Shown: positions 1 through 64,000 of the stretch, one piece after another
Position numbering within the stretch: position 1 is the stretch's first letter
Layout of the letters: every line of letters starts with the position of its first letter
Assembly (NCBI GenBank): GCA_009777245.1
Contig: WRMF01000006.1
Span: forward strand, 1-64,000
Direction: 5' to 3'
DNA from: Betaproteobacteria bacterium
GTDB taxonomy: Bacteria > Pseudomonadota > Gammaproteobacteria > Burkholderiales > Rhodocyclaceae
DNA: 64,000 bases
Notes under the pieces: model-generated
What the model was told of the DNA's origin: nothing
What the model saw: only the letters and a program-made list of their open reading frames with translations
The model's database searches: none
Translations under genes and position numbers: made by a program

Positions 1-85
1 TCCGCAATCCCGGCAAAAAAAGCAAGCTCATTCGTCAAAATACAACAAAATTACAAGCAAAATACATCAAAAACAGCAAGAAATC

Positions 86-228
86 AGCGACAGGCATGGA
101 GCCACCCCGGCCTTTAGGCCGGAGATTCCTCGATACAGGTCAGAGAAGCCCTCGGCTCCAAAAACAATCTCGCTCGCCTCGTCATTCATTTCAAGGACTG
201 CGCTTGACAAGTGTTCATGCCTGTCGCT
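86..228. repeat. Composite intergenic repeat, copy 1, framed by a 13-bp inverted repeat
   Basis: A hairpin of the form CCGGCCTTTAGGCCGG is followed by the blocks GATTCCTCG, GGCTCC and ACAATCTCGCTCGCC that recur in copies near 13.3, 30.4, 38.0, 47.8 and 57.0 kb. This copy is bounded by AGCGACAGGCATG (86-98) and its reverse complement (216-228). The right edge touches the stop codon of the transporter gene next door. Positions 1-85 are AT-rich and show nothing I can name. Confidence 0.7.
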
Positions 229-1967
229 CAAAACGAAAGCGAAAGCGAAGCCGCAATAACAAAACCGGAAGAAAAAAGCGGTTTTGGAGCCTTGACTGGT
301 CTTGCAAGGGAAAGGTCGTAAAACCAGTTGCCGCCAGCTTTCATCTGACCGCGCGCGCCGACTCCGGCTCCCTCCAAAGTAGTGCCCGCCAGCCATTTGG
401 CAGAGGGGCCGCCTACCTTGCCGCGATCCCAGAGCGCATAGACCTGATGCCCGGACGTGTAATGCCATACAAGTTCATTGCGCCAATAATAGCCGCGTTC
501 AGCCATCAGGGTTGTTTCGCCGTCAAAGCCGCGCACCGTATAACGATTGCCTATGGATAGCTTGTCCTGGGCAATTAGCGGCGTTTGGTTATGCTGAATA
601 TGCGCGTGTGAACTGAACGCAAAACGCTCTCCGCCAAGAAAAAAGGGCAAACCCAAAGAAATGTCGGCATTGATTAAGCGCATTCGGGAAGTTCCCTCGC
701 CAAACTCTTCTTCCGGCGCGCGCAGGGAATCATGCAAGCCCGTGCCGCGTTTGTACCTTATGCGCGCGTGGAGAGTGGCGCTGTCAATGTGCTCCGTGTG
801 CGCCGCTTCCATGCGCCACCCCGCAGTGCGGCGGCGCTGGATGGTCAATTCCGCGTCATCAATGTAGTTACGGCTGGCGCGAAACCAAAGCCCCGCGCCG
901 ACAGTTGTCTTGCGACTGCCGTCGCGGTAAAGAATGCGGGTCGCGGTCAAGTCATGAGTGCGGCTTGTGCCCCAATAGAGATAATCGGTAAAAAATCCCG
1001 CTACCGCCTGTTGATACTCGCTATACCCATAATTGTAGGCCAGCGTCCAATCGGCAAACGGAACGGAATAATGAAGGCCGTGCCCCTCTGTGCCCGATGC
1101 CCGCTCTTGTCCCGTCGCTTGATCCTTGCTGCGCTTTTTGTGGCCCAGGTCATGACTATAGTACCCATACAGGATGTCGGACAAACCTAGCGGATTCTCG
1201 AATGACAGCGCGACAGTTCCCTGATTCTTGCCCGTCTGCCGGGAACCGGAATCGTCCGCGCTCAAGGTAAGCCGCAAAGGAAACTTCTGCCGCCACTTGA
1301 TCACGATGTCCGATTCGCCCGGGACATCGCCCGGCGCAATCTCAAACTCCGCCTCCACCGACGACAACCGACGGAAATTCTCCAAAGCCGTCTCAATATC
1401 CCGCAGATTCAACCAATCGCCTTCTTTCATCGGAAACTCGTTGCGGAAATACTGCGTCCGCTCGGCATTGCCGCGCCACTCTTCACGCGCGGCGACGCCA
1501 TGAAAACGAAGATGACGGATTTTGCCGGGAATGACCAGCAAGACTATCTTTTGCTCCTCCGCAATGTTCTGCGACCGGGCAACAATGCGCGTTGTGACAT
1601 AACCATCGGCAATCACCCGATCCTGCAACCGGGACATTATGAAATTGACGCCATTGCCGCCAAGGCACATGCCGGGGATAAAACCAGAATTCTCAAGAAG
1701 GCTCTCAAGAGCCGAATGGAAGCGGTCAGCGCGCTCGCCCTCAAGGGTAACCGCATTGACCGTAAAGCAGGGAGATTCAGAGACAGGAAGCCGAAAATCA
1801 GAATCTTCAGGCTCTCTGCGAGGCAAACGGACTTCTGTCTCCGGCAACACACGCTCGCGTAACTGGCGCTGCCGTTCCTGATCCCGAAGAAATTCCTCCG
1901 TGCCGACATCGGCATGGGCAGGAAACAGGCAAGCACAGAAAACAACAGCGCAAAAAAGGCGCAACAT
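228..1967 (-). CDS. Two-partner secretion outer-membrane transporter (TpsB, ShlB/FhaC family)
   Basis: Outer-membrane beta-barrel that would export a large TpsA exoprotein. I place the start at the Met that opens a signal peptide (MLRLFCAVVFCACLFPAHA), giving 579 residues; the frame is open to 2030. After a charged linker rich in E, R and P come POTRA-type repeats (around the FTVNAVTLEG and LLVIPGKIRHLRF stretches), then the barrel. The barrel carries the VRGFDGE motif of the loop that plugs FhaC-like pores and ends in a terminal Phe (SLSLSF), as expected for Bam substrates. No TpsA partner with a TPS domain lies in the window; it may be beyond the left edge or elsewhere. The large autotransporter at 38.2 kb has its own barrel and is not an obvious client. 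The family call is firm, the substrate unknown. Confidence 0.9.
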   Translation of the reverse strand: MLRLFCAVVFCACLFPAHADVGTEEFLRDQERQRQLRERVLPETEVRLPRREPEDSDFRLPVSESPCFTVNAVTLEGERADRFHSALESLLENSGFIPGMCLGGNGVNFIMSRLQDRVIADGYVTTRIVARSQNIAEEQKIVLLVIPGKIRHLRFHGVAAREEWRGNAERTQYFRNEFPMKEGDWLNLRDIETALENFRRLSSVEAEFEIAPGDVPGESDIVIKWRQKFPLRLTLSADDSGSRQTGKNQGTVALSFENPLGLSDILYGYYSHDLGHKKRSKDQATGQERASGTEGHGLHYSVPFADWTLAYNYGYSEYQQAVAGFFTDYLYWGTSRTHDLTATRILYRDGSRKTTVGAGLWFRASRNYIDDAELTIQRRRTAGWRMEAAHTEHIDSATLHARIRYKRGTGLHDSLRAPEEEFGEGTSRMRLINADISLGLPFFLGGERFAFSSHAHIQHNQTPLIAQDKLSIGNRYTVRGFDGETTLMAERGYYWRNELVWHYTSGHQVYALWDRGKVGGPSAKWLAGTTLEGAGVGARGQMKAGGNWFYDLSLARPVKAPKPLFSSGFVIAASLSLSF

Positions 1968-2130
1968 GAAATGACATATTAAAAAGTCTGGCATTCTAGC
2001 AGAAATAACCGCCTGCACAGAACGAATCATTAACGAGGAAGCATAATAAGGCCGCCATAAGGTTGACCGGCTTTCTCGCCCCTCCTATAATCTTTCGCCT
2101 CTGCGTCTTGCGCCGCAGAATTAAAATTGG

Positions 2131-2207
2131 GGTGATGTAGCTCAGACGGTTAGAGCGACGGACTCATAACCCGTAGGTCGGCGGTTCAACTCCGCCCATC
2201 ACCACCA
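2131..2207 (+). tRNA. tRNA-Met (CAT), elongator type
   Basis: A full cloverleaf can be drawn. The acceptor stem is GGTGATG/CATCACC, the D arm GCTC/GAGC, the anticodon loop CTCATAA, the T arm GGCGG/CCGCC with loop TTCAACT, the discriminator is A, and CCA is encoded. The anticodon stem has one A-C mismatch next to the loop. A CAT anticodon could also belong to tRNA-Ile2 (lysidine-modified), which sequence alone does not settle; initiator tRNA is unlikely because the first acceptor pair is a normal G-C. Confidence 0.93.
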
Positions 2208-2236
2208 AATACCTGTTTTTTCCCGTCTTATCCAGT

Positions 2237-2276
2237 CCAGAACTCCCTAGAGAATCAAGGGTTCTGGGCTTTTTTT
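2237..2276 (+). terminator. Rho-independent terminator after tRNA-Met
   Basis: A stem formed by CCAGAAC-CCCT and AGGG-TTCTGG is followed directly by a run of seven T. It lies 30 bases after the CCA end and should end the tRNA transcript. Confidence 0.8.
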
Positions 2277-2294
2277 CGTCTATTCCCGTCCAAG

Positions 2295-2660
2295 CAAATG
2301 TATTTGAATCTGGGTGTATTTGGGTGTATAGTAGGGTATATACCCGTTTTTGTGGGTGTATCTTGCAAACCCGCTATTCTCTAGCCTGCGTAGGCTAGAA
2401 TTCCACTTCGTTCCATACTTGGCTACGAGCCGCATATAATGCTTTCCGTTAATAAAGCGACGGTCAAGTGATGTGCGATAGGGGCAAAATACCCGCATCC
2501 CCTCTCCACCGCCCCTCTCCCATAAATGGTAGAGGGGAGTAAAGCGCGCTCCCCGACCGTGGCATAAAAACTATCCGGCAAACCCCCGGCGCTTCGCGCC
2601 ACCCACTTTAAAAATGGGGCTTGGACAAAACCTGTTCGCGGCGCAGCATCTCATAAGGGG
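2295..2660. repeat. Gene-free stretch with GGGTGTAT repeats and dispersed repeat fragments
   Basis: Near 2310-2365 the motif GGGTGTAT occurs three times plus a variant GGGTATAT. From 2449 a block (GCGACGGTCAAGTGATGTGCG, then GCATCCCCTCTCC, a palindrome, and ATAAAAACTATCCGGCAAACC) matches the one at 20.17-20.3 kb. The only open frame (2280-2498, minus, 72 codons) has no recognisable domain and overlaps the repeat, so I do not call it. Confidence 0.55.
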
Positions 2661-3924
2661 TCATAAACCCCGCGCCTCGCCGTTCCCGAACACTACCCAT
2701 TTCTGGCTGGTTAGTCCTTCAAGGCCGACCGGGCCGCGCGCGTGGATTTTGTCGGTGGAAATGCCGATTTCCGCGCCCAGGCCATATTCAAAGCCGTCGG
2801 CAAAACGGGTTGAGGCATTCACCATGACCGAGCTGGAATCCACCTCCCGCAAAAAGCGCATGGCGTGACTGTGATTCTCCGTCACAATGGCGTCGGTATG
2901 ACGGGAAGAATAGCGGCTGATATGGGCAATGGCTTCCCCTACATCCGATACGACTTTTACGGCAATGATCGGCGCCAGATATTCGGTCGCGTAATCTTCT
3001 TCGGTCGCCGACACGGCTTCCGGCACAATCCGGCAAGTCTCCGCGCAACCCCGAATTTCCACTCCCTTCATACGCAATCTCTCTCCTACAAGCGGCAGCA
3101 GGTTTTCTGCGACTTCCCGGTCAATCAGCAGGGATTCGGCGGCGTTGCACACGCCGTACCGCTGTGTTTTGGCGTTTTCCACGATTTTTATCGCCTTTTC
3201 CGGATCGGCGCTTGCTTCCAGATAGACATGGCAGTTACCGTCCAGATGCTGAATCATCGGCACTTTCGCATCGGCGAGCAGGCGAGCAATCAAGCCCTTG
3301 CCGCCCCGCGGCACGATGACATCCACAAACTCGCGCATGGTGATGAGTTCGCCCACAGCGGCGCGGTCTGTGGTTTCCACAACCTGAATGGCATCAAGGG
3401 GCAGTCCGGCGCTTTGCAAACCTTCCTGAATCAAGGCGGCAATGGCTCGATTGGAGCAAATGGCTTCCGAGCCGCCGCGCAGGATGGCGGCGTTGCCGGA
3501 TTTGAGACACAGCGCGGCGGCATCCGCCGTAACGTTGGGACGCGCCTCGTAGATAATGCCGACCACGCCTAACGGAACTCGCATCCTTCCTACCTCTATG
3601 CCGGAAGGCCGCCTTCTTATGTCGGTCATTTCTCCTACCGGATCAGGCAGTTCCGCAATCTGAAATACTCCTGCCGCCATGTCGGCAATGCTTTTTTCGG
3701 TAAGGGTCAAGCGATCCAGCAGGGATTCTTCCAGTCCGTTTTTTCGCGCCGCTTCCAGATCAATCGCGTTGGCATTCATAAGCGCCTGCGTCTCCCGCAG
3801 AATGGCGTTGCCGATATTGACAAGCGCCGCGTTTTTTTTTCGCCGTCGGGGCGCGAAGAAGCAGGTTTGATGCTTCACGCGCCTGCCGCCCCAGAGTTTG
3901 CATGTAGGTTTTTATATCGTTCAT
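2661..3924 (-). pseudogene. proA: Gamma-glutamyl phosphate reductase, copy 1, frameshifted
   Basis: ProA reduces gamma-glutamyl phosphate to glutamate semialdehyde in proline synthesis. This copy is almost identical to the intact one at 10.5-11.7 kb; the few differences seen lie mainly near the 3' end and at the extreme N terminus. The N-terminal 30 or so codons ([14 protein letters not shown]...) are in another frame than the rest, because the coding-strand A run at 3832-3840 has nine A where the intact copy has eight. The remainder (from KNAALVNIG on) is intact and contains the aldehyde dehydrogenase-type core. It may be a real pseudogene, a contingency run restored by slippage, or an assembly error. 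With the second copy it forms direct repeats of about 1.27 kb, 7.8 kb apart. Confidence 0.85.
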
Positions 3925-3982
3925 GGCAGAGGGGAAACATAAAAAGGACAATTGTACGGCACACAGGGAAAATCGGGCAGGA

Positions 3983-4105
3983 TCACCGGTTTTTCATGGC
4001 TTCGAGGGCGGCTTTGGCTTTCTCATGCCCTTGTGCCGCCGCCTTCAGGTACCACTTCACAGCTTCCGCGTAATCCTGCTCAACGCCGTGTCCCTCGGCA
4101 TACAT
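3983..4105 (-). pseudogene. Sel1-repeat protein fragment
   Basis: Forty codons read MYAEGHGVEQDYAEAVKWYL and continue with KAAAQGHEKAKAALEAMKNR before a stop. This is one complete Sel1-like (TPR-type) repeat, normally one of several in tandem in secreted or periplasmic adaptor proteins. The reading frame meets a stop just upstream, at the junction with a proA remnant, so only the C-terminal end of a gene survives. It sits between the frameshifted proA copy and the sulfur operon and marks a recombination scar. Confidence 0.75.
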
Positions 4106-4114
4106 CCTGACCTC

Positions 4115-4219
4115 TCACGCCTCTCCCGGACACAACACCAATGTCCGCCAGGTCAGTCCTTCTAGGCTAACAGGGCGACGCGTAAATTTGCCGTAAATGC
4201 CGATTTTCGCGCCCAGTCC
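4115..4219 (-). pseudogene. Divergent proA 3'-end remnant
   Basis: About 34 codons read GLGAKIGIYGKF, TRRPVSLEGL and TWRTLVLCPGEA, then stop. They align with the ProA C terminus [35 protein letters not shown]. The divergence is far greater than between the two long proA copies, so this is a third proA of different ancestry. It lies directly upstream of the cysM promoter and may be the donor-side edge of the sulfur block. Confidence 0.75.
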
Positions 4220-4238
4220 AAAAAAATTAAAAATTCCC

Positions 4239-4267
4239 TTGACACGAGGAAATGAGTCTGACAATAT
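4239..4267 (+). promoter_or_regulatory. Probable sigma70 promoter of the sulfur operon
   Basis: TTGACA (4239-4244) and CAATAT (4262-4267) are separated by 17 bases. The -35 element is perfect, the -10 element weaker. Transcription would start near 4274, at the edge of an inverted repeat. No other convincing promoter is seen in the six genes that follow. Confidence 0.55.
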
Positions 4268-4273
4268 GGCAAA

Positions 4274-4301
4274 ACATACTAATTCCATATGTTAAGTATG
4301 T
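4274..4301. promoter_or_regulatory. Inverted repeat, candidate operator of the sulfur operon
   Basis: ACATACT and AGTATGT are perfect 7-base arms spaced by 14 bases, placed at the predicted transcription start and 21 bases before the cysM ATG. The position fits a repressor. The regulator is unknown; an Rrf2-type (CymR/IscR) or LysR-type protein is conceivable for a sulfur operon, but this is inference. Confidence 0.5.
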
Positions 4302-4322
4302 CACGCACAGGAGCGATCTCAA

Positions 4323-5237
4323 ATGAATCTGTTGGATGCCGTAGGAAAAACGCCCACCATCGCGCTGAAAAACATCGGCGCGGGGTTTGGCGGCGTGCGA
4401 ATTTTTGCCAAGGCCGAATACCTGAATCCCAGCGGCTCGGTCAAGGACAGGGCGGCCAAGGCATTGATACTGGACGGTATTCGCGCGGGGCAACTGAACC
4501 GATACAAAATCATTCTCGACTCCACCAGCGGCAATACCGGGGTGGCCTATGCCATGTTCGGCGCGGCGCTTGGCTATCGCGTGACGATGCTGATGCCGTC
4601 CAACACAAGCATCGAGCGGAAAAAGGTCATCTGGGCCTACGGCGCCAAGATTATCGAGACCGACCCGCTCGAAGGCTCGGACGGCGCATATCGCGCGGCG
4701 ATAGAACTGGCGCGGCAGGAGCCTGACAAATATTTCTTCCCTAATCAATACGATAACGATGAAAACCTGCGCGTTCATTATGAAACGACCGGCGTTGAAC
4801 TCTATGAGCAATGTAAACCCACGCACTTCGTGGCGGGAACCGGAACATCCGGCACATTCATGGGTGTCTCCAAAAGGTTGAAGGAGTTTGACCCGACAAT
4901 CCGCGTGATCTGGATGCAGCCTGACTCGCCGTTTCACGGACTGGAAGGCATGAAGCATATCAGCACGACAATCATGCCGAAGATATTTGACGAGAGCATA
5001 GTAGACGCCCAGATTGAGGTCAGAACCGAGGATGCCTATGATACGGCACGGCGGCTTGCCGCCGAGGAGGGTCTGTATGTCGGCGTAAGCTCCGGCGCAA
5101 ATGTATTTGCCGCGCTGGAACTGGCAAAGACCCTGCCCGAAGGCGCGCGGGTGGCTACCATCCTGTGCGACAGCGGATACCGCTATCTCTCGGAACCTTT
5201 ATGGCGGGCGGAGCCTGCTTTCAGGAGGGACTTCTGA
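4323..5237 (+). CDS. cysM: PLP-dependent cysteine synthase, CysK/CysM family
   Basis: Beta-replacement enzyme that makes cysteine from an activated serine and a sulfur donor. All family landmarks are present in 304 residues: NPSGSVKDRAA with the PLP lysine at K41, the substrate loop STSGNTG, and the phosphate-binding GTGTSGT. The ATG follows an AGGAG site at 9 bases. It is the first gene of the operon and its stop overlaps the next start. Neighbours encoding a CysO-like carrier and a JAMM protease recall mycobacterial cysM-cysO-mec, where O-phosphoserine and thiocarboxylated CysO are the substrates. That this enzyme uses a protein thiocarboxylate, and whether it takes O-acetyl- or O-phosphoserine, is inferred. 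The serine acetyltransferase at the operon's end favours O-acetylserine. Confidence 0.9.
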   Translation: MNLLDAVGKTPTIALKNIGAGFGGVRIFAKAEYLNPSGSVKDRAAKALILDGIRAGQLNRYKIILDSTSGNTGVAYAMFGAALGYRVTMLMPSNTSIERKKVIWAYGAKIIETDPLEGSDGAYRAAIELARQEPDKYFFPNQYDNDENLRVHYETTGVELYEQCKPTHFVAGTGTSGTFMGVSKRLKEFDPTIRVIWMQPDSPFHGLEGMKHISTTIMPKIFDESIVDAQIEVRTEDAYDTARRLAAEEGLYVGVSSGANVFAALELAKTLPEGARVATILCDSGYRYLSEPLWRAEPAFRRDF

Positions 5238-5662
5238 TGCTGGTTTTACCGTCCGAATGGAATGCGCTCATCCGCGCCGAAGGCGAGGCCGCATATCCCA
5301 ACGAATGCTGCGGCACCCTGATAGGCGAAGCCGACGGCGCGGGAATCAAATCAGTCAAACGCATTGTGTCGATCCTTAACGCAAGGGAGGATGGCGAGCA
5401 ATACCACCGTTTTCTGATTACGCCGGAGGATTTGCTGCGCGCGGAGCAAGCCGCGAGAGCGTTCGGGCTGGACGTCATCGGGTTCTACCACTCGCACCCC
5501 GATCATCCGTCGGCTCCGTCGGATTACGACCGAGATCACGCGCTGCCGTTTTATTCGTATGTAATCGTGTCCGTAGAAAAGGGAACAGCGGAAAAAATCA
5601 CAAGCTGGGAACTTACGACGGACAGGGCTGAATTTTTGCCGGAAGAAATAAAGGAGAACTGA
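5237..5662 (+). CDS. JAMM/MPN+ metalloprotease (Mec-like, CysO-cysteine hydrolase)
   Basis: Zinc protease of the JAB1/MPN+ family, 141 residues. The start is the ATG that overlaps the cysM stop (TGATG), preceded by AGGAGG at 5223-5228. Catalytic features are complete: NECCG with the general-base Glu near the N terminus, and the zinc motif HSHPDHPSAPSDYD (H-x-H-x10-D with Ser). In Mycobacterium, Mec cleaves cysteine from the C-terminal Gly of CysO. The same chemistry is likely here, because the next gene, four bases on, encodes a carrier ending in Gly-Gly. The carrier is fused to an E1, so the protease may also release the carrier domain. A ubiquitin-like deconjugation role is less likely. Confidence 0.88.
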   Translation: MLVLPSEWNALIRAEGEAAYPNECCGTLIGEADGAGIKSVKRIVSILNAREDGEQYHRFLITPEDLLRAEQAARAFGLDVIGFYHSHPDHPSAPSDYDRDHALPFYSYVIVSVEKGTAEKITSWELTTDRAEFLPEEIKEN

Positions 5663-5665
5663 ATT

Positions 5666-7096
5666 ATGGTCAAGGTGCTTATTCCCTACGCGCTCAGGGT
5701 GTTTACCGAGCGTTGCTCCGAAGTGGAGGTTGAGGCCAATACGGCAGGCGAAGCAATCCGCGCGCTCGCAAACGAATATCCCGAACTGAAAAAACATCTG
5801 TTTACCGAGGACGGAAATTTGCGCGATTTCATAAATCTGTTCGTCGGCAGCGAAAACGTACACAACCTGCAAGGGTTGGATACTCCGGTTGCGGCGGGCG
5901 GCGAGGTGATGATCATTCCCGCCATCGCTGGCGGAAGCGGGAACGGGGCGGAAGATGTCGGACTGTCGCACGAGGAAATTGCCCGTTACAGCCGACATCT
6001 CCTCCTGCCGGATATTGCCGTGGATGGACAAAAAAAGCTGAAGGCGGCGAAAGTCCTGATTATCGGCACCGGCGGACTTGGCGCGCCGATGGCGCTCTAT
6101 CTCGCGGCGGCAGGCGTCGGGACAATCGGGCTTGTGGACTTTGATTTTGTGGATGAATCCAACCTTCAGCGCCAAATCATCCACTCGACCCGCGACATAG
6201 ACCGCCCCAAGGTTGCGTCGGCCAAAGACAGCTTGAAAGGCATCAATCCCTTGATTCGCGTAATCACGCACAACGCCATGCTGACCAGTCAGAACGCGCT
6301 GGAGATTATTAGGGACTACGACATTGTGGCTGACGGAACCGACAACTTTCAAACGCGCTACTTGGTAAACGACGCCTGTGTGTTTCTGGGCAAGCCGAAC
6401 GTCTACGGCTCGGTGTTCCAGTTTGAGGGACAGGCGAGCGTATTCGGCGCAAAGGACGGCCCCTGCTACCGCTGCCTGTATCCGTTGCCGCCCCCGCCGG
6501 GACTTGTGCCGTCGTGCGCCGAGGGCGGAGTCATGGGGGTTCTGCCGGGAATCATCGGAACCATTCAGGCCGCCGAAATCATCAAGCTGATTGTCGGCAA
6601 CGCCAAGCCTCTGGTCGGGCGATTGCTGCATTTTGACGCCTGGCGGATGGCGTTTCGGGAATTGAAACTGGCAAAAGAGCCGGATTGTCCGGTTTGCGGG
6701 GCAAATCCGAGCATTACCGAACTTATTGACTATGAGCAGTTTTGCGGCTTGAAGCCGAGTGGGACGGAAGAACCCGTCGAGACCATCACCGCTACCTATC
6801 TAAAACAACGTCTCGACAATGGCGAGCGTATCCAGTTTATTGATATTCGCGAACCGCACGAGCGCGCTATCGTCAAATTCCCGAATTCATGGGTCTGCCC
6901 GCTCGGTCAGTTAACGAGACGCGCCGATGAACTCGACCCCACCGCCGACGCGGTGTTTCTGTGCAAAATCGGTCAACGCAGCATTTTGGGCATCAAAGCT
7001 CTGCGCGAGGCCGGATATCAGGGTCGGATGCTGAATCTGGAAGACGGCCTGAACGCATGGGCAAGGGATGTTGACAAGTCCATGCCCATTTATTGA
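5666..7096 (+). CDS. Three-domain fusion: MoaD/CysO-like sulfur carrier, MoeB-like E1, rhodanese
   Basis: A 476-residue protein. Residues 1-90 are a beta-grasp MoaD/ThiS/CysO-type domain ending IPAIAGG (G89-G90). From about 98 to 345 there is a ThiF/MoeB adenylyltransferase with nucleotide loop IIGTGGLGAP, RQIIHSTRDI, the ADGTDNFQTR segment, CYRC and CPVC zinc pairs, and PSCAEGGV. From about 375 a rhodanese domain follows with its active-site loop CKIGQRS (C433). E1 enzymes adenylate the carrier's C-terminal Gly, and rhodanese domains hand on persulfide sulfur. E1-rhodanese fusions are common, but a carrier joined in front of its own E1 is unusual: its Gly-Gly must be freed, or act internally, to form a thiocarboxylate. 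The adjacent JAMM protease is the obvious candidate cutter (inference). Confidence 0.9.
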   Translation: MVKVLIPYALRVFTERCSEVEVEANTAGEAIRALANEYPELKKHLFTEDGNLRDFINLFVGSENVHNLQGLDTPVAAGGEVMIIPAIAGGSGNGAEDVGLSHEEIARYSRHLLLPDIAVDGQKKLKAAKVLIIGTGGLGAPMALYLAAAGVGTIGLVDFDFVDESNLQRQIIHSTRDIDRPKVASAKDSLKGINPLIRVITHNAMLTSQNALEIIRDYDIVADGTDNFQTRYLVNDACVFLGKPNVYGSVFQFEGQASVFGAKDGPCYRCLYPLPPPPGLVPSCAEGGVMGVLPGIIGTIQAAEIIKLIVGNAKPLVGRLLHFDAWRMAFRELKLAKEPDCPVCGANPSITELIDYEQFCGLKPSGTEEPVETITATYLKQRLDNGERIQFIDIREPHERAIVKFPNSWVCPLGQLTRRADELDPTADAVFLCKIGQRSILGIKALREAGYQGRMLNLEDGLNAWARDVDKSMPIY

Positions 7097-7123
7097 TTTA
7101 CACAACCCACAAAGGAATCACCC

Positions 7124-8062
7124 ATGTCTAATGAACTGAACGCGCTGAACGCGACACAAGCCTATCAACTGACCGACATTGCCAAAACGCCGCCCCAGTT
7201 TGGCGCGATAACCCCGCGCTGGCTGACCCGATTTCTGGAATTCAAAGGTCTTGATTCGGGCATTTACCGAGTAAACAAGGTTGTCGAAGGCGACACGCCG
7301 CTTGATGTATTGTGCTCGTCCGAGAAGAAGAGAGCCGAGATTCCTGCCGGTTTTGTGGAGTATCAGACAAAGCCGAGGGAGTACATTCTCAATTCGATTT
7401 CCACCATCCTCAACGTGGACACCGCCGTGGCGGATGTTTTTTCGTCTCCGTATGACCAGACGAAGGAACAGCTCCATCTGGCGATTGAGAGCTTGAAAGA
7501 GCGTCAGGAGAGCCAGATCATCAACAACGACGACTATGGCTTGCTCAAAAATGTGGCCGACAGCCAGCGCGTCACTCCGATAAAAGGCGCGCCGATGCCG
7601 GACGATCTGGATGAACTTCTCAGCAAGGTTTGGAAAGAGCCGTCGTTCTTTCTGGCGCACCCGCGCGCAATCGCAGCGTTCGAGCGCGAATGCACCCGGC
7701 GCGGCGTGCCGCCCGTCACCGCTTCAATCTACGGCGGAACTTTTATCCTGTGGCGCGGCATTCCGCTGATTCCGACCGACAAACTGTTCGTGGATGGCCT
7801 GAAAAACCCCAAGGGCAAGGGCGGCAAGACCAACATCCTGCTCATTCGCGTGGGCGAGGCCAAGCGCGGCGTCATCGGGCTTTATCAAGCGGGCTTGCAA
7901 AACGAGCATTCACGCGGGCTTGCGGTGCGGTTCAGAGGCGTTGACGACAAGGGCGTCGCATCTTACCTGCTGTCTCTCTATTGCTCGGCTGCCATTCTTG
8001 CGGATGATGCCATCGCGGTGCTCGAAGATGTGGAAGTAGGCGACTACTATGACTACCGCTGA
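7124..8062 (+). CDS. Family 2A encapsulin shell protein (SrpI-like)
   Basis: HK97-fold protein that assembles into a virus-derived protein nanocompartment. The 312 residues have the family-typical start, with an N-terminal arm and then ITPRWLTRFLEF, GIYRVNKV and VEYQTKPREYILNSI, and later FLAHPRAIAAFERECTRRG and GIPLIPTDKL. The length matches SrpI-type shells. AAGGA lies 7 bases before the ATG. In described family 2A systems the shell gene neighbours a cysteine desulfurase that is packaged through its N-terminal extension, often with a serine acetyltransferase; both follow here, the desulfurase overlapping by 14 bases. No cyclic-nucleotide-binding insertion, as in family 2B, is present. I see no sign of a phage head operon (no portal or terminase), so this is an encapsulin, not a prophage. 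Confidence 0.92.
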   Translation: MSNELNALNATQAYQLTDIAKTPPQFGAITPRWLTRFLEFKGLDSGIYRVNKVVEGDTPLDVLCSSEKKRAEIPAGFVEYQTKPREYILNSISTILNVDTAVADVFSSPYDQTKEQLHLAIESLKERQESQIINNDDYGLLKNVADSQRVTPIKGAPMPDDLDELLSKVWKEPSFFLAHPRAIAAFERECTRRGVPPVTASIYGGTFILWRGIPLIPTDKLFVDGLKNPKGKGGKTNILLIRVGEAKRGVIGLYQAGLQNEHSRGLAVRFRGVDDKGVASYLLSLYCSAAILADDAIAVLEDVEVGDYYDYR

Positions 8063-9467
8063 CACTTACGGCCTGCCAAGCCCCGAAGAACTCCAGCAAT
8101 GGGCGCTCCCGTACTTTCCGGAGTTTCGGGAGGCGGTCTTGCAGACGGCAATTAGATCGGTAATCTTGCAGACGGCTACCGAATTCCCGTACTTTCCGGA
8201 GTTGCGGGAGCCGTCCACATACTCCCCTGTCGTCTCGCCATACACCGGCGCGGCGGGCAGTTTCGATGTAAACCGATACCGCGCGGATTTTCCGATCCTG
8301 AACGAGACAGTCGACGGCAAGCCCCTCATCTGGCTTGACAACGGCGCGACCACGCAAAAGCCGCGCCAGGTCATAGAGCGTATCTCGTACTATTACGAGC
8401 ATGAGAACTCGAATGTCCATCGAGGGGCGCATGAACTGGCCGCCCGCTCGACCGACGCGTATGAAGCGGCGCGGCAGACTGTCGCGGGCTTTTTGGGCGC
8501 GCCGTCCAAAGACAACATCATGTTTGTGCGAGGGACGACCGAGGGAATCAACCTCGTGGCGCGGGGTTACGTCAAGCCGCTGCTCGCTCCGGGTGATGAG
8601 ATTGTTCTTACCTGGCTGGAACACCACGCCAATATCGTGCCGTGGCAGTTGATCGCGCAGGAGGCTGGCGCGGTAATCAAGGTCGCGCCGGTTGATGATG
8701 CGGGACAGATTATCTTGTCCGAATTTGAGCGGCTGTTTAGCCCGCGCACTCGCTTTGCGGCGGTGACGCATGTCTCGAACGCGCTGGGAACAATCACGCC
8801 GTTGCATGAGATGGTGCAAATCGCGCATCGCTACGGAGTGCGGATACTGGTGGACGGGGCGCAGTCGGTGGCGCATACGCCGGTCAATGTAAGCGCGCTG
8901 GATGCGGATTTCTTCGTGTTTTCCGGACACAAGATATTCGCCCCGACGGGAATCGGCGCGGTGTATGGCAAGGCGGACGCATTGGAAGAGGCGCGGCCTT
9001 ATCAGGGCGGCGGCAACATGATTCGGGACGTGACCTTCGAGCACACAGTTTACAACCCCGCGCCGGAAAAATTCGAGGCCGGTACGGGAAGTATTGCTGA
9101 CGCCGTAGGTCTGGGCGCGGCGCTGGATTATGTGACGGGCGTCGGTCTTTTGAACATCAGCGCCTATGAGCATGATCTTCTGGACTACGCCGCCCGTGAG
9201 CTTGGGCGCATAAACGGCTTAAAGCTTATCGGCGCGGCGAAGGAAAAAGCGAGCGCGCTCTCCTTTGTGCTGGATGGCGTGAGCGTTCAACATGTCGGAA
9301 AACATCTCTCCAATCACGGCATTGCCGTTCGTGCCGGTCACCATTGCGCCCAGCCAATTCTGCGTCGTTTCGGGCTTGAGGCGACCGTGCGCCCCACGAT
9401 TGCGTTTTACAACACGGCGGATGAGATCGACGCGCTGGCGCGCGCGGTTTGGGAACTGGCGCGCTAG
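8049..9467 (+). CDS. Cysteine desulfurase with N-terminal cargo extension (encapsulin cargo)
   Basis: Group II (SufS/CsdA-type) PLP enzyme that removes sulfur from cysteine as a persulfide. Residues from about 73 on form the enzyme: FSGHKIFAPTG with PLP Lys295, VDGAQSVAH, and RAGHHCAQP with catalytic Cys433; the total is 472. The first 73 residues are not part of the catalytic fold and contain a duplicated segment: LPYFPEFREA (20-29) and FPYFPELREP (46-55), plus a repeated LQTA. Family 2A encapsulins load desulfurases through such extensions, so this part is the likely targeting domain. The start lies inside the shell gene, which suggests coupled translation. The repeated DNA behind the extension shares sequence with dispersed repeats elsewhere in the window. 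Confidence 0.92.
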   Translation: MTTADTYGLPSPEELQQWALPYFPEFREAVLQTAIRSVILQTATEFPYFPELREPSTYSPVVSPYTGAAGSFDVNRYRADFPILNETVDGKPLIWLDNGATTQKPRQVIERISYYYEHENSNVHRGAHELAARSTDAYEAARQTVAGFLGAPSKDNIMFVRGTTEGINLVARGYVKPLLAPGDEIVLTWLEHHANIVPWQLIAQEAGAVIKVAPVDDAGQIILSEFERLFSPRTRFAAVTHVSNALGTITPLHEMVQIAHRYGVRILVDGAQSVAHTPVNVSALDADFFVFSGHKIFAPTGIGAVYGKADALEEARPYQGGGNMIRDVTFEHTVYNPAPEKFEAGTGSIADAVGLGAALDYVTGVGLLNISAYEHDLLDYAARELGRINGLKLIGAAKEKASALSFVLDGVSVQHVGKHLSNHGIAVRAGHHCAQPILRRFGLEATVRPTIAFYNTADEIDALARAVWELAR

Positions 9468-9476
9468 GGGAAAGAC

Positions 9477-10418
9477 ATGCGACCGATTGATGCGGAGATA
9501 GAACAGGTCTCGGAGGCGATTCTCGATTATCTGGAAAGAAATCGGGAGACGATACCCAAACAGCCGGACAAGGCAGCGATCATTGCAATGATCGGGAAGT
9601 TGCAGCATATCCTGTTCCCTACGCACTTTGAGGGCGGTCATATCCGTGGCGGTTCGCTCAAAAACCGGATTGGCGTGATGCTGGAGGAAGTGGCGCATGA
9701 GCTTGCCTTGCAGACGGGTTTTGCGCTGCGGCATGACTTCTCCTGCAAGAGTCGTCCGCAAGAGGAGGTAAATGAGGCGGCGGATGAGATAGCCTTGCAA
9801 TTCATCAAGAGAATTCCGGTCATCAAGGAACATCTGGAGAGTGACGTTGAGGCTATCTATAAAGGCGACCCTTCCGCGTACAGCAAGGCGGAGATCATCA
9901 TTTCGTATCCCGGCGCGTATGCCGGCATGGTTTACCGCGTCGCGCACGAGCTATACCTTTTGTCCGTGCCGCTTATTCCGAGAATCATGAGCGAATACGC
10001 GCACAGCGTCACCGGAATTGACATTCATCCCGGAGCCGCAATAGGAAAATACTTCTTTATGGATCATGGGACGGGCATCGTTATCGGCGAGACGACGGTT
10101 ATCGGCGACCATGTAAAGCTGTTTCAGGGGGTTACGTTGGGGGCGTTGTCTACACAAGGCGGACAAAACCTGAAGGGCGTCAAGCGCCATCCGACGATTA
10201 ACGACCATGTGACGATTTATTCGGGGGCTTCGATTTTGGGCGGTGATACGATTATCGGGCAGGGGGCGATAATCGGCGGCAATGCTTTTGTTGTGAAGTC
10301 GGTGCCGGAGAATACTCGGGTGACTGTCAAAAATCCCGAACTGCAATTCAGGAACAACCGCAACATTTCCGCGCGCGTCGAACTGGATCAGACGGAATTC
10401 TGGTTTTACGCGATATGA
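9477..10418 (+). CDS. Serine O-acetyltransferase, EpsC/CysE type
   Basis: Makes O-acetylserine, the activated serine for cysteine synthesis. The protein has 313 residues: an alpha-helical N-terminal half and a left-handed beta-helix of hexapeptide repeats (SVTGIDIHPGAAIG, GIVIGETTVIG, GGDTIIGQGAIIGG). The catalytic region includes HPGA and MDHGTGIVIGE. The C terminus ends FWFYAI; a C-terminal Ile is what lets CysE-type enzymes dock into the CysK active site, so a complex with the CysK/CysM protein of this operon is possible. A GGGGAAAG ribosome site precedes the ATG, 9 bases after the desulfurase stop. This is the last operon gene. Serine acetyltransferases are known family 2A encapsulin neighbours but are not established cargo. 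Confidence 0.92.
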   Translation: MRPIDAEIEQVSEAILDYLERNRETIPKQPDKAAIIAMIGKLQHILFPTHFEGGHIRGGSLKNRIGVMLEEVAHELALQTGFALRHDFSCKSRPQEEVNEAADEIALQFIKRIPVIKEHLESDVEAIYKGDPSAYSKAEIIISYPGAYAGMVYRVAHELYLLSVPLIPRIMSEYAHSVTGIDIHPGAAIGKYFFMDHGTGIVIGETTVIGDHVKLFQGVTLGALSTQGGQNLKGVKRHPTINDHVTIYSGASILGGDTIIGQGAIIGGNAFVVKSVPENTRVTVKNPELQFRNNRNISARVELDQTEFWFYAI

Positions 10419-10466
10419 ACACGCGTCAAGCGCAATCCTCGCCATTTATGGCGAGGTGACTCAACC
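10419..10466. repeat. Composite repeat fragment
   Basis: ACACGCGTCAAGCGCAATC followed by CTCGCCATTTATGGCGAGG, a palindrome shared with the copies near 13.3, 30.5, 47.8 and 57.0 kb. It separates the acetyltransferase from the convergent intact proA and may act as a hairpin terminator. Confidence 0.6.
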
Positions 10467-10469
10467 GCC

Positions 10470-11729
10470 CTAACCCCGCGCCTCGCCGTTCCCGAACACT
10501 ACCCATTTCTGGCTGGTTAGTCCTTCAAGGCCGACCGGGCCGCGCGCGTGGATTTTGTCGGTGGAAATGCCTATTTCCGCGCCCAGGCCATATTCAAAGC
10601 CATCGGCAAAACGGGTTGAGGCATTCACCATTACCGAGCTGGAATCCACCTCCCGCAAAAACCGCATGGCGTGACTGTGATTCTCCGTCACAATGGCGTC
10701 GGTATGACGGGAAGAATAGCGGTTGATATGGGCAATGGCTTCTCTTACACCCGATACGACTTTCACGGCAATAATCGGCGCCAGATATTCGGTCGCGTAA
10801 TCTTCTTCGGTCGCCGACACGGCTTCCGGCACAATCCGGCAAGTCTCCGCGCAACCCCGAATTTCCACTCCCTTCATACGCAATCTCTCTCCTACAAGCG
10901 GCAGCAGGTTTTCTGCGACTTCCCGGTCAATCAGCAGGGATTCGGCGGCGTTGCACACGCCGTACCGCTGTGTTTTGGCGTTTTCCACGATTTTTATCGC
11001 CTTTTCCGGATCGGCGCTTGCTTCCAGATAGACATGGCAGTTACCGTCCAGATGCTGAATCATCGGCACTTTCGCATCGGCGAGCAGGCGAGCAATCAAG
11101 CCCTTGCCGCCCCGCGGCACGATGACATCCACAAACTCGCGCATGGTGATGAGTTCGCCCACAGCGGCGCGGTCTGTGGTTTCCACAACCTGAATGGCAT
11201 CAAGGGGCAGTCCGGCGCTTTGCAAACCTTCCTGAATCAAGGCGGCAATGGCTCGATTGGAGCAAATGGCTTCCGAGCCGCCGCGCAGGATGGCGGCGTT
11301 GCCGGATTTGAGACACAGCGCGGCGGCATCCGCCGTAACGTTGGGACGCGCCTCGTAGATAATGCCGACCACGCCTAACGGAACTCGCATCCTTCCTACC
11401 TCTATGCCGGAAGGCCGCCTTCTTATGTCGGTCATTTCTCCTACCGGATCAGGCAGTTCCGCAATCTGAAATACTCCTGCCGCCATGTCGGCAATGCTTT
11501 TTTCGGTAAGGGTCAAGCGATCCAGCAGGGATTCTTCCAGTCCGTTTTTTCGCGCCGCTTCCAGATCAATCGCGTTGGCATTCATAAGCGCCTGCGTCTC
11601 CCGCAGAATGGCGTTGCCGATATTGACAAGCGCCGCGTTTTTTTTCGCCGTCGGGGCGCGAAGAAGCAGGCTTGATGCTTCACGCGCCTGCCGCCCCAAG
11701 GTTTTCATGTATGTTTGTATGTCGTTCAT
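10470..11729 (-). CDS. proA: Gamma-glutamyl phosphate reductase, intact copy
   Basis: NADPH-dependent reductase of proline synthesis, 419 residues from the ATG that matches family N termini ([14 protein letters not shown]). An upstream in-frame ATG at 11756 would add nine residues, and neither has a clear ribosome site. The core is complete: [30 protein letters not shown], the catalytic-Cys region [11 protein letters not shown], and [12 protein letters not shown] near the end. Proline biosynthesis presumably relies on this copy, since copy 1 is frameshifted. No proB is adjacent. Confidence 0.93.
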
Positions 11730-11833
11730 GGCAGAGGGGAAACATAAAAAGAACAATTGTACGGCAAGTAATCAGCGCGAAAAAGGAAAGCCGCTTCAGG
11801 TAAAATCCATCAGAATCTTATGGGATTGTCTCC

Positions 11834-13315
11834 ATGACCGAATCCATCCTCATCAATTTCGCGCCGCAGGAAACCCGGGTCGCCATTCTCGCGCAGGGCG
11901 TGGTGCAGGAATTGCACATCGAGCGCGCCGCCAACAGGGGTCTGGTAGGCAATATCTATCTGGGACGGGTAAACCGCATCCTGCCCGGTATGCAGTCCGC
12001 GTTCATTGACATCGGGCTGGAGCGCGCGGCTTTCCTGCATGTGGCGGACATCTGGCAGCCGCGCGAAAACGGCGATGGCTCCGGCAACGGGAACGAACAC
12101 GGAAACGCCCGCCCGATCAAAAGCATACTCTCGGACGGGCAGCGTCTCATGGTACAGGTCATCAAAGACCCGTTGGGGAGCAAGGGCGCGCGGCTATCCA
12201 CGCAAATTTCCCTTGCGGGGCGAATGTTGGTCTATCTGCCGCAAGAGAAACATATCGGCATTTCCCAGCGGATTGAAGACGAAGCGGGGCGCGAATCCCT
12301 GCGGGCGCGTCTGGCCGCGCTCGTGCCGCCTGAAGAGGAAGGCGGCTTTATCGTGCGTACAATTGCGGAAAGCGCAAGCGACGAAGAGCTGGAAAACGAC
12401 ATGGCCTATCTCTGCAAGCTCTGGCGCGACATCAGGGAACGCGCCAGATGCGCGGGCGCAGCCTCGCCCCTGTATCTCGAACTTGACCTGGCGCACCGGG
12501 TATTGCGCGATTTCGTCAATCCGGAAACTTCCAGAATCGTGATTGACGCGGAGTTAAAATTGCGGCAATTACAGGAATTTGCCGCCGAATACACTCCGGC
12601 GGTCTTGCCCCTGCTTGAATACTACGGCAATCAGCGTCCTCTCTTTGATTTGCACGGCGTGGAAGAAGAAATGGAAAAGGCGCTTGCCCGCCGCGTCGAC
12701 CTGAAATCGGGCGGTTATCTGATTCTCGACCAGAACGAGGCAATGACCACCATTGACGTAAATACCGGCGGCTTCGTCGGCATCAGGAATTTCGACGACA
12801 CCATCTTCAAGACCAATCTGGAAGCGGCGCAGGCCATTGCCCGCCAGCTTCGGCTGCGAAACCTTGGCGGCATCATCGTCATTGACTTTATTGACATGGA
12901 AAATCCGGAGCATCGCGGCGCGGTGCTCTCCGAGTTCAACAAGGCGCTTGCCAACGACCACACCCGCATTACGGTCAATGGTTTTACCGCCCTTGGTCTG
13001 GTGGAGATGACCAGAAAGCGCACCCGCGAATCCCTCTCTCATATTCTTTGCGAGTCATGCCCGACCTGCGGCGGACGGGGCGAAGTAAAGACGGCAAGGA
13101 CAATGGCGCACGAGATTTTACGCGAACTGCTGCGTGAGGCAAGGCAGTTTGATGCCCGTGAATACCGGGTGCTTGCGGGGACTGAAATCATTGATCTGCT
13201 GCAAGAAGAGGAATCGCAGGCGTTGGCTCTCATCTCCGATGAAATCGGTAAACCCGTCTCCCTGCAAGCAGAGGCAAGCTACGCCGCCGAACAATACGAT
13301 ATTGTTCTGATGTGA
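11834..13315 (+). CDS. rng: Ribonuclease G
   Basis: Single-strand-specific endoribonuclease for 16S rRNA 5' maturation and mRNA decay; 493 residues, the usual RNase G length, without the long C-terminal scaffold of RNase E. The N-terminal S1 domain starts around GNIYLGRVNRILPGMQSAFIDIG. The DNase I-like active site includes DVNTGGFVG and IIVIDFIDM, and the zinc-link motif CPTCGGRG lies near residue 400. The short acidic/Gly-rich insertion at about residues 74-95 (DGSGNGNEHGN) is in the S1 domain and is common in proteobacteria. The usual partners maf and rlmH are not next to it; proA lies upstream in divergent orientation. Confidence 0.95.
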   Translation: MTESILINFAPQETRVAILAQGVVQELHIERAANRGLVGNIYLGRVNRILPGMQSAFIDIGLERAAFLHVADIWQPRENGDGSGNGNEHGNARPIKSILSDGQRLMVQVIKDPLGSKGARLSTQISLAGRMLVYLPQEKHIGISQRIEDEAGRESLRARLAALVPPEEEGGFIVRTIAESASDEELENDMAYLCKLWRDIRERARCAGAASPLYLELDLAHRVLRDFVNPETSRIVIDAELKLRQLQEFAAEYTPAVLPLLEYYGNQRPLFDLHGVEEEMEKALARRVDLKSGGYLILDQNEAMTTIDVNTGGFVGIRNFDDTIFKTNLEAAQAIARQLRLRNLGGIIVIDFIDMENPEHRGAVLSEFNKALANDHTRITVNGFTALGLVEMTRKRTRESLSHILCESCPTCGGRGEVKTARTMAHEILRELLREARQFDAREYRVLAGTEIIDLLQEEESQALALISDEIGKPVSLQAEASYAAEQYDIVLM

Positions 13316-13425
13316 CCACGTGTCTCGCGCAAATCTCGCCATTTATGGCGGGTGAGCGAGACAGTTGTTTTGTGGAGCTGAAGGCTCCCTCATCTGTGGC
13401 GAGGAAGCCCCAACCTTCAGGTTAA
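13316..13425. repeat. Composite intergenic repeat, inverted copy
   Basis: Reverse complement of the copy at 30.4-30.5 kb. In order: ACGTGTCTCGCGC, the palindrome CTCGCCATTTATGGCG, GAGCGAGACAGTTGTTTTGTG, GGCTCCCTCATCTGTGGCG and AAGCCCCAACCTTCAGGTT. The hairpin at the far end is incomplete in this copy. Positions 13426-13590 show no gene. Confidence 0.75.
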
Positions 13426-13590
13426 TGGAATGGACTCCTCCTGCCCTTTTCGGCCTCGTAATGTGCCAGACTGGAGGGGTGACTCACAGCAAGCGCCATT
13501 TCAACCTGAGCGAGAGATATGGCGACTCGCGTGAATATATAACGCTTTCCGCAAATAACATTACTATCAGAGGTAGCTAACCACGCCGCC

Positions 13591-13618
13591 GTAGGGGTTA
13601 AAAATTTTTAACCCCTAC
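13591..13618. terminator. Perfect 28-bp palindrome, probable bidirectional terminator
   Basis: The half-site GTAGGGGTTAAAAA is followed at once by its exact complement. The A/T centre gives a T run after a GC stem on both strands, between the convergent rng and the lipoprotein gene. The flanking AGCTAACCACGCCGCC recurs beside a near-identical palindrome at 23.48 kb, so it also belongs to a repeat family. Confidence 0.6.
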
Positions 13619-13647
13619 GACCGCGCAAGCGGGAGAGGGGAGACATT

Positions 13648-14250
13648 CTAGCCGCCCTGCCAGCAGGCGCGTTGTTTGCTGCCTGTTTCACGCCAGGGCA
13701 GGAGGTTTTCCGTCGCCAACCTTGCGGCAAGCTCCGAGAGCGCCGCTACGCCGCCTGCCGCATCCGGCGATGGCGTCATGACGGTACGGAAAAATCGCGC
13801 CTCGTCCTCCAGCCGTCCTGTCTTTACATGCCAGACTTGCGCTTCAAGCGCAATCACGGCAAAACTTTGATCCGGCGCGGAAAAGACCTGTTCAAAGCGG
13901 GTCAGGTTAAGGACAAGCTGGCATTGATCTTCCGCGCCCTCCGGCCAGAACAGATAATGCGCCAGATGTCGGCTCAAAATTTCAGCGGGCGGGGAAATCC
14001 AGCGGGAGCGGGAATAGGTCAGAACCTCCGCCCCTCCGGCGGGCTTGACATACTCCAGCCGGTAGCGCATTGCTTCATCCGCCAGGTCGGAGCCGGAGCG
14101 CACCTCGAATTTCCAGGCGCGGCGGGAATCATCCACGGTCTCTGCCGCAGGCCCCGCGCCCAGATCAAACCGGCCAATGTCCGCCGCCGGGTCTTGCCGG
14201 ATGGAGCAGGCCGACAGAAGAAAGAAGGATAAAAACAGGAAAACTTTCAT
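13648..14250 (-). CDS. ABC-type transport auxiliary lipoprotein (PqiC/DUF330-like)
   Basis: A lipoprotein of 200 residues. The start chosen, two bases after the MCE gene stop, opens a signal peptide MKVFLFLSFFLLSACS with lipobox LSAC; the longer open frame upstream lies inside the MCE gene. The body (RYRLEYVKPAGG, YSRSRWISPPAEILSRHL, and the LVLNLTRFEQVF strand) resembles the auxiliary lipoproteins that pair with MCE proteins in PqiABC/Mla-type phospholipid transport. The ATPase and permease genes that usually precede the MCE gene are missing here. Confidence 0.75.
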   Translation of the reverse strand: MKVFLFLSFFLLSACSIRQDPAADIGRFDLGAGPAAETVDDSRRAWKFEVRSGSDLADEAMRYRLEYVKPAGGAEVLTYSRSRWISPPAEILSRHLAHYLFWPEGAEDQCQLVLNLTRFEQVFSAPDQSFAVIALEAQVWHVKTGRLEDEARFFRTVMTPSPDAAGGVAALSELAARLATENLLPWRETGSKQRACWQGG

Positions 14251-14252
14251 GG

Positions 14253-15155
14253 CTATTCCGGTATTGCAAACCCGGCCTCGCCGGGTCCGGGACGCGCGGG
14301 CGGCGCCCCGAAAATAAGGCTTTGCGGGGAACGTTCGATCATTTTCAGCGTCCTGTCCAGTTGGCGCAGGGTCGTTGCAAGATCGCGGCTTACCGTGGAG
14401 ATTTGCGGCATCAATTCTTCGCCCCAATCGCCTCCCTGCTTCAGCAGGCTGTTCAGACCGGCTGCCGCGTCGTCCACGCTTGCCACCATTTGCCGCGCTT
14501 CTTCCACCAACAGGGGCATTTTCTGCATGGCATCCGACATGGAGTTAACATTTTCGGCGGAAAGCATTTGCTCCATTGAGGCGAGCGCGCGATCAGCCCT
14601 GGCGCTGGCTGATTCAAATCTGGCCAGGGTGGCGCTGAAGTGGCGTCTGTTTTCCTCGTTCAACAAGGCATTGGCCTGTTTCATGAAATGCCGCGCTTCG
14701 CCAAGCAACTCCGGCAGACTGTCCTGCAACTGGTTCATCAGGCTCGCGCGAAGCGGGATGCGCGGCAACTGCCCGGAGATGGTGTGCGGCAGCGGATTTT
14801 TGCTCTCCTCGTCATCTTCAAGCATGATCTTGGCGACGCCGGTAATGCCTTGATAGGCAAGACGCGCGCCTACTTCATCGCCAAGCGGCAGGCTTTTATC
14901 CACCTGCACGTGAATCAGAATATCGCGGCGATCCTGCGAGTCGAGCCGGATATTCAGCACCTTGCCTACGTCAATTCCGCGATAACTGACCCGAGCCTGA
15001 GGCATAAGCCCGTCAATGTTTTCCCGCGAGACCACGATCAGCTCCCTGAATTCCTGATCGTCGGCTGAGCCAAACCAGTACAGGAAAAATACGGCAGCCG
15101 CCCCCAAAAAGAGCGTAAACAATCCGGCCAGAAATGCGTTGGCTTTACTTTCCAT
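14253..15155 (-). CDS. MCE/MlaD-family lipid transport protein
   Basis: Inner-membrane-anchored periplasmic protein of 300 residues. One N-terminal membrane helix (FLAGLFTLFLGAAAVFFLYWF) is followed by a single MCE domain (residues 38-115: NIDGLMPQARVSYRGIDVGKV, AYQGITGVAKIML). A long helical tail follows (140-280), ending in a Pro/Ala-rich stretch. MCE proteins form hexameric tubes that carry phospholipids across the periplasm. The following lipoprotein is its likely partner. No mlaE/mlaF homologue is adjacent; upstream lies a hemerythrin gene on the same strand. Confidence 0.88.
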   Translation of the reverse strand: MESKANAFLAGLFTLFLGAAAVFFLYWFGSADDQEFRELIVVSRENIDGLMPQARVSYRGIDVGKVLNIRLDSQDRRDILIHVQVDKSLPLGDEVGARLAYQGITGVAKIMLEDDEESKNPLPHTISGQLPRIPLRASLMNQLQDSLPELLGEARHFMKQANALLNEENRRHFSATLARFESASARADRALASMEQMLSAENVNSMSDAMQKMPLLVEEARQMVASVDDAAAGLNSLLKQGGDWGEELMPQISTVSRDLATTLRQLDRTLKMIERSPQSLIFGAPPARPGPGEAGFAIPE

Positions 15156-15181
15156 ATTGATTTTCGGAATACGATGTCAGC

Positions 15182-15658
15182 CTACCAGAATTTCCACCAG
15201 GGGGATTTTGTCTGCTTTTTGACGGACGAGCTGGATTTTTTCGACCCGCCGGCATCTCTTTTGTGTTTGAAGAACACGCCGTATTTCGCGTCCTCGGAGA
15301 GAATATGCTTGGTCAGCCAGTTACGCAGGAATTGCAGCAACTCGAAGCTGATCGCGGCTTGTCCGCTGGCGACTTTTTGCTGCAACGCATCCACTTTTTC
15401 AAGCAGGGATTCATGGTGCTTGCAGTGTTCTTCGTATGCCGGATACTTGCCGACGCGCATCAAGGTCTGCTCCAGCGTGAAATGCACGCGGGTGTAATCC
15501 ACAAGTTCCGCAAGAATGGTCTTGCAGGCGGAGCTGCCTTCATGGTTCATGATGGCCTGATGCAGCTTTTCAGCCATGGCGAACAGGTTTTTATGTTGTT
15601 CGTCAATTTCGTCAATTCCGACGCTGTACTCATCTGACCAAATAAACATATTGCTCAT
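15182..15658 (-). CDS. Bacteriohemerythrin
   Basis: Single-domain non-heme di-iron oxygen-binding protein of 158 residues. All ligands of the four-helix bundle are visible: H22 (DEQHK), H59 and E63 (HFTLE), H78 and H82 (HCKHH), H118 and D123 (HILSED). A Ser/Lys-rich tail ending SPWWKFW follows the domain and is not part of the fold. AGGAG precedes the ATG. The likely role is O2 storage, delivery or sensing in a cell living at low oxygen; the substrate process is unknown. Confidence 0.95.
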   Translation of the reverse strand: MSNMFIWSDEYSVGIDEIDEQHKNLFAMAEKLHQAIMNHEGSSACKTILAELVDYTRVHFTLEQTLMRVGKYPAYEEHCKHHESLLEKVDALQQKVASGQAAISFELLQFLRNWLTKHILSEDAKYGVFFKHKRDAGGSKKSSSSVKKQTKSPWWKFW

Positions 15659-15782
15659 AGATATAACTCCTGTGCAACGGGAAAATGGTTAGGATACCGG
15701 AAGTCCGCCGCTGCGTGAACAGGAAAAACGCCAGGACGCCACCTGAAAATGGTAAACTTCGCTTCTTTCAGGAGTTCGTTTT

Positions 15783-17189
15783 ATGTCGCTTTCTTCCCGA
15801 CAAATCATCTTTGCCGGATTTTTAATCGTCACCGCCGTTTTGGGCGCGGTCATCCTGCAAAGCGACCAGCAGCTGGAACGTCTGACGGAACGGAGCCAGC
15901 ACGTCAGGCAGCAGGCGTTTTTGCTTTTCACCGCATTGCAAAGCCTGGACGAACGCAGCGTCGACCTGGAACGCAGCGTCAGGCAATACCACCTGACAAG
16001 GCAAACAGCCTATCGCGCCAGTTTTGATGTGACGCTGGAGCAAGCGCTTCTTCTGATAGAGCGATTGGAGCAGCAAAAAGAGCATATTCCGGGACTGGAA
16101 CCGTTGCTTGAACCTTGGCGCGCCACTCTCCACGGCCTTGCCGACAGTCTGGGCACGGAGACAGAATCTGCCTTCATTGGCGCATCCTTCTCCCATCTTG
16201 CCGAATTACGGGTCAGAATGCGGCAAGTCGGGCAACAGTGGGTAGACGAACAGGAGAATCAGATGACTTCCAGATTGAGGCTGGCTCTCCAGTTGCAAAT
16301 CATGCTTCCCTTTCTTGGCTCGGTTCTGGTCGCGTTTTTCATCAGCCGTTGGCTGACCCACACCACCCGCAAGGTGAAAAATTCCATAACCCGGCTTGAG
16401 CAGGGAAATTTCGACGAGCCTATCGCCATTACCGGCCCGTCGGACATCAAGCGTCTGGGCAATCGCCTGGATCGGCTACGGACAAGACTCATGGAATCGG
16501 GCGATTTCAAGGAAGAAATCCTGCGTCATGCCGAACAGGTATTGAAGGCGCGGCTTTCTTCCCTGCAAAACAACGTTGACCTCTTGAACGAAGGAAGTTC
16601 CGGCTCCGCCGACAACAAAGTGATTGGCGTTCTCTCAAGCAATCTCGACAGCCTGAAAAAACTGGCGGATTACCTTAGCATGGTCATCAAGCTATTTTTT
16701 GAGGAGCGCGGCGTACAGAAGCGGCGCGTCGGGCTTGGCGATCTGCTCGCCCGTATCGTGGAGAGCCAGAACGAGCACCCCCGATTTTCCGAGGTCAAGG
16801 TTCGCGTGGATTGTCCGCCGGAAAAAGAGGCATGGCTGGATACGGAAAAGGTTGTCTCTGTAGCAGGCCATATTTTCAAAAACGCGCTTGATTTCGCCCC
16901 TGCGGGCGGCGAAATCAGACTCTCGGTCTATCTGGAAGGGAAAACCATCGTGCTGGAATGCCTTGATCAAGGGCCTGGCATTCTGCCTGACGATGCGCCG
17001 CACATTTTTGAACCTTTCTACCGCGACCGTTTCAATCCCTACGACAACGCGCCTGGAGGCAGGATCAACCTTGGCATTGCAAAAGAATTGGCTAAAATCA
17101 TGGAAGGCGACATACAATTACTGGATGCGTCCTCCGGCGCGCGTTTTCGCGTCACTCTGCCTTATGAACCGTTTGCCTTGAACCGTTAG
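15783..17189 (+). CDS. GlrK/QseE-like sensor kinase with degenerate phospho-acceptor site
   Basis: Membrane sensor of 468 residues: a membrane helix at 10-28, a periplasmic helical region to about 165, a second membrane helix (IMLPFLGSVLVAFFISRWL), then HAMP. The expected HisKA region reads ILRHAEQVLKARLSSL. Aligned with the GlrK motif SHELKTPL, the phospho-acceptor His is Gln and the conserved Glu and Pro are lost. The ATPase domain is well kept: N box FKNALDFAP, G1 DQGPGI, F box FEPFYRD, G2-like GGRINLGIA. The next gene is QseG-like, as in glrK-qseG-glrR operons, but glrR is absent and ybgC-tolQRA follows. It may bind ATP without standard phosphotransfer, act as a partner subunit, or be decaying. 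Confidence 0.82.
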   Translation: MSLSSRQIIFAGFLIVTAVLGAVILQSDQQLERLTERSQHVRQQAFLLFTALQSLDERSVDLERSVRQYHLTRQTAYRASFDVTLEQALLLIERLEQQKEHIPGLEPLLEPWRATLHGLADSLGTETESAFIGASFSHLAELRVRMRQVGQQWVDEQENQMTSRLRLALQLQIMLPFLGSVLVAFFISRWLTHTTRKVKNSITRLEQGNFDEPIAITGPSDIKRLGNRLDRLRTRLMESGDFKEEILRHAEQVLKARLSSLQNNVDLLNEGSSGSADNKVIGVLSSNLDSLKKLADYLSMVIKLFFEERGVQKRRVGLGDLLARIVESQNEHPRFSEVKVRVDCPPEKEAWLDTEKVVSVAGHIFKNALDFAPAGGEIRLSVYLEGKTIVLECLDQGPGILPDDAPHIFEPFYRDRFNPYDNAPGGRINLGIAKELAKIMEGDIQLLDASSGARFRVTLPYEPFALNR

Positions 17190-17196
17190 CCGCCTC

Positions 17197-17766
17197 ATGA
17201 ACCTTTCTCTTTTACGCCTTGGCTTGTTTCTTCTGGCTTCGTTCCTTGCCGGATGTTCCCTTTTGCCTGCCGACAAGAGCGAGGACAGAGAGCGGGTATA
17301 CCCTGAGGCGGCAAGACCCGCCATAGTCGACCGGGTGGGCCATACGCCCGCTGCGCTTCTTTCCTACTATCACGCTCTTTCCTTCTTTTCGGCCAGCGAG
17401 CTGTCGCGGGAAAAGGAGCTTTTGTTTCAATCCGGCGACGCGCCGGATACCCGGCTGCGTATGGCGATGGTGATGGGACATCCGCTTCAGCCAAACCCGG
17501 AATTGAGACGCGCCGCCTTCATCCTTGCCGATCTCATGCAGGCTCGTGATTCGGTCAGCTACTATCTGCGCCCGATAACCCAGGTGCTGGCGGTTTCCTA
17601 TAATGAGCGGTTGCGTCTGGAGCAACAGATAAGGAGGCAAAACGCGCAACTGGAAAAACAGCACATGCGTATTTTGGAAGCGCAGCGTCAATCCCGTGAA
17701 TTAGAGGAAGCCCTGAAGGGTCTCGCCGACATCGAGCGTTCCCTGCCCAGGGCGCGCAATCGTTGA
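17197..17766 (+). CDS. QseG/YfhG-like outer-membrane lipoprotein
   Basis: Lipoprotein of 189 residues with signal peptide LGLFLLASFLAGCSL (lipobox LAGC). It is helical, with a YYHALSFFSASELSREKELL segment and a C-terminal coiled coil (about 135-185, rich in Q, E and R). Sequence pattern and position seven bases after the GlrK-like kinase match QseG, which interacts with the kinase periplasmic domain in enterobacteria. The response regulator gene that normally follows is missing. Confidence 0.75.
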   Translation: MNLSLLRLGLFLLASFLAGCSLLPADKSEDRERVYPEAARPAIVDRVGHTPAALLSYYHALSFFSASELSREKELLFQSGDAPDTRLRMAMVMGHPLQPNPELRRAAFILADLMQARDSVSYYLRPITQVLAVSYNERLRLEQQIRRQNAQLEKQHMRILEAQRQSRELEEALKGLADIERSLPRARNR

Positions 17767-17769
17767 GTC

Positions 17770-18183
17770 ATGCCTGATTTCACCATGCCCGTCCGCGTCT
17801 ATTACGAGGATACCGATGCTGCCGGCGTGGTGTATTACGCGAGTTACCTGAAGTTTTTCGAGCGTTGCCGAACCGAGTGGATGCGCGCCATCGGGCAGGG
17901 GCAGCGGGAGTTTCTGGAGTCAAGCGGTCTTGTTTTTGTGGTGAGGCGAGTTGAATATGATTATCTTGCTCCTGCCAGGCTGGATGATCTTTTGTCCATT
18001 CAACTTTTCGTGGAAAAAGTGGGACGCGCCCAGGTGGTTTTGCGTCAACGCGCCTGTCTGGGGGACAGGATTCTGGTGGATGGCACGACGCAGGTTGCGT
18101 CCATAAACCTTGCAAAAATGAAAAGCGCCCCCATTCCCGACTGGTTACGCGCCGAACTCACGGCGCAAGCGGAGAACCAATGA
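17770..18183 (+). CDS. ybgC: Acyl-CoA thioesterase YbgC (tol-pal associated)
   Basis: Hot-dog fold thioesterase, 137 residues. The signature VYYEDTDAAGVVYYASYLKFFERCRTEW contains the catalytic Asp of the YbgC family. It sits three bases after the lipoprotein gene and overlaps tolQ by four bases (ATGA), the canonical ybgC-tolQ arrangement. Its cellular role is thought to be in phospholipid metabolism at the envelope; the exact substrate is unsettled even in E. coli. Confidence 0.95.
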   Translation: MPDFTMPVRVYYEDTDAAGVVYYASYLKFFERCRTEWMRAIGQGQREFLESSGLVFVVRRVEYDYLAPARLDDLLSIQLFVEKVGRAQVVLRQRACLGDRILVDGTTQVASINLAKMKSAPIPDWLRAELTAQAENQ

Positions 18184-18857
18184 ACGTAACTCAAGACCTT
18201 TCCATCCTTCAGTTGATTCTTGATGCCAGCGCCGTCGTTCAGCTCGTCATGGCTGTTCTGGTCTGGATTTCCTTCACATCCTGTTTCTACATCTCTGTCA
18301 AGTGGTTTACGGTGCGCGACGCCAGGAGGAAGACCGAGCAATTCGAGCGTGATTTCTGGTCGGGCGGCAATCTTTCCAGTCTCTATGATCAGGCTATCAG
18401 CCGCAGCCATCGCTCCGGCAGCATGGAGCGCATATTTGAGGCGGGTTTCAGCGAATTTACCAAGCTGAAGGGACAAAAGGGGCTTGAAGCCAGCGATATA
18501 ATTGGCGGCATTCGCCGCGCCATGCGGGCTACTTTCCAGCGCGAGGTGGACGCTCTTGAATCCCATCTTGCCTTTCTTGCTTCGGCGGGTTCGGTGTCTC
18601 CCTATATCGGGCTTTTCGGCACGGTCTGGGGCATCATGCATGCCTTTCTGGCTCTTGGCAATGTGGGGCAGGCCACCCTGGCTTCCGTCGCGCCCGGAAT
18701 CGCCGAAGCCCTTGTCGCCACGGCTGCGGGTTTGTTCGCCGCCATTCCCGCCGTGCTTGCCTACAATCGTTTTTCGCACGATATTGACCGGCTTGCCATT
18801 CGTTACGAATCCTTCATGGAAGAGTTTTCCAACATTATCCAGCGTCAGATGAGGTAA
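18180..18857 (+). CDS. tolQ: Tol-Pal system proton channel subunit TolQ
   Basis: Inner-membrane protein of the TolQ/ExbB/MotA family, 225 residues. There is a first membrane helix around residues 17-40, a long cytoplasmic part, and two C-terminal helices (LAFLASAGSVSPYIGLFGTVWG; PGIAEALVATAAGLFAAIPAVLAYN) containing the conserved VWGIMHAFLALG turn. With TolR it uses the proton gradient to energise TolA during cell constriction. The downstream gap to tolR (174 bases) is unusually long and holds a repeat. Confidence 0.96.
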   Translation: MNVTQDLSILQLILDASAVVQLVMAVLVWISFTSCFYISVKWFTVRDARRKTEQFERDFWSGGNLSSLYDQAISRSHRSGSMERIFEAGFSEFTKLKGQKGLEASDIIGGIRRAMRATFQREVDALESHLAFLASAGSVSPYIGLFGTVWGIMHAFLALGNVGQATLASVAPGIAEALVATAAGLFAAIPAVLAYNRFSHDIDRLAIRYESFMEEFSNIIQRQMR

Positions 18858-18935
18858 TGCTTATGGCGGCTCGCGTAAATAAAACGACTGCCAGGCATAG
18901 CCGTTCCTTCGCAGCCAATCACTCGTCATTCCCGC

Positions 18936-19025
18936 AGCATTGCCCTCGCCTTTGCCCCCTTTACAAAGGGGGTGCAGCGCAGCGGCGGGGGTTTGTAGAC
19001 AGCGTGTAATTTTAATTACGGGAAT
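18936..19025. repeat. Palindromic repeat between tolQ and tolR
   Basis: CCCCCTTTACAAAGGGGG followed by GTGCAGCGCAGCGGCGGGGG, GTTTGTAGACAGCG, and TAATTACGGGAATCCACAT up to the tolR start. A second copy with the same tail lies before xerC (21.1-21.23 kb), and related blocks occur near 2.6, 20.2, 22.3 and 26.05 kb. It interrupts a normally tight operon. Confidence 0.7.
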
Positions 19026-19031
19026 CCACAT

Positions 19032-19430
19032 ATGCTTCGTCCGCCCCGTCGCCTGAAAAACGAGATCAATGTCGTTCCGTACATTGACGTGATGCTTGTG
19101 TTGCTTGTCATTTTCATGGTTTCCGCGCCCATGATGTATACCGGAAGCGTCAACCTGCCCAGCGTGGAGCAGGCGGATGGCGTCCCGCAGGACCCGGTGC
19201 GGATTGAAGTGGGCGAAGCGGGCGCGTTGAAATTTTCCGGCGCGGGCGAGCCTCTTCGCCCGGTTGATTGGACGGAGCTTGGGACGCTCCTCAAGGATAA
19301 TCCCGACCGGGCCGTGCTTGTCGCCGCGGACAAGGATGCCAGCTATCAGACCGTTCTGAACGCGCTGGACAAGATCAAGAAATCCGGCTTTTCCGGACGG
19401 GTCGGACTGGAAACCTCGCGTCAGCCATGA
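19032..19430 (+). CDS. tolR: Tol-Pal system protein TolR
   Basis: Single-pass inner-membrane protein of 132 residues, ExbD/TolR family. The N-terminal helix contains the conserved proton-path Asp (NVVPYIDVMLVLLVIFMV). The periplasmic domain has the usual VLVAADKDASYQTVLNALDKIK strand-helix pattern. The start is preceded only by a weak GGGA, inside repeat-derived sequence, so its translation signal may come from the inserted element. It overlaps tolA by four bases. Confidence 0.95.
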   Translation: MLRPPRRLKNEINVVPYIDVMLVLLVIFMVSAPMMYTGSVNLPSVEQADGVPQDPVRIEVGEAGALKFSGAGEPLRPVDWTELGTLLKDNPDRAVLVAADKDASYQTVLNALDKIKKSGFSGRVGLETSRQP

Positions 19431-20140
19431 ACGACAACCCCGAACCCGGTCGCAAAGCCGCGCTGGCCATTTCCCTGGTCGTTCATTCGTTGCTTGTGCT
19501 GGCGCTGTTTTTCGGGCTGCAATGGAGCACTGAACACGCCCCGATTGAAGTCGAGCTTTGGGCGCCTGTTCCTGTTTCCGCCGCCAAGCCGCCTGCCGCG
19601 CCGCCGCCAGCTCCTGTTCCTGCGCCCGCTCCTGTCCCTGAGCCGGAGCCGGTCAAGCCGATTCCCAAGCCGGATATCGTTGTGAAACGCGAAGAGCCGA
19701 AGCCGGAACCCCCCAAACCAGAGCCGCCCAAACCCGCGCCGCCCCCAAAGACGGATTTCAGCCGACTTGCGGAACAGGAATTACGTGACAGGCGTCAGAG
19801 CGATCTTTTGGCCCAAGCGGATCGTGAGCTTCAGGCGGCGGGGCGCAGAGCGGCGGAAAGCGTCTGGATGGGCAAAATCCAGGCGAAAGTCCGCTCAAAT
19901 GTCGTTCAGCTTCCCAACATTTCCGGCAATCCCGAGGCGGAGTTCCTTGTTCGACTTTTGCCTACGGGCGAGGTCGTCCGCGATCCTCGTCTTGTCCGAT
20001 CCAGCGGCAATTCCGCTTTGGACGATATTCTGTTGCGCGCCATATTGCGGTCTACGCCCTTTCCCCTGCCGGACAATTCCACTGTTATACCGAGCGAGCT
20101 ACGCGAACTGAAACTAGTCTTGCGCCCTTACGACGATTGA
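19427..20140 (+). CDS. tolA: TolA-like periplasm-spanning protein
   Basis: Protein of 237 residues: an N-terminal membrane helix (LAISLVVHSLLVLALFFGL) with the SLVVHS motif for TolQR contact, a Pro/Lys/Glu-rich spacer at about 50-112, a short charged helix, and a TonB/TolA C-terminal domain (VRLLPTGEVVRDPRLVRSSGN...). It is much shorter than enterobacterial TolA because the long Ala/Lys helix is largely replaced by the Pro-rich spacer, a form common in beta- and some gammaproteobacteria. tolB and pal, expected next, are not here; repeats and a DUF484 gene follow. Confidence 0.9.
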   Translation: MNDNPEPGRKAALAISLVVHSLLVLALFFGLQWSTEHAPIEVELWAPVPVSAAKPPAAPPPAPVPAPAPVPEPEPVKPIPKPDIVVKREEPKPEPPKPEPPKPAPPPKTDFSRLAEQELRDRRQSDLLAQADRELQAAGRRAAESVWMGKIQAKVRSNVVQLPNISGNPEAEFLVRLLPTGEVVRDPRLVRSSGNSALDDILLRAILRSTPFPLPDNSTVIPSELRELKLVLRPYDD

Positions 20141-20164
20141 TGCCTTTGTTATATATAATAATTT

Positions 20165-20310
20165 CTGTTAATACAGCGACGGTCAAGTAATGTGCGGGAA
20201 AGGCGAAATGCCTGCATCCCCTCTCCCCCTGCCCCTTTCCCAAAGGGTGTGGCGCGAAGCCGCCGGGGGTTTGCCGGATAGTTTTTATGCCGCAGTCGGG
20301 GAGTGCGCTA
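20165..20310. repeat. Dispersed repeat block, second copy of the 2.45-2.62 kb block
   Basis: GTTAATACAGCGACGGTC, AAGTAATGTGCGG, CATCCCCTCTCC, GTGGCGCGAAGCCGCCGGGGG, TTTGCCGGATAGTTTTTATG and GGGGAGTGCGCT. The same blocks occur near 2449-2610, with the end part rearranged or inverted. A possible -10 (TATAAT at 20319) for the next gene lies just beyond. Confidence 0.65.
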
Positions 20311-20355
20311 TACTCCGCTATAATCATCCGACAACTTTTGCCGACGGAGATTTCG

Positions 20356-21042
20356 ATGAGCTACAAAACAACCGAGGAGCTTTCCCCTGAAAGCGTGATT
20401 TGTTATCTGGAAGCTAATTCGCAATTTTTCGAGAATTACGCCGACCGGCTGGCGGAGATTTTTGTGCCTCATCCTTATGGCGGACGCGCCATTTCCTTGA
20501 CCGAGCGGCAGATCATCACCTATCGGGATCGGGTGCGGGAGCTGGAGCGAAAACTCTCGGATCTTTCCGGCTTTGGCGAGGACAATGACGCGATCAGCGA
20601 AAAGATGCAGCGGCTCGCCCTTCTCCTTTTGGGCGCGGAGAATGCGGAGGCGGTGACTCATTTGACGGTGGCGCAATTAAGGGAGAGTTTTGCCGTGCCG
20701 CATGTCGATCTCCTCTGGCGTATGGTATCAGGCAAACGTTGTCCGCCGGGTTTTGCCGCCGCGGGGGATTCCCTGGACGAGATTCTGGAAAAACTGGAGA
20801 CGCCTTTTTGCGGCGGCAAAGATGATTTGCCCATCCCTGCCCTTTTTGGACAGGAGGCTCGAAATATCCGCTCGCAGGCGTTGATCAGGTTGAAGGTTCC
20901 CGGCGAATTCGGCGGCATGGGCATTCTGGCGATGGGCAGCGAGGAGCCGGAACGCTTCCATGCGAAGATGGGCACGCTTTACCTGCAACGGATGGCTGAA
21001 CTCGTATCCGCCGCGCTCGCCCGTTGCTTGAAGGCGGGTTGA
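20356..21042 (+). CDS. DUF484 family protein
   Basis: Cytoplasmic protein of 228 residues. The start is the ATG with GGAG 7 bases upstream, giving MSYKTTEELSPESVICYLEAN; a longer frame begins in the repeat. The pattern VICYLEANSQFFENYADRLAEIFVPHP, then ISLTERQIITYRDRVRELERKL and a GAF-like second half ending GMGILAMGSEEPERFHAKMGTLYLQRMAEL, is diagnostic of DUF484. The family is found next to xerC in many proteobacteria, as here, and its function is unknown. Confidence 0.93.
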   Translation: MSYKTTEELSPESVICYLEANSQFFENYADRLAEIFVPHPYGGRAISLTERQIITYRDRVRELERKLSDLSGFGEDNDAISEKMQRLALLLLGAENAEAVTHLTVAQLRESFAVPHVDLLWRMVSGKRCPPGFAAAGDSLDEILEKLETPFCGGKDDLPIPALFGQEARNIRSQALIRLKVPGEFGGMGILAMGSEEPERFHAKMGTLYLQRMAELVSAALARCLKAG

Positions 21043-21107
21043 GGTTATAAAGAGACTGTATGGAAAATGATGTTTCAGAAAGCATTACCGCCCGCAAACG
21101 GCGGCTA

Positions 21108-21235
21108 TCCGCCAAGCTCCCGCCTTGCCCCCTTTACAAAGGGGGTGCCGCGAAGCGCCGGGGGTTTGCAAGGGGACGCCCCGAAGGTGTGGGGATTTGT
21201 AGATAGCGCATGTTTTTTAATTACGAGAATTTCCA
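21108..21235. repeat. Palindromic repeat before xerC
   Basis: CCCCCTTTACAAAGGGGG, then GTGCCGCGAAGCGCCGGGGG, GTTTGTAGATAGCGCATG and TTAATTACGAGAATTTCCAT. Its 3' tail nearly equals the tail before tolR, so in both cases the repeat provides the bases directly upstream of a gene start. Confidence 0.7.
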
Positions 21236-21247
21236 TAAAGGCCAATA

Positions 21248-22237
21248 ATGGCTAAGCCGACGCTCCCGTCAAAATCATCCGATGCAGCCGCCGTTGCATT
21301 GCCGTCTGCAAGACCGGAGAACGCGGTCAAGGTAAAGGGTTGGCTCTCCGTGCTTGCCGAGCAGCGTCGCCAATCCCCCCTTACCGTGGAAAACTATGCC
21401 CGTGATTTGCAGCGGCTGCTTGACGCCGCAGGCGATCTCGATTTATGCGTTGTCAATGTCGCGTTCATTCGGCGTCAGGTTGCGCTTATGCACGGCGGCG
21501 GGTTGTCGGGACGTTCGCTTGCCCGGCTTCTTTCCGCCTGGCGCGGCTTTTTCCGTTATTTGCAACAGATTGGGCTAAGACGGGATAACCCTTGCGCCGA
21601 CTTGCGCCCTCCGAAATCTCCGCGCCGATTGCCGGGGGCGCTGTCGGTGGAAGCATGCATGGCGCTTTTGAACGCAGGCGGAAAGGCGAGCGAAAAAGAA
21701 GACGAGCGTTTGATCAGGCGCGATCAGGCGATGTTCGAGCTTTTTTATTCATCGGGGTTGCGCCTTTCCGAACTTGCCGCGCTTGACATTACCGATCTTG
21801 CCGCGATGGTGGAAGCGGGCGAAGCAAGGGTGACGGGAAAGCGCGGGAAAACGCGGGTTGTTCCGGTCGGCAAAGAGGCAAGGCTCGCGCTTGTCGCCTG
21901 GAAAGAGGCTCGCGCCGCTCTTGCAGGGCCGGAGGAGCCTGCGCTTTTCGTCAATCAGCGCGGCGCGAGGCTGGGGGTTCGCTCAATCGAGCTTCGCCTT
22001 GCCCGCCGCGCATTGCTTGCCGATATGAGAGGAGCGGGCAGGGTGCATCCGCATATTTTGCGGCATTCGTTTGCTTCTCATGTTCTCCAATCCAGCGGCG
22101 ATCTTCGCGCGGTGCAGGAAATGCTGGGGCACAGCAGCATTGCCTCGACCCAGGTTTATACTCATCTGGATTTTCAGCATTTGAGCAAGGTTTATGACAA
22201 GGCGCACCCTCGCGCCCGTTATCGAGGAGAGGGCTGA
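21248..22237 (+). CDS. xerC: Tyrosine recombinase XerC
   Basis: Site-specific recombinase that, with XerD, resolves chromosome dimers at dif. The 329 residues comprise an N-terminal SAM-like DNA-binding domain (35-130) and a catalytic domain with SSGLRLSELAALD (first Arg), HPHILRHSFASH (H-x-x-R), MLGHSSIASTQVYTH (second His and the Tyr nucleophile). It has about 20 extra N-terminal residues (PTLPSKSSDAAAVALPSARP) compared with common XerC. These are partly encoded by the reverse complement of an 18-base sequence also found in the desulfurase and recB genes. AAAGG precedes the start. Confidence 0.94.
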   Translation: MAKPTLPSKSSDAAAVALPSARPENAVKVKGWLSVLAEQRRQSPLTVENYARDLQRLLDAAGDLDLCVVNVAFIRRQVALMHGGGLSGRSLARLLSAWRGFFRYLQQIGLRRDNPCADLRPPKSPRRLPGALSVEACMALLNAGGKASEKEDERLIRRDQAMFELFYSSGLRLSELAALDITDLAAMVEAGEARVTGKRGKTRVVPVGKEARLALVAWKEARAALAGPEEPALFVNQRGARLGVRSIELRLARRALLADMRGAGRVHPHILRHSFASHVLQSSGDLRAVQEMLGHSSIASTQVYTHLDFQHLSKVYDKAHPRARYRGEG

Positions 22238-22277
22238 CCACGCGAGGGCGGGGAGAATTTTCTCCTGAGGGTAAACT

Positions 22278-22446
22278 TACAGATTGGTTAAGCCCCCTTT
22301 TTAAAGAGGGTGGCGCGTTAGCGCCGGGGGTTTGCAGGGTAGCGCATGTCTGCAAGGTCGCCGTGGGTTTGTGGACTTGTTAGCAAACCCCCGCCCTTGC
22401 GGGCGCCCCCTTTGACTTGCGGCGCAGCCAAAAGGGGGCTTTAAAC
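22278..22446. repeat. Palindromic repeat cluster after xerC
   Basis: Two head-to-head units: GCCCCCTTTTTAAAGAGGG with GTGGCGCGTTAGCGCCGGGGG, then GCAAACCCCCGCCCTTGCGG with GCGCCCCCTTTGACTTGCGG and AAAAGGGGGCTTTAA. The arrangement is an imperfect inverted pair of the repeat found before tolR and xerC. It may stop transcription after xerC. Positions 22447-22570 show no gene. Confidence 0.65.
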
Positions 22447-22570
22447 CAGTTCACTTTTCCAAAGCGTACTGAATTCAGGCCGGTTCACATGAACAATTTA
22501 TGTAAAACGCGCACCCCTACCGTCTCGTTATTTACAGAAAACGCTATAAAATCGGAAGATTGGTCACGCA

Positions 22571-22592
22571 TGGCACAGTAAAAACTGTGCCA
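22571..22592. other. Isolated 9-bp hairpin, possible operator or terminator
   Basis: TGGCACAGT-AAAA-ACTGTGCCA, a perfect stem, followed 9 bases later by a T7 run. It is in the 659-base gap before the pilin gene. It could terminate a leftward or rightward transcript or bind a regulator; there is no further support. Confidence 0.4.
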
Positions 22593-22803
22593 AAAGTAAC
22601 ATTTTTTTACAGATCAGAGAGCGTTACCCTGCCCCCAAATATCCATTCTACCCACAAATACCCATTTGGAAACGCTGATTTATTCACCTTGTCAAAAAAC
22701 CACCCCTTACAAAACAATGAGTTCGGTTGGTCGGTGGCTTGGTTTTCTGAATAAACCAGCGCGTCCATTTACGCTTATGGCCTGAAAATATTTATTTGCC
22801 GTC

Positions 22804-22819
22804 TGGCATGGTTTTTGAT
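22804..22819 (+). promoter_or_regulatory. Candidate sigma54 promoter of the pilin gene
   Basis: TGGCATGGTTTTTGAT matches the -24/-12 consensus TGGCAC-N5-TTGCW except for the C at position 6 and the C of the GC pair (A here). The spacing is right and the distance to the ATG is about 80 bases. Type IV pilin genes are often RpoN/PilR-dependent, but the missing -12 C makes this tentative. Confidence 0.35.
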
Positions 22820-22896
22820 ATATCATTCCACCAGAGGGAACAGAAGAAGTCTCTGAATTTTGAACTCACCAATTTTTTAACCGAAAGGAAACTCTC

Positions 22897-23376
22897 ATGA
22901 AACAACAAGGCTTTACTCTCATCGAACTGATGATCGTCGTCGCCATCATTGGCGTTCTGGCCGCAATCGCCATTCCCCAGTATCAGGACTACGTCATCCG
23001 CTCCCAGGTCACCCGCGCCTTTGGCGAGGCAAACGGCGTTCGCACCGGCATTGAAGTCTGCCTGTTTGACGGTCGGGTCAATATTGCCACGACTGAAACC
23101 GACCCGACTTATTGCAAGATCGGTTATACCGCTTCCAGCATCATTCTTGGCGCGCCTCAAGATCCAAACGTTCTTGTTGTCGCTGGCTCCGGTTTCCCGT
23201 CAGTGACCGATCCGCTGGTGCCAAATGGCAACATTGTCATCACCTCCACCTTTGGCAACTCGGCGCACGTCACATTGCACACCAACAGTTTGATTCTGAC
23301 CCGCGATCCTACCGGCTCCTGGGTGTGCACCAACTCTGGCATATTGCAGAAGTACCTGCCCAAAGGCTGCAACTAG
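22897..23376 (+). CDS. Type IV major pilin (PilA-like)
   Basis: Prepilin of 159 residues with a short leader MKQQG, cut before Phe1. The conserved Glu5 and hydrophobic alpha1-N follow ([18 protein letters not shown]), then [12 protein letters not shown]. Two C-terminal cysteines (WVC and KGC, 15 residues apart) form the D-loop disulfide. A strong terminator follows and AAGGAAA precedes the ATG, so the gene is monocistronic. The long dedicated upstream region and size suggest a main pilin subunit for adhesion, twitching or DNA uptake. No pil assembly genes are nearby. Confidence 0.92.
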
Positions 23377-23406
23377 GCGTAATTTCGCGCTTCGCATCCT
23401 TGCCCC

Positions 23407-23435
23407 AAAAACCCCGGTTTGAGCCGGGGTTTTTC
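23407..23435 (+). terminator. Rho-independent terminator of the pilin gene
   Basis: AACCCCGG-TTTGAG-CCGGGGTT stem followed by TTTTTCTTG and preceded by an A run, 30 bases after the pilin stop. Confidence 0.85.
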
Positions 23436-23447
23436 TTGCGCCAATCG

Positions 23448-23640
23448 GAGGTGGTTAACCACGCCGCTCCAAGGGTTAAGAATTTTTAACCCCTGCGGAT
23501 GGGTTGACCCCAACGCCGCGTCGCCGCCGTAGGGGCAGACCTATGTGTCTGCCCACAGGGCGAACACGCAGGTTCGCCCCTACAACCCCGCCTCGCCATG
23601 AATGGCCATGATTGCGCTTGACGCGCATTCAGGTACAATA
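23448..23640. repeat. Repeat cluster before dapA
   Basis: Contains GGTTAACCACGCCGCTCC with an imperfect AGGGGTTAAAAATT palindrome matching 13.57-13.62 kb. Then GTAGGGGCAGACC/GTGTCTGCCC and GGGCGAACACGCAGGTTCGCCC hairpins follow, and a fragment (CGCCATGAATGG, TTGCGCTTGACGCGCATTC) of the composite repeat family. There is no gene. Confidence 0.6.
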
Positions 23641-23667
23641 ACTACCCTTGTTTTTTGTACCGACGCC

Positions 23668-24564
23668 ATGATCCACGGTTCCATTGTCGCGCTTGTCACC
23701 CCCATGACCACTGCCGGAGCGCTTGATTTCGCCGCGCTCAAACGGCTCGTTCTATTCCACATCCAGGAAAAAACCGACGCGATCGTCATCGTCGGCACAA
23801 CCGGCGAATCCCCGGTCGTGGATATGAACGAACACCGCCAACTGATCGAAAAATGCGTGGAATACGCGGATAAAAAGATTCCGGTAATCGCCGGAACCGG
23901 CGCGAATTCCACGGCGGAAGCCATCGAACTCTCCCGCTTCGCCAAAAGCGCCGGAGCGAACGCCGCCCTCTCCGTCGTCCCCTATTACAACAAGCCCGGA
24001 CAGGAAGGCATTTACCGGCATTTCGCCGCCATAGCGGAACAGGCGGACATTGACATGATCCTCTACAACGTGCCGGGACGCACCGTAGCCGACATGTCGA
24101 ATGACACCACCCTCAAACTTGCCGAAATTCCCAACATCATCGGCATCAAGGACGCTACCGGCGACATCGCCAGAGCAAGCCATCTGGTTGAAGAGGTCAG
24201 AACTCTTGAGCGCCCGTTCGCGCTCTACAGCGGCGACGATATGACCGCGCTTGCCTCCTTGTTCCTGGGGTTTGACGGGGTAATCTCCGTCACCGCCAAC
24301 GTCGCGCCCCATCTGATGCACAAAATGTGCGCCGCCATGCGAACCGGACATTTTGACAAAGCGCGGGAAATCAATTTCAGCCTCGCCGGACTGCACCGCA
24401 ATCTGTTCGTTGAGACAAGCCCCGGCCCGGTCAAATGGGCAGTCGCTGAATTGGGACTGACCGAATACGGCATTCGTCTGCCGCTCACCAAACTCGGCGA
24501 GGATGGACAGCAAAAAGTAGCCGCCGCCATGCGTCAGGCAGGCATAAAGAAGGAGAAAACATGA
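23668..24564 (+). CDS. dapA: 4-hydroxy-tetrahydrodipicolinate synthase
   Basis: Condenses pyruvate and aspartate semialdehyde in lysine and peptidoglycan-precursor synthesis. From the ATG chosen (MIHGSIVALVTPM, the usual N terminus) the protein has 298 residues. The (beta/alpha)8 barrel landmarks are GTTGES (pyruvate contact), YNVPGRT (catalytic Tyr) and IGIKDATGD with the Schiff-base Lys. The extra 22 codons upstream lie in repeat sequence. It overlaps bamC by ATGA, the canonical dapA-bamC order. Confidence 0.96.
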   Translation: MIHGSIVALVTPMTTAGALDFAALKRLVLFHIQEKTDAIVIVGTTGESPVVDMNEHRQLIEKCVEYADKKIPVIAGTGANSTAEAIELSRFAKSAGANAALSVVPYYNKPGQEGIYRHFAAIAEQADIDMILYNVPGRTVADMSNDTTLKLAEIPNIIGIKDATGDIARASHLVEEVRTLERPFALYSGDDMTALASLFLGFDGVISVTANVAPHLMHKMCAAMRTGHFDKAREINFSLAGLHRNLFVETSPGPVKWAVAELGLTEYGIRLPLTKLGEDGQQKVAAAMRQAGIKKEKT

Positions 24565-25856
24565 GCCTAGCATTTTCGATACGTAAAGCAATCACGGAGC
24601 AACCAACCCTCTCCCCCAGACCCTCTCCCACTCGCGGCGCAGCCACAAGCGGGAGAGGGGAGCGCGCCGCAGAATGCCTCTCCCCCAATTCTTCTCCCGC
24701 AAGCGAAAGAGGGAAGCGCGCCGCAGAATGTTCCTTCAGTCCGTCCGCGATAGGGGCACTGTTTCCTCTCATTGTCCTGCTCTCGTTCGCGCTTGCCGCC
24801 TGTAGCGCCGCAATCCCGGATACAAAAAGAATTGATTACAAATCCGCCAGTCAGCGCGTCCCCACCCTGGAAATTCCGCCAGACTTGACCCAAATCACCC
24901 ATGACGGTCGCTTTAGCGTGCCGGGCAGGAGCGGAACCACCCTTTCGGAACTTGAGGCCGAACGCGCCCCCAATCAGGCGCAAAATTCCAGCGTCCTGCC
25001 GGAAATTGACAACTTGAGAATTGAACGCTCCGGCAATCAACGCTGGCTGGTCGCGGCGATTCCGCCGGATCGCCTCTGGGATTCGGTCAAGGATTTCTGG
25101 CAGGAGCTGGGCTTCATCATCGCCATAGAAGCGCCAGAAGCCGGAATAATGGAAACCGATTGGGCGGAAAACCGCGCCAACATCCCCGACGATTTAATCC
25201 GCAGAACCCTGGGACGGCTGCTCGATTCGCTCTATTCCACCGGCGAGCGCGACAAATTCCGCACCCGCTTTGAACCCGGCGAGGCACTGGGCACGACAGA
25301 CATTTTCATCAGCAATCGCCGCATGGAAGAGGTCTACACCACCTCCGCCAGAGACGACACCCGCTGGCAACCCGCGCCTTCCGACCCGGAACTGGAAGCG
25401 GAAATGCTGCGCCGCCTCATGGTTCGCCTGGGCAGCGATGAACGCCGCGCCGAAGCGGCAATCGCCAGCGCCCGCACGGAAGACCGCGCTCGCCTGATTT
25501 CCGGCGAGGACGGCAGCATTCTGGAAGTGGAAGAACGCTTTGACCGCGCCTGGCGGCGAGTCGGCCTCGCGCTTGATCGGACAGGATTCACCGTCGAAGA
25601 CCGGGATCGCAGCCGGGGACTGTATTTCGTCCGTTACGTCGACTCGGCGGAAGCCGGAAAGAAAGAACAAGGCTGGTTCTCGCGCCTGTTCTCCTGGGGA
25701 AGCGACAAAAACGCCATTCCGGCTACGCAATACCGAATCCATCTTGGCGCGGAAGGCGACATAACCCGCATTCAGGTGCTTTCCGCCGAAGGCGGCATTG
25801 ATCAGTCCGCAAGCGCAAGGCAAATCCTCGCCCTGCTTTTGGAGCAGTTGCGCTAA
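24561..25856 (+). CDS. bamC: BAM complex lipoprotein BamC with repeat-derived N-terminal insertion
   Basis: Outer-membrane lipoprotein of the beta-barrel assembly machine, 431 residues. AAGGAGA and the ATGA overlap with dapA fix the start at 24561. The lipoprotein signal (GALFPLIVLLSFALAACSA, lipobox LAAC) only begins near residue 63. Residues 16-58 (SPRPSPTRGAATSGRGERAA..., ...PASERGKRAAECSFS) are the in-frame translation of CTCTCCC/GGGAGAG palindromic repeats. No in-frame start lies between the repeats and the signal, so either the repeat is translated as an 80-residue leader or expression is impaired. The mature part has two helix-grip domains (RWLVAAIPPDRLWDSVKDFW; EVEERFDRAWRRVGLALDRT). 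Confidence 0.88.
   Translation: MSLAFSIRKAITEQPTLSPRPSPTRGAATSGRGERAAECLSPNSSPASERGKRAAECSFSPSAIGALFPLIVLLSFALAACSAAIPDTKRIDYKSASQRVPTLEIPPDLTQITHDGRFSVPGRSGTTLSELEAERAPNQAQNSSVLPEIDNLRIERSGNQRWLVAAIPPDRLWDSVKDFWQELGFIIAIEAPEAGIMETDWAENRANIPDDLIRRTLGRLLDSLYSTGERDKFRTRFEPGEALGTTDIFISNRRMEEVYTTSARDDTRWQPAPSDPELEAEMLRRLMVRLGSDERRAEAAIASARTEDRARLISGEDGSILEVEERFDRAWRRVGLALDRTGFTVEDRDRSRGLYFVRYVDSAEAGKKEQGWFSRLFSWGSDKNAIPATQYRIHLGAEGDITRIQVLSAEGGIDQSASARQILALLLEQLR
24599..24732. repeat. Palindromic repeats inside the bamC leader
   Basis: ACCCTCTCCC blocks pair with GGGAGAGGGG, and the unit AGCGCGCCGCAGAATG occurs twice (about 24661 and 24715). The same palindrome type is intergenic at 25.9, 33.0 and 38.17 kb. 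The length keeps the bamC frame open. Confidence 0.75.
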
Positions 25857-25869
25857 GGCCGGTTGTGCG

Positions 25870-26106
25870 TACCTCTTTCTCCAGGCTTACGCTGCGTCAG
25901 CCCTCTCCCCTGCCCCTCTCCCGCAAGCGGGAGAGGGGAGTGTTTCCCTCTCACTTGTGGGAGAGTGTGGTCACTCGCGGCGTGGCCAAAAGGCCGGGAG
26001 AGGGTGCGTGAAATGTACTCACTTGAGCCGAAACCGCTCCAGTGGGCAGGGGAATCAGGCAAACCCCCGCCCCTTCGGGGCACCCCCTTTCAAAAGGGGG
26101 CTTTCC
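25870..26106. repeat. Palindromic repeat cluster between bamC and ubiB
   Basis: CCCCTCTCCCGCAAGCGGGAGAGGGG at its centre is a near-perfect palindrome (25912-25937). CCCTCTCACTTGTGGGAGAG follows, and then GCAAACCCCCGCCCCTTCGG with CACCCCCTTTCAAAAGGGGG. It fills the 286-base gap; no gene is seen. Confidence 0.7.
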
Positions 26107-26142
26107 TCTGATCCCTGACCCCTGTCTTCTGTCCCCTGACTC

Positions 26143-27654
26143 ATGCGCCTCTTTCGCCTTCTGAAAATTATCATAATCGCCAACCGCTACGGGCTGGATC
26201 AGATGGCGCTTGGCATCAATCGTCCCAAAATCGCCCGCTTTTTGAGAGTTGTCCTGTTTTGGCGCAATCTTTCCCGACCGCGCGCCCAACGCCTTAAAAA
26301 CGCGCTGGAACAATTAGGGCCGATTTTCGTTAAATTCGGCCAGGCGCTCTCCACCCGCCGCGACCTCTTGCCGGAAGACATCGCGGATGAACTCTCCCTC
26401 CTGCAAGATCAGGCTCCGCCCTTCGCGCCGGAATTGGCGCTGGCCGAAATCTCCCGCGTCTATGGTCGTCCCGCCCATGAAGTTTTCGCAAAATTCGAGG
26501 AGACGCCGATTGCCTCGGCATCAGTCGCGCAAGTGCATCTCGCCCTTCTCCCCGACGGACGCGAAGTAGCCGTTAAAATCCTCCGCCCCGACATCGAACA
26601 GGTCATCGAACACGATCTGGCCTTGATGGATACGGCGGCGACATTGCTGGAAAAAATCCTGATTGACGCAAAACGCCTGAAAGCCCGGCAAGTCGTCGCG
26701 GAATTTGCCAAATATCTGCGCTTTGAGCTGGATTTGATGCGGGAAGCGGCAAACTGCTCGCAGCTTAAACGCAATTTCGCCAATTCCGACCTCATCGTCA
26801 TCCCGGAAGTATATTGGGAATGGTGCGCCCCTACCGTAATGGTCATGGAACGAATGCGCGGCATTCCGATCTCGAAAATTGAAGCCCTGCGCGAAAATGG
26901 CATTGATCTCTCCCGTCTTGCCGCGACTGGTGTCGAGATTTTCTTCACCCAGGTTTTCCGCGACGGATTTTTTCATGCCGACATGCATCCGGGAAATATC
27001 TTCGTCCGCGCCGACGGGCGTTACATCGCGGTTGATTTCGGCATCGTAAGCGCGCTTACCGAACACGACAAGAATTATCTGGCGCGAAATTTTCTCGCTT
27101 TCTTCCGTCGCGATTACCGAACAGTAGCGGAAAACCACGTCGAATCCGGCTGGGTATCCGCCGACACCAGGATTGACGAATTCGAGGCAAGCATCCGCTC
27201 CGTATGCGAACCGATTTTCGCCCGCCCATTGAAGGATATTTCCTTCGGCAAGCTCCTGCTTCGCCTGTTCCAGACCTGCCGCGAATTCGATGTGGAAATT
27301 CAGCCGCAACTGATCATGCTGCAAAAAACCCTGCTCAACATCGAAGGTCTGGGAAGGCAGCTCGACCCGGAACTGGATTTGTGGCAAACCGCCAAGCCAT
27401 TTCTCGAACGCTGGATGAGCGAACAAATCGGCTGGCGAGGCGCATTGAAAAGCATCCGGGAAGAAGCGCCGCGCTGGGCGCGGGAATTGCCGCAACTGCC
27501 AAGGCTCCTGCATCAGGCGCTCGCGAAAAAACACTCAAACGCCATTCTGGAGGAAAAACTGGCAAGGCTGTCAATCGCGCAAAAATGGCTTGTCTTTCTG
27601 ATTCTCACCAACCTTGCGCTAACCGGCGCGTTGATTTTCCGCTTTTTTTCATAG
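26143..27654 (+). CDS. ubiB: ABC1/UbiB-family protein for ubiquinone synthesis
   Basis: Atypical protein-kinase-like ATPase needed for ubiquinone biosynthesis, membrane-bound, 503 residues. Family motifs are complete: [11 protein letters not shown] (KxGQ), [18 protein letters not shown] (ExD), [11 protein letters not shown] and VDFGIV (DFG-like). A C-terminal hydrophobic helix ([20 protein letters not shown]) anchors it. The neighbours ubiE and ubiJ are absent; a SNF2 helicase follows after three bases. Confidence 0.94.
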
Positions 27655-27657
27655 CAC

Positions 27658-30174
27658 ATGACAAACTCCAGCGGAATGTCGTCCGGCACGCTCTCCTGGC
27701 TTGCCGACTTGAAGAATTTAAGCCAGGCCGTGGAAAACCGGCAAAAAGGCGAATCAAGGCCCGGCGTTCTTTATCGGCTGCAATGGTCAAGGCATGACCT
27801 GTTTTCCGGCGTTGAGATCGCGCTCCTGAAAGGAATGGATGCCCATAAGGCAAGACCCTGGGCGGCAAATGAGCAAGTATTGACCCAGCCGCCCCGTTTC
27901 ATGGAGGAAGAGGATATTCCCATTCTGCGCCGACTGTTGACGCTTCCCTGCTCCAAAAACGAGAACGGCGTCCATAACATTTTTTCGCTCGACTGCCGGA
28001 TTCTCCCCGCCGCACCGGATGACTGCCCCATCCCTCTCTTGCTCTCCGACATGCTGGCTACCGGCAGGCTGTTCGCCGGAACGCCGCCGGTCATTCTTGC
28101 CGAAGGATCGCCCCGGCAAGGGGAAATTGTCTGGCGTGAAGGGAATCCGCAACCAATCATTCAGGCAAACCCGCCCGCTACCAATATCCTGAAGACCTGG
28201 CCGCTTTGGTATCTGGACTGGCAGAAAGGCCAACTCGGTCTTCTTGATCTTCCGCTCGCCCCGGAAACCCTGGCGGCATTGCAAACGCTTACTGAATCGC
28301 CCGAATTCAACCATTCCTGGCACGAAGTCGAATATTGGGACGCGGAATTGCTCGATGAAAAAGACGGCTGGCTCGGATTGGACATGGGCGTATTTGTCGC
28401 CGGTAAACGGGAGCCGCTGGCGCCGATGCTATCCAACTTGATCCGGCGCGAATCGCGCTGGCTGGACGCCCTCCAACTCGCGGATATTCCCGATACCGAA
28501 ATCGTCGACCTGTTTACCGAGGACGGACGACGGCTGAAGGTAGAGGCGGAACGAATCAAGCCTCTTGCCCGGCTCCTGATTGACCTTTTCGACGGTTATC
28601 GGGAAGACAAACCCGCCTTGCGAATATCCCGCTTCGACGCTCCCCGCCTTGAACAGTTCAAGGATCGCTGGCAATTTCGCGGCGATGATTCGATTCTCGC
28701 CCTCGCAGCGCGTCTCAAGGATTCCCACGGCGTAAAAGAAGTAACCCCGCCTCGCGGCATAAAACTGGAATTGCGCGACTATCAACGCCAGGGACTTGCC
28801 TGGCTGCAATATCTGCGCGAACACAATCTTTCCGGCATTCTTGCCGACGACATGGGATTGGGAAAAACCGCCCAGACCCTTGCCCATCTCCTCATGGAAA
28901 AAGAGGCCGGGCGGCTGACCAGCCCTGCCCTGGTGATTCTGCCGACTTCGCTCATTTTCAACTGGAAAAACGAGGCCGCCTCCTGTGCGCCAGACCTGAA
29001 AGTTCTAAGCCTGCACGGTCAGGAACGGGATTCCCTGTTCGATTCCATTCCCGAATACGACATGGTTTTGACCACCTATCCGCTTCTCTGGCGCGACAGC
29101 GCAAGGCTGACCAAGCATGAATATCATCTTTTGGTTCTGGATGAAGCGCAAATGATAAAAAACTCAAGGAGCAGAAGCTCCGCCATCGTGCGCCTACTGC
29201 AAGCGCGGCATCGTCTATGCCTTACCGGAACTCCACTGGAAAACCATCTTGGCGAAATCTGGACGCAATTTGATTTTCTCCTCCCCGGCTTTTTAGGCGA
29301 CCAGAGAAGTTTTGTCCGACTATGGAGAAATCCGATTGAGAAGCGCGGCAACATCCTGCGCCGTGATTTGCTCGCTCGCCGCATTCATCCGTTCATCCTG
29401 CGGCGGAAAAAGGACGAAGTGGCAAAGGAACTGCCGGAAAAAACCACAATCATCAGAAAGGTCGAGCTTTCTGGCGATCAACGCGACCTGTACGAAGCCG
29501 TGCGCGCCGCAATGGATAAACGGGTACGTCTGGAAATAGCCCAACACGGTTTCACCCGAAGCCAGATTATCATCCTTGACGCGCTTCTCAAACTGCGCCA
29601 GGTCTGCTGCGATCCGCGTCTGGTCAAATCAGTAGCCGCCAAAAAAATACAGGAAAAAGCCAAGCTCAACCTGTTGATGGACATGTTGCCGGAAATGGCG
29701 GCGGAAGGACGGCGAATCCTGCTATTTTCCCAATTTACCGCAATGCTGGATTTAATCCGGCAAGAGCTTGACCAAATCGGTCTTCCCTACGCCATTCTGA
29801 CCGGCGAGACCAAAGATCGGGAAACGCCGGTAACGGCATTCCAGAGCGGAAAAGTTCCCCTCTTTCTGATAAGCCTGAAAGCGGGCGGAGTCGGGCTTAA
29901 CCTGACGGCGGCGGATACCGTGATTCATTACGATCCGTGGTGGAATCCGGCGGTGGAAAACCAGGCCACAGACCGCGCCCACAGGATAGGGCAGGACAAG
30001 CCGGTTTTTGTCTACAAACTGATTGTAGCCGACAGCATCGAAGAAAAAATCATTGCCATGCAGGAACAGAAAGCCGACCTTGCCGCCGGGATACTTTCCG
30101 AAAACATGGACAAGCAAGTCAAGTTTGACGCCGCCGATTTGAATGCCCTGTTCGAGCCGTTGCCGAAGGTATAG
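27658..30174 (+). CDS. SNF2-family DNA helicase/translocase (HepA-like)
   Basis: Protein of 838 residues. The C-terminal two thirds carry the SF2 helicase core: LRDYQRQGLAWLQYL (Q-like), ADDMGLGKTAQT (Walker A, near residue 400), DEAQMIKN (Walker B), LTGTPLENH (motif III), LLFSQFTAMLDL, LKAGGVGLNLTAAD and QATDRAHRIGQDK (motif VI). The N-terminal 360 residues are not the SWIM zinc-finger seen in many relatives and I do not recognise them. Such proteins translocate on duplex DNA and remodel protein-DNA complexes; the specific role is unknown. It starts three bases after ubiB, so the two are probably cotranscribed. Confidence 0.9.
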   Translation: MTNSSGMSSGTLSWLADLKNLSQAVENRQKGESRPGVLYRLQWSRHDLFSGVEIALLKGMDAHKARPWAANEQVLTQPPRFMEEEDIPILRRLLTLPCSKNENGVHNIFSLDCRILPAAPDDCPIPLLLSDMLATGRLFAGTPPVILAEGSPRQGEIVWREGNPQPIIQANPPATNILKTWPLWYLDWQKGQLGLLDLPLAPETLAALQTLTESPEFNHSWHEVEYWDAELLDEKDGWLGLDMGVFVAGKREPLAPMLSNLIRRESRWLDALQLADIPDTEIVDLFTEDGRRLKVEAERIKPLARLLIDLFDGYREDKPALRISRFDAPRLEQFKDRWQFRGDDSILALAARLKDSHGVKEVTPPRGIKLELRDYQRQGLAWLQYLREHNLSGILADDMGLGKTAQTLAHLLMEKEAGRLTSPALVILPTSLIFNWKNEAASCAPDLKVLSLHGQERDSLFDSIPEYDMVLTTYPLLWRDSARLTKHEYHLLVLDEAQMIKNSRSRSSAIVRLLQARHRLCLTGTPLENHLGEIWTQFDFLLPGFLGDQRSFVRLWRNPIEKRGNILRRDLLARRIHPFILRRKKDEVAKELPEKTTIIRKVELSGDQRDLYEAVRAAMDKRVRLEIAQHGFTRSQIIILDALLKLRQVCCDPRLVKSVAAKKIQEKAKLNLLMDMLPEMAAEGRRILLFSQFTAMLDLIRQELDQIGLPYAILTGETKDRETPVTAFQSGKVPLFLISLKAGGVGLNLTAADTVIHYDPWWNPAVENQATDRAHRIGQDKPVFVYKLIVADSIEEKIIAMQEQKADLAAGILSENMDKQVKFDAADLNALFEPLPKV

Positions 30175-30250
30175 TTATTGTATTTTAAGTATATAAAAGA
30201 TAAATACAATAAAAAGGCTTCGGGCAAAGATGTTGATAAGCATTAAAACT

Positions 30251-30268
30251 ACTTATTAATCAATAAGT
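30251..30268. other. AT-rich palindrome after the SNF2 gene
   Basis: ACTTATT-AATC-AATAAGT inside a strongly AT-rich stretch (about 30175-30290). It is in the gap between convergent genes. The function is unknown. Confidence 0.35.
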
Positions 30269-30296
30269 TATATCAAAAACATTGATGCTGAAAAGG

Positions 30297-30387
30297 GCTT
30301 GGCAGGCTGTGGATGAAATCTGGACAAATAATCGGAAAAATCTGTTTTTCCCGTTTGTCCAGAACTAATCCACGCCTTGCCAACAGC
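30297..30387. terminator. Long imperfect stem-loop between convergent SNF2 and gyrB genes
   Basis: Arms of 32-34 bases (left 30297-30328, right 30354-30387) pair with few mismatches. They share TTGGCA/TGCCAA, GTGGAT/ATCCAC and TCTGGACAAA/TTTGTCCAGA. The loop itself contains GGAAAAA-TCTG-TTTTTCC. The right arm is followed by TTTTT. It is most simply a bidirectional terminator, but is larger than needed; a mobile element end or a DnaA-box-bearing structure are alternatives. Confidence 0.5.
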
Positions 30388-30402
30388 TTTTTCACAGGCT
30401 CG

Positions 30403-30523
30403 TGAGCCCCCCAACCTGAAGGTTGGGGCTTCCTCGCCGCAGATGAGGGGAGCCTCAATGCTCCACAAAACAACTGTCTCGCTCACCCCGCAATAAATGG
30501 CGAGGCTTCTTCGAGACGCGTGG
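30403..30523. repeat. Composite intergenic repeat, most complete copy
   Basis: In order: a CCCCAACCTGAAGGTTGGGG hairpin, CTTCCTCGCCGCAGATGAGG, GGAGCCTCAATGCTCC, ACAAAACAACTGTCTCGCTC, CAATAAATGGCGAGG and CGAGACGCGTGG. It ends at the gyrB stop codon. The copy at 13.3 kb is its near-identical inverse. Hairpins with short pyrimidine/purine loops followed by a conserved block recall the ends of IS200/IS605 elements; no transposase is present. Confidence 0.75.
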
Positions 30524-32989
<2,466 letters not shown>

Positions 32990-33018
32990 TTAAAAATAGA
33001 ATTGGGGGAAATGGAACA

Positions 33019-33085
33019 ACTCCCCTCTCCCGCTTGCGGCGCGAGTGGGAGGGGGTTGGGGAGAGGGCTGTTACGCATGGGGAGC
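33019..33085. repeat. Palindromic repeat between dnaN and gyrB
   Basis: CTCCCCTCTCCCGCTTGCGG, then GCGAGTGGGAGGGGGTTGGG and GAGAGGGC; same family as in bamC, recB and recC but intergenic here. It could attenuate read-through from dnaN into gyrB. Confidence 0.65.
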
Positions 33086-33115
33086 TTGAATCGCTCCGGC
33101 TCGCTCGTGGAGCGG

Positions 33116-34225
33116 TCAGATACGCATCGGCATCACAACATACTTGAAGCGGTCATTGTCCGGCATGGTGATCAAGGCGCTGGAAGTCGCGTCGTTGAAA
33201 CTCCAGCAGACTTTTTCGCCGGAGAGGTTGTTCAACACGTCCAGAAGGTAGGTCACGTTGAAGCCTACATCTAGCGGCGCGCCGGTGTACTCTACTTCGA
33301 TTTCTTCCTGCGCTTCTTCCTGCTCGGCGTTGGCGGCGATGATTTTAAGCAGGTTCTCTTCAAGAAGGACGCGTATGCCCCGGAATTTTTCATTGGTCAG
33401 AATGGCGACGCGCGACATGGCAGTATGCAAACCCTGCCGATCCGCAAACATGTGGAGGGAAAGGTTTGTGGGAATGACCCGCTCGTAGTCCGGGAATTTG
33501 CCGTCAATCAGCTTGGAAACCAGTATCGTGCTGCCGAATTCAAAGCGAATCTGATTTGCGCTCCCGGTGATTTTCAGCGGTTCGTCGTTATCCGCTAACA
33601 GGCGGTTCAATTCCAACACGGTCTTGCGCGGCAAAATCATTTCCTGCTTGGGGAAATCGGTTTCGATGTCCATGCTGTTGTAGGCAAGACGGTGGCTGTC
33701 GGTCGCGGCGCAGGAAAGCTTGTTGCCATTCACTATCAGCAGGAGACCGTTCAGGTAGTAGCGGACATCCTGGGCGGCCATTGCGTACTGGGTCTTGCCA
33801 ATCAACTGGCGAAAATTCTTCTGGGTCACGGTGAAGGTTTTTTCTTCCCCGCCGGTAGCGGCGGTCATGCGCGGGAAATCCTGGGGGGGCAGGGTTTGCA
33901 GGGAAAAACGGCTTCTTCCCGCTTTCAGGAGCAGGCGTTTTTCTTCCATGTCCAGGGTAATTTGCGCCGATTCGGGGAGCGACCGCAGAATGTCTTGCAG
34001 TTTTTTTGCGGCAACTGTCACCGAGCCGTCGTTGTCGCCTCCTACGTTTTCGCTTGTCGCCGCGATTTGAATTTCAATGTCGGTTGCAACCAGGGTCAGT
34101 TTGCCGCCTTCCTTTTCCAACAACACATTGGAAAGAATGGGTAGGGTGTGGCGTCTTTCCACGACGCCTGAGACTGATTGCAGCGGGTTTAACAGAACAT
34201 CCCTTGGGCTTTGCAGAATGATCAT
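33116..34225 (-). CDS. dnaN: DNA polymerase III beta sliding clamp
   Basis: Ring-shaped processivity clamp, 369 residues from the ATG with AAGGAAA nine bases upstream (MIILQSPRDVLLNPLQSV). A further 48 codons upstream are open but not clamp-like. Conserved segments include RHTLPILSNVLLE, DSHRLAY, FPDYERVIP and the C-terminal YVVMPMRI. The gene upstream is not dnaA but a NamZ-family gene, so this is not the classical dnaA-dnaN origin layout. Confidence 0.96.
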   Translation of the reverse strand: MIILQSPRDVLLNPLQSVSGVVERRHTLPILSNVLLEKEGGKLTLVATDIEIQIAATSENVGGDNDGSVTVAAKKLQDILRSLPESAQITLDMEEKRLLLKAGRSRFSLQTLPPQDFPRMTAATGGEEKTFTVTQKNFRQLIGKTQYAMAAQDVRYYLNGLLLIVNGNKLSCAATDSHRLAYNSMDIETDFPKQEMILPRKTVLELNRLLADNDEPLKITGSANQIRFEFGSTILVSKLIDGKFPDYERVIPTNLSLHMFADRQGLHTAMSRVAILTNEKFRGIRVLLEENLLKIIAANAEQEEAQEEIEVEYTGAPLDVGFNVTYLLDVLNNLSGEKVCWSFNDATSSALITMPDNDRFKYVVMPMRI

Positions 34226-34326
34226 GATCCGGTTTCCTTGTTTAGAATGGGCAGGGGTCGGAGACAAGTTTGTCGCCGTTTTCCTAACCCCTAATGATAA
34301 CAGCAGAGGCGCGTTTCTGGGCAAAT

Positions 34327-35526
34327 TCAGGCAGGGTAGAGCAAAAATTCTTCTCGCTCGTGTCGCCATTCTTGTTCGTCTATACGGGCGATCTCGTCCA
34401 GATCATTTGGGGTTGCCGCCGGATCGTCTACCCACTGTCGCAAGAGCGGACTGCCGTTGATTAGATCAATGGGAAGGCGCTGAAATTCATACTCATAGGC
34501 AAACTCGCGCCAGAGCGGATAATCGGGATAGAGCCGCCGGATGGCTTTGAAGACGAGCGCCAGCAAACGCCAGGGGCGAAATTTCTCATGATCGTAGTGC
34601 GGATGTTCCACGTGAAACTGAATGCCGTGACACAGTTTCCCGACATGCTTGTGGAAGGTAGGCTCAAACCAGATTTCGCGCAGGCGGCAGCCCAAAAGCC
34701 AATCGGGCGCGAGCTTTTCCATTTCCGTGAGGAGCAATCTGGCATCCACATCCGGCGCGCCGAACAACTCCAAAGGACGAGTTGTGCCCCTGCCTTCGGA
34801 AAGGGTTGTTCCTTCAAGCAGCACCGTTCCAGCATAGGCGCGCGCCATTGAGAGATTCGCCGCGTTGGGACTGGGATTGACCCAGGCGCGTTCCGGCCAG
34901 CCAAAGCAGGGGGGATCATTCGCGCTCCAGCCTTGCATGGGAATGATCCGGCAATCCAGATTCAGAGGGACTGCAAACCGGCGGGCAAGCTCTCCCATCG
35001 TTAACCCATGCCGCATCGGGATGAGGTCTGCGCCGACAAAACTCTCCCACCCGGCTTTGAGCTTCAAGCCCTCGATCGGACGCCCTGCCGGATTCGGGCG
35101 ATCCAGTACCCAGACGGATTTTCCTCGCGTCGCGCAATCTTCCAGCACATAGCGGAGAGTGGTGATGAAGGTATAAATCCGGCAGCCCAAATCCTGCAAA
35201 TCGACGAGCAACACATCAAAAGCGTCCAGCATGGTCTCATTCAAGCGGCGAGTCTCGCCGTACAGGCTGAAAACCGGAATACCAAGGCGGGGGTCGGTGA
35301 AATTGTCCGATTCCACCATGTTGTCCTGTTTGTCGCCCTTGATTCCATGTTGCGGCCCGAAGGCGGCAGTCAGGCGAATGTCGGCAAGTTCTGCCAGCGC
35401 ATCCAGCGCGTTTGTCAAGTCCTTGGTGACCGAGGCGGGATTGGCAAGCAGAGCTATGCGCTTGCCCGCGAGCGGTCGGCGCAATTCGGAATCAGCAAGA
35501 AGACGGTCAAGGCCAAACAGGATCAT
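34327..35526 (-). CDS. DUF1343 / NamZ-family exo-beta-N-acetylmuramidase-like protein
   Basis: Protein of 399 residues with the family hallmarks RIALLANPASVTKDL, FGPQHGIKGDKQDNM, VFSLYGETRRL, DLQDLGCRIYTF, LDRPNPAG, PMRHGLTMGELA and the conserved GTTLSEGRGTTRPLELFGAP. NamZ enzymes remove terminal MurNAc from peptidoglycan fragments during wall recycling. No signal peptide is seen, which would place this one in the cytoplasm, whereas characterised members are secreted or lipoproteins. The activity is inferred from family only. Confidence 0.85.
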   Translation of the reverse strand: MILFGLDRLLADSELRRPLAGKRIALLANPASVTKDLTNALDALAELADIRLTAAFGPQHGIKGDKQDNMVESDNFTDPRLGIPVFSLYGETRRLNETMLDAFDVLLVDLQDLGCRIYTFITTLRYVLEDCATRGKSVWVLDRPNPAGRPIEGLKLKAGWESFVGADLIPMRHGLTMGELARRFAVPLNLDCRIIPMQGWSANDPPCFGWPERAWVNPSPNAANLSMARAYAGTVLLEGTTLSEGRGTTRPLELFGAPDVDARLLLTEMEKLAPDWLLGCRLREIWFEPTFHKHVGKLCHGIQFHVEHPHYDHEKFRPWRLLALVFKAIRRLYPDYPLWREFAYEYEFQRLPIDLINGSPLLRQWVDDPAATPNDLDEIARIDEQEWRHEREEFLLYPA

Positions 35527-35652
35527 GGGAAAAATTATTGTGGGAAAGATGGCGCATTTTAACGGGTTTCACGTGAAACAATCGCATGTTTGAAGTCTCT
35601 GCAAGTGTTAGAATAAGAGAATTAATGCGGCAAGCTGCGAGAGGAGAAAATT

Positions 35653-36570
35653 ATGTCCATGGCGGATCGTGACGGCTTTATCTGGTTTGACGGCAAGCTT
35701 GTTCCCTGGCGGGAAGCGAAGCTACATTTTCTTACCCATTCGCTCCATTACGGGATGGGAGTATTCGAAGGAGTGCGCGCCTACAAGGGCGATTCCGGTA
35801 CGGCCATTTTTCGCCTGCGGGAGCATACCAGGCGTTTATTCAATTCCGCGCACATCTGCCAGATGGAGATACCGTTTGAACAGGAAGTCATCAATGAAGC
35901 GCACAAGGAGGTCGTGCGCGTAAACCAGCTTGAATCCGCCTATATTCGTCCGCTTGCTTTTTACGGCTCGGAAAAGATGGGGCTATCAACCAAAGGGGCA
36001 AGGGTTCATGTCGCCATTGCCGCCTGGTCATGGGGAGCCTATCTGGGCGAAGACGCAATGGCGCGAGGAATAAGGGTCAAGGTTTCCAGTTTCACCCGGC
36101 ATCATGTCAACATAACAATGGTGCGCGCCAAGGCGTCAGGAGCCTATCTGAATTCCATCCTTGCCAATAACGAGGCGACAAACGCAGGTTACGACGAGGC
36201 GCTTTTGCTTGATCCTGAAGGTTATGTCGCCGAAGGAGCCGGTGAAAACGTATTTATCGTCAAGGAAGGGAGGCTCTATACGCCGGAGCTTGCCGCCTGT
36301 CTGGAAGGAATTACCCGCGACACGATCATGCAGCTTGCGCGTGAACTGGGGATTGAGGTCAAGGAAAAACGGATTACCCGCGATGAAATGTATTGTGCGG
36401 ACGAGGCATTTTTCACCGGCACGGCGGCGGAAGTTACGCCGATTCGGGAAGTGGATGATCGCAAAATCGGCTTGGGCGGGCGCGGTCCTGTCACCCAATT
36501 ATTGCAGGAACGCTATTTCGACGCGGTGTATGGACGCAACCACCAGGATTGGCTGACCCTCGTTGTATGA
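35653..36570 (+). CDS. ilvE: Branched-chain amino-acid aminotransferase
   Basis: PLP class IV transaminase for the last step of Leu, Ile and Val synthesis; 305 residues. DGFIWFDGKLVPW and HSLHYGMGVFEGVRAY mark the N-terminal domain, VRAKASGAYLNSILA has the PLP lysine, and EGAGENVFIV, ITRDTIMQLARELG and FFTGTAAEVTPIREVD follow. AGGAG precedes the ATG. Its stop overlaps the waaF start by ATGA. ilvE followed by waaF is a gene order seen in betaproteobacteria. Confidence 0.96.
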   Translation: MSMADRDGFIWFDGKLVPWREAKLHFLTHSLHYGMGVFEGVRAYKGDSGTAIFRLREHTRRLFNSAHICQMEIPFEQEVINEAHKEVVRVNQLESAYIRPLAFYGSEKMGLSTKGARVHVAIAAWSWGAYLGEDAMARGIRVKVSSFTRHHVNITMVRAKASGAYLNSILANNEATNAGYDEALLLDPEGYVAEGAGENVFIVKEGRLYTPELAACLEGITRDTIMQLARELGIEVKEKRITRDEMYCADEAFFTGTAAEVTPIREVDDRKIGLGGRGPVTQLLQERYFDAVYGRNHQDWLTLVV

Positions 36571-37583
36571 CCATGCGGGCGCTGATTGTCGCCCCGGCTT
36601 GGGTGGGGGACGCCATCATGATCCAGCCGCTTCTCATGCGTCTCAAAAAGATGAGCATGGAAATTGATGTGCTTTCTCCCGCTTGGGCTGCGCCTCTGTT
36701 TGCCCGGATGCCGGAAGTGGGACAGATTCACGTTTCCCCTTTCAGGCATGGCGAATTGGCGCTTTATCGGCGCTTTTCCCTGGCGCGCAGGTTAAGGGGC
36801 TATACCCACGCCTATATTTTGCCATATTCTTTCAAGTCCGCGCTCATTCCATTTTTTGCAGGGATTCCGTATCGGCATGGATTTACCGGCGAGGCGCGTT
36901 ATGGCTTGATCAATGTGCGGCATGTTCTGGATAAGTCTGCTCTACCGCGCGCGGTTGATCGTTTCGCGCAGTTGGCGAATGAACCGGGAACGCCTCTGGA
37001 GCGCCCGGTTCCTTTTCCGCGCCTTGTCTCCACGCTGGAACAGCAGCGGGCGACCTTGCGCGAATTGGGACTGGAAGAAGACGGAGAAGCTCCGATAATA
37101 TTTTGCCCCGGCGCCGAATACGGCTCTGCCAAACGCTGGCCGGTCGAGCATTTTGCCAGCCTTGCGCTTGCTTTGGGTAAAGAGGGGGCGCGTATCTGGC
37201 TTGTCGGCTCCGACAAGGATAAAATTCTGGCTGATGCCATTCTGGCGCTGTTGCCGGAGCGCGCGCGCGCGGGTTTCCGTAACCTGTGCGGCGCGACCAT
37301 GCTCCTCCAGGCGATTGACGTGATTGCGTTTTCCCGTCTTGTCATCTGCAATGATTCTGGCCTGATGCATGTTGCAGCCGCGCTCAATCGTCCGCTTGTC
37401 GCCCTGTTCGGTTCTTCCTCCCCGGATTTTACGCCGCCGTTATCCGAAAAAGCGGAGATCGCGCGGCTGAATCTTGAATGCAGCCCCTGCTTCAAGCGGG
37501 AATGCCCGTTGGGGCATCTTGACTGCCTCTATAAACTCACGCCGGAATTGGCGCTGGCCGCCTCTAACCGGCTTATCTCATGA
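36567..37583 (+). CDS. waaF: ADP-heptose--LPS heptosyltransferase II
   Basis: GT9-family glycosyltransferase of LPS inner-core synthesis, 338 residues. The N terminus MRALIVAPAWVGDAIMIQPLL and the C-terminal ADP-heptose site (ICNDSGLMHVAAALNRPLVALFGSSSP) are typical, with ECSPCFKRECPLGHLDCL near the end. The start overlaps ilvE; an alternative ATG two codons later is equally possible. It implies a heptose-containing LPS core. Confidence 0.94.
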   Translation: MTMRALIVAPAWVGDAIMIQPLLMRLKKMSMEIDVLSPAWAAPLFARMPEVGQIHVSPFRHGELALYRRFSLARRLRGYTHAYILPYSFKSALIPFFAGIPYRHGFTGEARYGLINVRHVLDKSALPRAVDRFAQLANEPGTPLERPVPFPRLVSTLEQQRATLRELGLEEDGEAPIIFCPGAEYGSAKRWPVEHFASLALALGKEGARIWLVGSDKDKILADAILALLPERARAGFRNLCGATMLLQAIDVIAFSRLVICNDSGLMHVAAALNRPLVALFGSSSPDFTPPLSEKAEIARLNLECSPCFKRECPLGHLDCLYKLTPELALAASNRLIS

Positions 37584-38014
37584 CTGCCATGCAAACTTTC
37601 GTAACGCCGGAAGATGTTGAAAACGCTTTTTACAAAGCGGTCAATCATGGAAATTTGAGCGATCTGCTTTCCGTCTGGGCGGAAGAAGAGGAGTTGCTGT
37701 GCCTGCATCCTAATGGAACCTTGCTGAACAGTCTGGAGAATATCCGGGAGAGCTGGCGGGAGATTCTGGGCGGGCAGACGAAAATCCGGCTCAATTTTCG
37801 CCGTATCGGCTATTGGCGCGGTTCCATGATTGCGGTGCATCATCTGCTCGAAGAGATGCAATCCGATTCTGATGATGTCAGCGGTATTTTCCGTGTCACC
37901 CATGTGTTCATGCGAGGAGCATACGGATGGCGGATGGTCTGTAGGCATAGCTCCCCCGTCGGCAATGATTTTGTGATGCGGCAGGGAGCGGCTGGCAGGC
38001 GGACGCTGCATTAG
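37580..38014 (+). CDS. NTF2/SnoaL-like protein
   Basis: Small cytoplasmic protein of 144 residues with a cone-shaped alpha+beta NTF2-like fold: VENAFYKAVNHGNLSDLLSVWAEEEELLCLHPNG, IRESWREIL, then strands ending VFMRGAYGWRMVCRHSS. This type (DUF4440/SnoaL_3-like) commonly follows waaF in betaproteobacteria. The ligand and role are unknown. It overlaps waaF by four bases. Confidence 0.8.
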   Translation: MTAMQTFVTPEDVENAFYKAVNHGNLSDLLSVWAEEEELLCLHPNGTLLNSLENIRESWREILGGQTKIRLNFRRIGYWRGSMIAVHHLLEEMQSDSDDVSGIFRVTHVFMRGAYGWRMVCRHSSPVGNDFVMRQGAAGRRTLH

Positions 38015-38027
38015 AGCGGTTTTTGAG

Positions 38028-38200
38028 TTACACCGGCCTTTAGGCCGGGGATTCCTCGACACAGGTTAGAGAGCCTCAATGCTCCATAAAACAACTGTTT
38101 CGCTCATCTCGCCATTCATTTCGAGGATTGCGCTTGGCGCATGTTCAAGCGCTTGCTTTACACGCACTCTCCCGCAAGCGGGAGAGGGGAGCAAGGCGCT
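38028..38200. repeat. Composite repeat plus palindrome before the autotransporter
   Basis: ACCGGCCTTTAGGCCGGGG hairpin, GATTCCTCGACACAGG, GAGCCTCAATGCTCC, ATAAAACAACTGTTTCGCTC, GCGCTTGGCGCATG, then CTCTCCCGCAAGCGGGAGAG. It resembles the copy at 86-228 most. An open frame through it joins the autotransporter gene but is not needed to explain it. Confidence 0.7.
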
Positions 38201-38235
38201 CCCACAAGGCATCCACCATTTTTTGGAGAAATAGC

Positions 38236-41200
38236 ATGCTTCGCAAAAAATCCTTTAGAATCAATAAGTTACCCACACTATTGAATGCACGCAGCATTTG
38301 TCCTTCCCGTAGGCGATTTCCTTCTTTTCCCGGCGTGGCGTCTCCCGGCCTTTGCGCGTTTTCGGTTCTGGCGTTTGCCGGGCTTTTGGCCGCGCCGATG
38401 CAGGCGATGGCGGATTGTGTTATGAACATTGGCGGAACTGTATCTGGCTCTGTTTACGGCAACACCAGTAGCCCCCAGAACGACTGTAGTGTGGCAGACA
38501 TGAATGCGGATGGGGCAACGCTTCGTATCAACCACGGCACCACAATCTCCGACCAAGCATACGGTGGCTACCATGAGCCTGGCAGCGGAGACGCAACAGC
38601 CACTTCAAACCTGCTAAGCATTGACGACGATTCTGCCGTAGACGGCGACGCATACGGCGGGTATGCCTTATCAAACGATGTCACCGCCACCGCCTCGGGT
38701 AACACAATCGAAAATGACGGCAGCGTTAGAGGCGACGCATACGGCGGATATGCCGAAGCAGACGATAACGCTACAGCCTCGAGTAACACAATCGAAAATA
38801 ATGGCCACATTGACGGCCATGTTTATGGTGGGTTTGCCACAGCAGGCAGTAACGCCACCGCCTCGAGTAACACAGTTGAAATCAATGACAGCAGCGTTAG
38901 CGGCGATGTTTATGGCGGGCGTGCCCACGCAAACAACGCCACTGCCTCGGATAACAAAGTGTCATTCAAGGACTCTGCGGAGATTGATGTGGACTTCATA
39001 CGGGGCGGTCATGCCCTATCTATAGGGGGCCACGCTTTCGCCAGCGGCAATATAGTCGAATTCGACAATGTTGACGGAATCGTCGGTTACGCTGAAGTAA
39101 ATGGCGGATATGCTTCTGGCCCTGAAGAAGCCAAAGCCGATCGCAACACGGTAACATTCAGCAATATCAGCTCTGGCGCGACATTCGAACTTGGCGATGT
39201 CATGGGCGGCTTTGCCTTCCATGGCGCATTCAGCAGCACGGCGGATGGCAACAGTGTCAGCTTCACGAACATTGCGACCACTGTCAGTCTTAAAGGCAAT
39301 TATCAGGCGGGCGGAGCGGCTGCGGGCGGGCGCTTTAGCGCCAGCGCCACAGGGAACTCCCTTACATTCACCAATGTGACGGCAATTGAGAGTCTGAACA
39401 ACTTGTACGGCGGGCATGCTTTAGCTACTTCATCGAGTGGTGGCAATGCCACAGCGGATGCAAATTACGTCGCATTCAACAATGTCGTGGGTGCCGATCT
39501 GCTTGATGTCATTGGCGGAGACGCAAGCGGTAACCACGGTCAAGTCTCAGCCTCAATGAATGAGGTCACTTTCACGGATGTAGTGAATCTGGAAGCCGTT
39601 AACATCGCGGGCGGTAGCGCCAGTGGCGGCGACGCAGAAAAAGTCTCAGCCTCAATGAATGAGGTAGCATTCACGGATATCAGGAATCTGGAAGCCGATG
39701 CAATCACGGGCGGTAGCGCCAGCAGTGACGGCATCTACACAGAAGAAGTCTCAGCCTCAGGAAATGAGGTCACATTCACGGATATCGGGAATCTGGAAGT
39801 CGGCGGTGAAATCACGGGCGGTAGAGCCGCCACCAGCAAAGACGCAATCAATGCGGATAACAATACTGTCACATTCTTGGGAATTGCCTCTGCCGAAATC
39901 GGGGGTGTCAAGGGCGGAGAGGCGGACGGCGCAGACGAAGCCTCCGCCTCGGATAACAAAGTGTCATTCAATGACTCTGCGGCGATTGTTGTGGATTCAG
40001 GAATATGGGGCGGGTATGCCAACAATCCAGGAGGCGACGCTTTCGCCAATGGCAATATAGTCGAATTCAACGATGTTGGCGAAATTGATGTCGGTAGTAA
40101 TGGTATAAAGGGCGGATGGGCTAGAGGCGTCACTTCTGGAGAAGCCAGCGCCGATGGCAACCAGGTGATATTCAGCAGTATCAGCTCTGGCGCTCTAGTC
40201 GACCTTAGAGATGTCGTAGGCGGCTATGTCGTACAGGGCGGCGAGGCCACGGCGGATGGCAACAGTGTCATATTCACGCACATTGAGACACCTGTCAGCC
40301 TTGCAGGCGATTATCAGGCGGGCGGATCGGTTGTGGACGCGCGCTTGAGCGCCAGCGCCGCAGGGAACTACTTGGTATTCGACAGTGTGAGGGAAATTAC
40401 GAGTGTTCAACTCTACGGCGGGCGGGCCATAAATCAAGGTACTGGCGACACCACAGCGAATGCAAATATGGTCTCATTCAACAATGTCGGGAATGCCGAT
40501 CTGCGTGATGTCTTTGGCGGATATGCAAAAGGCGACGAAACAGTCACAGCCTCAGGCAATTCGGTCATATTCGCGGTTACGAATACTATTGTCACCGAGA
40601 TTCTGGAGGCTCTTGAAGTCAAGGGCGGTTTCGCAGAGGGCGGCGACGAAACCTATGCGGATGGCAACCTTGTCGCACTCCAAAGCTACTCCTCTGCCGA
40701 AATCGGGAGTATCACGGGCGGAGATGCAAGAAATGGAGACGAATCCTCCGCCTCCGGCAACGAAATTTCCATCATGCTTGTTTCGGACGCTCTGGTAGGC
40801 GGCATCACAGGCGGCTACGCCTCTGGCGCGAGAAGCGGCACGGCCAGCGACAACGAAATTTACCTCATGCTTGTTTCGGAAGCTCTGGTAGGCGGCATCA
40901 TAGGCGGCTACGCCTCTGGCTCAATAAGCGGCACGGCCAGCGGCAACGAAATTTACCTATCTGACCTATCCGGCAAGGATGATACGGGTAACGCAACAGT
41001 GGGCGGAATCGCAGGCGGCAACGCCGCAAACGGCGGCGAGATCGCCACAGCCAACCTCAACATAATTGAACTCTATACTGTGGCAGGCGGAGACGGTCGC
41101 GCAGGAGTGGATGGTAGTGGCGGAGACGGCGGTGACGGCGGCGAAGGGGTGGGAGGATATATAACAGGCGGGATTGCCGGTGGCGATGTGGCGACCGCCA

Positions 41201-43620
41201 GCGGTAATAGTGTCAGTCTGACAGGCGTGACCGGCGGCAGAGGCGGCGACGGCGGCGACGGCGCTCCCGGTTTCAATGGCGGCGACGGCGGAAACGCCCG
41301 CGTAGGGGTGGATGGCAATGTAACAGGTGGGGATGCCGAGGGCACACATGAGGCAACCGCCAACAATAACAGCGTCAATCTGATAAATGTGACCGGCGGC
41401 AGAGGCGGAGACGGCGGAGACGGTTTCAATGGCGGAGACGGAGGAAACGGCAGCGCGGGAGTGGATGGCAATATAACAGGCGGGTACGTCCATTCTGGCG
41501 CAGGCGACGCAATCATCGCTGCAGGCAATACAGTCACTATCCAGAATGTGACTGGCGGCGCGGGCGGTACGGGCGGACAGGGCAATAGCAATGGCGCTGA
41601 CGGTGCAGCCGACAAAGGCATAACCGGCAATGTCACCGGAGGTTATGCAATCGGCGGATCCGACTCCGTCACCGTCGGCGTGGATACCGGCGGCAGCGGC
41701 AGGAATAATACCGTCACAATTACCGGAACTGTCGCCGATCCTGTTACCGTCGGGGGCAATATCACAGGCAGCCATGCCGAATCTACTATGGCCAGTTCCA
41801 TTCCCCGCGTCACGGGCGGCATTGTTGCCCTGACCAATGTCGTCGTGGGCGATCCTGGCGATAAAAGTAATGTGTATGGCGGAAGGGTTATCGTCCCGCT
41901 TAGCTCCGAAGGTTCTGTCATTGGCACAGGCGCTACCAGCACAGTCTCCGTCACCCTCAACAATGCCGAGGTTCATGGCAATGTCTACGGCGGAGCCGCT
42001 GAATTGGTGCCTTCTGGTTTTTCTTTGCACCTTACCGTCAGCGGAGCTGTGGTTACAATAACCAACGGCGGCATTGTGTCCGGCAAAGTGGCAGGCGGGG
42101 CGCTGCTTTCAGAAGGAGGGGATGCGGCAGGCTCAGCCACCAACAATACCGTCAATATCACCGGATCATCCACATCCTCGCTTGTGATTGGCAGCGGCAA
42201 CTCAGGCGACGGTCTGTACGGCGGGTTTTATGATGGCAGTAACTCTTTGGATGTCTTCACCGGCAACACCCTGAATGTGCGTTCCTCCGGAATTGGCGGG
42301 GCATCTATAACTAACGCAGGAATTGAGGTAAAGGGCAATCTGGCAAACTTTGAATTCCTCAATTTCTACCTGCCCTCGGACATCAAGCCGGACGACACCA
42401 TGCTCAACATGACCGGCACGGCCTTCATTGACGACACGATGGTTCGTGTGGGCGTCCAGGGCGTTTCTCCGTCCCTCGCAGGAGGAGACAGGGTTATTCT
42501 CATTGACGCCGACGACGGCGAGATTAACGGAACTCCCAGGAACAACACCACAGACGGAACCGGGATGGGACTGACCCTCAAGTATTCTTTCGTGCTGGAT
42601 GTTGTCGACGAGATGGATGGCTTGAATCCAAGAACCCGGCTTGTGGCCACAGTGGACGGCATCAGCGCGAACGCGCAAAACAAGGCTTTGGCCGAAGGCA
42701 ACCTGGCTCCGGCTATCCTCGTCAACCGGGGCGGCGATATGGTGGCATGGCAAGGGCTTGACGAGGCAATCCGCGCTGCCCGTGAACAAAAAACCGGCAG
42801 AGCCGTATTCGGCGTCATCCACGGGGGCGACATCAAACAAAAAACAGACTCTCATGTTGATATGTCAAGCGTCAGCCTGATGACCGGCATTACCGCAAAC
42901 ATGGGTAACGGAGACTTCGGGGCGTTCATCGAATACGGCAACGGCAGCTACGATACCTACAACAAATTTGCCAATGACCCCACAGTCAAGGGCGACGGCA
43001 AAACCGACTACTATGGCGGCGGTATTCTGGGACGCTTCGATATTGATCCTGCGGATGCCGGAAATCTCTACGTTGAAGGCAGCGCCAGAGCAGGAAAGGT
43101 TAAGAACCGCTACAGCACCGACGACCTTGGGAATTACAGGGCGCGTTACAAGACTTCCGCCGGATACGCCAGTCTGCATCTTGGGGCAGGCTATCGCTGG
43201 AAGATCGCCCCCTCCTCCGACTTCAGCCTCTACGGGCAAACCTTCTTCACGAAAGTGGGGAGTGACAGGACAAAACTCTACAATCGCTCTACCGGAGAGG
43301 CTGTCGACGTGGTGAGCTTCAAGGCGGTTAATTCCAACCGACTGCGCCTTGGCGGACGCTATGAATGGACGCTGGATACCGTCACTCCGTTCTTCGGCCT
43401 CGCCTATGAATACGAATTCAGCGGCAAGGCCAAGGCAAGCACGGAGAACAGCGGCAAGATCGAAAGTCCCAAAATGCGGGGCGGCACGGGCATAGTTGAA
43501 GGCGGCCTCATCATGAAGCCAAGACCGAACCATCCGCTCTCCGTCAATCTCGGCCTGCAAGGCTACGTCGGCAAGATGGAAGGCATAACCGGCAGCTTGA
43601 GGTTGAACTACGAGTTCTGA
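38236..43620 (+). CDS. Giant type Va autotransporter with Gly-rich repetitive passenger
   Basis: Surface or secreted protein of 1794 residues. GGAG lies 8 bases before the ATG chosen; an extended basic N-region precedes the signal hydrophobic core (CAFSVLAFAGLLAAPMQAMA). The passenger consists of about thirty degenerate modules of 30-50 residues with the pattern GG[Y/F/R/S]A-x-[D/N]-x-A-T-A-S-x-N-x-V-x-F, a beta-solenoid signature. Between about 41080 and 41630 it becomes very Gly/Asp-rich (GGRGGDGGDG units). The last ~290 residues are the autotransporter barrel (MVAWQGLDEAIRAAREQ onward), ending LRLNYEF with terminal Phe. No protease triad or RGD is obvious. Adhesion or aggregation is likely, but this is inference. 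Confidence 0.9.
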   Translation: MLRKKSFRINKLPTLLNARSICPSRRRFPSFPGVASPGLCAFSVLAFAGLLAAPMQAMADCVMNIGGTVSGSVYGNTSSPQNDCSVADMNADGATLRINHGTTISDQAYGGYHEPGSGDATATSNLLSIDDDSAVDGDAYGGYALSNDVTATASGNTIENDGSVRGDAYGGYAEADDNATASSNTIENNGHIDGHVYGGFATAGSNATASSNTVEINDSSVSGDVYGGRAHANNATASDNKVSFKDSAEIDVDFIRGGHALSIGGHAFASGNIVEFDNVDGIVGYAEVNGGYASGPEEAKADRNTVTFSNISSGATFELGDVMGGFAFHGAFSSTADGNSVSFTNIATTVSLKGNYQAGGAAAGGRFSASATGNSLTFTNVTAIESLNNLYGGHALATSSSGGNATADANYVAFNNVVGADLLDVIGGDASGNHGQVSASMNEVTFTDVVNLEAVNIAGGSASGGDAEKVSASMNEVAFTDIRNLEADAITGGSASSDGIYTEEVSASGNEVTFTDIGNLEVGGEITGGRAATSKDAINADNNTVTFLGIASAEIGGVKGGEADGADEASASDNKVSFNDSAAIVVDSGIWGGYANNPGGDAFANGNIVEFNDVGEIDVGSNGIKGGWARGVTSGEASADGNQVIFSSISSGALVDLRDVVGGYVVQGGEATADGNSVIFTHIETPVSLAGDYQAGGSVVDARLSASAAGNYLVFDSVREITSVQLYGGRAINQGTGDTTANANMVSFNNVGNADLRDVFGGYAKGDETVTASGNSVIFAVTNTIVTEILEALEVKGGFAEGGDETYADGNLVALQSYSSAEIGSITGGDARNGDESSASGNEISIMLVSDALVGGITGGYASGARSGTASDNEIYLMLVSEALVGGIIGGYASGSISGTASGNEIYLSDLSGKDDTGNATVGGIAGGNAANGGEIATANLNIIELYTVAGGDGRAGVDGSGGDGGDGGEGVGGYITGGIAGGDVATASGNSVSLTGVTGGRGGDGGDGAPGFNGGDGGNARVGVDGNVTGGDAEGTHEATANNNSVNLINVTGGRGGDGGDGFNGGDGGNGSAGVDGNITGGYVHSGAGDAIIAAGNTVTIQNVTGGAGGTGGQGNSNGADGAADKGITGNVTGGYAIGGSDSVTVGVDTGGSGRNNTVTITGTVADPVTVGGNITGSHAESTMASSIPRVTGGIVALTNVVVGDPGDKSNVYGGRVIVPLSSEGSVIGTGATSTVSVTLNNAEVHGNVYGGAAELVPSGFSLHLTVSGAVVTITNGGIVSGKVAGGALLSEGGDAAGSATNNTVNITGSSTSSLVIGSGNSGDGLYGGFYDGSNSLDVFTGNTLNVRSSGIGGASITNAGIEVKGNLANFEFLNFYLPSDIKPDDTMLNMTGTAFIDDTMVRVGVQGVSPSLAGGDRVILIDADDGEINGTPRNNTTDGTGMGLTLKYSFVLDVVDEMDGLNPRTRLVATVDGISANAQNKALAEGNLAPAILVNRGGDMVAWQGLDEAIRAAREQKTGRAVFGVIHGGDIKQKTDSHVDMSSVSLMTGITANMGNGDFGAFIEYGNGSYDTYNKFANDPTVKGDGKTDYYGGGILGRFDIDPADAGNLYVEGSARAGKVKNRYSTDDLGNYRARYKTSAGYASLHLGAGYRWKIAPSSDFSLYGQTFFTKVGSDRTKLYNRSTGEAVDVVSFKAVNSNRLRLGGRYEWTLDTVTPFFGLAYEYEFSGKAKASTENSGKIESPKMRGGTGIVEGGLIMKPRPNHPLSVNLGLQGYVGKMEGITGSLRLNYEF

Positions 43621-43674
43621 TGGAAATCAGAGGACAGGTATCAGGAATCATTACTGATTCCTGATAACCTGACG

Positions 43675-44616
43675 CTACGCAAAAATCCTCGCCACATCGG
43701 TTGCGTCAAAACAATAGGTTTGGTTGCCGATCTCGTCGTATATTTCGATTGCGCCCTGCTCCGTCAGGACGGCCTCCGCCTCGGCGCGTCCCCAGGATTT
43801 GATGAGCGCGGCCAGTTTTTCCCGATTGTCAGGGCAGTACCAGGAGACAGACCGCGCCGGAAACAACACCAGACCCGCCGGAGCGCCTTCCATATATCCG
43901 CCCGCTCTCGCAGCGACATTTTGACCTGCTGTCGCAGCGACATCCTCATCTGCTTCTGCCGCAGCGTCTTCCGGAAACAGGCGAAACAGGAGGGATGCCG
44001 CTTCAAGCCCCAATAATTCTTCGGAGCGAACCGTGTCTGCCAACCGGGTCAGCCTTGTCCAGCCGTCCGCGTCCATACTGTCGGCGGCTGGCATTTTTTG
44101 CAGAAACAAACCTGCCACAACCTCTTTGTCGGCGGCGAGAAAAAGCCGCGCTTCCTGTTGTTCGGATTGGGCGAGGTAATGGCTGAAAATGGCGGACACA
44201 GTATCGCCCGCCAGCGGGACAATGCTTTGATACAGGCCGGTTTCCTGCTCCAGCGTCAGTAAAAGTCGGCCTTCTTCCCCGTCTGCTCCTTCTTTCCCTG
44301 CGCCAAGAAGCTCCCGCGCGCTTGCGCCTTGAGGGCATGTTCCGGCGCGTGCCATGCCGCGCAAACGCAATGCTTCGTCGCAGTCCACCAGAAGCAGGGA
44401 AATCGCACCATACCCTTTAAGTTGCAGGGTCAGCCGCCCCTGCCCTTTCAACTCTGCGGCAATGAGCGCGACAGTCGCCGAAAGCTCGCCCAGCAGGGAT
44501 GCCACCGCCTGCGGATAATCGCGCCCCTGAAGCATGGCTTGCCAGGCGTCATCCAGACGGACAAACGCGCCGCGAATATCTAGGCGCGGAAAAAGAAAGC
44601 GGACAACGCTACTCAC
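43675..44616 (-). CDS. hslO: Hsp33-family chaperone with degenerate zinc-cysteine switch
   Basis: Redox-regulated holdase family, 313 residues, GTG start. The N-terminal part is typical (GELSATVALIAAELKGQGRLTLQLKGYGAISLLLVDCD; IFSHYLAQSEQQEARLFLA). In normal Hsp33 the C terminus has CxC and CxxC that hold zinc and sense oxidation. Here the first pair reads WYC and the second region IYDEIGNQTYCF, so three of the four cysteines are missing, while the surrounding EQGAIEI and FDATDVARIF are conserved. A 25-residue Ala/Glu/Asp-rich insertion (AAAEADEDVAATAGQNVAAR) precedes this domain. It may be a constitutive or inactive variant. Confidence 0.88.
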   Translation of the reverse strand: MSSVVRFLFPRLDIRGAFVRLDDAWQAMLQGRDYPQAVASLLGELSATVALIAAELKGQGRLTLQLKGYGAISLLLVDCDEALRLRGMARAGTCPQGASARELLGAGKEGADGEEGRLLLTLEQETGLYQSIVPLAGDTVSAIFSHYLAQSEQQEARLFLAADKEVVAGLFLQKMPAADSMDADGWTRLTRLADTVRSEELLGLEAASLLFRLFPEDAAAEADEDVAATAGQNVAARAGGYMEGAPAGLVLFPARSVSWYCPDNREKLAALIKSWGRAEAEAVLTEQGAIEIYDEIGNQTYCFDATDVARIFA

Positions 44617-44704
44617 AGCAACACCGTAACAAAGGGGTTACCATAATACCAGCAGGCATAAGACAAGCGCGGTAATATTACGGTTTTTCGTTCGCGTCCC
44701 GATC

Positions 44705-47700
44705 ATGCGTATTTCTGAAATCTGCATTCAGCGTCCCGTATTCGCCTCGGTGCTGTCCTTGGCGATAATGCTCCTGGGCCTGGTCTCCTATGGGCGGCTT
44801 GCCGTGCGCGAATACCCCAAGATTGACGAGCCGATCGTGACGGTCGCCACCACTTACCGGGGCGCCTCAGCGGAAATTGTCGAATCGAAGGTAACCCGCC
44901 CGCTGGAAGACTCTCTTGCCAGCATCGAGGGGATAGAGGTCATGACTTCCGTATCCAGGGCGGAGCGCAGTCAGGTTTCGGTGCGCTTCAAGGTAGAGCG
45001 CGACCCTGATTCCGCCGCTTCCGATGTGCGCGACCGGGTTTCACGCGCGCGCGGCAGATTGCCGGATGAAATTGACGAGCCGATCATTGCCAAGGTGGAA
45101 GCGGATGCCGACCCGATCATTCGTATCTCCTTTTCCTCCGAGCTGCATAGCCAGATGGAGATCAGCGATATAGCCACCCGTATTGTCAAGCCTCGTCTGC
45201 AAACCTTGCCCGGCATGGCGGATGTCGGCATTTTCGGGGAGAGACGGTTTGCCATGCGAATCTGGCTTGACAGATCGCGGCTGGCAGCCTACCAGATCAC
45301 GGTGCAGGATGTGGAGAACGCGCTTCGCCAGCAAAATGTGGAAATACCGGCAGGCCGCATTGAAAGCGCACAGCGGGAATTTTCCGTCATGGCGCGCACT
45401 ACGCTTAACGAGCCGGAGGAATTCGCCGCCATTATCATTAGAACCGTTCAGGGCTATCCGGTGCGATTGGGCGATCTGGGGCGAGTGGAAGTCGGCCCTG
45501 AATCCGAACGCAGCGCCTCCCGTTTCAACAGAAGAAGCTCCATCAACCTTGGCCTCATCAAACAGGCGACCGCCAACCCGATTACCGTGGCTCGCGCGCT
45601 GGATCAGGAATTGCCGCGCATCATAAGCGAATTGCCGGAAGGAATGCGTGTTGATATTTCCTATGACTCCACGACTTTCATTGACCGCTCGATCGAGGCT
45701 GTATTCAAAACCATTGGCGAAGCCATCCTGCTGGTCGTCCTGATCATCTTCTTTTTTCTGCGTAACCTGCGCTCCACCCTGATACCGCTGGTGACGATTC
45801 CTGTTTCCCTTGCCGGTGCGTTCGCGCTCATGCTCCTAATGGGCTTTACCATCAACACCCTTACCCTGCTGGCTATGGTGCTGGCAATCGGACTGGTGGT
45901 GGATGATGCCATTGTGGTGCTGGAAAACATCTATCGCCACATTGAGGCCGGTGTTCCGCGTGTAAAAGCCGCTATTCAGGGCGCAAGGGAAATCGGCTTT
46001 GCCATTGTGGCAATGACCATTACCCTTGCTGTCGTGTACGCGCCTGTCGCTTTCATAACCGGACGCACGGGCAAATTGTTCATTGAGTTTGCCTTGACTT
46101 TGGCGGGCGCGGTGCTGGTTTCCGGTTTTGTCGCGCTCACCCTCTCGCCGATGATGTGCGCCCGCCTCTTGAGGCATGAAAAGCAGCATGGACGTGTCTA
46201 TATCGCCATTGAGAACTTTCTGGACTGGCTGACTGTCGGGTATGGCCGCCTGCTGGATTTCACCCTTGCCCGACGCTGGCTGGTCATGTTGTCCTTTTTT
46301 GCGGTGGCGGGAGTTGGCGCTGTCTTTTTCAATATCATCAAATCGGAGTTGGCTCCTACTGAAGACAGGGGGTTCATCGTCGGCTCCTTCACCGGGCCGG
46401 AAGGCGCGACCTTGGCATATATGGACAAATACGCCCAACAGATTGAGGAGCTTTACGAGCAAATACCGGAAATCAACCGTTACAACCTCATCTTGGGTTC
46501 TCCCACCCTGAATCGTGGCATTTCATTCGGGCGACTGACCGACTGGAACGACCGCAAACGATCAGCGCAGGAAATTGCCGAGGAGTTGCGTCCGAAATTC
46601 GCCGCCATTCCGGGCGTGCTTGCTACGCCCACCTTGCCGCCCTCGCTGGGACAGGGCGGACGCAGCCAGCCGATCAACTTTATCATCGTAACCAGCGCCT
46701 CTTACGAAGATCTATCCAGGGTTACAGACGAATTCATGCAGGAAATCCGCAAAAATCCCGGTCTCACCAATCTGGATACCGACCTTCGTCTAAACATGCC
46801 AGAGCTTGACGTGCGCGTTGATAGGGAGCGAGCCGCCGATATGGGCGTGGCCGTGGAAACCATTGGTCGCACTCTGGAGACCATGCTGGGAGGACGGCAG
46901 GTGACGCGCTTTACCAGAGACAGCGAGCAATATGATGTCATAGTCAAGATTGAGGATGCCGAGCGCGCGACTCCCAGCGACATCAGTAACATTTTTGTGC
47001 GTAACCAAACCGGCGGCATGACTCCGCTTGCCAATCTGCTAACGGTGACGGAAACGATAAGCCCGCGCGAACTCAACCATTTCGCCCAGCGTCGCGCCGT
47101 AAGAATCACTGCCAGCCTTGCTCCCGGCTATACAATGGGAGAGGCGTTGCAATTCATGGACAGGGTCGCCGACCAAATCCTGCCACTGGGCTATGCGGTT
47201 GATTACGACGGACAATCGCGCGAATTCAGGCAATCTTCCGCCTCGCTGGTCGTTATTTTCCTGCTTGCGCTTGCTTTCATCTATCTTGTGCTGGCGGCTC
47301 AGTTCGAGAGTTTTCGCGATCCGTTCATCATCATGCTTACAGTACCGCTCTCCATGACCGGCGCGCTTCTTGCGCTCTATTTCAGCGGCGGAACCCTGAA
47401 TATCTACAGCCAGATAGGGCTGATAACCCTGGTGGGTCTGATTACCAAACACGGCATTTTGATTGTCGAATTCGCCAACCAGTTGCAGGAACAGGGGAAA
47501 TCCATCATGGAAGCCGTTGCCGAAGCGGCGCGGCTTCGGCTTCGCCCCATTCTCATGACGACCGGCGCGATGGTGCTGGGCGCGGTTCCTCTGGCTTTCG
47601 CCTCCGGCGCGGGCGCGGAGTCGAGGCAGCAAATCGGCTGGGTGATCGTAGGCGGCCTGTTGCTGGGTACTTTCTTCACGCTCTTTGTCGTACCCACCGT

Positions 47701-47746
47701 CTACACTTTTCTGGCAACCCGCATCGAGCGTCATCAGGAGGGCTGA
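44705..47746 (+). CDS. RND-superfamily efflux permease (AcrB/HAE1 type)
   Basis: Inner-membrane proton-driven exporter of 1013 residues. The N terminus ISEICIQRPVFASVLSLAIMLLG is typical of HAE1 pumps. Twelve membrane helices are expected. The proton-relay segment GLVVDDAIVVLENIYRH lies in TM4 with the Asp pair, and a second repeat half ends with LRLRPILMTTGAMVLGAVPLAFASGAGAESRQQIGW. Usually a periplasmic adaptor gene precedes and an OMF may follow; here neither is adjacent (upstream is the divergent hslO, downstream a terminator), so the pump must recruit partners encoded elsewhere. The substrate is unknown. Confidence 0.93.
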   Translation: MRISEICIQRPVFASVLSLAIMLLGLVSYGRLAVREYPKIDEPIVTVATTYRGASAEIVESKVTRPLEDSLASIEGIEVMTSVSRAERSQVSVRFKVERDPDSAASDVRDRVSRARGRLPDEIDEPIIAKVEADADPIIRISFSSELHSQMEISDIATRIVKPRLQTLPGMADVGIFGERRFAMRIWLDRSRLAAYQITVQDVENALRQQNVEIPAGRIESAQREFSVMARTTLNEPEEFAAIIIRTVQGYPVRLGDLGRVEVGPESERSASRFNRRSSINLGLIKQATANPITVARALDQELPRIISELPEGMRVDISYDSTTFIDRSIEAVFKTIGEAILLVVLIIFFFLRNLRSTLIPLVTIPVSLAGAFALMLLMGFTINTLTLLAMVLAIGLVVDDAIVVLENIYRHIEAGVPRVKAAIQGAREIGFAIVAMTITLAVVYAPVAFITGRTGKLFIEFALTLAGAVLVSGFVALTLSPMMCARLLRHEKQHGRVYIAIENFLDWLTVGYGRLLDFTLARRWLVMLSFFAVAGVGAVFFNIIKSELAPTEDRGFIVGSFTGPEGATLAYMDKYAQQIEELYEQIPEINRYNLILGSPTLNRGISFGRLTDWNDRKRSAQEIAEELRPKFAAIPGVLATPTLPPSLGQGGRSQPINFIIVTSASYEDLSRVTDEFMQEIRKNPGLTNLDTDLRLNMPELDVRVDRERAADMGVAVETIGRTLETMLGGRQVTRFTRDSEQYDVIVKIEDAERATPSDISNIFVRNQTGGMTPLANLLTVTETISPRELNHFAQRRAVRITASLAPGYTMGEALQFMDRVADQILPLGYAVDYDGQSREFRQSSASLVVIFLLALAFIYLVLAAQFESFRDPFIIMLTVPLSMTGALLALYFSGGTLNIYSQIGLITLVGLITKHGILIVEFANQLQEQGKSIMEAVAEAARLRLRPILMTTGAMVLGAVPLAFASGAGAESRQQIGWVIVGGLLLGTFFTLFVVPTVYTFLATRIERHQEG

Positions 47747-47749
47747 GCG

Positions 47750-47777
47750 CAAAAAACGGGGCGCTTTTGCGCCCCGT
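47750..47777 (-). terminator. Terminator for the Spy-like gene (minus strand)
   Basis: ACGGGGCGC-TTTT-GCGCCCCGT stem; on the minus strand it is followed by a T6 run (A run at 47751-47756). It also lies at the end of the plus-strand RND gene. Confidence 0.65.
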
Positions 47778-47782
47778 CGGGT

Positions 47783-47863
47783 GAGTCACCCTTCAGCTCC
47801 ACAAAACAACTGTCTCGCTTACCCCACCATAAATGGCGAGGCAAGCGAGACGCGTGGTCAAGC
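47783..47863. repeat. Composite intergenic repeat, partial copy
   Basis: GTGAGTCACCCTTCAGCTCC, ACAAAACAACTGTCTCGCTT, CCATAAATGGCGAGGC and GCGAGACGCGTGGTC. It matches the right two thirds of the 30.4-kb copy; the hairpin part is missing. Confidence 0.7.
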
Positions 47864-47877
47864 CGAAGGATGAGTTT

Positions 47878-48393
47878 TTACCATCCCCATCCCCGACCAC
47901 GCTTGCCATCACGCCAGCGCGGCGAATGCCAGTCGTCAAATATTTTCTTCTGCTCGGCGCTCAGGCTGGCGTAAAAAGTATTCAACACGGAAAGGCGCTT
48001 GTCCATCGTGTCCTGGTATTGGCGGGAGAGTTCCAGCCGCTTTTCCATCCGCTCAGGAGCGGAAAGCCCCATAAACTCTGCCGGGTCAGGACGCGCGGCA
48101 AACCGCGTTTCCGCTATCGCCAGCATTTGCTCGTTGAAGGTTTTCCAGGCGGCTTCCTGATTCGGAGCGATTTTCAGGATTTCCTTCAGTCTTGCGTGAC
48201 GCGTCATCATGCGCTCCTTGACGGCTTCCTCGCTCCAGCCGCCGCCATAACCGCCGCCGTAGCCGCCATAGTAACAGTCGCCGCAACCGCCTCCGCGATG
48301 GTATCCGCCGCCCCAGCCCTGGGCGCTGGCAACGCCTGCGCCAAGCGCGAGACTGGCAGCCGTGAGAAAAGTGACAATGGTTTTTCTGTTCAT
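47878..48393 (-). CDS. Spy/CpxP-like periplasmic protein (LTXXQ type)
   Basis: Exported protein of 171 residues with signal peptide MNRKTIVTFLTAASLALGAGVASAQ. After a Gly/Tyr-rich stretch with one Cys pair (GGGCGDCYYGGYGGG), an all-helical part carries two LTXXQ-like turns (ILKIAPNQEAAWKTF; SLSAEQKKIFDDW), as in Spy/CpxP chaperones and metal-responsive relatives. The Trp/Arg/Gly tail and Gly-rich linker are unusual. It may act as a chaperone or metal-stress protein of the periplasm. Confidence 0.78.
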   Translation of the reverse strand: MNRKTIVTFLTAASLALGAGVASAQGWGGGYHRGGGCGDCYYGGYGGGYGGGWSEEAVKERMMTRHARLKEILKIAPNQEAAWKTFNEQMLAIAETRFAARPDPAEFMGLSAPERMEKRLELSRQYQDTMDKRLSVLNTFYASLSAEQKKIFDDWHSPRWRDGKRGRGWGW

Positions 48394-48546
48394 TTCAAAC
48401 TCCTTAAAAAAATTGATGAGACCTGCAAGAGTAATTAAAGCCTGAAATTGTAAAAAAGATATTTCGTTTGGGGACTTGATTGTTTCAGATTGTTAAAAAC
48501 TTCCCGCAATCCGCACGTAACTCGTGAAATATGGCGACCACCGCAA

Positions 48547-49521
48547 TCAAACCGCTTTCAGACCCAATTTTGCAAAGAGGGCGTCATCAAGGCTCACATC
48601 GGAGTTGCCCGTGGTCAGCAACGCTTCGCCATAGAAAATGGAATTTGCGCCTGCGAAAAAACAAAGCGCCTGCAATTCCTCGCTCATCTCCATGCGTCCG
48701 GCGGAAAGGCGCACCCAGGAGGCAGGCATAATGATACGGGCGGCGGCAATCGTGCGGACAAATTCAAAGGAATCAAGCGAAGGCGAATTACCCAAGGGCG
48801 TGCCGGAAACAGGAACCAGATGGTTGATCGGCACAGACTCCGGCGGCTTTGGCAAACCGGCAAGCTCCGCTAACATCGCGGCGCGGTTTTCGCGCGATTC
48901 GCCCATCCCGATAATGCCGCCGGAACAGATGTTAAGTCCAGCTTCCTGCGCCCTGTTTAGCGTATTCAGCCGGTCATCATAGGTATGGCTCTGGACGACC
49001 TGACCATAAAATTCCCGATCAGTATCGAGATTATGGTTGTAATAATCCAGACCCGCATTTTTTAACTTCCTTGCCTGTCCTTCCTCCAACATGCCCAGGG
49101 TGACGCAGGTCTCAAGCCCAAGCGCCTTTACGCCCTGCACCATCTCCAGCACTTTTTCCAGATCGGCCTCTTTCGGGCTTTTCCATGCCGCCCCCATGCA
49201 AAAACGGGAAGCGCCTTTCTCCTTGGCGGCGCGGGCAGCGGTGAGCACCTCTTCCAGCGGCAGCAACCGCTCGCGCTCTACCGCGCCATATCGCGCCGAC
49301 TGGGCGCAATAGCCGCAATCTTCGGAACAGCCGCCGGTCTTGATGGAAAGCAGGGTTGAACGCTGGATGGCATTGGCGTCAAAATTCAGCCGGTGCGTCT
49401 CATGCGCCCGCCAAAGAAGATCCATGAAAGGCAACTCATAAAGGGCGAGCACATCCGCAGTCGTCCAGAGAGGACGGTCGACCAGCATGGAAGAAAGAGT
49501 TTCGGCAATGGCCTGCGACAT
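48547..49521 (-). CDS. bioB: Biotin synthase
   Basis: Radical SAM enzyme that inserts sulfur into dethiobiotin; 324 residues. The SAM cluster motif is [11 protein letters not shown]. Also visible are [34 protein letters not shown] and the C-terminal [13 protein letters not shown]. The rest of the bio operon is absent; comF lies divergently upstream with 61 bases between the starts. Biotin synthase uses cysteine-derived sulfur, a loose metabolic link to the sulfur operon. Confidence 0.96.
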
Positions 49522-49582
49522 GGGACAATCCGCGATAAAAGCGCCGTATCTTCAATTAACTCCTGCCAGAAGTCAATTCATA

Positions 49583-50317
49583 ATGCTCGGAATTTCCCTG
49601 CCCAACTCCTGCACATCTGTTCTCTCACGAACGCTTGATATTCTTCTGCCGCCGATTTGTCTCCTTTGCGGCTCGCCTTCTTGCGAACCACACGGCGACG
49701 GCGTGCTCTGCTCCGGTTGTCTTGCCGATTTGCCGATGTTGCCTACACTTTGCTGCCCAATCTGTCTGGTTACGACCACGCGCGGCGAACGCTGCGGCGA
49801 TTGCCTGCAACATCCGCCCGCCTTCACAAAAGCACACGCGCTTTACCGCTATGCCTTTCCGCTTGATCGCTTGATTCACGCCCTGAAATATAACGCGCAG
49901 TTGGCTCTGGCAAATGCCTGGGGGCGGCATCTTGCTCTTGCTCTGTCTGAAGTCGCGGCGGATTGCGTGCTGCCGCTTCCGCTTCATGCCGAGCGGATCA
50001 AGGAGCGCGGCTTCAATCAGGCGTTGGAAATTGCCCGCGCATTGGCGCGCGCTCGCGGCCTCAAATTGGATACTGACAGTTTGGAAAAAACGCGCCCGAC
50101 TCCGCCGCAGACAGGGCTGACCTTGAAGGCGCGGCGTAAAAATCAGCGGGGCGCGTTTGCATCTTCCCGTGATTTCTCCGGACAAACCCTGCTGTTGGTC
50201 GACGATGTGCTCACGACCGGCGCAACCTGTAGGGAAGCCGCGCGGATACTGAAGCTGCATGGAGCCAGGGAAGTGCATGTCGCAGTCGTCGCGCGCGCCG
50301 AACGGCATCAACTCTAG
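49583..50317 (+). CDS. comF: ComF/GntX-family phosphoribosyltransferase-like protein
   Basis: Protein of 244 residues. I choose the ATG at 49583 because the longer frame overlaps the divergent bioB start. An N-terminal double zinc ribbon (CLLCG, CSGC, CPIC, CGDC) precedes a type I phosphoribosyltransferase domain (FNQALEIARALAR; LLLVDDVLTTGATCREAARIL, the PRPP-binding loop). ComF proteins are needed for handling transforming DNA in competent bacteria; the type IV pilin in this window would fit natural competence, but that is inference. Confidence 0.9.
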   Translation: MLGISLPNSCTSVLSRTLDILLPPICLLCGSPSCEPHGDGVLCSGCLADLPMLPTLCCPICLVTTTRGERCGDCLQHPPAFTKAHALYRYAFPLDRLIHALKYNAQLALANAWGRHLALALSEVAADCVLPLPLHAERIKERGFNQALEIARALARARGLKLDTDSLEKTRPTPPQTGLTLKARRKNQRGAFASSRDFSGQTLLLVDDVLTTGATCREAARILKLHGAREVHVAVVARAERHQL

Positions 50318-50401
50318 AGCGTGTCGTCTGTCAGCCTGTTCCATAAGATGCTCTCCTGTTTGCCAAAAATTCAGAATATACAAGCTATTGACGACACGCT
50401 C
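50317..50401. repeat. 85-bp element with 12-bp perfect inverted ends
   Basis: GAGCGTGTCGTC (50317-50328) and GACGACACGCTC (50390-50401) enclose 61 bases with no open frame. The left end overlaps the comF stop. It looks like a miniature element or a long-loop terminator; no flanking duplication is evident. The rest of the gap (50402-50548) shows no gene. Confidence 0.5.
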
Positions 50402-50548
50402 CAAAGGCCTGGACATTGTGTGCAGGGATCGCGTTACGCTTCATATCTGCCTGCGCCATAGGCACTATGCGTTTGGCGCATTTGCGCCGTAGTCTCTCGT
50501 TCGCCGCAGGGTGTGCGGGAATAAGTGCCACAACCGAAGTGAAAAGCC

Positions 50549-50586
50549 GAAAACGCCCCTGGGCTTCAAGCCCAGGGGATGTTTTC
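50549..50586. terminator. Strong bidirectional terminator hairpin
   Basis: CCCCTGGGCTT and AAGCCCAGGGG pair perfectly, flanked by GAAAAC and GTTTTC that extend the stem and give T runs in both directions. It separates comF from the convergent lipoprotein gene. Confidence 0.8.
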
Positions 50587-50614
50587 GTTTTAGCCAAGGT
50601 TGGCTATTTGGCGG

Positions 50615-51274
50615 CTATTGCGTCGCTTGGGGTTGCGCTATGAGCAGAGACCGCTCAGGCAGGCCAATAGCCTTGCACAGAGCGTCAAGTCCGGCCTGGA
50701 ATAAAGCTATCGGCTGCATAGCCTGATCCAGCGGCAGTTCAACTTCAATTGCTGTGACAGACTCCCCGACTGCCCTAATCGCTTTTAATACGACTACGGC
50801 TGTTTGTGCGTAAGTATATTTAACTGACCCGTCAAGATCCCCGAACAACAGCATGTTAGACATTTCCTGTCCGAGTACATCATACCCTTCTCGCCTTGCA
50901 ACAAGCGAATCTGGTTGCTCAGCGTATTTCCCCAGACTTATCCTTCCGATTCTGCCAGTTATACGAGACGCCTGAAATATCCCGTCCAATTCATACACAA
51001 CTGTGGTCTGATTACGGGAATCTGCAACTTGAATCCCCGCATTAGCCAGCGCGTACCTGAATTCATCAGTCAGACGCGGGCTATCCACCACAACCGCATA
51101 CACGACATTATCCATATCCCCTCTAACATGAACATCGCTATCCGCAATGCGGGTCGCAAGCTGGGATTGCAGAGGCAGTTCATTTGTTTTGCGAGGCGCG
51201 ACACCTCCAACAGCTGCGCATCCAGACAGCACCGTCAGAATCAGCGTGATGGACAGTAGTTTTGCATGTTTCAT
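50615..51274 (-). CDS. Lipoprotein of unknown function, TraN cluster
   Basis: Lipoprotein of 219 residues with a signal peptide ending LTVLSGCAA (lipobox LSGC), AAGGAGA before the ATG. The body has a YALANAGIQVADSRNQTTVVYEL segment and conserved-looking RIGRISLGKY and DGSVKYTYAQTAVVVLKAI parts. I do not recognise a named family. The helix followed by a V-rich strand resembles the segment REAFRKSGYEVVANEADSKA in the exported protein two genes upstream, so they may share a fold. It is last in a four-gene minus-strand cluster. Confidence 0.7.
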   Translation of the reverse strand: MKHAKLLSITLILTVLSGCAAVGGVAPRKTNELPLQSQLATRIADSDVHVRGDMDNVVYAVVVDSPRLTDEFRYALANAGIQVADSRNQTTVVYELDGIFQASRITGRIGRISLGKYAEQPDSLVARREGYDVLGQEMSNMLLFGDLDGSVKYTYAQTAVVVLKAIRAVGESVTAIEVELPLDQAMQPIALFQAGLDALCKAIGLPERSLLIAQPQATQ

Positions 51275-51401
51275 TTCATTCTCCTTGCGGTTTGGTTAAA
51301 AGTTAAGCAGAATTTGCTCACTGATTGAACTATCATACCCAAACAGGCAGAGCAATTCTGCAAAATCTTCGATTTTTTTCGCCGTTTTCCATCGTGCCGC
51401 G

Positions 51402-52918
51402 CTATAAGCCCAACCCAAGGCAACCGTCGTCCCAAGTGTCTGTGCAGATGGGGTCGCAGTACCAGTGAACAAAAAAGGTCACACTCCACATGGCTGTGCT
51501 GTACCCATTGGCGTTATGGATTGAGAGTACGTTTTTGCCCTCTTTGAGCAAATGTCGTATGTCCAGAGTGTGATTGCGCCCACTGCCAATATCACCCCGA
51601 TTTAACTGGGGATAAGCCAGTCTGCTGGCCTGAGTGGTTGGACATTGGGATGCGGTTCCTGTGCAAGTCCCGTTATACAACACATCAAATCCACCAGGAA
51701 ACACGGATGTTGCACGAACGAATCGTGTCAGACAATTATCGTTCCCGCCATAATGCGGCGCGCCAGAAGAGCAAGAACCGCCTGTTTTTGGTCCATATAC
51801 GCTCCTGCCGGAGATGTGCATGACCACAAAATCGTCATTCATCTGTATTGCGGGAATATCATCACCAACCAAATGAGTCAGCTCAAATCTTGCTATATTG
51901 CTGACACCTACCACGCTAAATTCAAATTGAGTTGTTGACAAGGCAATTCCGCTGTTTTGTGTAGTGGAAAAGCGCATCCGACCTGTCCCGAAGTCATGTC
52001 CGATAGCTATGCCGACATTATGCGAAGTGTAAATTTGCCGTACAGAGGAATAATCAACCCCATGAATATCGCAATTACCGCCGCCCGGCCTGCACGTGAC
52101 CACCAGAGTGCGATTGCAGTTCAGCGTCTGCCTGTTCTCGGGCTTGATGTCGCATTGATACCTCTTTTTCCAATCCACATCCACAACATTGCCTACTGAA
52201 CACTGCCCCGTCCCCAGTTGCGATAGCGTGTGCCTGCATTGATAAAGGTGATCCGCGTCAATGTCCAGAACATGACCTATGGAGCAGAAAACGTCGTCAG
52301 GGTCATGCGCCAGCTCCTCACCGCAAACTTCGTACTCGAAGTCCCCGCCGTGATCGAGCGTGACTTCCTTGCAGTCCGTATAATGCCCCATGCCGCCTAC
52401 CCCATAGGCTTCAGGGTCGGCCATGATTTGCTTGCCCAGAAGGATCATCGAGTCGTCCTTCTTGATAAGCATGTCCGCTATACCCCTTGATTCAGCCGCC
52501 TGATTGATCATTCTCACAGCCTCGCACCTTTGCTGGTCGTTTTCAGGGTCGTTGCCCATATTGCACTGCACGTTCAGATTGAACCCGCTTTGAAGCTGCG
52601 GTTGCACAATGCCCTGATCCCCAGTCCAGAACTGGCTGTGTTCGGGCGAGCCGGTATCGAAATCAATGATCTGGCGGACGTAGTCTTCGCTGAAGATGGT
52701 GTTGTACGCTTCCTGACCTGCCACGGAGCCATCTCCTCCCTGCTTGCCGAGATTAAACGCTTCTTCCTGGCTCATCTGTGCAAAAACAGGCGAAGCCACA
52801 AACGCAAAAACGACAGCTATGTATTTGCAATAACCGGATAGGGCAAAACCGTTACCCTGTAGGGGGGGGGGGTAGTATTTCCCAGAGTTAATCCAGGAAG
52901 GAAGAGGGCGCGGGTCAT
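51402..52918 (-). CDS. TraN-like surface protein, N-terminal part, start out of frame by a poly-C tract
   Basis: Cys-rich exported protein. The frame from a GTG at 52799 gives 465 residues, but this cuts into a signal peptide (KYIAVVFAFVASPVFAQ) that is only complete upstream. An ATG at 52918 with AGGAAA in front, 16 bases after the previous stop, is one base out of frame: a C11 run (52862-52872) would need 12 or 9 C to join it, giving 505 residues. The body has paired cysteines (CNMGNDPENDQQRC, CSIGHVLDIDADHLYQC, CSVGNVVDVDWKKRYQC) and a lectin-like second half, compatible with TraN mating-pair stabilisation proteins, but lacks the TraN C terminus, which is encoded two genes upstream. It is probably phase-variable, or a sequencing artefact. 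Confidence 0.65.
52862..52872. repeat. Poly-G/poly-C tract (11), candidate contingency locus
   Basis: Eleven G on the plus strand, that is eleven C in the coding direction, between the ribosome-site-bearing ATG (52918) and the signal-peptide codons of the TraN-like gene. With 11 the ATG frame stops soon after; with 12 or 9 it runs through the whole gene. Confidence 0.75.
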
Positions 52919-52934
52919 TGGTGGTTTCCTGGAT

Positions 52935-53783
52935 TTACTCGGACGTGTCAGTCCTGGACGAGGACGATGGCACGGCAGTTATTTTGGGAAAGCGAATTCG
53001 CGGCGCATCCTCTCCGTATGGCTCGAAAATGTCGTCAAACATGCGTTCCAATAAAGGCACTATTGGGATGTGGTTAGCCGATGCGACATACCATCTCCCA
53101 GCCGTAATAGATTTCCCTTCAGAGGCAATTGTGACGTGCACAACGGCTTCCGTGAAATAATTCTTGGTAGCCTTCTTTTTTGCAGGAACGGCGTCAGTTA
53201 GCACATATACCCCACCGGGGACAGAGGAAACCGCCATATGCCCATAGATAGGCGTGTCTTTCAGTTGGAATTGTCTCATTGGGTTTGCGGCGCGGGCTGA
53301 CAAGGCTCTATACGCTGATTCATCCTTAAAGCCCCATTGACCCAATTGCCACAATGGTCCCTTTTTCATCCAAACGCAATGAGTCGCCGCATCAATTAGT
53401 GCGCCAAGTAAGCTGCCTGAACCGGCGCGCTTTGCCTGAGTAGACCCGTCGTCATTTACCTTTACGTCAATCCGGATTCTGACTACAGCCTTGGAATCCG
53501 CCTCATTTGCGACTACTTCATAGCCACTCTTGCGGAATGCCTCTCTTAGCAGCTCCTGTAGCGTATTGTCCCAATCTCCATCATCATAAATCGAAACCCA
53601 CATAGGCTTGTTGGAAATAGAGATGTCGGGGTCTATGAGCTGACGGCAGGGAGTTTGATCTGCATAGACAGGCGGAATGCGCAACTCCGCGCTGACCACG
53701 CCAGAAGCCAGAAACAAGACAGGAGCAATACCTGCCAGAAAAAGTCGCTTCAATGCGCGACGATTCAAGAAACGTTCAATCAT
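52935..53783 (-). CDS. Exported protein of unknown function, TraN cluster
   Basis: Protein of 282 residues. The start chosen (MIERFLNRRALKRLFLAG) opens a signal peptide ending ASGVVSA and overlaps the upstream TraN-C gene by eight bases, suggesting coupled translation. Visible: WVSIYDDGDWDNTLQELLREAF, VVRIRIDVKVNDDGST, GALIDAATHCVW, and a Ser-rich tail (VPSSSSRTDTSE). I do not recognise the family. Because it lies between the two halves of a TraN-like protein, a role in assembling or anchoring that surface protein is plausible but unproven. Confidence 0.7.
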   Translation of the reverse strand: MIERFLNRRALKRLFLAGIAPVLFLASGVVSAELRIPPVYADQTPCRQLIDPDISISNKPMWVSIYDDGDWDNTLQELLREAFRKSGYEVVANEADSKAVVRIRIDVKVNDDGSTQAKRAGSGSLLGALIDAATHCVWMKKGPLWQLGQWGFKDESAYRALSARAANPMRQFQLKDTPIYGHMAVSSVPGGVYVLTDAVPAKKKATKNYFTEAVVHVTIASEGKSITAGRWYVASANHIPIVPLLERMFDDIFEPYGEDAPRIRFPKITAVPSSSSRTDTSE

Positions 53784-54432
53784 AATAATTCCCCAGTCCT
53801 TTGGCTGTGTCAATGATGTTCTGCATGGCGCGTTCCTGGGCAAAGGACGAATCTTTATTCGACGGCATATGCCTGATGATGTCGCCAATGAACTCCGAGA
53901 AATCTATCTTATCAAAATCTATCCGGGCAAGTTCAGCTTCAGTAAAACCACGACATTCAGGCGACTTGGCGCTCCCCCATCCCATTCCTATTTGGGGTCG
54001 TGCTTGCTGGTGGATGATTCGCGCCAGCTTGCTTGGGAAGCAGCAATATCCTTCCTTTCGCTCATAGCATCCACCTAAACTTTTACTGGCGCACCACGAG
54101 CCGACGCGATGACAAAGTCCCTGCTTTCTCATCGCCCCGGTTACGAAATCATCATCGTCACACTCCAGGAGCATGGTTATGACCAGGATTATTATAGCGA
54201 TGACGAAACCGACCGGGTTGAAGGCAAAGGCAAACCCAGAACCTCCTACCCCAGCGCCCGCGCCGACATACGAGACGGTTACACCAAAAGTACCTGCGCT
54301 TGTTATACCACCAGCAATTGTTCCCGCAGCAGCACTACTCAACCCTGCCGTTGTTAGCGCACTTTGAATCATATTTGTTAACAACCCTCCAGTACCCTCA
54401 AACCCTGTAAATATATGTTTAGAACCTGACAT
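53776..54432 (-). CDS. TraN C-terminal domain protein (split TraN)
   Basis: Protein of 218 residues. A Gly/Ala-rich hydrophobic N-terminal half (GTIAGGITSAGTFGVTVSYV; GFVIAIIILVITMLLEC) is followed by the conserved TraN ending: CHRVGSWCASKSLGGCYERK, YCCFPSKLARIIHQQARPQI, WGSAKSPECRGFTEAELARI and FDKIDFSEF. In F-like and related systems this block closes a 600-900 residue TraN. Here it is a separate gene, upstream of the gene with the N-terminal-like part. The ATG at 54432 is preferred because the one at 54471 lies inside a perfect palindrome. No other transfer genes are in the window. Confidence 0.8.
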   Translation of the reverse strand: MSGSKHIFTGFEGTGGLLTNMIQSALTTAGLSSAAAGTIAGGITSAGTFGVTVSYVGAGAGVGGSGFAFAFNPVGFVIAIIILVITMLLECDDDDFVTGAMRKQGLCHRVGSWCASKSLGGCYERKEGYCCFPSKLARIIHQQARPQIGMGWGSAKSPECRGFTEAELARIDFDKIDFSEFIGDIIRHMPSNKDSSFAQERAMQNIIDTAKGLGNYYD

Positions 54433-54459
54433 TACAACGTTCTCTACATACGATGATTG

Positions 54460-54485
54460 AGCGACAGGCATGAATGCCTGTCGCT
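54460..54485. repeat. Perfect 26-base palindrome
   Basis: AGCGACAGGCATG is followed directly by AATGCCTGTCGCT, nearly exactly the two outer arms of the repeat at 86-228 without the 117 bases between. It may be a terminator for the convergent-side genes or the empty form of that element. Confidence 0.6.
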
Positions 54486-54514
54486 AATTTCTTGCTCCCG
54501 ACCTGCCGCACAGG

Positions 54515-55423
54515 CTAAACAGCTTTTGTCCCGTCCGGCAGGGATGAGCGCAGGGTTTGGTACAGAATATCAATCGCCTGCGGGCGGGTAAAAGTGACGC
54601 GCCAAGCCAGAAGGACGCGGCGCAGGGGAGCCGGTGGAACAAAGGGACGAACAGAGAAAAGTTCACTTTCCGGCCATGCTTTTGCAGCGGAAGCGGGTAC
54701 AACGGCAATGCCCGCGCCGCTGGCTGCCATGTGTCGCAACGTCTCCAGCGAGCTTGATTCCAGCGCCTGATTGAGATTTTCCGGCGCGGATAGTTGCGGA
54801 CAGGCCGTAACCACCTGATCCCGAAAACAATTACCCTGCCCCAAAAGCAGCAATTCGCTTGGGTCAAGGTCTGCATTGTCAATGGCTTCCTGCCGGCAGA
54901 GCGGATGATTGGTCGGCAAGACGATTCTGAATTCTTCCTCATAAAGCGGGCGGGTTACGACACCGGGCAGATTGAAAGGAGCCGCGATAATGGCCGCGTC
55001 AAGCTCGCCGCTTTTCAGCAAATCGGACAGCCGATGCGTAAAATTTTCCTGTAGATACAAGGGAATATCAGGCGCGGCTCTGTGCAGGGCGGGAACCAGA
55101 CGAGGCAAAAGATAAGGCGCGATGGTGTAAATGACGCCCAGACGAAGAGAGCCGACCAAGGGATTCCTTCCAAGCTGGGCGATTTCTTCAATCATTGTCA
55201 CTTCCTGGAGAGCCTTTTCCGCCTGCTCGCAAATTTGTTCTCCTATTGGAGTCAAGCGAATATCGCCGGGCGAACGCTCAAAAAGAAGCACGCCCAGGCG
55301 TTCCTCAAATTTTTTCACAGCGACGGACAGGGTAGGCTGGCTGACATGGCAACGCTCGGCAGCGCGCCGGAAATGTTTTTCCCGCGCAAGAGCCACGATA
55401 TAGCGAAGTTCGGCAAGGCTCAT
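54515..55423 (-). CDS. oxyR: Hydrogen-peroxide-responsive regulator OxyR
   Basis: LysR-type regulator of 302 residues. The N-terminal winged helix-turn-helix includes [27 protein letters not shown]. The redox pair is C199 and C208 in [17 protein letters not shown], at the same positions as in E. coli OxyR, so it should sense H2O2 by disulfide formation. It overlaps the upstream hemA stop by four bases and is probably cotranscribed with it; coupling heme synthesis to oxidative-stress control is plausible. Confidence 0.94.
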
Positions 55424-56676
55424 GGCTGCAATCCGCGCGGCTGGAAAAGCCGCATCAGCACACGCTGCAAATCGGCGCTTTCTTCATTTCCGGCCTGGCG
55501 CAATGCCTGCGTGGGCGCATGGAGAAACTTGTTGGTCAACCGGGTCGAGAGTTGTTCCAAAACTTCTTCTGGCGTCTCGCCCGCATGAAGGCGTTTCACG
55601 GCGCGATCAAGCTCGTGCCGTCGGGCGCGCTCGGCTGAATCCCGCAAATCCCGAATCATGGGAACGGCATCCAGCGAGGCCAGCCATTTCATGAAATCCG
55701 CCGTTTGTCCCTCGATTATCGCCTCGGCCTCGGCCGCCGCAGCCTGCCGCGACTCAACCCCACTGGTCACAATTCCGGCAAGGTCATCCACAGTGTAGAG
55801 GAAAACATCATTCAGCATTCCCACTTCCGGCTCGATGTCGCGCGGCACGGCAAGGTCTACCATGAACATGGGGCGACGCCGACGCGCTTTCAGCGAGCGT
55901 TCCACCAGACCCAGGCCGATAATGGGCAGGGGCGAGGCGGTGCATGAAATCACGATGTCGTGCTCAAACAGTGTTCCGGCTATTTCATCCAGGCGGATAG
56001 CGCGACCATTGAAGCGTTCCGCCAGCGCCGCGCCCCGTTCCACGGTACGATTGGCGATTGTGACGGCGGCAGGCGAGCGGGCGCAAAAATGGGCGGCGGA
56101 AAGTTCGATCATCTCGCCTGCGCCGACCAAAAGCAGTTTTTGCGCGCTTATGGATTCAAATATACGCTCCGCCAGTTGCACGGCGGCGGCGGCCATCGAA
56201 ATAACATTCGCGCCGATTGCGGTATCGCTCCTCACTCCCTTGGCAACGGAAAAGGCGCGTTGAAACAGGCGATGCAGATTCCCGCCCAGACTTCCGGCCT
56301 CTTCGGCCAGTCGCGCCGCTTCCTTGATCTGACCCAGAATCTGCGTTTCTCCAAGCACCATCGAATCCAGACCGGAGGCAACCCGAAACAGATGTCTCGC
56401 CGCTTCATCCTGCCTCAACATGTACATGAACGGTTGCAGCCGGGAAAGTTCAACGCGATGATGAGCGGCAAGCCATTCTCCCAATGCTTCCGGCGCCTCT
56501 GTCATGGCGTAAACCTCGGTGCGATTGCAGGTGGACAAGATCACCGCCTCGCTTGCCGCAGTCTTGTGTATCAACGACGCCAAGGCTTCCGGCAGCGTTT
56601 CGGCAGGAAAGGCCACCTGCTCGCGGATGTCGAGCGGCGCGGTATGGTGATTGATGCCAAGTACGAAAATGGACAT
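55420..56676 (-). CDS. hemA: Glutamyl-tRNA reductase
   Basis: First committed enzyme of C5-pathway tetrapyrrole synthesis, 418 residues from [20 protein letters not shown]; upstream codons to 56733 are open but not family-like. STCNRTEVY contains the nucleophilic Cys; [15 protein letters not shown], the NADPH-binding [13 protein letters not shown] and the C-terminal dimerisation helices ([23 protein letters not shown]) are present. prfA, often next, is absent; oxyR follows. Confidence 0.96.
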
Positions 56677-56984
56677 GAGCCGAATAAATTGACCGGAAAG
56701 CGTCCGGCGCGTGGATAGGAGCCGAGATTGCAAGGAGCGCCATTATCTCATATTGCCCATGAATCATCCCAACGGTTGAGACTTCCTCGCGGCGAGTGGG
56801 AGGGAGGTTGGGAAGAGGGTAAGTCTACTGGCTTGATTCTCGCCTTCGCTGGAATGACAAGTAGGCAAAAAAGGAGCACAAAATTGACGCACTTCAATCA
56901 AAACCGCTCTGGTTGTTCTCCTGCCGCATTGCCGCCAAGGTGTTTACGAGTAGTGATGCTAAATAATATCGCTCCCTGTTTTTG

Positions 56985-57108
56985 AACACGCGTCGAGCGC
57001 TCACCTCGCCATTTATGACGTGGAGAGCGAGACAGTTGTTTTTGGAACCGAAGGCTTTCTAACTTGTGTCGAGGAATCCCCGGCCTTTAGGCCAGAGTGA
57101 CTCAAGTC
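56985..57108. repeat. Composite intergenic repeat, inverted copy
   Basis: ACACGCGTCGAGCGCTCACC, CTCGCCATTTATGACG, GAGAGCGAGACAGTTGTTTT, CGAAGGCTTTCTAACTTGTG, GAGGAATCCCCGGCCTTTAGGCC. All blocks of the 30.4-kb copy are present in reverse order. Upstream, 56780-56830 holds a CTCGCGGCGAGTGGGAGG palindrome fragment; the remaining gap shows no gene. Confidence 0.72.
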
Positions 57109-57168
57109 TAAAATTTTCGAGATGAATTCGAGGAACGCATACTCGGTTTGCCCGGTACAATCCCCTCC

Positions 57169-60100
57169 ATGCTGTGCATCCACACCTCAAACCGCTACGA
57201 AATCCTGCGCGAACTGTTGCTGGCTCATATCTTTGCCGCGCCGGAAAATCCTTTTGCCTTGCAGGAAATCATCGTTCCCGGCACGGCGATCCAGTCCGAT
57301 CTGGAACGCGCTCTGGCAGACCGGCACGGGGTGGCGGCGGGAATCCTGTTTTCCTTTCCCGGTCGCTGGCTCTGGCAGCGCATTACTGCCCTGTTGCCGG
57401 ATGTGGCGAAAGATTCCCCCTTCGCGCCGGAGCGTTCAGTCTGGCGCATCACGCGCCTGCTTGCCGATAATGCCTTTATCCGGCAAACGCCCGCGCTCTT
57501 TGACTATCTGGCGGATGCCGACCCATTGATGCGGCATGAGTTGGCGGCAAAGATAGCCGCCCTGTTTTCCGCCTACGCAATTTATCGTCCCGATTATCTG
57601 ACAACCTGGCAGGCGGGGCGAACGATAAAGACCGGCTATCCCCTCCCGCATGAGAACTGGCAGGCGGAATTATGGCGCAAACTCGCAGCGGAACTCGGTC
57701 TGGGCACGGAACATCCGGCGCGGCTTTTCTTCACCGCCCTTGCCGACAAAGAGGAAAACGCGGCGGGGAAATCAAGGCTGACGCATGACTTATCCGTCTT
57801 TTGCCTTCACGAATTGCCGCCGCTCTATCTTGAGATGCTGACCCGCATTGCCGAACGGGTTGACGTTCATCTTTATCTCCTCAATCCCTGCCGTGAGTAC
57901 TGGACGGATCTGCCAACGACAAAAAACATGGCGCGGCTGGAAGCCTTGGGACGCGCGGATTTTCTTACTCCGGGACACCCCTTGCTGACCGACTGGGGGC
58001 GACAAACTCAAACGCTATTTACCATGCTTCTTGAAAATGACGCCGTTGCCGGAACCGAGCATTTCCAGCCCGGCACGGGAGAATCGCTCCTCGTTCGCCT
58101 GCAAAACAGCATTCTGGATGGGGAGCCGCCCGCCCCGGGCGCATGGTCGCTGTCTGACACAGACCGCAGCGTGGAAATCCATGTCGCCCATTCCCTGTTT
58201 CGCCAACTGGAAATCCTGCGCGATCAGTTACTCGCCCGCCTGGCTAACATCCCGCTCGCGGGGGAGGGGAGTAAAGCCAGACCATGCGATAAGAGCGATA
58301 CGCAAAGCCCGCTCACTCTCTCGGACATTGTGGTACTGCTTCCCGATCTGGAAAGCGCCGCGCCCTGGATCGATGCGGTGTTTGCGCGAGATGCGCCGCG
58401 CATCCCCTACACCATCACCGGCTATGCCGCCGCCAAAAAAAACGCAATCGCCCGTCTGCTCCTTGCCCTGATGAATCTGGCCGCGCCGGGTTCACGCCTG
58501 ACCGCCAATGAGGTATTCGCCTTTTTGCGCGAATTTGCCGCTCTCCTTGGCTTGTCCGCCAATGATGCGGAAAGCCTGTGCGCCGCGCTGAAGGAAGCCG
58601 GAGCGCGGTGGGGAATGGACGCCGGAATATCGCCGGAAGCGCGGCATACCTGGCGCGACGCTCTGGCGCGTCTGTTCCTGGGCTACGCGCTGCCCGCGCA
58701 ACATGGCGGCGCAACCTCCATCTCTACCGAGCCTTTTCTGGCTCTGTTGCCAGCGGGCAATCTGGCCGGTTCCCGCGCCCGGATTCTGGGGAGCGCATGG
58801 CTGTTTCTCGAACGTATGGAAAAATTGCAAAAGGCGATTCGTAATCCTCTTTCCGCCGAGGGCTGGCGCGAACTATGGCAGCAAATACTGGACGAATGGC
58901 TGGATAAGGGCATGACCGCCATCGCCAACACGCCGGACATGACGGCGGACGCCGCCTTGCGCCAGACCATAGCCGCAATCCATACGCTCTGCGACAACAT
59001 GGCGGCTGCCGATGACCTGCCGATACCTGCCGAAGTCGCCCTTGCCGCGCTGGAACAAGCCCTGCAAACGGAAGCGTTCGGCGCAAAGCCTTCCGGCGCG
59101 CTTACCTTCGCACCGCTTTTTGCCTTGCGCTCGCTCCCTTATCGGATGATCTGCGTTTTGGGACTGGAAGACGGCGTGTTTCCCCGCCGCGCGCAAACGC
59201 CTGAATTCGACCTGATGCCGCTTTTGCCCCGCTTGGGCGACAAGAGACAGAACCTTGATGAGCGTAACCTGTTTCTCGATACTATCCTGTCCGCCCGCGA
59301 AACCCTTTATCTTGGCTATTCCGGCAGAAGCCAGCGCGACGACGGCGAGCTTCCCCCTTCGCTTCCGCTTGCCGAATTGCGGGATTTTCTCGGCAAGGCC
59401 ACCGGCGCTCCGCCGGAACGCCTGCAAGTTATCCATTCCCTGCAAGCCTTCTCCCCTGAATATTTTTCCGGCGATCCCCGCCTGACCAGCTTTCGGCAGG
59501 ATTACGCCGAAGCCCTGCAACATGCTTCGGGAAAGGGCGAGGCCGCGCCATTTTTCGCCGTGCCCCTTTCGCCGCTTGGCGAGAAGCGGCTGTGGCTGCC
59601 GGAATTACAAATGTTCTTCCAACATCCGGCGCGCGCCCTGCTCATGGAGAGACTCGGCATTCGCCTGCCCGACGCGGCGGATGAGACAGAAGACATCGAG
59701 CCGCAAACCGCGCTTCCCCTGCCCCGCTACAATCTCAATCAGCGTTTGCTTGCGGCGGCTCTGTCCGGCGCGGACGAGGAGCGCATCTTCCGTCTTGCGG
59801 CAAGCGGGGTTGAATATCCGGGCGGACGCTTTGGCGAAGCATTGCTGAAAACGGAAACAAAGGCCGTCATCGCCTACGCCAATCGCCTGTTGTCGTACTG
59901 GCGCAATCGAGAGAAGCGCGACATATCCCTGCCGCTGCATGAACATATCCTTATGGCTTCCCTCTCCGATTTAACGCCGGATGGCCTCATGGCTTTTCGT
60001 TACGCCAATATCAGGGGGCGCGACTACATCACAACCTGGCTCGCGCATCTTGTCTTGAACACGGATGGCGGTATGCTGCGAACCCGCTTTTTTGCCCGCG

Positions 60101-60426
60101 ATCAGGATTTTTCCTTCGCGCCGCTGGCGCAGGATGAGGCGACGGCGCTGCTTGCCGACTGGCTAGCCGCCTGGCAGGACGGTTGCCGAAAACCTCTTGC
60201 CTTCTACCCGGAAACAGCCTGGGTCTGGCAGCGGCAGGGCGAAGCCGCCGGACGCCGGAAATGGCTGGGTAGCGACTATTCCCGCGCCGAAGCGGATGAC
60301 TGGTGGCGGCTTGCCTTGGGGCATTCCGCTCTGGAAGATGCCTTGAATGATGATTTCGCCCACTGGCGGGAGCGGCTTCTTAATCCGTTGGCGGAATATC
60401 TGGAACCCATGCCGGAACAACCATGA
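57169..60426 (+). CDS. recC: Exodeoxyribonuclease V gamma subunit RecC
   Basis: Chi-recognition subunit of the RecBCD helicase-nuclease, 1085 residues from MLCIHTSNRYEILRELLL (compare MLRVYHSNRLDVLEAL of E. coli). Conserved parts include FSFPGRWLWQRI, WQAELWRKLAAELG, VDVHLYLLNPCREYWTDL, TFAPLFALRSLPYRMICVLG, LEDGVFPRR and ETLYLGYSGRSQRDDGELPPS. Around residues 357-385 an insertion (IPLAGEGSKARPCDKSDTQS) is encoded by a dispersed palindromic repeat, just before LSDIVVLLPDLE. The gene overlaps recB by four bases. Confidence 0.93.
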   Translation: MLCIHTSNRYEILRELLLAHIFAAPENPFALQEIIVPGTAIQSDLERALADRHGVAAGILFSFPGRWLWQRITALLPDVAKDSPFAPERSVWRITRLLADNAFIRQTPALFDYLADADPLMRHELAAKIAALFSAYAIYRPDYLTTWQAGRTIKTGYPLPHENWQAELWRKLAAELGLGTEHPARLFFTALADKEENAAGKSRLTHDLSVFCLHELPPLYLEMLTRIAERVDVHLYLLNPCREYWTDLPTTKNMARLEALGRADFLTPGHPLLTDWGRQTQTLFTMLLENDAVAGTEHFQPGTGESLLVRLQNSILDGEPPAPGAWSLSDTDRSVEIHVAHSLFRQLEILRDQLLARLANIPLAGEGSKARPCDKSDTQSPLTLSDIVVLLPDLESAAPWIDAVFARDAPRIPYTITGYAAAKKNAIARLLLALMNLAAPGSRLTANEVFAFLREFAALLGLSANDAESLCAALKEAGARWGMDAGISPEARHTWRDALARLFLGYALPAQHGGATSISTEPFLALLPAGNLAGSRARILGSAWLFLERMEKLQKAIRNPLSAEGWRELWQQILDEWLDKGMTAIANTPDMTADAALRQTIAAIHTLCDNMAAADDLPIPAEVALAALEQALQTEAFGAKPSGALTFAPLFALRSLPYRMICVLGLEDGVFPRRAQTPEFDLMPLLPRLGDKRQNLDERNLFLDTILSARETLYLGYSGRSQRDDGELPPSLPLAELRDFLGKATGAPPERLQVIHSLQAFSPEYFSGDPRLTSFRQDYAEALQHASGKGEAAPFFAVPLSPLGEKRLWLPELQMFFQHPARALLMERLGIRLPDAADETEDIEPQTALPLPRYNLNQRLLAAALSGADEERIFRLAASGVEYPGGRFGEALLKTETKAVIAYANRLLSYWRNREKRDISLPLHEHILMASLSDLTPDGLMAFRYANIRGRDYITTWLAHLVLNTDGGMLRTRFFARDQDFSFAPLAQDEATALLADWLAAWQDGCRKPLAFYPETAWVWQRQGEAAGRRKWLGSDYSRAEADDWWRLALGHSALEDALNDDFAHWRERLLNPLAEYLEPMPEQP
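58248..58315. repeat. Palindrome-derived insertion inside recC
   Basis: CCCGCTCGCGGGGGAGGGGAG and adjoining bases encode PLAGEGS, the same peptide that a longer copy encodes in recB (63.22 kb). The insertion keeps the frame. Confidence 0.65.
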
Positions 60427-63400
60427 CAACAGCCATGACGCGCGAACTGGAACTCCTCTCTTGTCCCCTGACCGGAAGGGTGTTAATCGAAGCCTCGGCA
60501 GGCACGGGCAAAACCTGGTCTATCTGCGCCTTGATCGTGCGCCTCGTGCTGGAAAAACATCTGGAACTCCGGCAGATTCTGGTATTGACTTTTACCCGCG
60601 CTGCCACAGCCGAATTGAAAACGCGGGTTCGCGCCCGTCTGGAAGAAGCCTTGCGCCATATAACCGCCGCAGTCTCCGGCGATCCGACGCTTGCCGCGTT
60701 ATTTGCTAAACTGGAGAGTGGCGGACAGTCCAGAGCGGAAATGGCGGCAAGGTTAAGGCAGGCGTTATCATCATTCGATGAGGCCGCAATTTTCACCATG
60801 CATGCCTTTTGCCAGCGAGTATTGGCCGACATGCCGCTCCTCTCCCGACAGCCGCTTGCCATGAATTTCAGCGAAGATGGCGATGCTGGCGGCGGCCTGC
60901 TGACCGAGGTTGCGGCGGATTTCTGGCGGCGGCGCGTCATGTTCGGCGATGAGTCAGACCTGTTCCTTCGCTGGCTTGATGAGAAAAAATTAAGCCCGGA
61001 AAATCTTGAGCGACTGGCCATTCGGCATATGCAGCGTCCGCTTGCCGAAGCGCGTTGGCCGGAAGCGTTGGAAGCCGCCGCCGCTCCGAATGAAGCTGAA
61101 CTGCAAGCCGCCTTTATAACGGCGGCAAAAATCTGGCAGACGGAACAGGAAGCAATTTTTACGCTGCTGGCAGACAAAATCAGCGAGCGAGGACTTAGCG
61201 CGGTCTCTTACAAGGCAGATAAACTCTCAATCTGGCGGGATGCCTGGAGCCGCTATTTCGCCGCCGACTTGCCGACCCAAACCTTCGAGGCGATGAAATT
61301 CCTCTGCGCCTCTTATCTGGCGGCAAAAAGCAACAAGGGGCATGAACCGCCGGAGCACCCGTTTTTCTTGCAGGCGGACAAGCTCTGCGAATGGGCAAAC
61401 GCCGGACAGCATTTTTGCGAAACACGCTTAATCGTGCTGCAACGGGATTTTCTGGAATTTTTTCCCGCCCTGCTTGCCAAATTGAAACGACGGCGGCGTC
61501 ATCTCGACTTCAACGACATGCTCCTCTACGTCTATCGGGCGCTGAAGGGAGAGAACGGTAACGCCTTGGCAAAACGGCTGCGGGAAACTTATCCCGCCGC
61601 CCTGATTGACGAGTTTCAGGATACCGACCCACTGCAATACGCGATTTTTCAGGCCATTTATGATGGAGCGGCAGATACCGCGCTCTTCTTCGTGGGCGAT
61701 CCCAAGCAGGCCATTTACAGTTTTCGTCAGGCGGATTTGCCGACTTACTTCGCCGCCCGAAAAACAGTCTCGCCGGAACAGACTTTTGGCCTGAACCATA
61801 ATCAGCGTTCCGCTAAAGGCGTTCTTGCCGGCATCAACGCCTTGTTTTGCGCGCAAGCCAATCCCTTTATGCTGACTGACCTTGCCTTTCCCGCAGCGTT
61901 AAGGGGCGAAAAACCATTGCCGCGCTTTGCTGATGAAAGCGGCATTGAGCGTCCCGCCTTTTCTTTCTGGCAACCGCCGGAAGCTGATGAGCGGGCAGCG
62001 GCTCTGTGGTCGGTCAAAACCACTGCGGCGGAAATAGCGCGGCTCCTGGCGGCAGCCCGCGCCGGAAAAATCCGGGTCAATGATAAACCTGTGGAAGCCA
62101 GACGCATCGCCGTTCTGGTACGTACCAACAAGGAAGGGCGGCAAGTCCGGCGGGCGCTTGCCGCCTTCGGGGTGCGTTCGGTGGAGTTGTCACTCGACAG
62201 CGTATATAAAAGCGAGACCGCGACAGAGCTTGCCCTGGTTCTGGCGGCAATGCTTGCTCCCCGCGATATTCGCCGGATAAAGGCTGCGCTTGCCACCCGC
62301 CTGTTCGGCTTTTCCGCCCCGGAAATTTTGGGGCTTGCGAACCTCTCCCCTCTCCCACTTGTGGGGTCTTGCAGACGGCAATTAGGGTCGGGGGAGAGGA
62401 CGGGGGAGCCGGAGAGGGCAGAGAGGGACGACCGCGCCGAAAACAATGAATCCCTGCTCACGTCGCAAATTGAGCTATTCTCCCGCGCCAATCGGCTCTG
62501 GCAGGAAAAAGGCATTCTTGCGGCGTTGACCGTCATGGAAGCGGAAGGCAAATTTTCCGCTCGCCTGCTTGCCTTGCCGGATGGCGAACGCTCCCTGACC
62601 GATTATCTGCATCTTCAGGAATTGCTGCACGGCGAAGAAGCGGCTGGAAAATTGACGCCAGAACGCTTATTCGAGGCATTCTCGCTTGCCTTGCAGAATC
62701 CTCCGGGCGGAGAAGCTACGCAAATACGGCTGGAATCAGGGCTTGATCTGGTGCGAATCGTCACCATCCACAAAGCCAAGGGGCTGGAATACGACATCGT
62801 TTTTTGTCCTCTTCTCTGGAAAAATCATCATCCGCCGCCCGACAAAATGCCGGGGGAGATTTACCATGATAACGGCGCGTCCATTATTGACTATCGCCCG
62901 GAAACTGCGGCGACCGGCAAGCAACTGGCACGTCTGGAAGAAGCGGAAGAGTCGCTGCGCCTGATTTACGTGGCATTGACTCGCGCCGCGCTCCGCTGCT
63001 ATCTGGTATGCAATCCCCTGCCTGCCAACAGTCTTTTGAATTGGCTGGCGGCAGGAGAACACTATGCCCCCTTAACCTGGCTTGGCAAGGAGAAGAAGCG
63101 CCTGCCGGATGAAGACGCCATCCGCCTTGCCTGGCAGCGCATAGCCGAAGCGGCGGGTAGCAGCGTGGATAGCTATCCGTTAGATGCCGCCGCGAGTTCC
63201 GCAAAAGATGGCGAGCCTTTCTCCCCTCTCCCGCTCGCGGGAGAGGGGTCGGGGGAGAGGGTGAGCGTTGAAGATTCAAAACCAGTGGGAGAGGGGAGTA
63301 GCGGGCGTAACTATATTTCGCCGCCTGTTTTTCCCGCTCGCTCGCTTTATTCCGACTGGCGGCTGGAGAGTTTTTCCGGTTTGGCGCGCGGCGCGGCATG

Positions 63401-64000
63401 GAGCATGGAAGAGCGCGAACATGACGCAACATCCGTTGCGGAAAACGAATTTGAAGCTGCCGAGCAGGGATCAGGCGATTCCATGCCCGATCACGACATT
63501 CTCCATTTTCCGAGGGGCGCTCGCGCCGGGGATTGCATTCATGCTTTTTTTGAGCAGATCGAATTTACCGATCCGGCGACCTTTGCGCCCGCTGCTGCCC
63601 GCGCCTTGAAGGCGCATTCGCAACCTGTCCGGCGCGAGGCGGAGCTGGTTCTTCAACAAGCGCAATTACTGCGGCTTGCGGATGATGCGCTTGCCACGCC
63701 CTTGCCGCTGATGGGGGAGACTCCGCTTTATCTGAATCGGCTTTCTTCAGATCGTTGTTTACGCGAGTTATCTTTTCATCTTCCGGCGAGGAATCTTGAT
63801 CCGGCGCGGCTTGCCAAAATCATGACGGATTCCGGCGAGCCGCTGCCGCGCCTTGCCGCCCCAATCCTGAATGGCTACCTGAAAGGCTTTATTGATCTCG
63901 TGTTCGAGCATGAGGGGCGTTATTACATTCTGGACTGGAAGAGCAATCATCTGGGCTGGCGGCAAGCGGACTACGCAACTTCACGCCTTGCTCCGGTCAT
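60423..64000 (+). CDS. recB: Exodeoxyribonuclease V beta subunit RecB (partial, runs off the window)
   Basis: Helicase and nuclease subunit of RecBCD. The frame is open from the ATG overlapping recC to the window end, about 1192 codons. UvrD-type motifs: EASAGTGKTWS (Walker A), VLTFTRAATAELKTR, TMHAFCQRVL, LIDEFQDTDPLQYAIF (Walker B), FVGDPKQAIYSFRQAD, IVTIHKAKGLEYDIVF and LIYVALTRA. The C-terminal nuclease begins with GDCIHAFFE and reaches FIDLVFEHEGRYYILDWKSNHLG, containing the D-x-K catalytic residues. Two repeat-derived insertions are translated in frame: after residue ~640 (NLSPLPLVGSCRRQLGSGER) and after ~935 (FSPLPLAGEGSGERVS). recD probably follows outside. Confidence 0.94.
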   Translation, partial: MTTAMTRELELLSCPLTGRVLIEASAGTGKTWSICALIVRLVLEKHLELRQILVLTFTRAATAELKTRVRARLEEALRHITAAVSGDPTLAALFAKLESGGQSRAEMAARLRQALSSFDEAAIFTMHAFCQRVLADMPLLSRQPLAMNFSEDGDAGGGLLTEVAADFWRRRVMFGDESDLFLRWLDEKKLSPENLERLAIRHMQRPLAEARWPEALEAAAAPNEAELQAAFITAAKIWQTEQEAIFTLLADKISERGLSAVSYKADKLSIWRDAWSRYFAADLPTQTFEAMKFLCASYLAAKSNKGHEPPEHPFFLQADKLCEWANAGQHFCETRLIVLQRDFLEFFPALLAKLKRRRRHLDFNDMLLYVYRALKGENGNALAKRLRETYPAALIDEFQDTDPLQYAIFQAIYDGAADTALFFVGDPKQAIYSFRQADLPTYFAARKTVSPEQTFGLNHNQRSAKGVLAGINALFCAQANPFMLTDLAFPAALRGEKPLPRFADESGIERPAFSFWQPPEADERAAALWSVKTTAAEIARLLAAARAGKIRVNDKPVEARRIAVLVRTNKEGRQVRRALAAFGVRSVELSLDSVYKSETATELALVLAAMLAPRDIRRIKAALATRLFGFSAPEILGLANLSPLPLVGSCRRQLGSGERTGEPERAERDDRAENNESLLTSQIELFSRANRLWQEKGILAALTVMEAEGKFSARLLALPDGERSLTDYLHLQELLHGEEAAGKLTPERLFEAFSLALQNPPGGEATQIRLESGLDLVRIVTIHKAKGLEYDIVFCPLLWKNHHPPPDKMPGEIYHDNGASIIDYRPETAATGKQLARLEEAEESLRLIYVALTRAALRCYLVCNPLPANSLLNWLAAGEHYAPLTWLGKEKKRLPDEDAIRLAWQRIAEAAGSSVDSYPLDAAASSAKDGEPFSPLPLAGEGSGERVSVEDSKPVGEGSSGRNYISPPVFPARSLYSDWRLESFSGLARGAAWSMEEREHDATSVAENEFEAAEQGSGDSMPDHDILHFPRGARAGDCIHAFFEQIEFTDPATFAPAAARALKAHSQPVRREAELVLQQAQLLRLADDALATPLPLMGETPLYLNRLSSDRCLRELSFHLPARNLDPARLAKIMTDSGEPLPRLAAPILNGYLKGFIDLVFEHEGRYYILDWKSNHLGWRQADYATSRLAPV
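62341..62430. repeat. In-frame repeat insertion 1 in recB
   Basis: CCTCTCCCCTCTCCCACTTG, GGTCTTGCAGACGGCAAT and GGGTCGGGGGAGAGG. The middle 18 bases also occur in the desulfurase gene (about 8137) and, inverted, in xerC (about 21299). Confidence 0.75.
63220..63300. repeat. In-frame repeat insertion 2 in recB
   Basis: CTCCCCTCTCCCGCTCGCGG with GGAGAGGGGTCGGGGGAGAGG, then a second GGGAGAGGGG after 20 bases. Translated as SPLPLAGEGSGERV. It sits in the variable linker before the nuclease domain. Confidence 0.75.

Follow-up and report, generated by a model that had tools for sequence, protein, structure and literature searches.

What does a sensor kinase transmit once its phospho-acceptor residue has gone? 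The question is raised by the open reading frame at 15783..17189 of the window, which here means the whole stretch of 64,000 nucleotides that was analysed. An initial annotation had described the product as a GlrK-like kinase with no His in its HisKA segment, with intact ATP-binding boxes, a QseG partner and no GlrR gene, and had proposed that it may be a pseudokinase sensor attached to the tol operon, with protein contact as the means of envelope signalling. Below, "the genus" is the genus of the source genome, of which 20 genomes were searched, and "others" are other genera of the same family; G numbers denote genomes (G000 is the source genome) and L numbers denote loci. The kinase gene, its parts and the genes given downstream of it lie on the plus strand.

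The encoded protein (468 aa) was divided into an N-terminal transmembrane segment, a helical periplasmic sensor, a second transmembrane segment with HAMP domain (residues 186-236; 16338..16490), a DHp (dimerisation/phospho-acceptor) region (residues 237-310; 16491..16712) and a HATPase_c (CA) domain (residues 353-462; 16839..17168). Its top match was PDB 9m08_C (residues 4-461, E 5.7e-26), which ranked first of 33 PDB sequences and above all other histidine kinases; E. coli GlrK was matched at E 9e-33 in a 3-protein search. 9M08 is listed among the entries of a QseG-QseE study in its data-availability section (PMC12691602). On its sequence, the reading frame is a full-length QseE/GlrK relative. 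Pfam returned HAMP (PF00672, 26.5 bits) and HATPase_c (PF02518, 58.5 bits) above cut-off and no other domain. HisKA (PF00512) gave no match in the window kinase, even at E<=10; it scored 13.6-20.4 bits in four other genus members, under the cut-off of 26.9, and 38.6 bits in the intact relative L065. An AlphaFold2 model built from 34 sequences (mean pLDDT 84) retained DHp and CA, and its structure matches were ordinary kinases, with DivL (4q20_B; Z 20.2, rmsd 6.6, 212 residues) among the close ones.

The segment ILRHAEQVLKARLSSLQ of the window kinase was aligned without gaps to FLRHLSHELKTPLASMR of QseE (PDB 9m08_C) and E. coli GlrK, which placed Gln252 (codon 16536..16538) in the column of H259 of those proteins. 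H259 is given as the phosphorylated residue of QseE in a figure legend (PMC12691602) and QseE-H259A is reported as inactive in E. coli (PMC6075780), so that in the closest characterised protein loss of the acceptor residue ends phosphate signalling. For comparison, a family sample of 150 genomes yielded 84 genomes with a kinase match at E<=1e-25, four of these in the genus, and a separate search over the 20 genus genomes yielded 13 matches; the compared set comprised 13 genus sequences plus 81 sequences from 80 genomes outside the genus, one of which has two copies. His occupied the acceptor column in 81/81 others, and Gln (11), Glu (1) or Arg (1) did so in the 13 genus sequences. The next position held Glu in 10/13 genus sequences; the proteins of the window, G152 and G158 have V, G or T there. 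At the +4 position, occupied by Ala256 in the window kinase (codon 16548..16550), Thr was found in 81/81 others and in 0/13 genus proteins, which have A, V, M or L instead. A Thr or Asn four residues after the His is regarded as necessary for the phosphatase reaction of bifunctional HisKA kinases. The reported T428A variant of RetS (PMC5992135) agrees with this rule.

A genus-profile search of 395 family genomes ranked the 13 genus members first, and the 15 next-ranking non-genus loci that were read all carried RHVSHELKTP. When the tree was computed with the motif columns removed, the 13 grouped in a single clade (100/100). Three changes in the acceptor column sufficed on this tree, consistent with one H to Q replacement and two later changes of the Gln, to E and to R, each in a single lineage. 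Misalignment of the H-box was ruled out, since the alignment to QseE is gap-free there and 93 relatives agree. Sequencing error and genome-wide decay were ruled out as well: 13 genomes concur, and among the 13 histidine-kinase matches listed for the source genome, window gene included, the seven others checked (L002-L008) all keep the acceptor His. The initial reading of a lost His was in this way borne out by the alignment with orthologues. An invariant His column was sought in the genus alignment and none was found, so no substitute acceptor is apparent; His249 was rejected for this role because several genus members have Tyr at that position.

The ATP-binding boxes were intact only in part. 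The N-box Asn (Asn367; 16881..16883) was present in 13/13 genus and 81/81 other proteins, and the D box DxGxG (DQGPG, residues 395-399; 16965..16979) was intact in 13/13 genus proteins; on these two boxes the initial annotation stood, but not on the G2 box, which is degraded to GGRINLG in the window protein (residues 425-431; 17055..17075) and reads mostly GSGLGLS/A in non-genus proteins. The lid residues 417-424 had pLDDT < 50 in the model. The third G2 position (column 427) is Gly in 11/13 genus proteins, and the G146 protein has an intact G2 box. In the proteins of the window, G152 and G061 this box is degraded, which makes nucleotide binding there uncertain.

The cognate response regulator was sought next to each kinase. 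A sigma-54 response regulator adjoined the kinase in 79/81 non-genus loci (61 read directly and 18 placed by coordinates; the remaining two run off the contig) and in 0/13 genus loci. It lay downstream of the kinase in 61 of the 63 non-genus loci with long flanks, at 58-100% identity to a reference GlrR in 45 of the 61 and at 40-54% in 16 (one partial); the reference itself has GlrR as its best NCBIfam model at 599 bits, under that model's cut-off of 763. No such regulator was found downstream of the kinase in the 13 genus loci within the 1.0 to 10 kb examined (more in the window), and no GlrR was found in the window or the source genome (93% complete), nor at orthologue level across the 20 genus genomes. 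The orthologue threshold was reached by 69/150 family genomes and by 0/4 genus genomes among these 150. NtrC-family proteins occur in all 20 genus genomes, the best full-length ones being 40-46% identical and NtrC-like. Relocation of GlrR elsewhere in the genome was ruled out at orthologue level, and the absence noted initially at the locus could be extended to 0/13 loci and 0/20 genomes at that level.

The source genome encodes two sigma-54 response regulators, neither best-scoring as GlrR. One directly follows an intact kinase; the other (G000:C20:10544-11986, equivalent to L211:4045-5487, minus strand) lies near a phage integrase, had no histidine kinase in the 10 kb examined there, and could be an orphan regulator. 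Separately, the 16 loci in which a regulator at 40-54% GlrR identity adjoins an intact GlrK-like kinase (L104, L107, L111, L113, L114, L121-L123, L125-L128, L139, L143, L147 and L148) suggest a second branch of the system in the family, and genome G099 carries two GlrK-like kinases (L116, L147), each with its own regulator from a different branch.

The lipoprotein partner has been retained. The gene at 17197..17766 begins 7 bases after the kinase stop and encodes a QseG-type outer-membrane lipoprotein with the lipobox LAGC and the C-terminus LADIER, which corresponds to LTDIER of E. coli QseG; this LxxIER motif is kept in 11/11 genus rows aligned (13 found). The lipoprotein gave no match to the PDB QseG chains, profile search included, and none to E. 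coli QseG by phmmer, the C-terminal motif alone being alignable. Its probable identity as QseG, the partner named initially, rests on its position next to the kinase, the lipobox and the C-terminal motif. On the kinase side, the docking segment DLERSVRQ (residues 61-68; 15963..15986) is the counterpart of QseE E67-Q74. QseE R70A is reported to abolish QseG binding and R73A to weaken it (PMC12691602); the counterpart of R70, Arg64, was found in 13/13 genus sequences and that of R73, Arg67, in 11/13 (Gln in 2), while Glu63 and Gln68 were present in 13/13. Two further QseE contacts have been replaced, L78 by Val in 12 genus sequences and Thr in the window, and D80 by Gln in 13/13. Kinase and QseG occurred in the same 13/20 genus genomes and were both absent from the other seven, a co-occurrence that is partly one event because the genes adjoin. 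Five of the seven genomes are < 90% complete and two are of high quality (G151, G154); the pair is thus dispensable in the genus.

Selection on the kinase was estimated as dN/dS (Nei-Gojobori) in seven genus pairs and five control pairs of active relatives, picked for closeness. The kinase reading frame is open in 13/13 genus members, at identities down to 33% with the window protein. Genus pairs gave 0.20-0.32 for the whole gene, 0.20-0.42 for CA and 0.20-0.50 for DHp; active control pairs gave 0.06 to 0.34 for the whole gene and 0.01-0.13 for DHp, so that the groups are separated by DHp and not by the whole gene alone. By this measure the genus kinase is under purifying selection, and its values above those of three of the five control pairs indicate that part of the protein is relaxed. 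Identity was then compared by domain over 13 genus and 21 other sequences (78 and 210 pairs) with matched overall identity (50.2% and 50.9%). The periplasmic domain and DHp were 54.8% and 40.7% identical within the genus, and 39.1% and 68.6% among the others; DHp exceeded the periplasmic domain in 4/78 genus pairs vs 210/210 other pairs. This inversion indicates a shift of constraint away from the domain of catalysis and regulator docking and towards the sensor.

Downstream of qseG the window carries ybgC (Tol-Pal thioesterase; 17770..18183; TIGR02799 above cut-off), 3 bases after qseG, and tolQ (18180..18857; TIGR02796 above cut-off), which overlaps ybgC by 4 bases. With such spacing (7, 3 and -4 bases), kinase, qseG, ybgC and tolQ likely form one transcript, and in the window lineage the pair is probably co-transcribed with ybgC-tolQRA. 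The same order (divergent hemerythrin gene, kinase, qseG, ybgC, tolQ) was found in G152, G158 and G061. The tol genes are located elsewhere in the other branch of the genus, and the pair there lies downstream of an ABC ATPase (seen in L051 and L055, two loci read gene by gene) or of other genes; attachment to tol is therefore a feature of one branch. A functional tie to tol across the genus was ruled out accordingly (4/13 loci), and the proposed attachment to the tol operon is correct for the window, G152, G158 and G061 but not for the genus in general.

Further features of these neighbourhoods were recorded. The divergent upstream block of the window (13648-15658) encodes an ORF with lipoprotein-like N-terminus, an MCE/MlaD protein and a bacteriohemerythrin, and is conserved in G152 and G061. 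In G159, a 2102-aa ORF resembling a CheA-type multi-Hpt kinase (L051:12689-18997, minus strand) lies ~2 kb from the pair, and a relative of it is found near the pair in G146. Genomes G151, G153, G154, G160, G164 and G165 contain ybgC-tolQR without kinase and QseG; no remnant of either was found upstream of ybgC in the stretch searched, and a tolQ tree gave support too weak to order the losses among kinase-less genus genomes.

Loss of both acceptor and response regulator from a kinase that is kept under selection together with QseG suggests that signals now pass through contact instead of phosphate transfer, and contact between proteins is the likeliest output of the pseudokinase. We consider it moderately probable, from sequence comparison, that the window gene encodes a QseG-gated pseudo-histidine kinase with a contact output on a putative partner. 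The "pseudokinase sensor" of the initial annotation would then describe a trait conserved in the genus (13/13 without His), kept with QseG and without GlrR. The following course of events is proposed. In the genus ancestor or soon after, glrR was lost from a QseE/GlrK-type system; the kinase lost its acceptor His (H to Q once, with later changes of Q to E or R) and the +4 Thr, as the comparison shows. QseG, the helical periplasmic domain with its docking Glu-Arg-x-x-Arg/Gln-Gln and HAMP have been retained under selection, as the sequences show, along with a predicted folded DHp-CA body. QseG would still dock on the periplasmic dimer, as the conserved contacts suggest, and its binding may shift HAMP and so reshape the DHp-CA body; this body would bind a putative cytoplasmic or membrane partner, e.g. 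another kinase or a regulator, with no phosphate transferred. No candidate for the cytoplasmic target of this body was found. The wider proposal, that in the genus the three-component phosphorelay QseE-QseG-QseF has been turned into a phosphate-free two-protein device in which QseG allosterically drives a dead kinase body and the state of the envelope reaches a putative cytoplasmic partner by contact alone, has in our estimate an even chance of being right.

A specific form of the contact-output reading holds that the protein acts only as a regulatory heterodimer, pairing with one of the cell's intact kinases and modulating it. This is possible though rather doubtful: DivL (PMC4211667), RetS with GacS (PMC5992135) and the ChrS pseudokinase with HrrS (PMC9491836) provide described precedents, and further kinases of the source genome retain the His, but no close paralogue is present (best own-genome matches 21-33% identical) and the domain that determines dimer specificity, DHp, shows the lowest conservation of any domain within the genus. 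It is unlikely that the pair is kept mainly as a trans-envelope tether, physically bridging the outer and inner membranes or sensing the distance between them, in which DHp-CA only holds the dimer and nothing is signalled to the cytoplasm. A mere anchor would need neither a full-length CA, nor N and D boxes invariant in 13/13, nor the dN/dS of 0.20-0.42; what speaks for the tether is that QseG-QseE is reported as probably capable of reaching across the entire periplasm (PMC12691602), that conservation within the genus is now highest in the periplasmic part, and that the pair of the window lineage sits with tolQRA, another trans-envelope machine.

Slow decay, with the kinase a relic on its way out after the loss of GlrR, is improbable. 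The 7/20 genus genomes with neither kinase nor QseG, the relaxed DHp and the loss of the G2 box in some members would fit such a course, but all 13 reading frames are open despite identities as low as 33% to the window protein, dN/dS is well below 1 in every domain, and QseG and the QseG-docking residues are retained. That the protein serves another response regulator as phosphatase or acceptor through a non-standard residue is very improbable, in spite of the retained CA domain and of the reported dephosphorylation of QseF by E. coli QseE (PMC6075780), given the loss of the +4 Thr in 13/13, the lack of an invariant His in the genus alignment and the lack of an adjacent response regulator.

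The preferred reading, a QseG-gated pseudokinase acting by contact, was compared with described systems. With QseE-QseG-QseF (GlrK-QseG-GlrR) of Enterobacteriaceae and relatives, as described (PMC6075780, PMC12691602), the window kinase shares full-length homology, the HAMP-DHp-CA layout, a QseG-type lipoprotein gene beside the kinase and the QseG-docking residues; it differs in that 13/13 genus loci lack the acceptor His, the +4 Thr and glrR/qseF. A 2025 survey describes qseG as consistently placed between qseE and qseF (PMC12691602), and the genus is an exception to this picture, with qseF gone and the kinase dead. DivL of Caulobacter likewise conserves the histidine kinase fold without the acceptor His, and is described as having neither kinase nor phosphatase activity; it carries Tyr at the acceptor position, has PAS domains and is a binding partner of DivK~P (PMC4211667), whereas the window kinase has Gln at the site, a periplasmic helical sensor and a lipoprotein partner. 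RetS of Pseudomonas, which is reported as unable to autophosphorylate and acts on another kinase by contact, has lost the HATPase G boxes and kept phosphatase and receiver chemistry (PMC5992135), whereas the genus kinases have lost acceptor and phosphatase Thr. The ChrS pseudokinase of evolved Corynebacterium glutamicum is an inactive kinase that does better than the deletion and heterodimerises with a second kinase (PMC9491836); it arose by a laboratory frameshift in CA, whereas the genus kinases are a natural, genus-wide family.

No report of a GlrK/QseE pseudokinase was found in the open-access literature searched. To our knowledge, natural pseudo-histidine kinases have rarely been documented as whole families with matched active relatives. 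In the present set, 13 dead kinases are set apart from 81 intact relatives by acceptor, phosphatase Thr and response regulator together, and conservation flips from output to input. The contrast between them isolates the effect of an accessory lipoprotein on its sensor once phosphate transfer has been removed.

Follow-up and report, generated by a model that had tools for sequence, protein, structure and literature searches.

The operon and its poly-C tract

The window analysed, a 64 kb stretch of an 88 kb contig, carries a four-gene operon on its minus strand. In order, this encodes a 231-aa protein with a TraN C-terminal domain (53776..54471), a 284-aa exported, weakly lipoprotein-like protein (52935..53789), a Cys-rich TraN N-terminal-like protein, and a 219-aa lipoprotein (50615..51274). 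The third ORF was mechanically listed as a 465-aa product starting at a GTG codon (51402..52799, minus strand), and its frame is open from position 52934. An ATG located 16 nt past the stop codon of the preceding gene (52916..52918, minus strand) begins a leader that reads MTRALFLPGLTLGNTTPPP..., and the sequence AGGAAA, 6 nt upstream of this codon (52925..52930, minus strand), reads as its ribosome-binding site. A run of 11 C residues (52862..52872, minus strand; G11 on the plus strand) begins 46 nt 3′ of the ATG. It thus lies between the start codon and the body of the ORF, where its length sets the reading frame. The hydrophobic core and cleavage region of a signal peptide (YIAVVFAFVASPVFA; 52779..52823, minus strand) are found downstream of the tract.

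In the assembled sequence (C11), translation from ATG 52918 would end after 33 aa. Tracts of 8, 10 or 13 C's would give products of 32, 21 and 22 aa, respectively, the off-frame lengths of 10, 11, 13 and 14 leaving 21–34 codons before a stop. With C9 or C12, in contrast, the product would reach 504 or 505 aa; 486 codons are open 3′ of the tract. A sequence-only reading of this DNA had noted a C11 run that separates an ATG, preceded by a good ribosome site, from an exported Cys-rich ORF, and had proposed that lengths of 9 or 12 would restore a long protein with its signal peptide; both statements were borne out. That reading had also named the use of another start, with a functional signal peptide, as an observation that would count against it. 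The only ATG, GTG or TTG found in the long frame before the end of the signal region is GTG 52799, which falls within the hydrophobic stretch. Over 11-residue stretches, hydropathy peaks at 2.4 in the C12 product but at 0.4 in the product of GTG 52799, so that a protein begun at this GTG would be predicted to carry no export signal. Among ATG, GTG and TTG codons, therefore, none skips the tract while keeping the signal peptide intact, although ATT or ATC may still serve.

No other C/G run in the window exceeds 7 bases. Dinucleotide shuffles of the window contained 0.06 runs of 11 on average, and 6 of 100 shuffles showed one; the length of the tract by itself is thus just moderately improbable, and it is its position that matters. 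The tract is within the length at which mononucleotide tracts are taken to be hypermutable (G/C ≥ 9), and it exceeds the cut-off of 9 applied to G/C runs in a survey of the Neisseria phasome (PMC5953494).

The source of the window is a metagenome-assembled genome (MAG) with poly-C/G junk at several of its contig ends, which makes single-base tract lengths insecure. The true tract might then be a fixed C12 (or C9), misread in a class of sequence that is error-prone, and the gene would simply be on. We consider such an error improbable, as the tract lies deep inside its contig with clean flanks. Moreover, a true C12 would still be long, slippage-prone and placed where the switches of related genes sit, so an error would alter the state of the locus rather than its nature.

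A TraN N-terminal-like protein family

No Pfam or NCBIfam model, including PF06986 and the TraN models, matched the 465/478-aa protein, and a profile search of solved structures returned no convincing relative. Relatives were found by tblastn on betaproteobacterial and Pseudomonas plasmids. Those of Azospira pAZI09 and Sulfuricystis pSTJ1 belong to the same family (28% identity over ∼230 residues); each is annotated as a ‘hypothetical protein’ and is encoded directly after trbC and before traN, in an F-type transfer operon. In pBVIE01 and pSTY a relative precedes a traN, away from pilus genes within the stretch viewed. The one on pBVIE01 hits the TraN model NF009012 in its N-terminal part (1.5e-11). 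An alignment of seven sequences contained 19 invariant columns, 9 of them Cys, which reach the C-terminal W..C motif, indicating that the C-terminus of the window protein is intact. Judged from this alignment and from gene context, it is a complete protein of a TraN N-terminal-like family, as yet uncharacterised, whose genes neighbour traN in F-type transfer operons. The ‘TraN-like’ label given earlier was therefore correct, but it has to be narrowed to this family. The idea that the gene is part of a TraN split by a frameshift was dropped, because proteins of the 465-aa type are encoded by a separate gene in plasmid operons.

The window gene differs from its pAZI09 and pSTJ1 relatives in its 5′ region. 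Plasmid relatives open directly with the signal peptide, have no leader or tract, and in these two plasmids lie inside transfer operons, while the 30-residue leader with its poly-Pro stretch is peculiar to the window gene. The TraN N-terminal-like gene was found in none of 20 sister species, which left no orthologue with which to compare the window locus. Plasmid pSTY (from Pseudomonas sp. VLB120; L241:4503-9111) bears two such genes upstream of a single traN, with divergent C-terminal halves; these are possibly duplicated recognition modules.

An apparently rearranged TraN module

The 231-aa protein matches PF06986 (163-240, 5.6e-26) and NF009019 (329-522/550, 1.8e-45). It aligns with residues 425-616 of a 624-aa TraN ORF and lacks the first ∼400 residues of the full-length protein. 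The 219-aa lipoprotein has distant homologues on conjugative plasmids, its closest match being the 237-aa accessory protein of pSTJ1 (E = 7e-4), whose gene sits between those for the TraN N-terminal-like protein and TraN. The 284-aa protein is probably also an accessory protein of the module, although, taken alone, its similarity to the accessory family falls short of significance. Inverted repeats of 11 bp (54460..54485) and 10 bp (50556..50578), both terminator-like on the plus strand, mark the upstream and downstream edges of the module, respectively. The order of the genes in pSTJ1 is TraN N-terminal-like protein, 237-aa accessory protein, TraN and 243-aa accessory protein; compared with this, the window module appears rotated, and its TraN is cut short on the side that borders a LysR-type gene. 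The G+C content of the module is 49–51%, versus 56–60% for its neighbours. A search for TraU detected none in the genome, the assembly of which is 93% complete and may be missing plasmids. From these features we infer that the four genes form an orphaned, horizontally acquired TraN module. Given its rotated order and the failure to find TraU, the module has probably been domesticated for surface or adhesion use.

The TraN protein of F-type type IV secretion systems (PF06986, NF009019) acts in mating-pair stabilisation, and TraN sensors bind outer-membrane proteins of the recipient (PMC10516633). The window locus resembles this system in that the putatively switched gene specifies a Cys-rich exported protein, the module includes a PF06986 C-terminal protein, and the plasmid relatives match the N-terminal part of TraN models and adjoin traN. 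It differs in the lack of model matches to the 465-aa protein and of a TraU in the genome, in its rotated order and N-terminally truncated TraN, and in that translation runs through a poly-C tract.

The truncated TraN, the altered gene order, the lack of a detected TraU and the lower G+C content might also be expected of a decaying remnant of a conjugative element, in which the frameshift at the C run would be a dead mutation and the gene a pseudogene. This seems unlikely to us, since the frame is open for all 486 codons past the tract, the conserved Cys residues and the C-terminal motif are all kept, and a like tract layout, in some cases in frame, is found at other genes of the genome and the genus.

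Other tracts in the same genome

Tracts were gathered by pattern search plus retrieval of the surrounding regions. Runs of C ≥ 9 away from contig ends are few in this genome. One is a C9 tract (G000:C3:89177-89185, L069) in front of an ORF for a type IV pilin (PF00114, N_methyl), which is off by one: an ATG preceded by GGAGG, 36 nt upstream, meets a stop directly 3′ of the tract, and a single added C would join the frames. The pilin gene is a probable second phase-variable locus. An FkbM methyltransferase gene (L079:238-1329, in contig C28) has a C13 tract that starts at its fifth codon and is in frame, which would correspond to an on state. Its paralogue (G000:C1:174054-175106; 67% identical) starts MTTNSN... 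and has no tract at its start. The FkbM gene with the tract was found only in this genome, so there was no tract length from a sister species for comparison. Two further C10 runs, one in lepA (contig C7, in frame) and one intergenic (contig C35), are not gene-start switches, showing that not all runs are switches.

Runs of 20-47 C/G at contig ends were excluded from the evidence, since several are oriented like outward poly-G read artefacts or are set in low-complexity junk. The ends of contigs C1, C22, C28, C32, C36, C37, C40 and C42 often show long C/G runs together with such junk; some of these may reflect genuine tracts at which the assembly broke off, and others read artefacts. The runs at the ends of C1, C22 and C37 adjoin plausible gene starts. 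The leaders at the C37 end and at the pilin tract are similar (MLTEKVFVINEL-PPP versus MFCKNPFIINDL-PPP in the pilin/C37 comparison).

Poly-C tracts across the genus

Runs of C ≥ 10 were present in all 21 genomes of the genus, at up to 37 per genome, while other genera of the family mostly had 0-5, with few exceptions; since fragmented assemblies and end artefacts inflate some of these counts, interior runs were examined. In sister species, 18 of 58 interior tracts lay at the 5′ end of an ORF with the C's on the coding strand, compared with 13.7% of positions chosen at random (binomial P = 5e-4), although some of the ORFs counted (e.g. L202, L256 and L278) are possibly spurious. In control genera the corresponding figure was 3 of 20 tracts. 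A hydrophobic export or membrane region was found just behind the tract for 11 of 79 C-strand runs in the genus (9 distinct genes, three of the runs belonging to one gene) and for none of the 65 G-strand ones; in the control genera the figures were 0/20 for the C strand and 2/20 for the G strand. The families behind the tracts of sister species have surface or regulatory roles, as expected of such loci, and comprise a TonB receptor, ShlB/FhaC, a PATR autotransporter repeat protein, Acyl_transf_3 and a Crp-type regulator, and also PilY1-like genes, recognised by sequence resemblance with no Pfam match. Some of these genes are in frame with their starts and others out of frame. The remaining PilY1-like relatives found carry no tract, and a comparison of tract lengths between orthologues failed. 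Runs sampled from other genera of the family did not show the layout of start, leader, tract and surface gene.

Long homopolymers can allow transcriptional slippage, and a fixed C11 might by this means, or by slippage of the ribosome, yield some full-length protein with no genetic switching. This appears very improbable, as tract lengths and frames vary in the genus, with genes both on and off, as they do in genetic switches.

A candidate phase-variation switch

The recurrence, at other genes, of a start codon, a short leader, poly-C and then a signal peptide or protein body speaks for the window tract being one of a set; further genes of the genome and genus share the arrangement, with surface functions over-represented. 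The C11 tract is best explained as a translational switch that makes a surface protein phase-variable, an explanation that we regard as likely. The earlier proposal of a phase-variable contingency locus is thus supported both by the anatomy of the locus and by the same layout, on and off, across the genome and the genus.

Slipped-strand mispairing during replication would add or remove C's. With 9, 12, 15... C's, ATG 52918 would be in frame with the signal peptide and the TraN N-terminal-like protein (on); with 10, 11, 13 or 14, an early stop would turn the gene off, and production of the downstream lipoprotein may also drop through polarity. The assembled C11 would represent the off state. 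The module would derive from an F-type conjugation system and now stand alone in the chromosome, most likely serving contact with other cells or surfaces, and its switch would be one of a genus set placed before genes for pili, adhesins, receptors and surface modification. Slippage, length heterogeneity, expression and an adhesion role at the window locus are what we infer.

The closest known likeness is with the Neisseria genes pilC1 and pilC2 (PilY1 family), in which a surface protein associated with the pilus is turned on and off by a G/C homopolymer inside the reading frame (PMC5953494). In sister species G007, a C10 tract separates the ATG of a PilY1-like gene from its signal region. The window gene differs from pilC in being of the TraN type and from a different lineage, and variation in its tract length is a prediction.

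Host setting and wider reading

The closest named relatives by HemA are MAGs labelled Zoogloeaceae; Mcx344_bin48, which identical match positions show to be a member of the genus (G017), is 85% identical. A related MAG with the code Lab288 derives from the termite Labiotermes labralis (PMC7024585). Other MAGs of the genus have sample codes of a format that resembles Lab288, which is the only one tied to a termite in a paper. This uncultured genus is probably one of insect guts, and ‘host-adapted’, as in the earlier reading, is plausible for it.

Phase variation by simple repeats is familiar chiefly from vertebrate pathogens and commensals. A search of the accessible literature returned no study of phase variation in betaproteobacteria of termite guts and no survey of betaproteobacterial homopolymers, which is not proof of absence. 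The switching mechanism is already known, while the lineage that carries it and the TraN-type target appear to be new. A broader reading is that this probably insect-gut, uncultured genus has a genus-wide poly-C phasome, one switch of which governs a conjugation-derived TraN module that has lost its secretion machine and is reused as a cell-contact protein turned on and off at random. We put this forward tentatively, as something a little short of an even chance. If true, a poly-C repertoire that covers pilin, PilY1-like proteins, autotransporters, receptors and glycan modifiers would mean that evolution had arrived at one solution in another kind of host as well. That the switched gene would encode a partner-recognition protein of the TraN type suggests that contact proteins of conjugation can be captured for other cell-contact roles.

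Two observations in sister species concern individual tracts. Genome G012 has two autotransporter-like genes (L260 and L262) with similar leaders, VSRKPISNNDVII and MHREPRLSNDVIT, which are followed by tracts of C17 and C12, respectively. Both genes are out of frame, and a leader made up of start and tract may spread as one unit. In G007 (contig C39, L208), an in-frame C23 lies seven codons into an ORF that resembles subunit 2 of sulfate adenylyltransferase (CysD), which would be an unusual target if this tract is a switch.
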